Shown here: one piece after another, positions 1 through 44,227 of the stretch
How positions within the stretch are numbered: position 1 is the first letter of the stretch
Layout: every line of letters begins with the position of its first letter
Assembly: GCA_015486015.1 (NCBI GenBank)
Contig: WFSL01000013.1
Coordinates: 1 to 44,227 of the forward strand
DNA from: Aquificota bacterium
GTDB taxonomy: Bacteria > Thermosulfidibacterota > Thermosulfidibacteria > Thermosulfidibacterales > B14-G1
DNA: 44,227 nt
Direction: 5' to 3'
The notes under the pieces: model-generated
What the model saw: the letters and a program-made list of their open reading frames with translations, nothing else
What the model was told of the DNA's origin: nothing
The model's database searches: none
Made by a program: the position numbers and the translations under genes

Positions 1-285
1 GAATATCCCCCAACCTGGAAGGTTCGGCGGATTATAGAGCACCCCCTTCCTGGGGTCCAGTGGACTGGCCACTGCAATCCCCACCCCTTCTATCTTTATC
101 TCCTCAACCATAGCAGCCTTAAGGCACCTTTGAATGAAGGGCAGGAGCCTCTCTTCCAGTACATACTCTCTCCCTTTGGAGGCGTTGGTGGGCCACTCAT
201 CAATAAACCCGGCCCTTCCTTCCTCGTTCACCAGCCCCCCTTTGATGAGGGTGCCTCCTAAATCCACACCCACTGCCCACCTCAT
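1..285 (-). CDS. ROK-family sugar kinase / glucokinase (partial, N-terminal part)
   Basis: The first 95 residues are present and the rest runs off the window's left edge. The protein starts MRWAVGVDLGGTLIKGG, the phosphate-1 ATP-binding loop (DLGGT) of ROK/hexokinase-fold kinases. A later segment, GVGIAVASPLDPRKGVLYNPPNLPGW, has the spacing seen in ROK glucokinases (G-x-G-x-x-x-P...N.PNL.GW). It would phosphorylate a hexose such as glucose in the cytoplasm. The ATG overlaps the mtnA stop codon (ATGA), so it is translationally coupled as a downstream operon member. The ROK superfamily also contains repressors with an N-terminal helix-turn-helix; none is present here, which favours a kinase. 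The sugar specificity cannot be read from this fragment. Confidence 0.82.
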   Translation of the reverse strand, partial: MRWAVGVDLGGTLIKGGLVNEEGRAGFIDEWPTNASKGREYVLEERLLPFIQRCLKAAMVEEIKIEGVGIAVASPLDPRKGVLYNPPNLPGWGIF

Positions 286-1322
286 GGCTCCTCCCAGAGG
301 GGGGGTAGGGTTTCAGAGTAGATCGGCCTGGCTACCCCTTTCTCGGTGACAATGGCCGTCACCAGTTCGCTGGGCGTCACATCAAAGGCAGGATTGAGTG
401 CCTTGGTTCCCCTCGGGCATATCCGTGTGTCTCGGATGGTGGTGACCTCTTGTTCTGGGCGTTCCTCAATGGGGATATGCTCTCCGGAAGGGGTGGAGAG
501 GTCTATGGTTGAGGTGGGAGCTACCACGTAAAAAGGGACGCCGTGCCTTTCGGCCAGCACAGATAGGGCATAGGTCCCTATCTTATTGGCCACATCTCCA
601 TTGGCGGCAATCCTGTCTGCCCCCACTACCACAGCGTCCACCATCCCCTTAGCCATGAGGTACCCTCCCATATTGTCGGTGACCAACCTATAAGGTATGC
701 CTTCCTTCCAGAGCTCCCATGCGGTAAGCCTTGCCCCTTGGAGTAGGGGCCTCGTTTCGCTCACCAACGCCATTTTCAGCATGCCCCTATCGTATAGTGC
801 CCTGATTACCCCTAACGCTGTACCATAACCTCCAGTGGCCAGGGCCCCTGCGTTACAATGGGTAAGGACCGTGGCAGGGGAGGCAAACAGGCCTGCCCCC
901 AAGGCCCCCATCCTCTTGTTGGCATTCACGTCCTCCTCCCAAATCCTGATGGCCTCTGCCCTAAGGCGCATTTTGAGCTTTTGTCCGGGGAGGTGGGAAG
1001 TTAATGCCACATTTTCTATGCGGTCCAGTGCCCAAAATAGGTTCACCGCTGTGGGCCTGGTGGAGGCCAGCAGCTCCTTTGCCCCTTGGATAGTGTAAAG
1101 GAGGCCCTCTCTATCATCTTTTTGATAGTCCTTTATACTGAGGTAGAGTCCAATGGCTGCGGCAATGCCTATAGCGGGGGCGCCCCGCACCACCATCTCT
1201 CTGATGGCCCATGCCACATCTTGGGCTGTAGATGCTGGAAAAGTGACCTCTTCCCAAGGCAGCCTCCTTTGGTCAAGGAAGATGAGGATGTCGTTTTCGG
1301 TGAGGGTGAAGGGGGTAATCAC
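282..1322 (-). CDS. mtnA: S-methyl-5-thioribose-1-phosphate isomerase
   Basis: This 346-residue protein would convert 5-methylthioribose-1-phosphate to 5-methylthioribulose-1-phosphate in methionine salvage. Visible hallmarks are MVVRGAPAIGIAAAIG near residues 43-58, the catalytic cysteine in THCNAGALATGGYGTALG (Cys156), and the catalytic aspartate in VVVGADRIAANGDVANKIGT (Asp236). Length matches the family, and these residues separate it from the related eIF2B-type regulatory subunits. It starts with GTG inside a GTGA overlap with the upstream DUF167 gene and ends in an ATGA overlap with the ROK kinase gene. No other methionine-salvage gene is nearby, so the isomerase may feed a variant pathway or use another aldose-1-phosphate; that is inference. 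Confidence 0.93.
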   Translation of the reverse strand: MITPFTLTENDILIFLDQRRLPWEEVTFPASTAQDVAWAIREMVVRGAPAIGIAAAIGLYLSIKDYQKDDREGLLYTIQGAKELLASTRPTAVNLFWALDRIENVALTSHLPGQKLKMRLRAEAIRIWEEDVNANKRMGALGAGLFASPATVLTHCNAGALATGGYGTALGVIRALYDRGMLKMALVSETRPLLQGARLTAWELWKEGIPYRLVTDNMGGYLMAKGMVDAVVVGADRIAANGDVANKIGTYALSVLAERHGVPFYVVAPTSTIDLSTPSGEHIPIEERPEQEVTTIRDTRICPRGTKALNPAFDVTPSELVTAIVTEKGVARPIYSETLPPLWEEP

Positions 1323-1603
1323 AATAGAGCCTCCAGATCTTTGGGATTCAGGGATGGAATGAAGACCTCTTTTTCCCTCCCCTTGATTCCCCTGATGATC
1401 TCTATCTCTCCCTTTGGGACCTTAAGGGACTTGGAGAGTAATTCCACGAGCTCGGCATTGGCCCTTCCCTCTATAGGTGGGGACTTGAGCCTTATCCTTA
1501 GCCGCTCCCCTTTCACCCCTTGTATGCCAGGTCGGGAAGACCTGGGTACCACCCTCACTTTGAGCACCATGCCTCCCTTTTCCTCTCTGTACCAGGGCCC
1601 CAT
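1319..1603 (-). CDS. DUF167 (YggU-family) protein
   Basis: This is a 94-residue protein of the DUF167/YggU family, whose biochemical role is not established. The recognisable core is VRVVPRSSRPGI...RIRLKSPPIEGRANAELVELLSK, followed by the glycine/lysine turn RGIKGREK. These are the family's strongest motifs (V.P.a....G, PP..G.AN). It lies 8 bases downstream of yggT, the usual partner of yggU, and overlaps mtnA by four bases. The initiating ATG follows a purine-rich stretch. Family assignment is confident; function is unknown. Confidence 0.88.
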   Translation of the reverse strand: MGPWYREEKGGMVLKVRVVPRSSRPGIQGVKGERLRIRLKSPPIEGRANAELVELLSKSLKVPKGEIEIIRGIKGREKEVFIPSLNPKDLEALL

Positions 1604-1611
1604 AGTGGTTC

Positions 1612-1908
1612 TTAAGAGAGCTGGAAGGCCAGGCGGTATAGGAGGGGAACCACGAGGCTTTGTAGGAGGTACACGATGAAGATGGCTACCACTGGAGAGA
1701 AGTCTAAACCACCGATGGGAGGGATTACCCTTCTTATCGGTCTCAGGACAGGCTCGGTAAGGCGATTTATGGTTTGAACCACAGGGTGATAGGGGCTGGG
1801 GTTCACCCAGGAGATGATGGCCCCTATAATGATCACCCAGATGTAGATCCTAAGGGCCATATCTACGGTCTTGGCAAGTGCCATAATCACCTTGGTTAGC
1901 ACGGGCAT
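1612..1908 (-). CDS. yggT: YggT-family integral membrane protein
   Basis: This 98-residue inner-membrane protein has two hydrophobic segments, at roughly residues 20-36 (IYIWVIIIGAIISWV) and 68-90 (FSPVVAIFIVYLLQSLVVPLL). Between them lies the family motif NPSPYHPVVQTINRLTEPVLRPIRRVIPP. YggT proteins are linked to membrane or osmotic functions and, in some bacteria, to cell-division or photosystem factors, but the molecular role is open. The gene sits between the UDP-glucose dehydrogenase gene, one base away from its start side, and DUF167, in the common yggT-yggU order. Confidence 0.9.
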   Translation of the reverse strand: MPVLTKVIMALAKTVDMALRIYIWVIIIGAIISWVNPSPYHPVVQTINRLTEPVLRPIRRVIPPIGGLDFSPVVAIFIVYLLQSLVVPLLYRLAFQLS

Positions 1909-1909
1909 C

Positions 1910-3217
1910 TTATCTCCTTCCCATACCCCAATATCTGAACCCTATCTCTTTAGCCTTTTGGGGTTCATACACGTTCCTCAGGTCCACTAAGGCATCTCCA
2001 TCCATGGCAGCTTTCAGCTTGTTCATATCCAGGTTTCTAAACTGGTTCCATTCGGTGGCTACCACCACCACCTGAACCCCTTGAGCTGCATGATAGGAGT
2101 CTTTGCAATAGGTGCATTTGTCCCCTAAGACGGAGCGGGCGTTTTTCATGGCTGCTGGATCGAAAGTTCTTAATATGCATCCGTTCTCTAAGAGGCGCTT
2201 GGCTATGTAAAGCGCAGGAGACTCTCGAATGTCATCTGTATTTGGTTTGAAGGAAAGGCCTAAAAGTGCTACCTTAGTTCCCTCGAGTTTGCCACCGGCG
2301 GCGATGCGTATCTTCTCTACTGCCCGGTCCATCTGAGCCTGGTTTGCCTGAATGGTGGCGTTGAGGAGCCGGAACTCATACCCTACCTCTTGGGCCATCT
2401 TCAGCAAGGCAAGGGTGTCTTTTGGAAAACACGAACCTCCAAAACCTGGTCCAGGGTGGAGGAACTTGGGGCCTATCCTACCATCCAGCCCCATCCCCTT
2501 GGCCACTACATGCACATCGGCCCCCAAAGAATCACAGATGTTGGCTATCTCATTAATAAACGAGATCTTCATGGCCAGGAAGGAGTTAGAGGCGTATTTT
2601 ATAAGCTCCGAGGTCCTCAGGTCGGTGAAGACAAAAGGGGTTTCTCTAAGATACAGGGGTCTGTAAAGGTCTCTGAGTATGGCTCTGGCCACATCGCTCT
2701 CGGTGCCTATTACTACCCTGTCTGGGTGCATAAAATCGTATACGGCCGATCCTTCCCTTAGGAACTCGGGATTGGATGCTACATCGAATTGGGTATTATT
2801 GTTTTTGTTGTTGTTTATAATCTCTTTTATCCTGAGACTTGTGCCCACGGGCACTGTACTCTTTGTGACAATCAGCTTATAATCATTCAATCCTTTTGCC
2901 ACCTCTTTTGCCACTTCTTCTACATAAGAGAGGTCTGCAGATCCGTCTCCCCTGGGCGGTGTGCCCACTGCAATAAAGATTACAAGGGAGTCGCGAATAG
3001 CCTGACCTATCTCATTGCTGAATGCCAGCCTCCCCTCTTTAAGGTTCTTTCCCACCAGTTCCCCGAGCCCAGGCTCGTAGAAGGGTATCTCTCCATTTTT
3101 GAGCATCTCTACCTTCTCAGGCACCTTGTCCACACAGATGACCTCATTTCCAAACTCTGCAAAGCCTGCAGCGGTTACCACTCCCACGTAGCCTGCCCCT
3201 ATGATGGCTACCCTCAT
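1910..3217 (-). CDS. ugd: UDP-glucose 6-dehydrogenase family protein
   Basis: This 435-residue NAD-dependent nucleotide-sugar dehydrogenase would oxidise UDP-glucose to UDP-glucuronate for surface polysaccharide synthesis. The N-terminal Rossmann fold begins MRVAIIGAGYVGVVTAAGFAE. The central domain has SNPEFLREGSAVYDFMHPDRVV, and the catalytic cysteine is in HPGPGFGGSCFPKDTLAL. The C-terminal domain has GLSFKPNTDDIRESPAL. All are hallmark motifs and the length is normal. UDP-N-acetyl-mannosamine or UDP-GlcNAc dehydrogenases share this architecture, but the spacing and PGFGGSCFPKD motif favour the UDP-glucose type. Its ATG overlaps the stop of the NlpD-like gene by one base (TAATG). Confidence 0.92.
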   Translation of the reverse strand: MRVAIIGAGYVGVVTAAGFAEFGNEVICVDKVPEKVEMLKNGEIPFYEPGLGELVGKNLKEGRLAFSNEIGQAIRDSLVIFIAVGTPPRGDGSADLSYVEEVAKEVAKGLNDYKLIVTKSTVPVGTSLRIKEIINNNKNNNTQFDVASNPEFLREGSAVYDFMHPDRVVIGTESDVARAILRDLYRPLYLRETPFVFTDLRTSELIKYASNSFLAMKISFINEIANICDSLGADVHVVAKGMGLDGRIGPKFLHPGPGFGGSCFPKDTLALLKMAQEVGYEFRLLNATIQANQAQMDRAVEKIRIAAGGKLEGTKVALLGLSFKPNTDDIRESPALYIAKRLLENGCILRTFDPAAMKNARSVLGDKCTYCKDSYHAAQGVQVVVVATEWNQFRNLDMNKLKAAMDGDALVDLRNVYEPQKAKEIGFRYWGMGRR

Positions 3218-4077
3218 TATTTCCCCCTTCTTTCCCTCACTAATTTTCGGACGGGCAAGGGTCTCCCCTTCTTTCGGATCTCGAAGTGGAGGACGGTGTC
3301 GTCCACTGCCTCGCCCAGCACGTCCCCTCTCTTCACATCTTCTCCTTCTCCTACCAACCAGTATATCCCTTTTCCAGCATAGACAGTCTCATATCCCCCA
3401 GGGTGCTCCAGAATAAGAACAGAACCCAGGCCCCGCATATCTAAGGAGGAGTAAACCACTCTACCTGGAGATGAAGGCAAGACCTCTTCCCCCTTTGATA
3501 GGGTGTAATTCATGCCCATGTTCATGCCTTTGGTGATCTTCTCTGCTTTGATCACAGGAGGTGTGAAGGTCCTTGGTATTGAGTGGGTCGATCTTTTGGG
3601 CAACCGGGTACGGTATGCCACCCTCTTTCTCACTCTCAGGGGAATTTTGATGTACTGTCCCCTGTAAATGGTATAAGGGGACTTCAACTTGTTCATCCTT
3701 GCCAGAGTCCTCCATCTTATCCGATATCGCTTGGCAATCCGGTTGAGTGTATCGCCCCTTCGTACCCTATACAGGCGGTAAGCCCCATAAGACAAGGGGA
3801 TCTTGAGGTGCTGCCCCTTGTAGATAATATAAGGCGGGTGTAGGCCGTTAACGATAGCGATCCGCTTCAGTGAGGAATGATACTTCCTTGCAACACTGTA
3901 AAGGGAATCACCCCGCCTCACCCTATAAACGAGATATCTGCCACTTGCATAGAGAGAGGAGGGAAAGAGGCAGATAAGCAAGACCATTATGCATCTCTTT
4001 ATGTATGCCTTTTTACAAGATCTACCCAAGCAACCCCCTTCAATCTTTCGATTTGAGCCATTCAAAAAACCGCTCAA
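3217..4077 (-). CDS. NlpD-like protein: two LysM domains plus a degenerate LytM/M23 domain
   Basis: This 286-residue envelope protein has a basic N-terminus, a hydrophobic export segment (residues 30-43), two LysM repeats (about 47-93 and 102-146, each with YRVRRGDSL/T... and a Y.G Q..KIP end) and a C-terminal LytM/M23 fold (about 183-275). The M23 zinc ligands are mostly lost: the usual H-x-G-x-D is N186-M-G-M-N190, the Y-A-H is YAG (Gly235), and H-L-H is VLH (262-264). Such degenerate LytM proteins (NlpD, EnvC) bind peptidoglycan and activate amidases rather than cutting it. The surE-pcm-...-this order matches the enterobacterial surE-pcm-nlpD block. The start is TTG in a TTGA overlap; Met31 (3987) is a weaker alternative. 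Confidence 0.82.
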   Translation of the reverse strand: MSGFLNGSNRKIEGGCLGRSCKKAYIKRCIMVLLICLFPSSLYASGRYLVYRVRRGDSLYSVARKYHSSLKRIAIVNGLHPPYIIYKGQHLKIPLSYGAYRLYRVRRGDTLNRIAKRYRIRWRTLARMNKLKSPYTIYRGQYIKIPLRVRKRVAYRTRLPKRSTHSIPRTFTPPVIKAEKITKGMNMGMNYTLSKGEEVLPSSPGRVVYSSLDMRGLGSVLILEHPGGYETVYAGKGIYWLVGEGEDVKRGDVLGEAVDDTVLHFEIRKKGRPLPVRKLVRERRGK

Positions 4078-4523
4078 GTCATCCCTTTAATGGCCTTAAG
4101 GATCTCTTCTACCGATGACATCCTCACCACGCCTGGTATGTGCCATGTCTCCAGACCCAGTACCGTTTTTCCTGTCTTCAATGCAAGGGCTATCTCCGAG
4201 AGGGTACCGTATTCCCCCCCAACGGCCACTAATATCCTGGATGAATTGACAATAATGGAGTTTCTTGCATGACCTATGCCAGTGGCTATTGCAATGGTTA
4301 CATAGGGATTTGCATAGGATGGGGAGGACTGGGGGATAATGCCTATTACTATGCCCCCCTCTTCAAAAGCCCCCTTGGAGGCAGCCTCCATTACCCCTGT
4401 GAGCCCCCCACAAATGATGGGGTATCCCATTTGGGCTAATCCTTTCCCCAAGTTGTATGCCCTTTCGTATTCCTGCTCAGTACAGGTAGATGCCCCAATG
4501 ATGCCCACTGCATCCCTTGCCAT
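4074..4523 (-). CDS. SLOG-superfamily protein (TIGR00725 / LOG-like Rossmann fold)
   Basis: This 149-residue cytoplasmic protein is related to lysine-decarboxylase-like (LOG) and DprA Rossmann proteins. Diagnostic segments are VGIIGAST at the N-terminus, GYPIICGGLTGVMEAASKGA (nucleotide-binding loop), GHARNSIIV, and VAVGGEYGTLSEIALALKTGK (the GG.GT..E motif). Its substrate is not known; SLOG proteins bind nucleotides or nucleotide-derived ligands. True LOG enzymes carry PGGxGTxxE, and here the Pro is Val (AVGGEYGTLSE), so cytokinin-riboside-type activity should not be assumed. The gene lies between a tRNA-Pro gene and the NlpD-like gene. Confidence 0.85.
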   Translation of the reverse strand: MARDAVGIIGASTCTEQEYERAYNLGKGLAQMGYPIICGGLTGVMEAASKGAFEEGGIVIGIIPQSSPSYANPYVTIAIATGIGHARNSIIVNSSRILVAVGGEYGTLSEIALALKTGKTVLGLETWHIPGVVRMSSVEEILKAIKGMT

Positions 4524-4538
4524 ATGCTCTCCAATAGA

Positions 4539-4615
4539 TGGTCGGGGCGAGCCGATTCGAACGGCCGACTCCCAGCTCCCGAAGCTGGTGCGCTACCAGA
4601 CTGCGCCACGCCCCG
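4539..4615 (-). tRNA. tRNA-Pro (anticodon CGG)
   Basis: A 77-base tRNA reads 5' to 3' on the minus strand. The acceptor stem pairs CGGGGCG with CGCCCCG, then discriminator A and an encoded CCA (4541-4539). The anticodon stem is CCAGC/GCTGG with loop TTCGGGA, so the anticodon is CGG. The T-loop reads GTTCGAATC. It is wedged between pcm (stop codon 4 bases upstream of the tRNA 5' end) and the SLOG gene start 15 bases downstream, so it must be cut from a transcript shared with protein genes or have a promoter inside pcm. Confidence 0.97.
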
Positions 4616-4619
4616 ACTG

Positions 4620-5291
4620 TCATTCTTCTTTCCAACCGTATTTACCGCAAAGTCTCACAAAAACACAACCACCCAAGGGTTCGGTAGAGTATTCTCCCTC
4701 TTGATCGAGCTTCGCAATCCTCAGGAGCTCCTGGGAGTAAGCGCCCCCCACAGGAATCACCAGTCTCCCTCCTACCTTCAGTTGATCAATGAGGGGAGGA
4801 GGAATAGATGGGGATGCAGCCGTTACAATGATCCCATCGTAGGGACAGAACTCGGGCCATCCTAAGGTGCCATCTCCCACCTTTATCTTTACGTTATTAT
4901 ACCCTAACCTCCTTAGGGTTTCTCTGGCCCTCTCAGCCAGGATGGGTAGGCGTTCCACCGAGTAAACCTTTGCCGCTATTTCTGCCAGTATAGCGGCCTG
5001 GTAGCCGGACCCTGTACCTATCTCCAGCACGTTGGATTCACTATCAAGCTCTAACGCCTCTGTCATGAGGGCAACTATATAAGGCTGGGAAATGGTTTGT
5101 CCTTCGCCAATGGAGAGGGGATAATCGGCATAGGCCTCATCTTGCAGATGGGGGGGAACAAAAAGGTGACGGGGTATTTTGGCCATAGCATCCAGAACTT
5201 TGGTATCCCTGATCCCTCTCCTGGAAAGGAGGCGTATCATCTCCTCTCTGGCCTCTTGGAATTCCTGCTTCTTCCTGGGCCAAAGGGCCAT
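4620..5291 (-). CDS. pcm: Protein-L-isoaspartate O-methyltransferase
   Basis: This 223-residue SAM-dependent enzyme methylates L-isoaspartyl residues in aged proteins so they can return to normal aspartyl linkage. Motifs seen: PRHLFVP, AYADYPLSIGEGQTISQPYIVALM (the PCMT signature around residues 52-75), SAM motif I VLEIGTGSGYQAAILAE, the acidic post-I region VYSVERLP, and YDGIIVTAA (motif II). Length fits the family. It follows surE by 84 bases, as in many bacteria, and precedes tRNA-Pro(CGG) by only 4 bases. The ATG at 5291 gives a normal N-terminus. Confidence 0.95.
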   Translation of the reverse strand: MALWPRKKQEFQEAREEMIRLLSRRGIRDTKVLDAMAKIPRHLFVPPHLQDEAYADYPLSIGEGQTISQPYIVALMTEALELDSESNVLEIGTGSGYQAAILAEIAAKVYSVERLPILAERARETLRRLGYNNVKIKVGDGTLGWPEFCPYDGIIVTAASPSIPPPLIDQLKVGGRLVIPVGGAYSQELLRIAKLDQEGEYSTEPLGGCVFVRLCGKYGWKEE

Positions 5292-5375
5292 ATTCCACCT
5301 TTAAGATCCTAATCCGGGTAGTTTTACTACCCTGTTCCGTCGAGGCTCCACCCCAAGTCCATCTCATTTGGCCTT

Positions 5376-6146
5376 CTACGGATCCCTTTCAAGGGGCGCC
5401 TTATTGACCCCTTTTCTAAAGGAATCTAATGCCTTATGGTCAGTTAGATCAAGGTGAATAGGGGTTATCGAGATAAAGCCCTTTCCCACAGCGCCAATGT
5501 CCGTGTCATCGTCATTTTCTACATCCTTTAAGGGGATACCCCCTATCCAATAATATCTCCTTCCCCTGGGGTCTACCAATTCCTCGATGGAGTCGCTGTA
5601 AACTCTTTTGCCCTGCCTGGTCCAAGCCACCCCTTTGATATCCTCGTACCTCTCTGCATCGGGGACGTTCACATTGAGAAAGGTGTCTGGTGGTAGTGGA
5701 GTGGTTTGGATCCATTTTACAAGCTTCACGATGAATCTGGCAGCGTTTTCGTAGTTCCTGTATCGTCCTACCAGTAGGGATACAGCGATGGATGGGATAC
5801 CCAGAATGGTGCCCTCCATAGCAGCAGATACTGTTCCAGAGTATGTTACATCGTCCCCCATGTTTCCCCCCTGATTGATGCCCGAGACCACTATGGAGGG
5901 GCGCTCCTTAAGGAGCTTGTTTACCCCTAAGATCACACAGTCTGTTGGGGTACCGTCTACGGCAAAGACCTTCTCACTTATCTGTTCCACCCTTAATGGT
6001 CTGTGCAAGGTAACCGCGTGACTCACAGCGCTCTTTTCACGATCTGGGGCCACAACGTAGACTTCGGCTATGGGCGATAGCGCCTCCTTCAAGGTCAAAA
6101 GGCCTTGGGCATAGACCCCATCATCGTTAGAAAGCAAAATGATCAA
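5376..6146 (-). CDS. surE: 5'/3'-nucleotidase SurE
   Basis: This 256-residue metal-dependent phosphatase dephosphorylates nucleoside 5'- and 3'-monophosphates. The metal site is in the N-terminal [13 protein letters not shown]; other family blocks are [21 protein letters not shown], and [28 protein letters not shown] place the start at TTG 6146, preceded by GGAGG at 6158-6154, because the protein then begins [10 protein letters not shown] like its relatives. A longer frame from 6230 would run through tRNA-Pro(GGG) and is unlikely. It heads the surE-pcm pair downstream of two tRNA genes. Confidence 0.93.
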
Positions 6147-6185
6147 TCTTCGCCCTCCGGTGGGCTGTTTGAGAAGAGATCTCTC

Positions 6186-6262
6186 TGGTCGGGGCGAGCC
6201 GATTTGAACGGCCGACCACTGACCCCCCATGCCAGTGCGCTACCAGACTGCGCCACGCCCCG
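6186..6262 (-). tRNA. tRNA-Pro (anticodon GGG)
   Basis: A 77-base tRNA with the same acceptor, D and T arms as the CGG tRNA-Pro at 4539-4615. The anticodon arm differs: stem CTGGC/GTCAG, loop ATGGGGG, anticodon GGG. CCA is encoded at 6188-6186. It begins 4 bases after tRNA-Leu(GAG) and ends 27 bases before the SurE ribosome-binding site, so it probably shares a transcript with both. Confidence 0.97.
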
Positions 6263-6266
6263 ATCC

Positions 6267-6353
6267 TGGTGCCGAAGGCGGGACTCGAACCCGCACGGGC
6301 TAATGCCCACTACCCCCTCAAGATAGCGCGTCTACCAGTTCCGCCACTTCGGC
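6267..6353 (-). tRNA. tRNA-Leu (anticodon GAG)
   Basis: An 87-base class II tRNA. Acceptor GCCGAAG pairs with CTTCGGC, followed by A and an encoded CCA (6269-6267). The anticodon stem CTATC/GGTAG encloses loop TTGAGGG, giving anticodon GAG, and there is a long variable arm as expected for leucine. It is the first gene of the minus-strand group and lies just downstream of a sigma70-like promoter at 6392-6364. Confidence 0.96.
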
Positions 6354-6355
6354 AC

Positions 6356-6380
6356 GCCAATGGAATTTAGCCCCATTGGC
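6356..6380. repeat. 8-bp inverted repeat over the tRNA-Leu promoter -10
   Basis: GCCAATGG (6356-6363) and CCATTGGC (6373-6380) are perfect inverted copies separated by 9 bases, and that spacer contains the minus-strand -10 element. It could be an operator for a dimeric regulator or a small hairpin in the pre-tRNA leader. The sequence alone does not decide. Confidence 0.5.
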
Positions 6381-6392
6381 TCTCATTGTCAA
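6364..6392 (-). promoter_or_regulatory. Promoter for the tRNA-Leu / tRNA-Pro / surE group
   Basis: On the minus strand, a perfect -35 TTGACA (6392-6387) is followed after 17 bases by TAAATT (6369-6364), a 4-of-6 match to the -10 consensus. The expected start point falls a few bases before the mature tRNA-Leu 5' end. It diverges from the trp promoter at 6419-6447. Confidence 0.6.
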
Positions 6393-6418
6393 GCTGGCGT
6401 TTCTTGTAATGATGGCGC

Positions 6419-6447
6419 TTGACGCCCTTACATCTCCATGCTATAAA
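6419..6447 (+). promoter_or_regulatory. trp operon promoter
   Basis: TTGACG (6419-6424), a 17-base spacer and TATAAA (6442-6447) each match sigma70 consensus at 5 of 6 positions. The predicted transcript start, near 6454, leaves about 14 bases before the leader-peptide start at 6468. A short GGCG/CGCC inverted repeat (6414-6417, 6423-6426) surrounds the -35; no TrpR-like operator was recognised with confidence. Confidence 0.75.
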
Positions 6448-6467
6448 TTTCTATGATGAGAGAGAAG

Positions 6468-6521
6468 ATGATATCGATTGTATGTTGGTGGTGGCACTTG
6501 GGGGTGCCACCAGCCCCATAG
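6468..6521 (+). CDS. trpL: trp operon leader peptide (TrpL)
   Basis: A 17-codon reading frame encodes MISIVCWWWHLGVPPAP and stops with TAG at 6519-6521. The three consecutive TGG codons (6486-6494) lie at the 5' edge of a hairpin that precedes a strong intrinsic terminator, exactly the arrangement of ribosome-mediated trp attenuation. The purine-rich AGAGAGAAG before ATG 6468 can serve as a weak ribosome site. In-frame ATGs at 6453 and 6456 are possible, but the promoter's likely start point is at about 6454, which favours 6468. Confidence 0.88.
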   Translation: MISIVCWWWHLGVPPAP

Positions 6522-6576
6522 TATTTGATCTTTCAGGGGCCATGGGTGGCACCTAAACACCCATGGCCTTTTTGTT
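6489..6576 (+). promoter_or_regulatory. trp attenuator (mutually exclusive RNA hairpins)
   Basis: Region 1 (6489-6497) pairs perfectly over 9 bp with region 2 (6504-6512), loop of 6; region 1 contains the last two Trp codons. Region 2 (6503-6511, GGTGCCACC) can instead pair perfectly over 9 bp with region 3 (6545-6553, GGTGGCACC). Region 3 also supplies the 5' arm of the terminator (6538-6548 with 6558-6568). A ribosome stalled at the Trp codons would mask region 1, free region 2 and prevent termination. A ribosome finishing at the stop codon would cover region 2 and allow it. All pairings were checked base by base. Confidence 0.9.
6538..6576 (+). terminator. Intrinsic terminator of the trp attenuator (3:4 hairpin)
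   Basis: GGCCATGGGTG (6538-6548) and CACCCATGGCC (6558-6568) form a perfect 11-bp stem with a 9-base loop, followed by TTTTTGTT. It lies inside the trp leader, upstream of trpE, and overlaps the antiterminator arm. Confidence 0.92.
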
Positions 6577-6584
6577 ATCATGGG

Positions 6585-6609
6585 CCGTGGGAAAGATCCA
6601 CGGTTTTTT
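6585..6609 (+). terminator. Second terminator-like hairpin before trpE
   Basis: CCGTGG (6585-6590) and CCACGG (6598-6603) form a perfect 6-bp stem with a 7-base loop followed directly by six T residues. It ends 6 bases before the trpE Shine-Dalgarno sequence. CCCATG of terminator region 4 (6560-6565) is complementary to CATGGG (6579-6584) just before this hairpin, so the two elements could interact. Confidence 0.68.
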
Positions 6610-6624
6610 ATTATGGAGGAGGCC

Positions 6625-7992
6625 ATGCTGGTGAAGGAAACGATCCTCGAGAGGAGGGAGCACTTGCTCGTAGGTGAGCGGAGGGCCGACTTGGAAACCC
6701 CTGTATCTATCTTTATGAAACTGCGCCCAATGGGGGCCAATGTCCTCTTGGAGAGTGCTCAGGAGGGTAGGTACTGGGGAAGGTACTCTTTTATTGCCTT
6801 TGGAGAGCCCTGCTTCACTTTTGAGGAGGCGGATTGGCGAGCGTGGGATGAGGTGAGGCGTTTCTTAAGGGATCATCACAGCATGTCATTGATAGATCTG
6901 CCACCCTTTCAGGGAGGACTCGTGGGCCATGTCTCATACGATGCCGTGACTCATATGGAGCCTGTGCCACTTCCACCTGAAGGGCTTATACCAGTCCCAC
7001 AAATGGCCCTTCTGAAAGTGAACAATCTCTTGGTTTTGGACAATTTGAAAGGTTGTCTCTTCTATGTGAGTCGGGACCCCTTGGGAGAGAGCTGGGCCAA
7101 GGAGGTTGAGGCAATACTCTCTACCCCTTTAGAGCCCGCCTCTCAAGGTGATTCATCTTCCTTAGAGGCACAATTGACGTCTACCTTTACCCCTCAGGCA
7201 TACATGGAGGCTGTGGAGAGGACTGTGGAGTATATCAGGGCAGGAGATGCGATTCAGGTGGTGTTGGCCCAGATTCTCACCATCCCTTCACCCGTGGAGC
7301 CATTTTCCCTTTACCGCTCCCTGCGGCATGTGAATCCTTCTCCCTATATGTTCTTCCTGGACATGGGGGCATATCAATTGGTAGGTTCTTCTCCTGAGGT
7401 AATGGTACGTCTCACTGGGAGATTGGTAGAGACCCGGCCTATAGCAGGTACCAGGCCTAAGACAGGGGATCCTGCTGGGGACCAGGCTGCCGTGGAGGAG
7501 CTCCTCTCCGATGAGAAGGAGGCAGCGGAGCACGTGATGCTGGTGGACTTGGCCAGGAATGACTTGGGGCGAGTCTCGGAGATAGGCACTGTGGAGGTGA
7601 CAGAGTTTAGGAAGGTGGAGGCGTACTCTCACGTTTTCCACTTGGTCTCTCATGTGAAGGGAAGGCTGAGAGAAGGACTTGATGCCATAGATGTAATCCG
7701 GGCTACATTCCCGGCAGGCACACTTTCTGGGGCTCCAAAGGTAAGGGCTATGCAAATCATATCTGAATTGGAGCCTGTGAAGAGGGGCTTCTATGGTGGT
7801 ACGGTAGGCTACTTGGACTATGGTGGCAATATGGACACATGTATTGCCATCCGCTCTCTCATCCACAAAGATGGGAAGTATTACTTGGGGGTGGGGGCTG
7901 GGATTGTGGCGGATTCTCTTCCTGAGAGGGAGTATGCTGAGACCATTAGCAAGGCCAAGGGGATGCTTTCAGCTTTGGGGATAGTGCCATGA
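6625..7992 (+). CDS. trpE: Anthranilate synthase component I
   Basis: The large subunit (455 residues) converts chorismate plus ammonia to anthranilate, the first step of tryptophan synthesis. The N-terminal feedback-inhibition motif LLESA (residues 41-45) and NPSPYMFFLDM point to Trp-regulated TrpE rather than PabB. Chorismate-binding motifs include SSPEVMVRLTGRLVETRPIAGTR, DEKEAAEHVMLVDLARNDLGR and FPAGTLSGAPKVRAM. I choose ATG 6625 because GGAGG (6615-6619) is 5 bases before it. In-frame ATGs at 6580 and 6613 lie before the second terminator hairpin and at the ribosome site respectively. It overlaps trpG by 4 bases. Confidence 0.95.
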   Translation: MLVKETILERREHLLVGERRADLETPVSIFMKLRPMGANVLLESAQEGRYWGRYSFIAFGEPCFTFEEADWRAWDEVRRFLRDHHSMSLIDLPPFQGGLVGHVSYDAVTHMEPVPLPPEGLIPVPQMALLKVNNLLVLDNLKGCLFYVSRDPLGESWAKEVEAILSTPLEPASQGDSSSLEAQLTSTFTPQAYMEAVERTVEYIRAGDAIQVVLAQILTIPSPVEPFSLYRSLRHVNPSPYMFFLDMGAYQLVGSSPEVMVRLTGRLVETRPIAGTRPKTGDPAGDQAAVEELLSDEKEAAEHVMLVDLARNDLGRVSEIGTVEVTEFRKVEAYSHVFHLVSHVKGRLREGLDAIDVIRATFPAGTLSGAPKVRAMQIISELEPVKRGFYGGTVGYLDYGGNMDTCIAIRSLIHKDGKYYLGVGAGIVADSLPEREYAETISKAKGMLSALGIVP

Positions 7993-8564
7993 AAGTCTTG
8001 GTGATAGACAACTACGATTCCTTTACCTACAACCTGGTACACATGCTGGGGGTGCTTGGGGCCAAGGTTCACGTGGCAAGGAACGACGATCCCCTTTTGG
8101 ATGATCCCCTTGAAGGCTTTCAGGCCTTAGTGGTGAGCCCAGGTCCTTGCACACCTATGGAAGCGGGGAAGAGCCTCGAGGTGATTCGCCGTTGGAGCGA
8201 GGAGCTCCCTATCTTGGGGGTTTGCTTGGGGCATCAGTGCCTCGCCTCGGCCTTTGGAGGGAAGGTGAAAAGGGCTAAAAGGCTCCTTCATGGCAAGGTC
8301 TCCCCCATATTCCACCATGCGGAAGGGCTGTTTGAGGGCCTGCCAAGTCCCTTTACAGCCTGTCGGTACCACTCTTTAGTGGTGGGGGATCTGCCCAAGG
8401 GGCTGAGGGTGACTGCTACGGATGAAGAGGGTGAGGTAATGGCTATTGCCCATGTAACTCTGCCGCTTTTTGGGGTCCAGTTCCATCCGGAGGCCTATCT
8501 CACCCAGTACGGAAAGGAGCTTATATCCAACTTCTTGCGGATTGCACAGGGGGTAGGGAGATGA
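7989..8564 (+). CDS. trpG: Anthranilate synthase component II (glutamine amidotransferase)
   Basis: This 191-residue class I glutaminase subunit supplies ammonia to TrpE. The catalytic triad is visible: Cys79 in LGVCLGHQ, and His166 with Glu168 in GVQFHPEA. It begins VLVIDNYDSFTYNLVHML and carries LLHGKVSPI, both typical of TrpG/PabA. A TrpG may also serve folate synthesis with a PabB encoded elsewhere. It starts in an ATGA overlap with trpE and ends in one with trpD, so the two synthase subunits are translationally coupled. Confidence 0.95.
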   Translation: MKVLVIDNYDSFTYNLVHMLGVLGAKVHVARNDDPLLDDPLEGFQALVVSPGPCTPMEAGKSLEVIRRWSEELPILGVCLGHQCLASAFGGKVKRAKRLLHGKVSPIFHHAEGLFEGLPSPFTACRYHSLVVGDLPKGLRVTATDEEGEVMAIAHVTLPLFGVQFHPEAYLTQYGKELISNFLRIAQGVGR

Positions 8565-9577
8565 GGGCGATCTTGGAGAAGGTGCTTTCTGGCCATGTGC
8601 TGGATCACAGGGAAGGGGAGGAGGTTTTCGGCGCCATGATGGATGGGCTTATGCCTCCCCTATTGATGGCTGCCCTCTTGGCTGGGCTCAGGGTTAGGGG
8701 AGAGGCGCCTGGCGAACTGGCGTCTCTGGCAAGGGTGATGATGGGACGTGCGATAAAGATCCACCCTAAGAGGAGGCCCTTAGTGGATACTTGCGGCACA
8801 GGGGGAGACGGTCAGGGTACTTTAAATATTTCTACCCTCGCTGCCCTTGTGGTAGCTGGAGCGGGGATTCCTGTAGCCAAACATGGAAATCGCTCTGTCT
8901 CCAGCAAGTGTGGCAGTGCCGACGTCTTAGAAGCCCTGGGGCTGAACGTGGCCCTTTCCCCTGAGGACGTGGAAGGCTCTATTGACGAAACGGGTTTCGG
9001 TTTCCTGTTTGCTCCCCTCTTTCACCCTGCCATGGCCCATGCTGCTCCTGTACGGAAGGAGTTGGGGGTGAGGACTATCTTTAACATGCTTGGTCCCATG
9101 GTGAATCCCGCCGGTGTGGAGTATCAAGTGGTGGGAGTCCCTACTGTGGAGGGTGCCAGGACGGTGGCCCATGCCTTTCAGTCTATGGGAAAGGAGAAGG
9201 TTATTGTGATCCATGGGATGGAGGGACTTGACGAGGTGAGTCCCCAGGGAGATACACTCCTCTTGGAGGTGACCGAGGACGGGATAGTGGAGGGGATCGT
9301 TACCCCTTCCTTTTTTGGTTATCCCTCTGTTCCCCTGGACGAGCTTCGAGTGGGTGGTAAGGAGGAGGCAAAGGAAAGGGCTTTAAGGCTCTTGAGGTTA
9401 AACGATGATCCCGCCCTCTATGCGGTGCTCATGGAAGGGGCGTTGGCTATATACTGTGCGGGTAAGGCTTCTACTATTTTGGAGGGGGCAAGACTGGCGG
9501 AGGAGTCCCTCTTTTCTAAAAGGGCCTTGGGGGTATTGGAGAGGGCGGTGGAGTTCTCTCAGCGGGTTCGGTCGTGA
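8561..9577 (+). CDS. trpD: Anthranilate phosphoribosyltransferase
   Basis: This 338-residue enzyme joins anthranilate to PRPP. The PRPP/Mg site is DTCGTGGDG (about residues 76-84), followed by NISTLAALVVAGAGIPVAKHGNRSVSSKCGSADVLEALG. FNMLGPMVNPA and HGMEGLDEVSP are also family signatures. Length is normal. It is a stand-alone enzyme, not fused to trpG as in enterobacteria. The ATG overlaps trpG and the stop overlaps the GTG of trpC. Confidence 0.96.
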   Translation: MRAILEKVLSGHVLDHREGEEVFGAMMDGLMPPLLMAALLAGLRVRGEAPGELASLARVMMGRAIKIHPKRRPLVDTCGTGGDGQGTLNISTLAALVVAGAGIPVAKHGNRSVSSKCGSADVLEALGLNVALSPEDVEGSIDETGFGFLFAPLFHPAMAHAAPVRKELGVRTIFNMLGPMVNPAGVEYQVVGVPTVEGARTVAHAFQSMGKEKVIVIHGMEGLDEVSPQGDTLLLEVTEDGIVEGIVTPSFFGYPSVPLDELRVGGKEEAKERALRLLRLNDDPALYAVLMEGALAIYCAGKASTILEGARLAEESLFSKRALGVLERAVEFSQRVRS

Positions 9578-10353
9578 GTAGGGATTTCTTGCATACGATT
9601 GTTGAGAGAAAGAGGGAGGAGATAGCTTCTCTCTTAAGGGAGTTTCATTTGTTTCGTGCCGAGGAGTATCAGGGGAATGAGAGGCCTTCCTTCCTTTCAT
9701 CCCTCACCATGGGTCTCCCGCCCCGGATTATAGCTGAGGTAAAGCGTGCTTCTCCCAGCAAGGGAGCTCTTAATCCTTCCTTGGATCCTGCAAATCAGGC
9801 TTGCCTGTATCAAAAGGGTGGAGCCGTTGCCGTTTCTGTCCTTACCGACTCCCACTTTCAAGGTACCCTTGGCGACCTGAGGGCCGTGGCAGATGCCGTT
9901 GACTTGCCTGTGCTTCGTAAGGACTTTATCTTGGATCCTGTTCAACTCATAGAGGGTCTTGCAGCTGGGGCTTCTGCGGTGCTCCTCATAATAGCCATCT
10001 TGGATGGGGATACGGTAGGCAGGTTGGTAGAAGAGGCCCTAAGAATGGGGTTGGAGCCCCTATTGGAGGTACATAGTGAAGGGGAACTCGAGGTGGCCCT
10101 ATCCACCAGGGCCAGGGTTATCGGCATCAATAGCCGTGACCTCAGGACCTTCGAGGTGGATTTAGGGGTAGTGGAGGCCTTGGCTCCCTTAGTTCCTCAG
10201 GATAGGGTGGTAGTGGCGGAGAGTGGTGTGTCTAATCGGAGAGATATGGAGAGGCTCATGGCCGTCGGGGTGGAAAACTTTCTTGTTGGGGAGGCCTTGG
10301 TTAGTGCAAGCGATCCAGTGGCCAAGTTGAGGGAGTTAAAGGGTTATGGTTAG
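9574..10353 (+). CDS. trpC: Indole-3-glycerol phosphate synthase
   Basis: This 259-residue TIM-barrel enzyme decarboxylates and closes the ring of CdRP to give indole-3-glycerol phosphate. Motifs: IIAEVKRASPSKG (catalytic Lys), AVSVLTDSHFQGTLGDL, LPVLRKDFILDPVQL, IGINSRDLRTFEVDL, and VVAESGVSNRRDM. The GTG start lies in a GTGA overlap with trpD. The last 8 bases overlap trpF in another frame. It is a monofunctional enzyme, not the TrpC-TrpF fusion of enterobacteria. Confidence 0.96.
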   Translation: MSRDFLHTIVERKREEIASLLREFHLFRAEEYQGNERPSFLSSLTMGLPPRIIAEVKRASPSKGALNPSLDPANQACLYQKGGAVAVSVLTDSHFQGTLGDLRAVADAVDLPVLRKDFILDPVQLIEGLAAGASAVLLIIAILDGDTVGRLVEEALRMGLEPLLEVHSEGELEVALSTRARVIGINSRDLRTFEVDLGVVEALAPLVPQDRVVVAESGVSNRRDMERLMAVGVENFLVGEALVSASDPVAKLRELKGYG

Positions 10354-10975
10354 GGTGAAAATCTGTGGTATCACGCGTCAGGAGGATGCCTTAGCAGCCA
10401 TGAGGGCTGGGGCTCATGCGCTGGGGCTGGTCTTTTATCCCCAAAGTCCACGTTTCGTTTCGCCCTCTTTAGCCAAGAGAATGATTTCCTCCTTGCCTCC
10501 CTTAGTCTCTTGGGTGGGTGTTTTTGTGGATTACCCTGTGGAAGGCGCCATTGAGACTGCCCGTCAAGTAGGTGTAGACACCATCCAACTCCATGGTCGT
10601 GTATCGCCCTATGAGTGTCGTTATTACTTAGAAAAGGGATTCAAGGTGATAAGGTCTGTAAGGGTGGGCTCGGAGGAAGACTTGAAGGGCATAGAGAAGT
10701 ACCGTGGCGCCGTGTCTGCTATCCTGCTGGACACCAAGATCCCTGGCCTGTATGGTGGGACGGGAAGAACGTTTCCGTGGGAGTTGGCGAGGTTGGTGGA
10801 GGGATTTCACGTGATTCTGGCAGGGGGGCTTAACCAGGACAATGTGGCTCAGGCCATTGGGGAGGTCCGACCCTGGGGAGTGGATGTATCATCTGGGGTG
10901 GAGAAGGAGCCTGGGATAAAGGACCATCGGTTGATGGAGCTCTTTGTAAGGAGGGTCATGGAGGTGCGAGGATGA
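10346..10975 (+). CDS. trpF: Phosphoribosylanthranilate isomerase
   Basis: This 209-residue TIM-barrel isomerase converts PRA to CdRP. Signature segments are [20 protein letters not shown] (catalytic Cys), [40 protein letters not shown] (general acid Asp) and [11 protein letters not shown]...GVDVSSGVE. It overlaps trpC by 8 bases and trpB by 4, consistent with coupled translation. Confidence 0.95.
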
Positions 10976-12147
10976 ATAAGGGGACGACGAGGGCGTTGAG
11001 ATTTGGGGGGCGGTATGTAGCAGAGACCTTGTATACCCCCCTGTTGGAGTTGGAGGAGGCCTGGATGGCCTGTACTCAGGATCCAGGCTTTGAAGAGGAG
11101 CTTGGTAGCCTCCTTGCCTCTTATGTAGGGAGACCTACCCCCCTTTATTTTGCTGATCGTCTCAGTCACGAGGTGGGTTGCAAGGTGTATCTCAAAAGGG
11201 AGGACCTTTGCCACACAGGTGCCCACAAAATCAACAATACACTAGGTCAGTGCCTGTTGACCAGGAGAATGGGGAAGACCAGGGTGATTGCTGAGACGGG
11301 TGCGGGTCAGCATGGGGTGGCCACTGCTACCGCTGCGGCCCTCTTGGGATTGGAGTGTGAGGTGTATATGGGGGTCCAGGATATGAGGCGCCAGGCACTG
11401 AACGTCTTTCGCATGGAGCTGCTTGGAGCAAGGGTGATCCCTGTTGAGGGGGGAAGTCAGACCTTGAAGGATGCTATCAATGAGGCCTTGAGGGATTGGG
11501 CAGCCAATCTCGACAGTACCCACTATGTGATCGGCTCTGTGGTGGGCCCCCATCCTTATCCCACTATGGTAAGAGATTTCCAAGCTGTGATTGGCAAAGA
11601 GGCTAAGCGCCAGATCCTGGAGGCAGAGGGCCGCCTACCCACCCACTGTGTAGCATGTGTGGGTGGCGGTTCCAATGCCTTAGGTCTCTTTTATCCTATG
11701 GAGGGGGATCCTGTGGAGTTCATAGGGGTGGAGGCGGCTGGCGCAGAGACCCTCTCTCTCCGAGGGGAGCCTGGGGTGTTGCATGGTTTTCACTCTTATT
11801 TCATCCAGGATCCCCATGGACAGATTATACCTACAGATGCCATCGCTGCTGGTTTGGACTATCCCGGTGTGGGACCTCAGCATAGCATTTATAGGGAGAC
11901 AGGTAGGGCCAGGTACTTTTCCATTTCTCGTGAGGAGGCCCTGAGGGGTTTTGTCACCCTCTCCCGCTTGGAAGGAATCATTCCTGCCTTGGAGAGTGCC
12001 CATGCTGTGGGGTGGCTATTGGCGCATAAGGAGGAGCTTTCTCCTGATGCCCTGGTGGTGGTTTGCCTTTCAGGCAGGGGTGATAAGGATGTTCAGTCGG
12101 TGGAGGAGATGCTCTCGGCTAAAGGGTCTGGATTGGAGTGTGTGTGA
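10972..12147 (+). CDS. trpB: Tryptophan synthase beta chain
   Basis: This 391-residue PLP enzyme condenses indole with serine. PLP lysine Lys86 lies in [13 protein letters not shown], and the phosphate loop is [10 protein letters not shown]. Other blocks are [40 protein letters not shown] and [10 protein letters not shown]. Residue spacing and length match TrpB1, the partner of TrpA, rather than the longer TrpB2. It starts in an ATGA overlap with trpF; its stop shares one base with the trpA start. Confidence 0.97.
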
Positions 12148-12935
12148 TGGGCGATGTAAGCGAGAGATTGAACGAGATCAGGGGATGCGGGGTCAAGGGG
12201 ATCATACCCTATATAGTGGCTGGGTATCCCAGCCTTTCAGCTTCCATGGAGCTGCTATTGGCCTTGGGAGAGCAAGGGGCCACGGCTATTGAGGTAGGGA
12301 TCCCCTTTTCTGATCCTATGGCGGACGGTCCAGTGATACAGGAGGCCCATGCCCATGCCCTTAGGGAAGGCGTCACTCCTATTTCTATTTTGGAGGCCTT
12401 GGATCAGCTTAAGGGGAAGGTGAATATGCCCCTTATCCTCATGACTTACTATAATCTTGTTTTTCGCATGGGTGAGGAAGCCTTTGCCCAGATGGCCAAA
12501 GGAGCAGGGGTGGCAGGTGCCATTATCCCGGATTTGCCTCCGGAGGAGGCTGGAGATTGGATAGAAGCGGCCAATGTAGAGGGCCTGGATACTATCTTTC
12601 TTGTTGCTCCCAACACCCTACCCGATAGGATTGAGACCATTGCCTCTGTCACCTCGGGATTTCTTTACTATTTGGCATTGAAAGGGGTGACAGGTTCCCC
12701 CATTGAGGATCTGCAAGCAGTGGTGAGGGGCCTTGATCGGGTGAGGAAGGTGACCAATAAACCTCTCTGCGTGGGGTTTGGCATCTCCTCCCAGCAAGAG
12801 GTAAGTCAACTTTCTCCCCATTGCGATGGACTAATCGTAGGATCTTCGCTTTTAAGGGCACTTAAAGATAAAGGGATAAACGGGGCGATCTCCTTCTTCA
12901 GGGCCCTTGTAGAGGCCCTTCTTATACCCCAGTGA
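12147..12935 (+). CDS. trpA: Tryptophan synthase alpha chain
   Basis: This 262-residue TIM barrel releases indole from indole-3-glycerol phosphate for TrpB. Motifs: IPYIVAGYPS, AIEVGIPFSDPMADGPVIQ (catalytic Glu and Asp), LILMTYYN, GAIIPDLPPEEA, LVAPNTLP and GVTGS, then CVGFGISSQQ. ATG 12147 follows GGAG (12135-12138) at 8 bases; an in-frame GTG at 12138 is possible. It ends the operon and overlaps the convergent alaS by 14 bases, with no terminator visible. Confidence 0.94.
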   Translation: MGDVSERLNEIRGCGVKGIIPYIVAGYPSLSASMELLLALGEQGATAIEVGIPFSDPMADGPVIQEAHAHALREGVTPISILEALDQLKGKVNMPLILMTYYNLVFRMGEEAFAQMAKGAGVAGAIIPDLPPEEAGDWIEAANVEGLDTIFLVAPNTLPDRIETIASVTSGFLYYLALKGVTGSPIEDLQAVVRGLDRVRKVTNKPLCVGFGISSQQEVSQLSPHCDGLIVGSSLLRALKDKGINGAISFFRALVEALLIPQ

Positions 12936-15567
12936 GCCTCTCTTTTACCATGGAGTAGAATGTACTTACAGCTTCTGCTATCTTCTGGGGCCTTTTACCT
13001 CCTGCTTGTGCGATATCCGGCCGTCCTCCTCCGCCTCCTCCTACGATGGGGGCCAAGGTCTTTACAATCTCCCCTGCATGGAGTCTCTCACCTGCTATAT
13101 CCTTTGTGAGGGCACATAGAAGCGTCGCTTTCTCGCCCTGGGCGGAAGCCAGGAGCAGTGCCGATGTGCCCAATCTTTCCCTAAGCCTGTCGGCCATGGA
13201 CCTAAGGGCCTCTGTATCTGCTCCGTCCATCCGGACAGCCAAGACCTTTACTCCTTCTACCTCCCTCACCTCTGAGAGTAAGTCCATGGTGGCCTGAGAG
13301 GCCAGTTGATTCTTTAGTTTGGAGACCTCCTTTTCCAGCTCTTTCACTTGGGCTATGAGGCGCTCAACACGTTGGAGCTCCTGGCCAGGGCGTGCCTTTA
13401 GCAGTTCACCGATGGATCTTAGGGTTTCATCTTTTTCCCGGAAATGCTTTAAGAGAGCACCTCGGGCCAAGGCTTCTATCCTCCGGACCCCTGCTGCTAC
13501 TCCCCCTTCGTGCATTATCTTGAACATCCCAATGCTGCCTGTCCTCTCTACATGAGTCCCTGCGCACAGCTCTTTGCTGAAGTCACCTACCATAACTAAG
13601 CGCACGGTGTCCCCATATTTCTCATCGAAAAGGGCCATGGCTCCCATCTCTATGGCGGTATCAAGATCAGTGGTTAGGGTTTGAACGGGGTGATCTTCCC
13701 AGATCTGCCTGTTCACCAAGCCTTCCACCTTTTCTATCTCTTGGGGAGCAAGGGGGGCAAAGTGGGTGAAGTCGAATCTGAGCCTATCGGGAGAAACTAA
13801 GGAGCCTGCCTGCTTTACATGGTCTCCCAGCACCTGCCTTAAGGCCCAATGGAGGATATGGGTGGCTGTATGATGGGCCATAGTATCTCTTCTCTTCTCC
13901 ATATCTACAGAGGCGAGCACTTTGTCACCTATCCTTAGCTCCCCCTTTGCCATCACCCCCTTGTGGACAAACAGGTTTGGCAAGGGTTTTTGGGTGTCGG
14001 TCACTTGAAACAGGCCCTTGGAATGCCTCAAGATCCCAGTATCTCCTACCTGTCCCCCAGCCTCTCCATAGAAAGGGGTTCTGTCGAGGATTACCTCTCC
14101 CTCTTCCCCTTCTATCAGCATCTCCACCCTCTCTTCCCCCTTGATAAGTGCGATCACCTCCCCCTCGTCCTCCAAACGCTCGTATCCAGTGAAGACCCCA
14201 GGACCCTTCTCCTTGTATATGGCCTCGTACACAGGAGGAGCCTCTACTCCTTGCCCTCCCCAACTGGCCCTGGCCTGTTCTCTCTGTTTGGACATTTCTC
14301 TCTCGAAGCCCTCCAGGTCCACCTCCAAGCCTTGCTCCTTGGCCACGTCCTGGGCCAGGTCCAAAGGGAAACCGAAGGTGTCATAGAGCTTGAAAAGAGA
14401 CCTTCCTGCTAACACCCTATCGCCTTTCTTCTTGGCACTCTCGACCATTTCATCTAATACCCTAAGGCCGTACTCCAGGGTGTATGCAAATCTCTCTTCT
14501 TCCATTCTCGTGATCTTTGTGATCAGCTCCTTTGCCTTTATCAATTCGGGATATGGGCCCTTCATCACCTCGACTACCTGCTCAGCCACCTTAAAGAGGA
14601 AGGGGTCACTCAGCCCTAATAACCTACCATGTCGGGCAGCTCTTCTCAGTATCCTCCTAAGCACATATCCTCTCCCTTCGTTGGAGGGGAGCACGCCGTC
14701 CGCTATCAGGAATGCTGTAGCACGTGCATGATCGGCTATTACCCTTATAGAGATGTCTGCCTTGGGATCGCTTCCATACGGGATCCCCGAGAGCTCATCC
14801 ACAAAGGCGATGAGGGGTTTAAAGAGATCAGTATCAAAGTTTGAGCGTACCCCCTGTAGAACCGCCACTATTCTCTCCAGCCCCATCCCTGTATCAATGC
14901 TGGGTTTGGGTAAGGGTTCCAAGTTCCCCTTTTTATCCCTATTAAACTGCATGAAAACCAGGTTCCACAGCTCAAGGAAGCGACCGCACTCGCAGTGAAT
15001 GTCACATGATGGACCGCAAGCCATCTCCTCTCCCTGATCTATGATGATCTCCGAGCAGGGACCACATGGTCCTGTGTCTCCCATGGACCAGAAGTTATCC
15101 TTTTCGCCTAAGCGTACAATCCTCTCTTTGGGGAAACCCACCTCGCTGGTCCAGAGCTCGAAGGCTTCATCGTCATCTTTGTACACGCTTACCCACAGTC
15201 TCTCTTTTGGAAGCTTGAAGATCTCTGTAAGAAGTTCCCAGGCGAATAGGATAGCTTCCCTCTTGAAGTAGTCGCCAAAGGAAAAGTTACCCAGCATCTC
15301 AAAGAACGTGTGATGGCGCGCCGTATACCCTACGTTCTCCAGATCGTTATGCTTTCCACCAGCCCTCACACACTTTTGGCATGAGGTAGCCCTGGTGTAA
15401 GGGCGCTTCTCCTTCCCAAGGAAGGTGTCTTTGAACTGAACCATCCCTGCATTGGTGAAGAGGAGCGTAGGGTCACTGTGAGGCACCAACGAGGAGCTGG
15501 GCACCCGGGTATGGCCTTTGCTCTCGAAGTAACTTAAAAAAGCCTCCCTAACTTCATCGGTAGTCAT
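12922..15567 (-). CDS. alaS: Alanine--tRNA ligase
   Basis: This 881-residue class II synthetase charges tRNA-Ala. In order it has the catalytic domain (HTRVPSSSLVPHSDPTLLFTNAGM, then RHHTFFEMLGNFSFGDYFK), the tRNA-recognition helices, and the editing domain with zinc motifs HHTATH and CAGTHVERTG. The C-terminal C-Ala domain has GGGGGGRPDIAQAGG. All conserved editing ligands are present, so mischarged Ser/Gly should be cleared. The ATG lies 14 bases inside pilT, implying coupling. It follows recA-pilT in the place where recX-alaS is common. Confidence 0.97.
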   Translation of the reverse strand: MTTDEVREAFLSYFESKGHTRVPSSSLVPHSDPTLLFTNAGMVQFKDTFLGKEKRPYTRATSCQKCVRAGGKHNDLENVGYTARHHTFFEMLGNFSFGDYFKREAILFAWELLTEIFKLPKERLWVSVYKDDDEAFELWTSEVGFPKERIVRLGEKDNFWSMGDTGPCGPCSEIIIDQGEEMACGPSCDIHCECGRFLELWNLVFMQFNRDKKGNLEPLPKPSIDTGMGLERIVAVLQGVRSNFDTDLFKPLIAFVDELSGIPYGSDPKADISIRVIADHARATAFLIADGVLPSNEGRGYVLRRILRRAARHGRLLGLSDPFLFKVAEQVVEVMKGPYPELIKAKELITKITRMEEERFAYTLEYGLRVLDEMVESAKKKGDRVLAGRSLFKLYDTFGFPLDLAQDVAKEQGLEVDLEGFEREMSKQREQARASWGGQGVEAPPVYEAIYKEKGPGVFTGYERLEDEGEVIALIKGEERVEMLIEGEEGEVILDRTPFYGEAGGQVGDTGILRHSKGLFQVTDTQKPLPNLFVHKGVMAKGELRIGDKVLASVDMEKRRDTMAHHTATHILHWALRQVLGDHVKQAGSLVSPDRLRFDFTHFAPLAPQEIEKVEGLVNRQIWEDHPVQTLTTDLDTAIEMGAMALFDEKYGDTVRLVMVGDFSKELCAGTHVERTGSIGMFKIMHEGGVAAGVRRIEALARGALLKHFREKDETLRSIGELLKARPGQELQRVERLIAQVKELEKEVSKLKNQLASQATMDLLSEVREVEGVKVLAVRMDGADTEALRSMADRLRERLGTSALLLASAQGEKATLLCALTKDIAGERLHAGEIVKTLAPIVGGGGGGRPDIAQAGGKRPQKIAEAVSTFYSMVKERLTGV

Positions 15568-16714
15568 TGTTGCTCTCCTGCTTCAAAGCCCCTTCTAACT
15601 CCAGCTTGGTCATCTCTGCAGCGGATAAGATTCCCCTGATCCTCAGTCTGAACTCGTCGGGATTGCTGCACTGGAGAAGGGCCTCCTCCAGTGTGATAAG
15701 CCCCCTTTGGTAAAGGTCGAACAAGGACTGGTCAAATGTTTGCATCCCATGCTGTGAGTATCCTTCGGCCATAAGGGACCTGATGGTCTTAAACTTCTCT
15801 GGCACGAGGATAGCTTCCCTTATTGCAGGGGTGGCGATGAGGATCTCTGTGGCCGGGACACGTCCTGAGCCTTTTCTCCTAACTAACCTCATAGATATCA
15901 CCGCTTTGAGTACAGAGGCCAACTGGATGCGTATCTGTCTCTGGTGATAAGGGGGGAAAACAGAGATGATGCGGTTCACCGTTTCTGGGGCATCCAGTGT
16001 GTGGAGGGTGGACATCACCAAATGTCCTGTCTCGGCTGCCGTAAGGGCTGTTTCCATAGTCTCTAAATCCCTCATCTCCCCTACCATGATCACGTCTGGA
16101 TCCTGTCTGAGGGCACTCCTAAAGGCTGTATGGAAATCCAGAACATCAGTGCCCACCTCCCTTTGGGATATAATTCCTTTTTTGTCCTTGATGAGGTACT
16201 CAACAGGATCCTCTATGGTTATGATGTTAGCGGTTTTGTTCTGGTTAATATGTTCGATCATGGCGGCAAGAGTGGTAGACTTTCCGGAGCCTGTGGTGCC
16301 TGTTACCAGTATAAGCCCTCTTGGTTCCATAGCCAAGTCCTTAAGGATAGGAGGGAGGTTCAAGTCTTCTATGCTGGGGACCTCCGTGGGGATGTGGCGC
16401 ATGGCAATGGATATAGTGCTTCTCTGGATGTACACACTTACCCTAAAACGACCCAATCCTGGTACCCCATAGCTACACTCTGCCTGGAGTTCCTCTTCTA
16501 ATCTTCTCTGGAGCCGTGGAGGCAGGATCCTTTCTGCCAACGCCTTTACTTCCTCTGCCCCCAACCTGGGATAGCCACTTTGCCGATAGAGGATTCCATC
16601 TATGCGAAACACAGGGGGATTTCCTGCTTTTAAGTGGATATCGGAAGCACCTTGCTCTACTGCATCCTGTAGTAGCAATTCAAGGTCTATCCCCGTGGCC
16701 TGCTCTGCCTTCAT
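15554..16714 (-). CDS. pilT: PilT-like twitching ATPase
   Basis: This 386-residue secretion ATPase of the PilT family is the retraction motor of type IV pili. It has the N-terminal PAS-like domain ([19 protein letters not shown]), Walker [10 protein letters not shown] (139-147), the Asp box ITIEDPVEY, Walker [15 protein letters not shown], and the His box [11 protein letters not shown]. The PilT-specific C-terminal region with AIREAIL and the retraction-associated helix is visible ([19 protein letters not shown]). A PilU paralogue cannot be excluded. No other pilus gene is in the window. The ATG overlaps the recA stop by 4 bases. Confidence 0.92.
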
Positions 16715-17748
16715 TGTTGCTCCGCCTTTTCCCCTTCAGGCTCCTGTACCCCCAATTGCCTTTTGATTTCCCCTTGGATCTCACTCATTATCTTTGGGTT
16801 TGCCCTGAGGAACTCTCTCACGTTTTCTCTCCCCTGTCCAAGTCTCATGTCACCATAGGAGAACCAGGCCCCGCTTTTTTGTATGATCCCCCTTTCCAAG
16901 GCCATATCCAGTATGCATCCCTCCTTGGATATTCCCTGCCCATAGAGGATCTCCAACTCTACATCCTTGAAGGGGGGAGCCAGCTTGTTCTTCACCACCC
17001 TTACCTTTGTTCTATTGCCTACGGTATTTCCCTCCCTGTCCTTGATAGAGGCTATTCGCCTTATGTCGAGTCTTATGGAAGCGTAAAATTTCAAGGCCAT
17101 CCCGCCTGTGGTGGTCTCTGTAGGACCTCCAAAGCCGAACGTGGAAATCTTTTGGCGCACCTGGTTTATGAATATCAGGGCCGTCTGGGACTTGCTAACC
17201 GCTCCGGTGAGTTTCCTCAGGGCCTGGGACATGAGTCTGGCCTGGAGTCCCACATGGCTATCCCCCATGTCTCCTTCCAACTCTGCCTTCGGTACCAAGG
17301 CGGCTACAGAATCAATGACCACCACATCCACGGCGCCGCTTCTTACCAGCGTTTCAGCTATCTCTAATGCCTGTTCTCCAGTATCGGGCTGTGAGATGAG
17401 GAGCTCCTCCGTTTTTACCCCAAGGTGTTTGGCATATACAGGGTCGAGGGCATGCTCAGCATCTATAAACGCTGCAACGCCTCCATCCTTTTGTGCCTCG
17501 GCTACCACATGGAGAGCAAGCGTAGTTTTTCCGGAGGCCTCGGGGCCATAAATCTCTGTGATCCTTCCCCTGGGTATGCCTCCAACACCTAAGGCCAAGT
17601 CAAGGGGGAAGGCCCCGGTGGAAATCACCTTCACATCGAGGAGCCCCCCTTTTGCCCCTAAGCGCATAATAGAGCCCTTTCCAAATTCCCTCTCTATCTG
17701 GGCAATGGCCCCTTCGACGGCCTTTTCCCTTTCCTTTGAGATGGGCAT
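16711..17748 (-). CDS. recA: Recombinase RecA
   Basis: This 345-residue RecA has Walker A GPEASGKT (68-75), the Walker B segment [21 protein letters not shown], loop L1 with [19 protein letters not shown], the INQVR switch and L2 [19 protein letters not shown]. The C-terminus ends in an acidic/glutamine tail. It drives homologous strand exchange and SOS induction. A strong ribosome site (AGGGGGAGG) precedes the ATG. I found no clear LexA box of either the CTGT-type or GAAC-type upstream. It is followed directly by pilT and alaS; recX is absent from its usual place. Confidence 0.98.
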
Positions 17749-17778
17749 TATCCTCCCCCTAATAAACTTTATAAAATA

Positions 17779-17807
17779 AGATTACCACAGGGTTTAATTC
17801 GACGCAA
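17779..17807 (-). promoter_or_regulatory. Candidate recA promoter
   Basis: On the minus strand TTGCGT (17807-17802) is separated by 17 bases from TAATCT (17784-17779), about 30 bases before the recA ATG. It is a moderate match to sigma70 consensus. Transcription from the upstream zinc-ribbon gene could also read into recA. Confidence 0.42.
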
Positions 17808-17831
17808 CCAGATTGTTAAATGCTTGGTGCT

Positions 17832-18320
17832 CTATCTCTTCCATAGTACCCTGACAAACTTCTCTCCCTCGTTGTAAGCGAAGTTTAGCTCGCCTTTATG
17901 GGCAGAGTTCACCTTTTCCCCAATACGCCGGGCCAAGTGAGGGTAAGTCACGTAGATGGTAACACCCCTTTCATCCTCATCTACCATCATGATCCTCTGG
18001 AGAGGTCTTAGGGCCTTGGTGTCCTCTTCTTCGTTCCTCACAAGATTCATGATTTCCTCTTTATGTTCAACAAAATAAGGTCCTTCCAGCCTTGCAATGC
18101 CTCCTGGGTATTTGTCTTCTATCCTCTTGCAGGCAGGGCAAAGTTCCCTATTCGCTTCTTTCTCAGGGTCGCCATTCCAGGTCCACCTGCCGTTCTTAAA
18201 CATAGCACCGCACTTGGCGCAAACAGTGGGTTCTGGGTATTTTCTGTATTCATAATAAGGTGTCCCGGGGTCATCTCCACCGTACTCCTTCCTTGTTGCT
18301 GCATGAATGGGTCTACCCAT
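17832..18320 (-). CDS. BCAM0308-like zinc-ribbon protein, function unknown
   Basis: This 162-residue soluble protein has two cysteine pairs, CAKC (34-37) and CPAC near residue 82, which likely bind one zinc. Between them is the FKNGRWTW segment, and downstream a KYPGGIARLEGPYFVEHKEEI block. The C-terminal half (about 95-160) reads as a separate alpha/beta domain with a VTIYVTYPHLARRIG core. The arrangement resembles the uncharacterised BCAM0308 family and, more distantly, the zinc-binding part of NMD3-like ribosome-export factors. Family name is from memory. It sits 83 bases upstream of recA on the same strand and diverges from the response-regulator gene. Confidence 0.72.
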   Translation of the reverse strand: MGRPIHAATRKEYGGDDPGTPYYEYRKYPEPTVCAKCGAMFKNGRWTWNGDPEKEANRELCPACKRIEDKYPGGIARLEGPYFVEHKEEIMNLVRNEEEDTKALRPLQRIMMVDEDERGVTIYVTYPHLARRIGEKVNSAHKGELNFAYNEGEKFVRVLWKR

Positions 18321-18474
18321 GTGCTCCTCCCTCGCTCGATTTGATATTCTTATATAAAATCTAAGCCGTTCAGCGTGCTTTTCAATAAAGGGCCAATGGC
18401 GTGAATCATTAATTTATCCCATCTTGCCCTTCGGGGCTCACTTTCATAATGTTGAAGAGTTGGAAGAGGGAGGG

Positions 18475-18846
18475 ATGGATCTTAAGAAGACTATATTAGT
18501 GGTGGATGATGAGGTGTTCATTCTGGATATCCTCCAGGACTTCTTGAGTCGGAAGGGTTTTGTGGTGCTCACTGCATCTGCTGGAAAGGAGGCTATCGAA
18601 GTGGCGTCAGGCGTTGGGAGGGGGATTGACCTTGCCATTGTGGACGTCAAGCTACCAGACATGAGAGGCATGGCGTTGGCGCAGGAACTCCATGCCTGTT
18701 GTCCGGGCATCAGGGTCTTTCTGAGCACTGGAAACCCTGGGGAGGTAGAACTAGGAGAGAAGGGTGGGCTACCCATCTGCGGAGTGTTAGAAAAGCCCTT
18801 CTCTCTGATGAGTTTACTGCTCAAGATTCAAGATGCCTTCCAGTGA
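18475..18846 (+). CDS. Single-domain response regulator (CheY-like receiver)
   Basis: This 123-residue receiver domain has no output domain. The acidic pair is Asp11-Asp12 in ILVVDDE, the phospho-acceptor is Asp57 in LAIVDVKLP, the switch Ser/Thr is in FLSTGNP (84-85), and the conserved Lys107 is in LEKPF. It would relay phosphate to a partner protein or act by binding. No histidine kinase is adjacent. I choose ATG 18475 after AGAGGGAGGG; the longer frame from 18424 adds an atypical N-terminus. It overlaps the DUF523 gene by 14 bases. Confidence 0.87.
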   Translation: MDLKKTILVVDDEVFILDILQDFLSRKGFVVLTASAGKEAIEVASGVGRGIDLAIVDVKLPDMRGMALAQELHACCPGIRVFLSTGNPGEVELGEKGGLPICGVLEKPFSLMSLLLKIQDAFQ

Positions 18847-19294
18847 AAAGACTTACTGCTTCATCAGCGCTTGCCTGCTGGGCGTAGGGTGCCGATACGA
18901 TGGGGGTCATAGGGCACTGGACTCTGTTATCCTTAATAGACTGATGAAGAAGTATCTTCTCCTCCCCATCTGCCCGGAGCAACTTGGGGGATTTCCCACT
19001 CCTCGTCCACCTGCCCAGTTTGTTGGGGGCACTGGGGAGGAACTCTTGCGGGGAGAGGCTAAAATAGTGGATGAAACCGGATCAGAGGTTACTGAGCGTT
19101 ATATGAGGAGTGTGGAAGAGACCCTGAAGTTGGCCAACATATTCGGGGTCACCATGGCTATCCTTAAAGAGAAGAGTCCCGCTTGCGGTGTGCACCTTGT
19201 TTATAGGGATGGAAGGACTGTTCATGGCGAGGGCGTTGTCACAGCAGCCCTAAGGGATAGGGGAATTGTGGTGATCTCAGAGGTAGACCTTTGA
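18833..19294 (+). CDS. DUF523 family protein
   Basis: This 153-residue protein has the family's conserved cysteines: ISACLLGVGCRYDGG near the N-terminus, PICPEQLGGFPTPRPPAQ in the middle, and KEKSPACGVHLVYRDG further on. The cysteine pattern suggests a metal or iron-sulfur centre, which is inference. DUF523 has no assigned reaction. Its start lies within the response-regulator gene and its stop within the rhomboid start (TTGA), so the three genes should be translated together. Confidence 0.88.
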   Translation: MPSSEKTYCFISACLLGVGCRYDGGHRALDSVILNRLMKKYLLLPICPEQLGGFPTPRPPAQFVGGTGEELLRGEAKIVDETGSEVTERYMRSVEETLKLANIFGVTMAILKEKSPACGVHLVYRDGRTVHGEGVVTAALRDRGIVVISEVDL

Positions 19295-20040
19295 TACCCC
19301 TTAAAGACGAAAACCCCACGGAGGCCTTCCCCTATGTGACCATAGGGCTCATTGTGATCAATGCGTTGGTCTTCTTCGTTGTGGGCCCCATGTTGGGCTC
19401 AAAGATCGAACTATTAGTCTTCTATCATGGTACACCTGTCTTGATGAAGGGGAGTCATGCTATGGCCTTTGTGTATGGCGCCATTCCATATGAATTGTTA
19501 CACGGTGTGGAGCTTACCCCCAAGTATCCCTTTCCCATACCCCTTACCCTTCTCACCTGCATGTTCCTTCATGGGGGCATCTTCCACTTGGCAGGGAACA
19601 TGCTTTTCCTATGGATCTTTGGGAACAACGTGGAGGATGAATTGGGCCATGGGCGGTTCCTTCTCTTCTATCTTCTCTGCGGGGTGATAGCCACCTTTGC
19701 TCATGCCCTCACTGCCCCCTCCTCGCGGGTCCCCATGATCGGGGCGAGCGGGGCTATTTCAGGTGCCCTTGGGGCTTACATGATTAGGTATCCCTGGGCC
19801 AAGATAAAGACGCTGATCTTTCTCTTTTTCTTCATCACGATCATAGATGTCCCTGCCTTTGTCTTTATAGGATTCTGGTTTATCATCCAGTTCATCAATG
19901 GTACGGCGGCCCTGGGGATGGGCAATCCTGGTGGGGTGGCATGGTTTGCCCACATCGGGGGGTTCATGGCAGGTATCTTGCTGTTCAGGCTCTTTCCCAA
20001 AAGGAAGAAGAGGGTCCGCATTTCTTATCACATAGAGTAA
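19291..20040 (+). CDS. Rhomboid-family intramembrane serine protease
   Basis: This 249-residue membrane protein has six or so hydrophobic segments. The catalytic serine is in the GASGAISG loop (GxSG), the histidine in FAHIGGFMAG, and the oxyanion-supporting H-x-x-x-N in FHLAGNMLFLW. All active-site residues are intact, so proteolytic activity is expected. The substrate is unknown. The start is a TTG overlapping the DUF523 stop; the protein then begins MIPLKDENPT, typical for this bacterial rhomboid group. The tail is strongly basic (KRKKR), consistent with a cytoplasmic C-terminus. Confidence 0.93.
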   Translation: MIPLKDENPTEAFPYVTIGLIVINALVFFVVGPMLGSKIELLVFYHGTPVLMKGSHAMAFVYGAIPYELLHGVELTPKYPFPIPLTLLTCMFLHGGIFHLAGNMLFLWIFGNNVEDELGHGRFLLFYLLCGVIATFAHALTAPSSRVPMIGASGAISGALGAYMIRYPWAKIKTLIFLFFFITIIDVPAFVFIGFWFIIQFINGTAALGMGNPGGVAWFAHIGGFMAGILLFRLFPKRKKRVRISYHIE

Positions 20041-20090
20041 ACAAGCTCCGTTTGATTTTTGATGCTTGATTAAGTGTGACCAAAAAGGCT

Positions 20091-20119
20091 TTGACCTTAA
20101 GAGATAAAAACTTTATAAT
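20091..20119 (+). promoter_or_regulatory. Strong promoter of the acyl-CoA / B12 gene group
   Basis: TTGACC (20091-20096), 17 bases, and a perfect TATAAT (20114-20119) make one of the best promoter matches in the window. It leaves about 60 bases of leader before the acyl-CoA dehydrogenase ATG. I recognise no cobalamin riboswitch or clear operator in 20041-20184. Confidence 0.72.
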
Positions 20120-20184
20120 ATCAACAAAAGGATTGGCAGGACGATTATATGCGACCTTACCACGGGTGAGGGAGGAGGAGTTAA

Positions 20185-21330
20185 ATGAACTTTGAGCTTC
20201 AGGAAGAGCATAGGCTTTTAGTGGATATGGTACGCAACTTTGCAGATAAGGAGCTGGTCCCAGCGGCAGCAGAGCTGGATATCCAGGAAAGGTTTCCGGA
20301 AGAGAACCTCAAGAAGATGGCAGAGTTAGGCCTTATGGCTATGACGGTGCCTGAGGAGTATGGTGGATCTGGCATGGACAACGTCTCCTTTGCCTTGGCA
20401 ATGATGGAAGTAGGTCGGGCATGTGCCTCTACTGCTGTTACCATGTCTGTTACCAACATGGTGGCAGAGGGGATTTATAGGTTTGGCACGGAAGAGCAGA
20501 AGAGGAAGTATATCCCTCCTATTGCCAGCGGCGAGTATGCAGCCGCCAGCTTCGCCTTGACAGAGCCCTGGGCTGGTTCAGATGCTGGGGCTATCAAGAC
20601 CACTGCTGTAAGGGATGGGGATTACTATGTTATAAACGGGGAGAAGATATTCATCACCTCTGGAGCATATGCGGGGGTGATGATGGTGGCGGTGGTGACT
20701 GACAAGAGCAAGGGGAAGCACGGCATATCTGTGCTCCTGGTGGAACAGGGCACACCGGGTCTCACCATAGGCAAGGCCGAAGAGAAGATGGGCCAGAGAG
20801 GGTCCAACACGGTTTCGCTTGTCTTTGAGGACTGCAGGGTCCCTGCTGAGAACCTTTTGGGCCAGGAGGGTGACGGTTTCAAGATCATGCTGGCCGATTT
20901 AGACGGGGGTCGCATTGGCATTGGCTCTATGGCCTGTGGGGTTATGAGGGCCTGCTTAGAGGAGTCCATTAAGTACTCCAAGGGGAGGGTCCAGTTCGGG
21001 AGGCCCATTAGCCAATTTCAGGCTATTCAATGGATGATAGCTGACATGGCCACGGATTTGGAGGCAGCAGAAAACATGGTGTTAAGGGCAGCTTGGCTCA
21101 AAGACCAAGGGGTGCGCTTCACCAAGGCTGCCAGCATGGCAAAGCTCTTTGCCACAGAGGCAGCCAATCGGGCTGCCTATAAGGCTGTCCAGATTCATGG
21201 GGGCTACGGATATACCAGAGAATTTCCCGTGGAGCGCTTTTACAGGGACATAAGGGTTACAACCCTCTATGAGGGGACCTCGGAGATTCAGAGGATAGTG
21301 ATTGCCAGGAACATATTGGGAAGGCTATGA
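20185..21330 (+). CDS. Acyl-CoA dehydrogenase (short-chain type)
   Basis: This 381-residue FAD flavoprotein has the three-domain ACAD architecture. The FAD/substrate-binding strand region is AASFALTEPWAGSDAGAIKTTA, the C-terminal signature is QIHGGYGYTREFPVERFYRD, and the catalytic base is Glu363 in LYEGTSEIQR, the position used by butyryl- and short-chain-type enzymes rather than isovaleryl-CoA dehydrogenase. It would oxidise a saturated acyl-CoA to the 2-enoyl-CoA and pass electrons to ETF, which is not encoded here. It is the first gene of the B12-dependent mutase operon, preceded by GGAGGAGG, and overlaps cobO by 4 bases. Substrate could be butyryl-, isobutyryl- or another short acyl-CoA. 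Confidence 0.93.
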   Translation: MNFELQEEHRLLVDMVRNFADKELVPAAAELDIQERFPEENLKKMAELGLMAMTVPEEYGGSGMDNVSFALAMMEVGRACASTAVTMSVTNMVAEGIYRFGTEEQKRKYIPPIASGEYAAASFALTEPWAGSDAGAIKTTAVRDGDYYVINGEKIFITSGAYAGVMMVAVVTDKSKGKHGISVLLVEQGTPGLTIGKAEEKMGQRGSNTVSLVFEDCRVPAENLLGQEGDGFKIMLADLDGGRIGIGSMACGVMRACLEESIKYSKGRVQFGRPISQFQAIQWMIADMATDLEAAENMVLRAAWLKDQGVRFTKAASMAKLFATEAANRAAYKAVQIHGGYGYTREFPVERFYRDIRVTTLYEGTSEIQRIVIARNILGRL

Positions 21331-21869
21331 TGGCCAAGAAATTGAAAGAGGGGTATGTCCAGATATACACAGGTGATGGAAAGGGTAAGACCACAGCTGC
21401 CCTGGGACTTGCGTTTCGGGCTGTAGGCCATGGATACAGGGTTTTCATGATCCAATTCATGAAGGGGTGCATTGAATATGGGGAATTAGAAACGGCCCGC
21501 AGGCTTGCGCCATACATCACCATTGTCCAGATGGGCAGGGATACCTTTGTAAATCGGGAAAACCCTGATCCGGTGGACAAAGAGTGGGCTCAGAAGGGTC
21601 TGGACTTGGCGAGGGAGATCATAAGGAGGAACGATGTAGACATCCTTATCTTGGACGAGATCAACGTAGCTGTGGATTATGGATTGATTGGTCTGGATGA
21701 AGTGATAAGCCTTATGGAAGAGAGGCCCAAGGACATGGAGCTGATCATGACAGGGCGTTATGCCCACCCTGAGTTGATGAAGAGGGCACATCTGGTGACA
21801 GAGATGGTGGAGATAAAGCACTACTACTCTCTATTGGGGGTAGATGCGAGGGAGGGCATAGAGAGGTGA
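21327..21869 (+). CDS. cobO: Corrinoid adenosyltransferase (CobO/CobA family)
   Basis: This 180-residue P-loop protein (GDGKGKTT, residues 16-23) transfers adenosyl from ATP to cob(I)alamin, making the coenzyme the neighbouring mutase needs. Other family blocks: FMIQFMKG, DILILDEINVAVDYGLI, and MTGRYAHPELMKRAHLVTEM. No other cobalamin synthesis gene is nearby, so it looks dedicated to cofactor supply or repair for the mutase. ATG 21327 overlaps the dehydrogenase stop; ATG 21330 is the alternative. Confidence 0.94.
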   Translation: MMAKKLKEGYVQIYTGDGKGKTTAALGLAFRAVGHGYRVFMIQFMKGCIEYGELETARRLAPYITIVQMGRDTFVNRENPDPVDKEWAQKGLDLAREIIRRNDVDILILDEINVAVDYGLIGLDEVISLMEERPKDMELIMTGRYAHPELMKRAHLVTEMVEIKHYYSLLGVDAREGIER

Positions 21870-21884
21870 AAGGAGGTACAAGTA

Positions 21885-23600
21885 ATGGCTGTTGAAACTA
21901 AGACAAAAGGTGGGATCTTTGAAGAAGAGAAACTGGAGGAGGTGAGTGAGGCCCAGCGTGAATGGGAGGAGGGGCCGCTGAAAAAGGAGGTGGCGAGGCA
22001 CCCTGAGAGAAAGGATAGATTCAGTACTATTTCTGATTTAGAGATAAAGCGATTGTACACCCCCAGGGACATTCCGGACTTCGACTATATGAAGGACCTA
22101 AACTTCCCTGGATGTTATCCTTATACCAGAGGTGTACATACCACCATGTACAGGGGGCGCTTGTGGACTATGCGCCAATTTGCTGGTTTTGGAACCCCTG
22201 AGCAGACCAACGAGCGTTACAAGTATCTCCTCTCTATAGGTCAGACGGGGCTTTCCATGGCATTTGATTTTCCTACCCTGTATGGGAGGGACTCGGACGA
22301 TCCCATGTCCAGAGGTGAAGTGGGCAAGTGTGGTGTGGCTGTAGACACCTTGAGAGACTTTGAGATCATCTTTGAAGGTATCCCTATGGATAAGGTCACC
22401 ACTTCCATGACCATCAATCCCCCTGCCATAGTGCTGCTGGCCATGTACATCGTGGCGGCCGAGAAGCAGGGTGTCTCACAGGACAAGATCGGGGGCACAG
22501 TCCAGAATGATATGCTTAAGGAGTTTATTGCGCAGAAGACTTGGATATATCCACCACTTCCCAGTCTCAGGTTGGTGAGGGACATTGTGGTTTACTGTAC
22601 CCATCATGTTCCCAAATGGAACACTATTTCTATCTCAGGTTACCATATTAGAGAGGCGGGATCCACAGCAGTGCAAGAGCTGGCTTTCACCATAGCCGAT
22701 GGTATAGAATATGTGAAGATGGGTATTGAAGCCGGCTTAGATGTGGATGCCTTCGCTCCTCGGTACTCCTTTTTCTTCGACAGCCATATGGACTTCTTTG
22801 AAGAGATTGCAAAGATGAGAGCTGCCAGGCGCATGTGGGCCAGGATCATGAGAGAGAAGTTTGGGGCCAAGAATCCAAGATCGTGGTGGATGCGGTTTCA
22901 TACCCAGACGGCGGGTTGTTCTCTCACCGCTCAACAGCCCCTGAACAACATTGTAAGAACCGCTATTGAGGCTTTGGCAGCGGTGTTGGGTGGTACACAG
23001 TCTCTACACACCAACTCCATGGACGAGACATGGGCCTTGCCCACGGAAGAGGCCGTCACTGTAGCTTTGAGGACCCAACAGATCATCGCCTATGAGACAG
23101 GTGTAGCCAACACCATAGATCCTCTTGGGGGTTCCTACTTCATAGAGGCTCTCACCAATGAGATGGAAGAGAAGGCTTGGGAATACATCAATAAGATAGA
23201 GGATCTGGGTGGGATCATACCCGCCATAGATGCGGGGTACCCCCAAAAGGAGATTACCGAGGCCGCCTTCCGCTATCAGCAGCAGTTGGAGGCTAAGGAG
23301 AAGCTGATTGTGGGGGTTAATGAGTATATCATGCCTGGTGAAGAGCTGCCCATTGAGATTCTGAAGGTAGACCCCGAGGTAGAGCGGGTCCAGTTTGAGC
23401 GCTTGGATGAGGTAAAAAAGAGGCGCAGCAGTGAGAGGGTGAAGAGTCTTCTGGATGATCTCCGAGATGCTGCTGCGGACGAGAAAGAAAACCTGATGCC
23501 TATCATCATTGATCTGGTAAGGGAGTACGCCACCATTGGGGAGATCATGGGGGCTATGAAGGAGGTGTTTGGGGAGTATAGGGATCCCGGTTATTTCTGA
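21885..23600 (+). CDS. B12-dependent acyl-CoA mutase large subunit, isobutyryl-CoA-mutase type
   Basis: This 571-residue TIM-barrel substrate subunit lacks the C-terminal B12 domain, which is encoded separately at 25264-25683. Family blocks: [70 protein letters not shown] and [13 protein letters not shown]. Most copies are labelled methylmalonyl-CoA mutase. However, the residues that bind the methylmalonyl carboxylate (Tyr89 and Arg207 in the P. shermanii enzyme) are Phe99 and Gln217 here, with the same 118-residue spacing. Phe/Gln is the isobutyryl-CoA mutase (IcmA Phe80/Gln198) pair. I therefore infer interconversion of isobutyryl- and butyryl-CoA, or a related uncharged acyl group. A strong AAAGGAGG precedes the ATG. 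Confidence 0.9.
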
Positions 23601-23612
23601 TAAGGAGGAGCC

Positions 23613-24428
23613 ATGGAGGAGAGACTCTTAAGCTTGCAGGAAGCCGTTTCCCGTTATGTCCATGACGGGGACGTGGTAGCTGTTGGGGGAGTGGGGAGGA
23701 ACCGATCCCCTATGGCCCTGGTAAGAGAGATCGTGCGTCAGGGTAAGAAAGACCTGCATATCGTCGGTAGGGAAAAGGGGATGGACTTTGATATGTTGAT
23801 AGGTGCGGGCTGTGTCCGTAAGGTGTCCTTTGCATTAGTGAGCCTGGAGGAATTTGGTTTGGCCATGAACTTTAGGCGTAAGGCCCAGGCAGGGGATATA
23901 GAGTTGGATGAGCATGCCTGTAACTCGGTGATTACATCCATCAGGGCTGCTGCTATGGGGCTTCCGTTTCTCCCAGTAAAGGGGATGTTTGGCTCCGACG
24001 TTTTCAGGGTTAGCAAAAGCCTCACAGAAATCACCTGCCCCTTTACAGGAGAAAGGCTGGCAGCGGTAAGGGCTATAAAACCCGATGTCACCATAATACA
24101 TGCCCATCAGGCAGACAAGTTTGGTAATGTACGCATCCAGGGATCCCCCTTTGAGGATGCCCTCAAGGCCCGTGCAGCTGACAGGACCATTGTCACCGTT
24201 GAGGAGATCATAGAGCATGAGGAAATCAGGGCTAATCCTCATCTCACCACCATACCTTATATCTATGTAACCGCCGTGGTCCATGTGCCTCAGGGGGCAT
24301 GGCCTGCCTCATGCGATGGTTACTATGAGAGCGACAGGGAACATGTGCAGGAATACGCCAGCTCTACAAAGACCCCCGAGGGATTCCAGGAGTATTTAGA
24401 AAAGTATGTATACAGTGGGAGGAGTTAA
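23613..24428 (+). CDS. CoA-transferase-like subunit A (GctA/IpdA family)
   Basis: This 271-residue alpha subunit belongs to the glutaconate CoA-transferase / IpdA family. Blocks: an N-terminal SLQEAVSRYVHDGDVVAVGG, then MLIGAGCVRKVSFALVSLEEFG, AAAMGLPFLPVKGMFGSD, and IIHAHQADKFGNVRIQG. The ELDEH segment (Asp99-Glu100) aligns by eye with the acidic motif of IpdA, the cholesterol-ring hydrolase subunit, in the region where I recall its conserved active-site Glu. It pairs with the next gene, 2 bases away. A CoA-transferase would activate a carboxylate for the mutase; a hydrolase would cleave a cyclic or beta-keto acyl-CoA. The family is clear, the reaction is not. Confidence 0.85.
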   Translation: MEERLLSLQEAVSRYVHDGDVVAVGGVGRNRSPMALVREIVRQGKKDLHIVGREKGMDFDMLIGAGCVRKVSFALVSLEEFGLAMNFRRKAQAGDIELDEHACNSVITSIRAAAMGLPFLPVKGMFGSDVFRVSKSLTEITCPFTGERLAAVRAIKPDVTIIHAHQADKFGNVRIQGSPFEDALKARAADRTIVTVEEIIEHEEIRANPHLTTIPYIYVTAVVHVPQGAWPASCDGYYESDREHVQEYASSTKTPEGFQEYLEKYVYSGRS

Positions 24429-24430
24429 AA

Positions 24431-25204
24431 ATGGCAGACTACTCCGTTGCAGAGCTTATGACTGTATGTCTGGCCAAGGAGATAAGGGACGGGGAGAGGG
24501 TGCTTCAAGGGCTCTATTCCCCTATGCCCATGATAGCTTGCCTCCTGGCCAAGAACTTTTATGCCCCTAATATGGTTTTCATAAATACGGCAGACACGAT
24601 AGATCCCCAACCCAGAGAGGTCCCATTTTCTACAGCGGGTCCTGCTCTTCAGGAGAACGCTGTAGCTTACATTCCCCTTTATCAGACGTTCGATCTGGCT
24701 CAGCAGGGGAAGCTGGACCTTATCTTCCTTGGTGCTGCCCAGGTGGACAAGTACGGAAACACTAACCTGAGCGTTATTGGCCCTTTTGAGAGCCCTAAAG
24801 TGAGGCTTCCAGCAGGGGCTGCTTCTGCGCATCTGTGTGCTATTATGGATACGGTAATCTGGGTGCCCAGGCACAATGCCCGGGTCCTGGTGGAGAAGGT
24901 AGACTTTATTACAGGGCAGGGATACCTCACTGGAGGCGACGCCAGAGAGAAGGCTGGTATCCCTAAGGGTGGGCCGAGGAAGGTGGTGACCAACCTATGT
25001 ATTATGGATTTTGAGCCTGAGAGCAAGGCAATGAGGCTGGTTTCAACCCACCCAGGGGTCACCATTGAGGAGGTGAAGGAGAACACTGGATTTGACCTCA
25101 TTATTCCAGAGAAGGTAGAAACAACAGAGCCTCCTACTCCCCAGGAGTTGGAGTTTATAAGGGAGATAGACCCTAAGAAGGTGAGGGAGCTGGAGTTTCA
25201 CTGA
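24431..25204 (+). CDS. CoA-transferase-like subunit B (GctB/IpdB family), catalytic Glu replaced
   Basis: This 257-residue beta subunit aligns with GctB along its length: [52 protein letters not shown]-like [15 protein letters not shown], and [17 protein letters not shown]. In Acidaminococcus GctB the catalytic Glu54 lies in YAPDCHIIVESG. Here the ungapped counterpart is [12 protein letters not shown], so the Glu position is Thr53. That substitution also occurs in IpdB-type proteins that hydrolyse C-C bonds instead of moving CoA. The alignment is from memory, so treat the CoA-transferase label with caution. It is co-transcribed with subunit A and followed by a 59-base gap with GGAGGGG before the mutase small subunit. 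Confidence 0.83.
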
Positions 25205-25263
25205 TTGCCAACCTCCGCACCATTGGAATAGAGGGCGGACAAAAGAGACGGTGGGAGGGGACG

Positions 25264-25683
25264 ATGGAGAAAGATGAAAGGAAGGTGAAGATCCTCATAG
25301 CCAAACCTGGTCTGGATGGTCATGATCGGGGGGCCAAGGTGGTGGCGAGGGCCCTAAGAGATTCGGGCTTCGAGGTGATATACACTGGGCTCCACCAGTC
25401 CTTGGATCAAATTGTTCATGCTGCCATGGAGGAGGATGTGGATGGAATAGGGTTGAGCATACTCTCTGGTGCCCACATGTACATCTTTCCCACCCTCATA
25501 GAGAAGCTGAAGGAGCAGGGTTTAGATGATATCGTGGTTTTTGGGGGGGGAATTATACCCACCGATGACATCCCAAAGTTGAAAGAGGCAGGCGTAAAGC
25601 AGATATTTTTGCCAGGTACGGCGCTGGAGGAGATCATAGAGTGGGTAAGGGAGAATGTGAAGCCCAGGGCAGTGAGCCTGTGA
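25264..25683 (+). CDS. B12-binding small subunit of the acyl-CoA mutase
   Basis: This 139-residue stand-alone cobalamin-binding domain carries the base-off/His-on signature: [21 protein letters not shown] (D-x-H-x-x-G, lower ligand His near residue 20), then [10 protein letters not shown] (S-x-L) and VVFGGGIIP (GG). It supplies the C-terminal half missing from the large subunit at 21885-23600, as in two-subunit IcmA/IcmB and archaeal mutases. It is separated from the large subunit by the two CoA-transferase-like genes, an unusual interruption that suggests these act in one pathway or complex. Confidence 0.93.
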
Positions 25684-25704
25684 TCCTTATCCAGGGGAAA
25701 AGAG

Positions 25705-26661
25705 ATGGGGTTGGTAGATCAGGTGCTGAAGGGGGACAAGAAGGCTGCGGCCAGGATCATGAGGCTGGTGGAGGATGATCTACCTGAGGCGAGGGAAGCC
25801 TTAAAGAGGCTCTATCCATACACAGGGAGGGCTTACATCATAGGTGTAACAGGCCCCCCTGGTGCGGGGAAGAGTTCTCTGGTGGATCTTTTGGTAGAGT
25901 GGTTTCGCAAAAGAGGAGAAGGCGTGGGTGTAGTAGCTGTGGATCCCACCAGTCCGTTTTCAGGGGGGGCCATCTTAGGAGATAGGATTAGGATGCAGCG
26001 CCATAGCACCGATCCAGGGGTCTTTATAAAGAGCCTTGCTACGAGAGGCCACCTCGGGGGCCTTTCAAAGGCTACTGATGATGTGATCCAGGTGATGGAT
26101 GCTATGGGCAAAGATGTGATCATGGTGGAGACTGTGGGGGTCGGACAAGACGAGGTGGATATTGTCAAGACGGCAGACACCACCATGCTGGTTACCGTCC
26201 CTGGTTTGGGGGACGATATCCAGGCCATCAAGGCAGGTATCTTGGAGATTGCAGACATCTTTGTAGTGAATAAGGGGGACAAGCCCGAGGCTGATAAGAC
26301 AGTGAGGGAGTTGGAGATGATGCTGGACATGAGTACCCCCAGAGAGGATGGTTGGAAACCCCCTATTATTAAGGTGAGTGCTGTTAAGGGAGAAGGCATT
26401 GAAGAGCTCATGGAGGCCTTGAAGACCCACAGAAAATTTCTGGAGACCTCAGGCCGTTTCGAGAGCTACCGAAAAGACAGGGTAGTCTGTACCTTTGAAA
26501 ACCTCTTAAGGGACAAACTGTTCCAAACAGCCATAGCCAAACTCAAGGGAAACGGCTCCTATGAAAGGCTCATCTCCGAGATATTCAACAAGAGAAAGGA
26601 CCCTTACTCTGTGGTCGAGAGGCTCTCCTGCCAGTGTGAGCTGGAATCTAAGAGAGAGTAG
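25705..26661 (+). CDS. meaB: MeaB-type G-protein chaperone of the B12 mutase
   Basis: This 318-residue P-loop GTPase of the MeaB/ArgK family has G1 GPPGAGKS (50-57), the switch region VAVDPTSPFSGGAILGDRIRM, G3-type VETVGVGQDEVDI and G4 VNKGDKPEAD. MeaB proteins gate AdoCbl loading and protect the mutase from inactivation. Together with CobO it makes the cluster self-sufficient for cofactor handling. The C-terminal dimerisation arm is present. It ends 13 bases from the convergent proA stop, with no terminator recognised between them. Confidence 0.95.
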   Translation: MGLVDQVLKGDKKAAARIMRLVEDDLPEAREALKRLYPYTGRAYIIGVTGPPGAGKSSLVDLLVEWFRKRGEGVGVVAVDPTSPFSGGAILGDRIRMQRHSTDPGVFIKSLATRGHLGGLSKATDDVIQVMDAMGKDVIMVETVGVGQDEVDIVKTADTTMLVTVPGLGDDIQAIKAGILEIADIFVVNKGDKPEADKTVRELEMMLDMSTPREDGWKPPIIKVSAVKGEGIEELMEALKTHRKFLETSGRFESYRKDRVVCTFENLLRDKLFQTAIAKLKGNGSYERLISEIFNKRKDPYSVVERLSCQCELESKRE

Positions 26662-26674
26662 CTCGATGGATGGA

Positions 26675-27942
26675 CTATTCCCTGATTTGGCCCTGCCCTA
26701 AGATTACAAATTTGCAGCAGGTGAGATCCTCTAAACCCATAGGGCCCCTTACATGGAGCTTCTGGGTTGAGATCCCCATTTCCGCTCCCAGCCCGAACTC
26801 GTAGCCGTCTGTGAATCGGGTGGAGGCGTTTACGTACACGGCGGCCGAATCTACCTCCTTTAGGAATCTCATTGCCCTGGTATAGTCCTTGGTGACAATG
26901 GCATCGGAGTGCCCTGAACCATAGGTGTGAATGTGGTCGATTGCTTCTTCAAAAGAACTTACCACCTTCACTGCCAGAATGAGGTCTAAGAACTCGGCGT
27001 ACCAATCCTCTTCGGTGGCCTCCTTCATTTCTGGTACTATCTCTCTGGAGGCTGGGCATCCCCTTAGCTCTACCCCTGCTTCCTGGAAACGATAAGCCAT
27101 CTCTGGGAGAAAGGCCTGGGCTATATCCTTGTGGACGAGGAGCGTTTCCATTGCGTTACATACGCCTGGTCTCTGGACTTTGGCATTGTAACAGATATTC
27201 CAGGCCATCTCCAGGTCAGCATCCTTATCCACATAGGTATGGCAAACGCCCTTGTAATGATAAACCACAGGTATCCTGGAGTTCTCTGCGACGAACCTGA
27301 TCAGCCCTTCACCTCCCCTGGGCACCACCAGATCCACATAACCTTCAGCCCTTAATAGGTGGAGCACTGCCTCCCTCTCGGTGGTCTCTATGAGCTGAAT
27401 GGCGTCTCCTGGTACCCCTGCCTCTTGGGCTGCATCTTTCAGGATCCGGGCGATGATGGTATTGGAGTGGATGGCCTCGGATCCTCCCCTCAACACAATG
27501 GCGTTTCCCGATTTGACACAGAGCCCAGCAGTGTCAGCAGTGACGTTGGGTCTGGATTCGTAGATTACGGCCACCACACCCAGTGGGACGCGGAGCTTCC
27601 CTATTTCTAATCCATTTGGCCTCCTCCACATCCTCACTATCTCACCCACTGGGTCTGGGAGAGAGGCTACCTCCCTTAGTCCGTTGGCCATGGCCTCTAT
27701 CCTGTTGTCATTCAAGAGGAGGCGGTCCAGCATAGCGGAGGAGAGGCCCTTTTCCTTACCATGTCTTAGGTCCTTTGTGTTTTCCTCCTGTATCTCTGTA
27801 GCCCTTTCCTCTATGCGCCTTGCCATGTTCATAAGGGCTTGGTTTTTTACGCCGGAGGAGAGTCTCGCGAGGACTCTACTGGCCTCCTTGGCCCTCTTAA
27901 CCCTTTCAAATACTTCTTCTCTTATGCCCACTTTACACCCCC

Positions 27943-27946
<4 letters not shown>
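26675..27946 (-). CDS. proA: Gamma-glutamyl phosphate reductase
   Basis: This 423-residue NADPH-dependent enzyme makes glutamate-5-semialdehyde for proline synthesis. Motifs: [48 protein letters not shown], the catalytic cysteine in [14 protein letters not shown], and [27 protein letters not shown]. The length is normal. It follows proB with a 4-base overlap, so the two subunits of the kinase-reductase pair are coupled. GTG 27928 (VGIREEV) is an alternative start, giving a more usual N-terminus. Confidence 0.96.
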
Positions 27947-30448
<2,502 letters not shown>

Positions 30449-30457
30449 GGATACCCC

Positions 30458-30769
30458 CTATACTACTATCTCCTTGATCTTCAAGGCAGTAAATGGCTGA
30501 CGGTGTCCCTTCTTTCTCCGGTAATTCCTCCTCTTCTTAAATTTCATCACTATAATCTTTTTTCCCCTTCCGTGTTTCAATACCTGGGCTCTCACCCTTG
30601 CCCCTTCTATATATGGAGTCCCAAGCCTCACGTCCTCATCCTGTGCGGTAAGCAATACCCTATCGAGCTCTACCTCTACCCCCTCGTCTGCGGGAAGCTT
30701 CTCTATCTCAATCACATCCCCAGGGGAAACTCGATACTGCTTCCCTCCCCTCTCTATTATAGCAAACAT
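30458..30769 (-). CDS. rplU: 50S ribosomal protein L21
   Basis: This 103-residue protein begins [17 protein letters not shown] and carries the signature [20 protein letters not shown], both typical of L21. I choose ATG 30769 after GGAGGGAAGGGG; the longer frame from 30829 lacks homology-like sequence at its N-terminus and overlaps the candidate promoter. It is the first gene of the rplU-rpmA-obgE-proB-proA group. Confidence 0.97.
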
Positions 30770-30800
30770 CCCCTTCCCTCCTCTTCTGACTGGCGGAGGG

Positions 30801-30829
30801 CTTGTAACACACCCTCCATCTACTGTCAA
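30801..30829 (-). promoter_or_regulatory. Candidate rplU promoter
   Basis: On the minus strand a perfect -35 TTGACA (30829-30824) is followed after 17 bases by TACAAG (30806-30801), a 4-of-6 -10 match. An inverted repeat GGAGGG/CCCTCC (30795-30800 and 30812-30817) flanks the -10 and could serve as an operator. Start to ATG would be about 25 bases. Confidence 0.55.
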
Positions 30830-30870
30830 CGCATGGTCCTTCTGGCTTAAGGTATCCTGGACCCGTGGAC

Positions 30871-30900
30871 TTGAATCTTCACTCTATATACTTGTAATAT
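30871..30900 (+). promoter_or_regulatory. Candidate promoter of the flavoredoxin-like group
   Basis: TTGAAT (30871-30876), an 18-base spacer and TAATAT (30895-30900) lie 28 bases before the flavin-reductase-like ATG, diverging from the rplU promoter. The match is moderate. GGGGAGG just before the ATG is a good ribosome site. Confidence 0.48.
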
Positions 30901-30927
30901 GCAAATGTCCTGAGGGGAGGTCAATAT

Positions 30928-31497
30928 ATGGGAAAGCGACTTGTGGATCCATCTGTAAATCTATTTTATCCTGCACCGGTAGCATTGGTTACATGCAGTA
31001 AAGATGGAGAGGACCCTAACATCATTACCATAGCATGGACAGGGATGCTCTCGTCCGAGCCTCCCACTGTGGGGATAGCAATTAGACCCGGCAGATATTC
31101 CCACGGGTTGGTTTCTTTTTCCAGGGAGTTCGGCGTTAATTTTCCCAAGGCAGAGGATATCGAGAAGGTGGACTTTTGTGGCGTGGCATCGGGTAAGAAG
31201 GTGAATAAATTCGAGAAGTGTGGTTTTACTCCCTTTGAGGGTGTGAGGATTCGCACACCTTTAATCCAGGAGTGTCCAGTTAACCTGGAGTGCATTGTTA
31301 TAGATGCCATCAATCTTGGCTCACATACCCTCTTCATTGGGGAGATGGTTGCAGCCCATGTGGAGACTGGCCTCTGGAAGGGGGAGACTTTCCAGGCGAT
31401 GGAGGCAAATCCATTGGTCTATCTGCCTTCAACTGCCCAGTATGTCTCCTTGGGAAACATCATAGGGAGATACAGCCTGTCCAGGGGGAGGCTGTGA
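30928..31497 (+). CDS. Flavin reductase-like / flavoredoxin family protein
   Basis: This 189-residue protein has the split-barrel FMN-binding fold of flavin reductase-like and flavoredoxin proteins. Recognisable parts are PAPVALVTC at the first strand, NIITIAWTGMLSSEPPTVGIAIRPGRYS (FMN binding), GVNFPKAEDIEKVDFCGVASGKKVNKFE and CPVNLECIV. In sulfate reducers such proteins carry electrons from ferredoxin or hydrogenase toward sulfite reduction. Others reduce flavin or act as FMN-binding redox proteins. The exact partner cannot be told. Its stop overlaps the next gene's start by one base. Confidence 0.85.
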   Translation: MGKRLVDPSVNLFYPAPVALVTCSKDGEDPNIITIAWTGMLSSEPPTVGIAIRPGRYSHGLVSFSREFGVNFPKAEDIEKVDFCGVASGKKVNKFEKCGFTPFEGVRIRTPLIQECPVNLECIVIDAINLGSHTLFIGEMVAAHVETGLWKGETFQAMEANPLVYLPSTAQYVSLGNIIGRYSLSRGRL

Positions 31498-32105
31498 TGA
31501 GTGATGGGGGCCTGCTTATCGAGACCTCTGTGCTGTTAGCTGCCATAGAGGAGAGTCCTGTAGGTGAGGCAACCCTTGGTTTCTTGCAAGGGGCCGCGGA
31601 GAGGGATGGCCATATTTCTGAGCTTGTTTTATCAGAAGTATACAATTTGAATGAGCCCAGGAGAGAGTGGACGGCTCGTCTTCTTGCAGATCTTTCCCTA
31701 CCTGTGGTGCGCATCAGTACCAAGGCAGTTAATCTTGCGCAGAGGTATGTGTATAATAAAGTACTTGAAGCCCCGTTGAGGGATCTTGGACTCCATGTGG
31801 CTTTGGCATCCGTTGGTACATGGAAGGAGGTGGGCACCTGGGATAGAAGGCTCGTGAAGGCGAGAGAGGGCATAGAGAGGATTAATAAGACTGCAGGGTA
31901 CCCCATACCAGTCCTGTCTATCCCTTCCCCTTTGTGGATGTGGGGTCCGGACGAGGAGCTGGACGGGGTTAGGGCCCTATCCTGGAGGGTCACCGAGAAA
32001 AAAAAGGATTATGAATTAATGAGAATCATACAGGAAATGGCTGCCAACTTTATAAGAGAGAAGGGATTGACCTTAGAGAAGGTGGGAAAGGTTGAACTAT
32101 TCTGA
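31497..32105 (+). CDS. PIN-like domain protein with C-terminal extension
   Basis: This 202-residue protein has an N-terminal part (about 1-125) resembling a PIN ribonuclease: LLIETSVLLAAI, LVLSEVYNLN, LRDLGLHVALASV and GTWDRRL. The PIN acidic residues would be Glu9, Glu47, Asp96 and Asp116; the first is usually Asp. The C-terminal ~75 residues are unassigned and end in a charged helix. If active it would cut RNA, like VapC-type toxins, but there is no obvious antitoxin gene beside it. It overlaps its neighbours on both sides (1 and 14 bases). ATG 31497 shares the flavin-reductase stop (TGATG). Confidence 0.55.
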   Translation: MSDGGLLIETSVLLAAIEESPVGEATLGFLQGAAERDGHISELVLSEVYNLNEPRREWTARLLADLSLPVVRISTKAVNLAQRYVYNKVLEAPLRDLGLHVALASVGTWKEVGTWDRRLVKAREGIERINKTAGYPIPVLSIPSPLWMWGPDEELDGVRALSWRVTEKKKDYELMRIIQEMAANFIREKGLTLEKVGKVELF

Positions 32106-32358
32106 TCTCAAAAGGGCCCTCTCTCTCTTGGGTGTGCCTCCCGGTACCAGCCTGGAAGGGGTGAAGGATGCATACAGGAAGAGGGTGAAAGGTGCCCCTC
32201 CTGAGAAGCTGATAGAGCTTAATTTGGCATACCGCCAAATAGTGGATTTCTGTAACAGGTACCCATTCAGTTTTAGCAAAGAGGAGTTTTATCGTGCTTT
32301 CCCAGAGGAGGCCTTAAGGGAAGGGCTGTACAAGCATCCCCTTTGGGAGGACCTATGA
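32092..32358 (+). CDS. J-domain-like small protein lacking the HPD motif
   Basis: This 88-residue protein has a J-domain-like N-terminal half: LKRALSLLGVPPGTSLEGVKDAYRKRVK followed by EKLIELNLAYRQIVDFC, matching helices I-III of DnaJ. The loop that should hold His-Pro-Asp, the DnaK-stimulating motif, reads KGAPPEK instead. The tail YPFSFSKEEFYRAFPEEALREG...HPLWEDL resembles J-like proteins I associate with Deltaproteobacteria (from memory). Without HPD it probably cannot stimulate DnaK; it may be a protein-binding adaptor. The start is TTG 32092 after GGTGGGAAAGG, within the end of the PIN-like gene. Confidence 0.6.
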   Translation: MNYSDLKRALSLLGVPPGTSLEGVKDAYRKRVKGAPPEKLIELNLAYRQIVDFCNRYPFSFSKEEFYRAFPEEALREGLYKHPLWEDL

Positions 32359-32383
32359 TTGGGGAAACCCTCAGTGGGAGGAG

Positions 32384-33358
32384 ATGGCAAACCCTCTCAA
32401 ATTAAAGTCTGTAAGGGTCGGTCTTGCGTTGGGTGGAGGTGCCGCAAGGGGCCTGGCACATTTGGGGGTCATTCGGATCCTGGAGAGGGAGGGGATACCT
32501 ATACATGCAATAGGGGGCACCAGTATGGGTGCCATTATAGGGGCTAAGTATGCGCTGACACCCAATGCCGGGGTCTTGGAAGAGGACCTTCAGAGATTTT
32601 TAAGGAGCAAGGTTTTTAGAGAGGCACAGTTGGACTTTCTCAAGGAAGAGGAGGGGGAGAGAGGATTCTTCTTCCAGCTGAGCAGGTATATCTCAAGAAG
32701 GGTGTACTATACTCTGGCGGCCAACCAGCGCTCCCTCATAAAGAGGGAGACCTTTCAAAAGACCATAGACTTCCTTATTCCGGACGTTCCCATAGCCTTT
32801 ACACGTATCCCCTTTGCTACTACGGCAGTGGACCTCAATAAGGGGAAGGAGATAGTGATTCAGGCTGGATCTTTGAGGGAAGCTGTGGCTGCCAGTTGTG
32901 CCCTTCCAGGCGTTATCCCGCCGGTGGAGATAGGCGAGTACGAGTTGGTGGATGGAGGGTGGTTAGATCTGGTACCAGCATCGGTGGTGCGCTTCTTAGG
33001 GGCAGACTTGGTAATAGGTGTGTGGGTAGGGAGTGACTTGGAGGAGACCTGCTACTTAGGGAACTCTATTGACATCCTCTCCAGGGCAGACGAGATTAGT
33101 CGTCACTACTTGGGAATGATCCGGGTTGCGGAGTGTGATGTGGTGATAGCGCCTTCTGTAAGGCATATGCACTGGTCCGACTTTGAAAGGGCGAAGGAGG
33201 CTGTAGAGGCAGGTGAGGAGGCAGCCGTGGAGGCTATACCAGTTATAAAAAGGTCTATACGAAAGGCCAGGGTCAAGAAGTGGCTGTTCTTTCCCAAGCA
33301 CCGAATTGCCCCTACGATCCCATTTGAGCTTTACCCAGGGGCAGAGGTCCACCGTTAG
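32384..33358 (+). CDS. Patatin-like phospholipase
   Basis: This 324-residue protein has all the patatin active-site features: oxyanion loop GGGAARG (17-23), nucleophile Ser47 in GTSMG and the catalytic Asp190 in DGG. It also has the HLGVIRIL helix typical of the RssA/NTE-like bacterial group. No signal peptide is seen, so it likely acts at the inner membrane from the cytoplasm, releasing fatty acids from lipids. GGAGGAG precedes the ATG. It ends 1 base from the convergent plsC, both gene ends being stop codons. Confidence 0.93.
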   Translation: MANPLKLKSVRVGLALGGGAARGLAHLGVIRILEREGIPIHAIGGTSMGAIIGAKYALTPNAGVLEEDLQRFLRSKVFREAQLDFLKEEEGERGFFFQLSRYISRRVYYTLAANQRSLIKRETFQKTIDFLIPDVPIAFTRIPFATTAVDLNKGKEIVIQAGSLREAVAASCALPGVIPPVEIGEYELVDGGWLDLVPASVVRFLGADLVIGVWVGSDLEETCYLGNSIDILSRADEISRHYLGMIRVAECDVVIAPSVRHMHWSDFERAKEAVEAGEEAAVEAIPVIKRSIRKARVKKWLFFPKHRIAPTIPFELYPGAEVHR

Positions 33359-33359
33359 G

Positions 33360-34067
33360 CTAAGCCTTCAACAGTTCGTCTATAGATCTCCATATGCGTT
33401 CTCTGATGAGGGCCTTTTCTTCCTCTGAGAGACCTGGCTTTGTGAAGACAGGCTCCCCTACCTTCACCTGGATGGTGGCTGATTTTACAGTGTAGCTACC
33501 CTTGGGCATCACCCTTCTTGTCCCCTTGATGGCCATGGGGAAAAGGGGGAGTCCTGTCTCTATGAGTATGTTGAGCCCCTTTTTTCTAAAGGGTTGGAAA
33601 TGACCATCTGGCGACCTGGTCCCTTCTGGGAAGATGGCTATTGGTCGGGATATCCCCTTAGTCAATCCCCTTTTTATGCTTTCAATTGCAGCGTCTGGAT
33701 CTTGTCGGTCTATCTTTATCACTTGGGCGAGGCTGAGGAGCTGCCCGAAAATAGGGATCTGGAAGAGTTCCTTCTTGGCAAGAAAATGAGGGGCCCTTCT
33801 GAGGACGCAGACGAGTGTGAAGATGTCGAAATAGCTTTGATGATTGCATACTACCACAAATTGTTTGTATCTTTTGAACTTTTCTGCCCCTTCTACTTTT
33901 AGGGTGCATCCTGCTGTCTTCATGAGGATCCAGGACCAGAGATATGCACCTCGGCTAATAAGCCTCCTTTGAGGATCGGGAATGGAGAGTATGGCCAAAG
34001 GGATACCCATCAGGGGCACCAGCCCACCGGCCAGGGCCCACCACAATAGGCTCTTAAGCATGGTCAC
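33360..34067 (-). CDS. plsC: 1-acylglycerol-3-phosphate O-acyltransferase
   Basis: This 235-residue membrane-bound acyltransferase would make phosphatidic acid from lysophosphatidic acid. The catalytic HX4D box is NHQSYFD, and the substrate-binding block is IFPEGTRSPDG; LAKKELFQIPIFG is also typical. One N-terminal transmembrane stretch (about 6-28) is seen. The start is GTG in a GTGA overlap with lgt; ATG 34061 is the alternative. Grouping with lgt and lspA fits membrane-lipid and lipoprotein synthesis. Confidence 0.93.
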   Translation of the reverse strand: MTMLKSLLWWALAGGLVPLMGIPLAILSIPDPQRRLISRGAYLWSWILMKTAGCTLKVEGAEKFKRYKQFVVVCNHQSYFDIFTLVCVLRRAPHFLAKKELFQIPIFGQLLSLAQVIKIDRQDPDAAIESIKRGLTKGISRPIAIFPEGTRSPDGHFQPFRKKGLNILIETGLPLFPMAIKGTRRVMPKGSYTVKSATIQVKVGEPVFTKPGLSEEEKALIRERIWRSIDELLKA

Positions 34068-34819
34068 AGACCCTTACCCCTCTTGAGCAGCGCATACGAT
34101 ACAGCTACTATCATAGCCAAGATAGAGAACCACTGGGGTAAAGACAGGGACCCAATAAATGTTCTTGGGTCTCCTCTGAGGAATTCTATGCTAAATCTGG
34201 CTAGGCCATAGAGAAAGAGGTAAGCACAGAAGACCTCCCCTGCAAACCGTTTCTTGGGATAGAACCAACATAGAAATATGAATATCAACAGGTTGGCTAA
34301 AGCATGATACAACTGTGTGGGGTGGAGGGGTATCCCTAATGGGGCCAGGGAATGGGGATTGGTGAAGGTAACTGCCCATGGGAGATGGCATGGTTTGCCA
34401 TAGCAGCAGCCCGCAGAGAAGCAACCCAATCTTCCCACAGCATGGCCTGCTGGTATGCTTGGGGCAACCAGGTCTGCCATCTTCCCCAGTGGGAGTCCAT
34501 GTTTGCGGACGTAGTAAGTTCCTCCTATAATAGCGCCTATAAGGCCCCCATAGAAGGCCAAGCCTCCTTGCCACAGATAGAGGGTTTCCCAGGGCCTTGA
34601 TCTATAAATTCCCCAATGCTCTGTCACAAAATAGAACCTGGCCCCCACTAAGGCACCCAGCAGGATATAGAAGGCTAAGTCGGTGATCACCTCAGGCTTT
34701 ATCCCTTCTTGCTTTGCCCTTTTCCATGCCAGGGCTACACCTAACAGGAAACCGGCTGCTACAAAGCAACCATAAGTGGGCACAGAGACAGGGCCAATCT
34801 TCAATAGGATAGGGTGCAT
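34064..34819 (-). CDS. lgt: Prolipoprotein diacylglyceryl transferase
   Basis: This 251-residue inner-membrane enzyme transfers diacylglycerol from phosphatidylglycerol to the lipobox cysteine, the first step of lipoprotein maturation. It has about seven hydrophobic segments, GGLAFYGGLIGA (85-96), GRLGCFSAGCCYGKPC (the Lgt signature region, residues 129-144) and HPTQLYHA. ATG 34819 gives the normal HPILLKIGP start; the longer frame adds a highly basic, unlikely N-terminus. Encoded one gene away from lspA, the next step in the pathway. Confidence 0.95.
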   Translation of the reverse strand: MHPILLKIGPVSVPTYGCFVAAGFLLGVALAWKRAKQEGIKPEVITDLAFYILLGALVGARFYFVTEHWGIYRSRPWETLYLWQGGLAFYGGLIGAIIGGTYYVRKHGLPLGKMADLVAPSIPAGHAVGRLGCFSAGCCYGKPCHLPWAVTFTNPHSLAPLGIPLHPTQLYHALANLLIFIFLCWFYPKKRFAGEVFCAYLFLYGLARFSIEFLRGDPRTFIGSLSLPQWFSILAMIVAVSYALLKRGKGL

Positions 34820-34820
34820 C

Positions 34821-35702
34821 CTATCCTTCCCTCTCCTTCTCTCTCTTCTTGACTTCCTCCATATAGCGCAGGGCAAGGGGATTTTTAGGTTCCACCTGGA
34901 GGATGGCCCTCAGATGATCTATAGCTTTGGCAGTCTCTTGTCCTTGCATGTAGATGAGTGAGACATCGAAGCGGGCTTGCACGTACCTTGGGTTTAGGCG
35001 GATGCTGGCCTCCAAGCAGTCTATGGCAGCCTCCCTATTCCCCTTCATATGATATACCCATCCCATCTCGCGGAGTGTCTCAGGGCGATGAGGATCCACA
35101 GTAAGGGCCTCATCCCACAGCGTTAAGGCCTCATCCCATTCTCCCCTATGTGCATGGACCAGCCCTAATAGGTGGTATGCATCTGCATTGGTGGGATCTA
35201 CCTCTAAGGCTTGCCAGAGTACCCCTTCAGCTTCTTCCCACTCCCCTTCCTCTAAGTGGCAGCTTCCCAAGGCCAGGAGGGCCTCTACCATATCTGGGGC
35301 CATTTCCAGGGCCCTTTGGAAGTGGGTAAGTGCTTTCGCCATGTGTCCAATCTGACGGTAACAGAGCCCCATGTTGTATGCCAATTCTGGAGAGTCACTC
35401 TCCCTCTTCTCTGCAACCGCATAGTAACGCAGTGCCATTTGGTAGTGCCCTTCCATGTAGTAGATATTGCCAAGGAGGAAGCTGCATTCAGGGTCCCTTG
35501 GATGGTACTTCAGTGCCTCTTCTAATACTTCCTTGGCAAACTCGTAGTGTCCGCCGTCCCAAGCCAGGGTGGCAAGCTCCCTGTAGGCAGGGAGAAAGCC
35601 AGGATCTACCTTCAACAACCCCAGAAGGACTTGGAAAGCCTCTATCCAGTTCCCCCTGTGGAGGGCAGCTAAGGCCTTTTGGTAAAGGTACTCACCTCTC
35701 AA
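34821..35702 (-). CDS. TPR-repeat protein
   Basis: This ~293-residue protein consists of about eight consecutive 34-residue tetratricopeptide repeats, recognisable by the W/Y..LG.....G..DEA...F..AL...P pattern (for example DAYHLLGLVHAHRGEWDEAL). No signal peptide or enzymatic domain is seen, so it is probably a cytoplasmic scaffold. Its place between lspA and lgt hints at a link to lipoprotein or envelope assembly, which is inference. I choose TTG 35702, which has AGGAG 5 bases upstream; an ATG at 35744 would overlap lspA by 53 bases. Confidence 0.85.
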   Translation of the reverse strand: MRGEYLYQKALAALHRGNWIEAFQVLLGLLKVDPGFLPAYRELATLAWDGGHYEFAKEVLEEALKYHPRDPECSFLLGNIYYMEGHYQMALRYYAVAEKRESDSPELAYNMGLCYRQIGHMAKALTHFQRALEMAPDMVEALLALGSCHLEEGEWEEAEGVLWQALEVDPTNADAYHLLGLVHAHRGEWDEALTLWDEALTVDPHRPETLREMGWVYHMKGNREAAIDCLEASIRLNPRYVQARFDVSLIYMQGQETAKAIDHLRAILQVEPKNPLALRYMEEVKKREKEREG

Positions 35703-36168
35703 CTCTTCTCCTGAAGTATCCCCAAAGGGCAAGGGCAAGTCCAACCGTGATAGCTGTGTCCGCCACGTTGAAGGCGGGCCAGTGATACCCTGCCCAATGA
35801 AAGTCTATGAAGTCAATAACCCTCCCATAAAACAAGCGGTCTACCAGGTTCCCTACACCACCACCTAAGACAGCGCCCAAGCTCCACCTCACCAGTCTTT
35901 GTTTGGCTGAGAGCCTTCTTAAGAGTGAGATGATCACCACAATCGCTACTAATGAAGCCACGATAAAGAAGAAAGAGGATCGGTAACCCTCTTTGGAACC
36001 CATACCAAAAACCCCGCCGGCATTGCGAACATGGACCAGATTGAGAAAAGGGGTGATCACTATCCAGGCCCCTTGTGGGATAGAATAGCTCACAGCGATT
36101 TTTGTCCATCTATCCAGGGCCACCACTGCGAGGGCTACAGAGAGGGGGGCTATCCAGGGACTCTTCAT
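35692..36168 (-). CDS. lspA: Lipoprotein signal peptidase (signal peptidase II)
   Basis: This 158-residue inner-membrane aspartic protease cleaves diacylated prolipoproteins. The catalytic dyad is Asp119 in GRVIDFIDFHW and Asp137 in FNVADTAI; other motifs are VHVRNAGGVFG and GNLVDRLFYG. Four transmembrane segments are visible. The ATG overlaps the ileS stop by 4 bases, the common ileS-lspA arrangement. Confidence 0.96.
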   Translation of the reverse strand: MKSPWIAPLSVALAVVALDRWTKIAVSYSIPQGAWIVITPFLNLVHVRNAGGVFGMGSKEGYRSSFFFIVASLVAIVVIISLLRRLSAKQRLVRWSLGAVLGGGVGNLVDRLFYGRVIDFIDFHWAGYHWPAFNVADTAITVGLALALWGYFRRRVER

Positions 36169-38951
36169 CCCTCAAGTACCTCCACGCACCTCCTACAAAT
36201 GAAGGGGTACCGAGGGTCCTCTCCCACTGTAGGAGAATAGATCCAACAGCGTTGGCACTTCTTTCCCTCGGCTGGCTCTACATTGATAGAGAGATAGGGG
36301 ATCTCTTCGGCCTTCACCTTGCCTTCCCCCTCATGGGTGAGATCTACCTGCGAGACGATGAAGAACTCACGGAGGGTCCAGGAATCAAAGGTTTCCAGGA
36401 AGTCCAATTTGCCTGCCGGGAAATAAAGGGTTACCTTTGCATCGAACGGGTGGCCTATGATCCCCCTCCTTCTCGCCTCCTCCAGGGCCTTTGTCACCTC
36501 CTTTCGTACCTCCAAGAGGGTTTCCCAGGCATGGAATCTCTCTTGGGCCATATACACGCCACTTTGGGGACTTGGAAAGGCAGTGAGATGTACCGAGTCA
36601 GGGTCACCATTGAGCCTGGGTAGGTGCCCCCATGCCTCCTCTGCGGTGAATGCGAGGATGGGGGCCAAGAGACGCAACAGGGCATGTGCTAACTGGTAAA
36701 GGGCGGTTTGGGCCGAGCGTCGCTCCTTAGATGTCCTTCCATGTACATAAAGTCTCTCCTTCACCACATCCAGATATATTGAAGAGAGATCCACAGTGCA
36801 GAAGGCGTGGAGGGTGTGATGCACTTTGTGAAACTGAAAGGCGTCATACGCCCCTCTCACCTTCTGGACAATGCCTTGAAAGCGCTCCAAGATCCACAGG
36901 TCCATCTCCATCATCTCCTTGAGTTCCAAAGCATCCGTGGTAGGATCAAAATCGCTTAGATTGCCCAGAAGGAATCGGATGGTGTTCCTTATCTTCCTGT
37001 AAGTATCTACCAGTCCCCTCAGGATGGCCTCGGAAATTCTGATGTCTTCGGTGTAGTCCTCTGCTGCGACCCATAGGCGGAGTATATCTGCACCGTACTT
37101 GTCAATCACATCCTGGGGTGCGATCACATTTCCCATGGATTTGGACATCTTCTTCCCTTCCCCATCCACAACGAACCCATGGGTAAGAACCGTTTGGAAT
37201 GGGGCTCTATCCCTGGTGGCTACAGCCTCTATAAGGGAGCTTTGGAACCAACCCCTATGCTGATCAGAGCCCTCTAAGTACATCTGGGAAGGCCAGTCCA
37301 GTTCATCCCTCTCTTCTAATACGGCCGCATGGCTGCTTCCTGAGTCGAACCACACATCCAGGATGTCCTCTACCTTCCTGAATCTGCGTCCGCCGCAATG
37401 GGGGCAAGAAAAGCCTTTCGGGATAAAGCGTTCAATCGGGTACCTAAACCAGGCGTCAGCCCCTTCAGCCTCCACCAGCTCCACTACCCTTTGAAAGACT
37501 TCCGGGGGGGCTATTGTGTGCCCACAGTCGTTGCAGACGAGCACCGTGATCGGTACACCCCATGCCCTCTGACGTGAGATGCACCAGTCTGGCCTCTGAC
37601 TTACCATATCCCTTATCCGATGCTTTCCCCAAGAGGGGACCCACGTGACCCTCTCAATCTCCTCTATGCATCTTTTTCTTAAATCGTTGCCCTCCATGGA
37701 AATGAACCACTGGGGTGTGGCCCTGAATATCACAGGCTCCTTGCACCGCCAGCAGTGGGGATAGGAATGGGTGACAGGTTCCTCCAGGAGAAGGAGGCCC
37801 CTCTCCCTTAAGAGGTCTATCACCATGGGGTTGGCATCCCACACTAAGACCCCTTGAAAATACCTCACTGTGTTGTCAAAGGTTCCGTCATCCTGGACTG
37901 GATTATACACATCCAGGCCATAGGCCAACCCAGACTCATAGTCCTCTTGTCCATGTCCAGGGGCCGTATGAACGCACCCCGTGCCCTGGACAAGAGTGAC
38001 ATAGTCTGCCAAAATGATGACTGAGTCTCTTTCTTCGAAGGGATGGAGACACTTCAGACCTTCCATATCCCTCCCCTTTGCCCTCCCGATGATCTTGTAA
38101 GATGTGGCCCCTACCTTCTCAGCTACCTCCTCCAATAACCCCTCGGCCAACACCCAGACCTCTCCCTTCACATCAACGGCTACATAGTCGAAGTCGGGAT
38201 GAAGCGCTATGGCCAGGTTAGCTGGGAGGGTCCAGGGAGTGGTGGTCCAGATGATCACATAAACCCTTTTGTCTCTCACCTTGGGAAAGACTTTGGAGAA
38301 GTCATCTTTTGCCGGAAACTTCACATAAATAGAGGGGGAAGTATGGTCACCATATTCTACCTCTGCCTCGGCCAATGCGGTGTGGCAACTGATGCACCAA
38401 TAGACGGGCTTTTTCCCTTGATATACCAGCCCCTTCTCAAAGAACCTCCCGAGTTCCCTCACGATTACTGCCTCGTAGTGGTAATCCATAGTGATGTAGG
38501 GGTGTTCCCAGTCTCCAAAGACCCCCAATCGTTTAAACTCCTCCCTTTGGATCCTCAGATACTTCTCAGCATAAGTACGACAGACCTTCCTGATCTGATC
38601 CTTCGTCATCTCTTTTTTTCTGTTGCCCAACTCCTTCTCCACCTGGTGCTCTATAGGCAGACCGTGGCAGTCCCAACCCGGTACATACGGTACGTCATAG
38701 CCTTCCATGAATTTGGACTTGTTGATAAAGTCCTTTAGGATTTTGTTGAGAGCATGGCCGATATGGATGTGCCCATTGGCATATGGGGGACCATCATGGA
38801 GGATATACCTCTGGGCCCCCTTTCGAGCCTCCCGAATGCGCTTGTAGATGTTCATCTTCTCCCACTTCTCCATAAGCTCAGGCTCTCTCTTGCTTAACTG
38901 GGCCTTCATAGGGAACTCTGTTCTGGGGAGATTGAGGCTTTCCTTATACAT
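36165..38951 (-). CDS. ileS: Isoleucine--tRNA ligase
   Basis: This 928-residue class I synthetase has PPYANGHIHIGHALNKILKDF (HIGH variant), GWDCHGLPIEHQVEKELG, the CP1 editing domain in the first half, and KKMSKSMGN (KMSKS). The zinc-binding C-terminus is CQRCW...CRRC, and a second Cys pair (CPHCGG) lies before LDVWFDSGSSH. The architecture is the bacterial IleS type and length is normal. A preceding sigma70-like promoter is at 39014-38985. No T-box leader was found. Confidence 0.97.
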   Translation of the reverse strand: MYKESLNLPRTEFPMKAQLSKREPELMEKWEKMNIYKRIREARKGAQRYILHDGPPYANGHIHIGHALNKILKDFINKSKFMEGYDVPYVPGWDCHGLPIEHQVEKELGNRKKEMTKDQIRKVCRTYAEKYLRIQREEFKRLGVFGDWEHPYITMDYHYEAVIVRELGRFFEKGLVYQGKKPVYWCISCHTALAEAEVEYGDHTSPSIYVKFPAKDDFSKVFPKVRDKRVYVIIWTTTPWTLPANLAIALHPDFDYVAVDVKGEVWVLAEGLLEEVAEKVGATSYKIIGRAKGRDMEGLKCLHPFEERDSVIILADYVTLVQGTGCVHTAPGHGQEDYESGLAYGLDVYNPVQDDGTFDNTVRYFQGVLVWDANPMVIDLLRERGLLLLEEPVTHSYPHCWRCKEPVIFRATPQWFISMEGNDLRKRCIEEIERVTWVPSWGKHRIRDMVSQRPDWCISRQRAWGVPITVLVCNDCGHTIAPPEVFQRVVELVEAEGADAWFRYPIERFIPKGFSCPHCGGRRFRKVEDILDVWFDSGSSHAAVLEERDELDWPSQMYLEGSDQHRGWFQSSLIEAVATRDRAPFQTVLTHGFVVDGEGKKMSKSMGNVIAPQDVIDKYGADILRLWVAAEDYTEDIRISEAILRGLVDTYRKIRNTIRFLLGNLSDFDPTTDALELKEMMEMDLWILERFQGIVQKVRGAYDAFQFHKVHHTLHAFCTVDLSSIYLDVVKERLYVHGRTSKERRSAQTALYQLAHALLRLLAPILAFTAEEAWGHLPRLNGDPDSVHLTAFPSPQSGVYMAQERFHAWETLLEVRKEVTKALEEARRRGIIGHPFDAKVTLYFPAGKLDFLETFDSWTLREFFIVSQVDLTHEGEGKVKAEEIPYLSINVEPAEGKKCQRCWIYSPTVGEDPRYPFICRRCVEVLEG

Positions 38952-38984
38952 TCTCTCTCCTCCTCCAGCTTTAGAGACAGGGGA

Positions 38985-39014
38985 AAGGTAGCACTGGTCT
39001 CAAAACCCTGTCAA
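38985..39014 (-). promoter_or_regulatory. Candidate ileS promoter
   Basis: On the minus strand a perfect TTGACA (39014-39009) is followed after 18 bases by TACCTT (38990-38985), a weak -10. It lies about 40 bases before the ileS ATG and diverges from pyrE. Confidence 0.48.
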
Positions 39015-39106
39015 TAAGGGCAATTAGGAAAGAGTGGGAAGGGCTCTTGCTTTTTCACCCTTCTTTGGCGAGACTTTCAGCGTTCAGATTAGGTGGGGTA
39101 AGGGGT

Positions 39107-39679
39107 ATGGCTGAGGGTAATAGAGAGAAACTTATGGACCTCTTGGTGGAGAGGTCTTTCCATTACGATCCCTCATGCCCCTTCAAATTGAGAAGCGGTA
39201 AGATGAGCGATGTTTATATAGACGCGAAAGCGGTTACCCTCACGGCTGAGGGGATGTCCTTAGTGGGTGAGACAATATGGGAAAAGATTGCCACGCTGAA
39301 TGCCCAGGCTATTGGGGGCCTTACCCTGGGGGCTGATCCTATCGCCTATGCTACGGCCATGTACGCTGCACTTACAGGCAAGGGGTGGTTGGATGTCTTT
39401 ATTGTGCGTAAGGAGGTCAAGGCCCATGGTACAGGCAAGGGGATAGAGGGGCCGGTGGTATCAGGGAAGAGGGTGATAGTTGTAGATGATGTGGTTACTA
39501 CGGGGGGGGCTACTCTTATGGCCATTGAACAGGTGCAAGCAGTGGGGATGGAGATCTTAAAGGTGGTGCCTTTAGTGGACCGCCAAGAGGGTGGGCGAGA
39601 GGCTATAGAGGCTTTGGGTTTGAGGTACGATCCCGTATTTACCAAGCAGGAACTGCTGAACAGGTATATCGGAAGGTGA
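39107..39679 (+). CDS. pyrE: Orotate phosphoribosyltransferase
   Basis: This 190-residue enzyme joins orotate to PRPP in UMP synthesis. The PRPP loop is VIVVDDVVTTGGAT, and the flexible catalytic loop is RKEVKAHGTGKGIEG. FKLRSGKMSDVYIDAK at the N-terminus is typical for this branch. ATG 39107 follows GGTGGGGTAAGGGG; the longer frame from 39047 adds an unconserved 20 residues. It stands alone, diverging from ileS. Confidence 0.95.
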   Translation: MAEGNREKLMDLLVERSFHYDPSCPFKLRSGKMSDVYIDAKAVTLTAEGMSLVGETIWEKIATLNAQAIGGLTLGADPIAYATAMYAALTGKGWLDVFIVRKEVKAHGTGKGIEGPVVSGKRVIVVDDVVTTGGATLMAIEQVQAVGMEILKVVPLVDRQEGGREAIEALGLRYDPVFTKQELLNRYIGR

Positions 39680-39763
39680 GCACAGTAGGGCCTTGTTCAG
39701 GATTTCATACGCTGAAGTTAAATCCTTACTGTGGGGTGATCTGTTTCTCTGCCTCGTATTCAC

Positions 39764-41086
39764 TTAGATATTTCTCTGCAATTCTGATCTTGAGAGCACC
39801 TTCCCAGCCAACCTCTCCTCGATGATGCTCTCTGCCAGGACGGTGACATATTCTCCCCTCTTCGCCTGTGGTTCACTGAGGAAGAGAAATGGAATATAGT
39901 TTTCGCTTATGCCTTGAAGGAGCCCCGTCGTTTTGTCTCTTCTCCCTTCTATTAGCACGTTGATGAGCCTTCCTATGTGAGACCTCCTGAATGAAAGCAT
40001 CTTCTCTTGTCTCAGATTCCTGAGGATCTCGTACCTCTCCTCCTTCACCTCAGGCGGTATCTGCCCTTCCATTTGAGCAGCAGGTGTATTGGGCCTGGGG
40101 GAAAATGTGAAGATGTGCATGTAGGAAATGGGCAGGTCCTCCAACAGAGATAGCGTGTTCCTGAAGGCCTTTTCATCCTCCCCTGGGAAACCCACAATCA
40201 CGTCCACTCCTATCCCCAGCCCTTCCCTCCTCCGGGATAGCTCTCTCACTAAGTGTGCGAAGTACTCCCTCGTGTATCGGCGGCCCATAAGGTTGAGGAT
40301 CCTATTATCCCCGCTCTGCATGGGGATGTGGAGGTGAGGGGCAATCCTACCCTCTGAGGAGATGAGGACCTTCAGCCTTGGAGTAAACTCCCGGGGCTCT
40401 ATAGAGGAAAGCCGGATCCTTTCCAGCCCTTCTATCTCCAAGAGGGCCTCTAAGAGGCGGGCCAGATCCCAGTCTCGCCAGCGGTATGCCCCCAAGTGGA
40501 CCCCCGTGAGGATCAGCTCCTTGTAGCCTGATGCTACCAGCTTCTCTGCTTCCTTTATCACCCATAATGGGTGAGCGCTTCTGGCAGGTCCCCTGGCCAT
40601 CCAAACAGTACAATAAGTGCAGCGGTTGTCACATCCGTCCTGGACCTTCAAAAATGCCCGGGAGTAGCCTGGGAAAGAGCGCAGAGGCGTATGTTGGAAT
40701 GCTCGTACGCTTCCGATGGGGCTAACCATGATCCCCGTAGCCTTGCCCCTGAGGGCGTCCTTAACAATGGATGATATCCTTGCCTTTTCAGTGTTCCCTA
40801 TTACCAGGTCCGCACCTGCACTTATAAGCTCCTTGGGGCGTAGCTGGGCCTGGCAGCCAGTAGCTATCACTATCCCCCCTGAAGGCCTCATCTTTGCAGC
40901 TCTCCTCACCATCTGTCTGCCTTTATAGTCGCTGCGGTGTGTCACTGTGCAGGTGTTTACGATGTAGACCTGGGCACCTGGGGCAAAGGGGACAGTCTGG
41001 AAACCTACCCCCTCCAGGGCCTCCCTCATGGCCATGGTCTCAAACTGGTTGAGTTTACAGCCTATGGTAGTGAATGCCACCTTCAC
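39764..41086 (-). CDS. mtaB: tRNA N6-threonylcarbamoyladenosine methylthiotransferase
   Basis: This 440-residue radical-SAM methylthiotransferase thiolates t6A37 in ANN-decoding tRNAs. It has the N-terminal MTTase domain beginning FTTIGCKLNQFE (MtaB-type GCK.NQ.E), the radical-SAM cluster motif CDNRCTYC, HIPMQSGDNRIL.MGRRYTREYF, and a C-terminal TRAM-like domain (about 370-435). GCKLNQ and the lack of MiaB-type signatures favour MtaB over MiaB or RimO. A short 7-bp inverted repeat lies in the gap after pyrE (39681-39733). Confidence 0.92.
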   Translation of the reverse strand: MKVAFTTIGCKLNQFETMAMREALEGVGFQTVPFAPGAQVYIVNTCTVTHRSDYKGRQMVRRAAKMRPSGGIVIATGCQAQLRPKELISAGADLVIGNTEKARISSIVKDALRGKATGIMVSPIGSVRAFQHTPLRSFPGYSRAFLKVQDGCDNRCTYCTVWMARGPARSAHPLWVIKEAEKLVASGYKELILTGVHLGAYRWRDWDLARLLEALLEIEGLERIRLSSIEPREFTPRLKVLISSEGRIAPHLHIPMQSGDNRILNLMGRRYTREYFAHLVRELSRRREGLGIGVDVIVGFPGEDEKAFRNTLSLLEDLPISYMHIFTFSPRPNTPAAQMEGQIPPEVKEERYEILRNLRQEKMLSFRRSHIGRLINVLIEGRRDKTTGLLQGISENYIPFLFLSEPQAKRGEYVTVLAESIIEERLAGKVLSRSELQRNI

Positions 41087-41142
41087 ATTTGAAGGATATA
41101 CGCCGATGCCTCCCAGACAACAACACTTTATTCCTTGAGTTG

Positions 41143-41171
41143 TTGGGTGTCTTCTGGTATTGAGCTAGAAT
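41143..41171 (+). promoter_or_regulatory. Candidate promoter of the DUF302 gene
   Basis: TTGGGT (41143-41148), 17 bases and TAGAAT (41166-41171) precede the ATG at 41195 by 23 bases. AGGAGG (41183-41188) follows as ribosome site. It is a moderate match. Confidence 0.45.
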
Positions 41172-41194
41172 TCAAGGACCAAAGGAGGCGAACG

Positions 41195-41659
41195 ATGGTG
41201 CCGTTCATCGTCGGTTTTTGGGTAGGGCTTATAGTGATGGTCTTTATTGTATGGCAGGTAATGCTAAGGATGATGATCGTGACTGTGAAGAGTAAGCTTC
41301 CTGTAGAAGATGCAATAAGAAGGATTGAGGAAGAGGCGCCGAGGTATGGATGGGGAGTGGCCCATATCTATGATATGGACGAGACCCTTGCCGAGAAGGG
41401 GTACAAGGGGCTAAAGAGGGTTAGGATTGTCTCCTTGTGTAAACCTGAGTACGCTTACAGGATCCTGTCCAGGCAAGAAGACAGGAAGATAGCGGCTGCT
41501 ATGCCTTGTAGGATAGCAATATATGAAGACGACAATGGAGAGAGCTACATCTCCAAGTTCAACATCAAACTTATGGGGAGGATGTTCGGGGGTATTGTGG
41601 GTGATGTAATGGGGGAGGTGGCCAAGGAGGAGGAGGCCATATTGAGAAAGGTGTTGTGA
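41195..41659 (+). CDS. Membrane-anchored DUF302 protein
   Basis: This 154-residue protein has one N-terminal transmembrane segment (about 3-27, FIVGFWVGLIVMVFIVWQV) and a soluble DUF302-like domain. Blocks include VEDAIRRIEEEAPRYGWGV, VRIVSLCKPEYAYRIL and AAAMPCRIAIYEDDNGESYISKFN, matching the DUF302 lysine/cysteine-containing fold. Its function is unknown; DUF302 proteins are often envelope-associated in anaerobes. AGGAGG precedes ATG 41195. It ends 11 bases from the convergent HD-GYP gene. Confidence 0.8.
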   Translation: MVPFIVGFWVGLIVMVFIVWQVMLRMMIVTVKSKLPVEDAIRRIEEEAPRYGWGVAHIYDMDETLAEKGYKGLKRVRIVSLCKPEYAYRILSRQEDRKIAAAMPCRIAIYEDDNGESYISKFNIKLMGRMFGGIVGDVMGEVAKEEEAILRKVL

Positions 41660-41670
41660 GGTATGTCTTC

Positions 41671-43554
41671 TTACCCCTTTTGGTTGTCAAATGCGAACTT
41701 CCCCTTTCTGAATAGCCTGATACATGCGGCCACTACCTGTGGATCGTAGAGGGTGCCGCTGTTTGTCTTTATCTCCTCGAGGGCTGCTTTGAGTCCCAGT
41801 GCAGGCCTATATGGACGGTGAGATGCCATGGCCTCTACTACATCTGCCACGGCAAGGATTCTGGCCCCCAGCAGGATATCCCCGTCAGATAGCCCATGGG
41901 GATATCCAGAGCCATCAAGCCTTTCGTGATGCTGCAGCACCAAATCGGCTATGGGCCATGGAAACTCGATGCACTTGAGGATGTTGTATCCTGCCTTTGG
42001 ATGAGCCTTAAGCATTGCATACTCGGCCTCGGTGAGTTTTCCCGGTTTGCTCAAGATTTCTGCAGGAACAGAGATCTTCCCTATGTCATGGACGAGGCCT
42101 GCCATGTATACCCCTGTCCTCTCCTCCTCTGAGAGGCCCATCTCTTCAGCAATGGCCATGGCGAGCTCCGCTACTCTCTTCTGATGCCCAGCAGTGTAAG
42201 GGTCCCTCTGCTCTACAGCGGTACCAAATGCATGAACGGTTTCCTCTACAGTCTTTTGCCACCTCTTCAGGCTCTCCCTGAGTTCCATCTCCATCTCTTT
42301 GAGGGGGGTGATGTCTATCACGTTTCCCATGACTGCTGGCCTTCCTTGGTACCGGATCCGGGCCGCCATAACCTTGCACCAGAGGGTCCTTTTATCTTTT
42401 GTAAGGCGCCTTATCTCGTACTCGCCAGGTGACCTCTTTCCCTTTGCCTGCCTCGATAGGATGGCTTTGCATTTGCTCTTATCTTGGGGATGAACCAGAA
42501 GGAGATGGTGCTTTCCCAAGAGCTCCTGGGGTTTGTATCCATGCATCTTGGCGAACCGGTTGTTGACGAACACATACTTTCCGCGCTGCAGTATGAATAT
42601 GCCGGTAAGGGAGCTCTCTGTAAGTGCCTTATACTTTTGCTCTGATTCAGTGAGTGCCCTTTCCTCCTGCTCCCGCTTCGCTACTAATGCCTGTATCTCT
42701 GCCAGTCTCCTGACGGCTTCCAGGTCGCGATCACTGTAACCATCTGGGGCATTGGCCAGTGCTATCTCACCCATCACCTGATTTCCCAGAATCGCTGGGA
42801 CAGCCAAGAAACACTTTATGGAAGCCAGATCGGGTTGCCCTTCCAGGAATTCAAGGGCGGAGGGGGTATTGGTAAAAAAACCCTGACGGGTGTTAAGGGT
42901 ATGGCCCAGCAACCCTGAATAGGTTCCATCTTCCCCTAAGGTGATGGTGAACCTCTGCTTGTTGGATAGTCCACAAGCATCTTCTTCCCACAAGTAGCGC
43001 CTTATCTCTTTCCCTGTAGCTGGATCTATGAGGCATAGAATTCCACATGGGCTCTTGGTGAGGGATGCGGCACGTTGAAGTATATCTTTGTAGAGGGTAT
43101 TAGAAGGGATGCCCGGTTTTGCTAAGGCACGGGAGAGTTCCGAGAGGGACTTGCTCACAGCCAGTTCCCAGAAGAGCCTCTCCTCTGCCTTTGCCCGCTC
43201 GCTGATGTCTATTATGGTGCCGGCAATGGCAGGGGCCCCATCGTAGAGGGTTCTCTTACCATATACCTCACAAAAGATGGTCTCCCCGTCTTTTCTCAGA
43301 CCCCGAAAGCTGTGATGCATGTGCTCTATCTCCCCTTGGAGACAGGCCTGGATCCTCGAGCTTACCAACTCCCTGTCATCTGGATGTGTGAGGTCGAGGG
43401 GGCCCAGGTGTGACATGATCTCCTTAGGATCGTAACCGAAGATTCGGGCAAAGGCAGGATTTACGTACAGAAACCTCTCCCCCTGGAAGAGATAGATACC
43501 CACGATGGTACTCTCTGATATGAGGAAGCACTGAACCTCTGGTTTCCTTTTCAC
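41671..43554 (-). CDS. PAS-GAF-PAS-HD-GYP cyclic-di-GMP phosphodiesterase
   Basis: This 627-residue sensor has a PAS domain (about 10-122), a GAF domain (about 137-290), a second PAS (about 300-425) and a C-terminal HD-GYP domain (about 440-620). The catalytic blocks are intact: VHDIGKISVPAEILSKPG, AHPKAGYNIL and HHERLDGSGYPHG. It should degrade c-di-GMP in response to a signal sensed by PAS/GAF. No transmembrane segment is seen, so it is likely cytosolic. It follows comM by 30 bases and may be transcribed with it. Confidence 0.93.
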   Translation of the reverse strand: MKRKPEVQCFLISESTIVGIYLFQGERFLYVNPAFARIFGYDPKEIMSHLGPLDLTHPDDRELVSSRIQACLQGEIEHMHHSFRGLRKDGETIFCEVYGKRTLYDGAPAIAGTIIDISERAKAEERLFWELAVSKSLSELSRALAKPGIPSNTLYKDILQRAASLTKSPCGILCLIDPATGKEIRRYLWEEDACGLSNKQRFTITLGEDGTYSGLLGHTLNTRQGFFTNTPSALEFLEGQPDLASIKCFLAVPAILGNQVMGEIALANAPDGYSDRDLEAVRRLAEIQALVAKREQEERALTESEQKYKALTESSLTGIFILQRGKYVFVNNRFAKMHGYKPQELLGKHHLLLVHPQDKSKCKAILSRQAKGKRSPGEYEIRRLTKDKRTLWCKVMAARIRYQGRPAVMGNVIDITPLKEMEMELRESLKRWQKTVEETVHAFGTAVEQRDPYTAGHQKRVAELAMAIAEEMGLSEEERTGVYMAGLVHDIGKISVPAEILSKPGKLTEAEYAMLKAHPKAGYNILKCIEFPWPIADLVLQHHERLDGSGYPHGLSDGDILLGARILAVADVVEAMASHRPYRPALGLKAALEEIKTNSGTLYDPQVVAACIRLFRKGKFAFDNQKG

Positions 43555-43584
43555 ATTGCTAATCCTTTTTCCCCATCTGAAGGT

Positions 43585-44227
43585 TCACATCCATCTTTCA
43601 CGCCTCTCTAAGCTCCGGTACTGGATGGCCTCTGCAATGTGGGCCGGGGAGATACTCTCTTCACCTGCAAGGTCAGCGATGGTTCTGGCCACCTTCAAGA
43701 TGCGGTGATAGGCCCTGGCAGATAAACCAAAGCCCTTGACAGCCCTTTCTAAGAGGGCATGGGAAGGTCCATTGAGCTTGCAGAAGTCTTTGATTTCCCT
43801 TACACCCATGTGGGCATTGAAATGAAAGCCCAGGTTTGGAAAACGCTTCTCCTGGATCTGCCTTGCCTTCTCTACCCTTGCCCTTATCTCCCTGGATGGT
43901 TCCCCAGGGCGCTCCTTACGCATCTCCTGATACTCCAGTGCAGGCACCTCTATGTAGAGGTCTATTCTATCAAGGAGCGGGCCTGATATCTTGGCCATGT
44001 ATCGGCGGATCTGCTGGGGGGTGCAGTGGCACTCTTTGGTGGGATGGCCCAGATAGCCACATGGACATGGGTTCATGGAGCCTACCAATAGAAAGCGGGC
44101 GGGATAAGTAATGGTGAGGCTGGCCCTGGCAATGGTCACCTGTCCATCTTCTAAGGGCTGTCGAAGCACCTCTAAGACGTTTCTCTTGAATTCGGGCAGC
44201 TCGTCTAAGAATAGCACGCCATTGTGG
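43585..44227 (-). CDS. comM: ComM/YifB-type AAA+ ATPase (partial, C-terminal part)
   Basis: The 3' end of a larger gene; the N-terminal Lon-like and Walker A parts lie beyond the right edge. The visible 213 residues begin at the Walker B region ([13 protein letters not shown]), then [12 protein letters not shown] (sensor 1 area, zinc cysteines CPCG..C.C), [16 protein letters not shown], and the C-terminal Mg-chelatase lid with [20 protein letters not shown]. ComM promotes branch migration in natural transformation and repair in some bacteria. Family call is confident. Confidence 0.93.

Follow-up and report, generated by a model that had tools for sequence, protein, structure and literature searches.

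The window, i.e. the whole 44,227-nt stretch analysed (contig WFSL01000013.1 of assembly GCA_015486015.1), carries a complete trpEGDCFBA operon behind a leader region. The genes were assigned with NCBIfam models, and their ends overlap:

6625..7992, + strand: trpE, anthranilate synthase component I
7989..8564, + strand: trpG (TIGR00566)
8561..9577, + strand: trpD (TIGR01245)
9574..10353, + strand: trpC
10346..10975, + strand: trpF (NF002298)
10972..12147, + strand: trpB (TIGR00263)
12138..12935, + strand: trpA (TIGR00262)

The trpE start is most likely the ATG at 6625 behind GGAGGAGG, and the TrpE proteins of relatives align from this codon. A mechanical open reading frame call places the start at ATG 6580, which sits at the edge of the second hairpin described below; ATG 6625 is preferred. 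Upstream of the leader, on the opposite strand, are tRNA-Leu, tRNA-Pro and surE. The tRNA-Pro(GGG) and tRNA-Leu(GAG) genes (6186–6353) are directly upstream of the trp leader and divergent from it, and an additional tRNA-Pro(CGG) gene is found at 4539–4615.

The leader itself contains the following features:

6419–6424 and 6442–6447, + strand: predicted sigma-70-type promoter, TTGACG and TATAAA with a 17-nt spacer, identified by consensus match only
6453..6521, + strand: leader peptide open reading frame, MMREKMISIVCWWWHLGVPPAP and a stop codon, with alternative starts at ATG 6456 and 6468
6486..6494, + strand: sensor of three tandem Trp codons (TGG), read from the sequence and from orthologous trp leaders
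6489..6512, + strand: 1:2 hairpin, TGGTGGCAC (6489–6497) with GTGCCACCA (6504–6512), 9 bp, the tenth pair being G-U
6503..6553, + strand: predicted 2:3 antiterminator, GGTGCCACC (6503–6511) with GGTGGCACC (6545–6553), 9 bp
6538..6573, + strand: predicted 3:4 terminator 1, GGCCATGGGTG (6538–6548) with CACCCATGGCC (6558–6568), 11 bp, then TTTTT at 6569–6573
6560..6591, + strand: predicted 4:5 antiterminator, 6560–6568 with 6583–6591, 9 bp including one G-U
6582..6610, + strand: 5:6 hairpin, predicted terminator 2, a CCGTGG/CCACGG core with G-U pairs, then TTTTTTA
6615..6622, + strand: trpE Shine-Dalgarno sequence GGAGGAGG, read from the sequence

The first-pass annotation described a complete trp attenuator at 6453–6576, with a WWW reading frame, 9-bp 1:2 and 2:3 pairings and an 11-bp terminator with a T-tract before trpE. 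All of these features are present as described, and ribosome-mediated trp attenuation is well supported, but the element reaches to about 6610 and is not complete without two parts that had been missed, another conserved terminator and another antiterminator pairing, 4:5. The 2:3 pairing is extended by GCCCC (6513–6517) with GGGGC (6536–6540). Segment 4 (CCCATGGCC, 6560–6568) is complementary to segment 5 (GGCCGTGGG, 6583–6591). Hairpin 2 is found between terminator 1 and the trpE Shine-Dalgarno sequence; it spans 6582–6606 and is followed by TTTTTTATT, with a T-run at 6604–6609, and this hairpin is at the top of the terminator-scan list.

The leader folds more stably than dinucleotide shuffles (z = -4.5). 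A ladder scan finds five interlocked helices (1:2, 2:3, 3:4, 4:5 and 5:6), shuffles of the leader reach at most three, with 0 of 2000 attaining four, and the leader is the sole site with at least four helices among 5879 windows on both strands. The overlap criterion was 4 nt, identical for the shuffles and the whole window; a stricter overlap gave three helices for the leader. An Rfam 15 scan of the window at the gathering score returned tRNAs only, with no hit to the T-box or any other known family; low-scoring matches, ncS16 among them, were put down to chance.

Related leaders were sought by a TrpE search of 60 and later 386 genomes, plus named genomes, and nine genomes of the order entered the comparison. 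The ladder is found before every available trp operon start of the order (7 of 7), with both hairpins, the T-tract of the second and 4:5. Following the first-pass annotation, orthologous leaders were compared for loss of the Trp codons or of 2:3 complementarity, and both are kept in all seven. The codon runs are WWWW in three relatives (G001, G002 and G004), WWW in two (G005 and G007) and WWWRW in B73_G16, a Guaymas metagenome-assembled genome (MAG) related by a TrpE that is 66% identical. In G007, which belongs to another family (TrpE 44% identical), segments 1–3 are altered, with GGTGGCACC changed to GGCAGGTCC, and their mutual pairing is intact. The host was also suggested to be a Desulfobacterota-like anaerobe, for which there is weak support; the nearest named record is the MAG ‘Deltaproteobacteria bacterium B73_G16’.

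A covariance model of segments 3 to 6 matches all nine genomes of the order, and other amino-acid operons were searched through this model, non-exhaustively. The best matches are upstream of trpE, ADTH synthase, leuA and a LivH-type permease, the last being a weak family match. ADTH synthase catalyses the first step of the archaeal-type aromatic pathway. The leader codons fit the downstream pathway: trp leaders carry WWW, leu leaders LLLSLLLL, permease leaders WWW(W), and aro leaders NWFWFYYWW or a similar run. The window's genome carries all four ladder types (contigs C13, C2, C42 and C23), and 2:3 pairing of 7–16 bp is present in all 26 elements. Weaker matches in this genome, on C24 and C14, were dropped, as they are without a convincing leader peptide.

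Several individual leaders can be described. The leader MMKMNYRIFNWFWFYYWWGLPMRSLSA (G000:C2:34.3 kb; L224:1395–1591) has codons for all three aromatic amino acids and is followed by a ladder attenuator before genes for ADTH synthase and 3-dehydroquinate synthase II. Trp leaders (HIQAWWWRG and similar) with a ladder precede the LivH-type ABC permease (G000:C23:30048–30128, L256; also L238, L253, L254 and L233), which suggests that this permease is an importer of tryptophan or other aromatic amino acids. Phe-rich or aromatic leaders (FFFF, YFWFYF) with a terminator are found before the phenylacetate-CoA ligase gene paaK (L225, L259, L260, L261 and L252) and suggest a role for the ligase in making or salvaging phenylalanine in this lineage. 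The hairpin before paaK at L225 was considered as a ladder and rejected; it resembles a standard single attenuator whose codons are Phe or mixed aromatic. An LQGWWWQTL-like leader and a strong hairpin precede a gene for an apparently exported protein of ~305 amino acids in G002, G003 and G004 (L258, L262 and L265). No Pfam match was found in the 90 residues of this protein that were tested, and its gene is a possible member of a Trp regulon.

Predicted promoters are mostly of the form TTGAC-17-TA, and the same arrangement is found at most of the 25 related elements. In the window the first leader ATG is 5 nt after the -10 element; in trp, aro and liv leaders generally the distance is 5–11 nt, most often 7, and in leu leaders it is about 30 nt and includes a Shine-Dalgarno-like stretch. 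Because the distance is so short, the aromatic leader peptides are probably read from an RNA that is leaderless or almost so, a prediction that depends on consensus matches. In Sinorhizobium meliloti the trpL RNA starts at or adjoining the leader ATG, and leaderless translation has been reported (PMC7298713); the window RNA, like trpL, probably begins at or beside its leader ATG.

Evidence for 4:5 comes from 25 trp, aro, leu and liv elements, in which it is paired in 220 of 225 cells. Two-sided changes number 18; shuffles give 5.7, and 0 of 500 reach 18. Covariation is 0.365 versus 0.248. Sister genomes and paralogous leaders are both included, so the events counted are not independent. When the partner is slid by one to three columns, pairing is at most 53%. 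In the first seven sequences 4:5 is fully paired and almost invariant. The most informative site is column pair 31:78: all five elements with a C-to-U change in segment 4 also have a G-to-A change in segment 5, and in the same five segment 3 keeps its G, forming G-U (column pair 13:31). Thus 4:5 covaries at column 31 where 3:4 does not, and is not merely inherited from the resemblance between segments 3 and 5. Helices 3:4 and 5:6 likewise covary. Cross-lineage pairing of segments 4 and 5 is an unclean control, since the window's group has GC-rich arms that pair well with any partner.

The T-tracts distinguish the two hairpins. A T-tract follows segment 6 in all 25 elements. After segment 4, the next ten bases include eight Ts in the window and at least seven in five of seven trp and four of six leu elements; B73_G16 and G005 have a degenerate tract, many aro elements have a weak one, and most liv elements have almost none. 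As segment 4 in liv and several aro elements has little or no T-tract and segment 6 always has one, 5:6 would be the terminator there, and 4:5 the pairing able to open it. Read in this way, 5:6 is the predicted universal terminator and 4:5 its predicted antiterminator, and 3:4 is at least a putative relay hairpin, which in most trp and leu elements appears to be a terminator too.

Tandem terminators behind Trp leaders were also found outside the order. A Syntrophobacterales MAG (L044), G038 and the class of G052 (eight genomes) showed them independently of the model; in that class, sister families have one terminator. The model added tandem ladders in further families before trpE, before DAHP synthase-like genes with Phe/Tyr leaders (genes recognised by sequence, not by model match) and before leuA. 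In 13 of 14 tandem leaders outside the order, 4:5 exceeds the strength that it has with a shuffled segment 5 (p < 0.02), although nine of the 14 were found with the model and are partly biased towards 4:5. Part of G052's class (L205, L206, L209, L210, L212, L214 and L217) has trpE leaders in which Tyr, Phe and Trp abound together (such as FWYWYYYY) and which are followed by one terminator.

There is a high probability that the leader is a ribosome-mediated attenuator of trpEGDCFBA, in which a ladder of six segments holds two successive intrinsic terminators. The mechanism, deduced from sequence and comparison, would operate as follows. When Trp-tRNA is plentiful, the ribosome would reach the stop codon and mask segment 2, and 3:4 would form and halt the polymerase. 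A polymerase that escaped 3:4 would then meet 5:6, which would be free to form because segment 4 is occupied. When Trp-tRNA is scarce, the ribosome would stall on WWW and mask segment 1, so that 2:3 forms; segment 4, freed by 2:3, would capture segment 5, and neither terminator would form. If there were no translation, the default of 1:2, 3:4 and 5:6 would leave the operon off.

The scheme was compared with minimum-energy folds, which are not kinetic simulations. The untranslated full-length window leader folds as 1:2, 3:4 and 5:6. With segment 1 masked, nascent RNA to segment 4 folds as 3:4. Extended to segment 5, it folds as 2:3 plus 4:5 in three relatives as well as in the window, but not in B73_G16. 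In the window, 2:3 plus 4:5 is still preferred after segment 6 is added, segment 1 being masked. In the relatives the finished RNA, similarly masked, folds at equilibrium as 3:4 plus 5:6, and therefore the on state there must be kinetic. Among the first five leaders compared, the window has the weakest 5:6 (six Watson-Crick pairs plus G-U, -12 kcal/mol), and termination there may be leaky. An alternative predicted fold in the window pairs segment 4 with the trpE ribosome-binding site.

Other explanations can be considered. The leader could be a textbook four-segment trp attenuator, with hairpin 2 an unregulated backup terminator or without a role. The classical segments are all present and suffice on paper, and Trp leaders with a single terminator are found in many other lineages. 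However, an always-on terminator before trpE would silence the operon in starvation too, conservation of 4:5 is accompanied by covariation, and a good T-tract is confined to the second hairpin in liv and some aro elements; this explanation is thus improbable. We give a somewhat smaller chance still to the proposal that segments 5 and 6 are a copy of 3 and 4, or that GGCCGTGGG is a favourite terminator stem, with 4:5 a functionless by-product. It is true that many elements have almost the same sequence in segments 3 and 5, that 4:5 is hardly variable in the first seven sequences and that a perfect GGCCGTGGG/CCCACGGCC hairpin is found at two places in the genome, one of them before paaK without a ladder. 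Yet segment 5 tracks segment 4 where segment 3 does not (31:78 versus 13:31 in the 25 elements), elements have changed both arms of 4:5 together, and 4:5 is kept in 13 of 14 tandem leaders from other families.

Hairpin 2 might instead act on trpE translation, by occluding the ribosome-binding site, and not on transcription. This would accord with its end being a few nucleotides before the Shine-Dalgarno sequence and with the predicted window fold that pairs segment 4 with that sequence, but the Shine-Dalgarno sequence (6615–6622) is outside the stem and the T-tract after segment 6 is found without exception. An effect on translation is the least probable of the explanations, and very unlikely.

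The trp attenuators of E. coli and S. meliloti share with the window leader a Trp-codon leader peptide, the 1:2, 2:3, 3:4 logic and a terminator before trpE, but have four segments and one terminator, compared with six and two. The E. coli trp attenuator leaks 10–15% with excess Trp, and TrpR does the rest (PMC1183508). E. coli trp thus combines a repressor with a leaky attenuator, whereas in the window's genome, ~97% complete, TrpR was not found, and neither was TRAP; positive controls from E. coli and B. subtilis, respectively, were matched. Two terminators under one switch should multiply repression at abundant Trp, which would suit a genome without TrpR or TRAP.

The his attenuator of Salmonella and E. 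coli sets AB, CD and EF against BC and DE (PMC4046918; PMC10989985). The ladder shares with it an off state of 1:2, 3:4 and 5:6, an on state of 2:3 and 4:5, and a last hairpin that is a terminator; 3:4 as relay hairpin is the counterpart of CD. In his, EF alone is described as followed by uridines, whereas here 3:4 also appears to be a terminator in most trp and leu elements; the liv elements resemble his, with the last hairpin the predicted sole terminator. The his leader has His codons and serves the his operon, the window leader has Trp codons and serves the trp operon, and the present ladder, unlike that of his, is found with trp, aro, leu and a transporter. For the his operon, which is without a repressor, an extra hairpin was proposed to lower basal read-through (PMC1183508). 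A second gated terminator would be a further way to low basal expression without a repressor.

In some Gammaproteobacteria the rimP leader has tandem terminators, one with a potential antiterminator (PMC2965389). Neither an amino-acid leader peptide nor a shared ladder is described for it, and the effector is probably a protein. The ermK attenuator has more than one terminator and senses a drug, not an amino acid. In Bacillus ermK, antibiotic-induced ribosome stalling on the leader open reading frame opens an intrinsic terminator (PMC5418344). No published description of a tandem-terminator amino-acid attenuator was found in the open-access literature, to which the search was confined.

We lean slightly towards the view that serial double-terminator ladders are a widespread and undescribed attenuator class. 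It would be standard in this deep lineage, for trp, aro, leu and probable Trp uptake, and present in other lineages. Acting through an RNA relay, one stalled ribosome would set two successive terminators and so reach a repressor-like tightness with no protein repressor. The model predicts two Trp-dependent 3′ ends, and 4:5 mutants that are non-inducible. An RNA relay that gates two terminators together would be a simple route to a wider regulatory range from RNA alone, and the use of one chassis with exchangeable leader codons brings to light a regulon in an uncultured lineage and allows functions to be predicted, e.g. that of the LivH-type permease.
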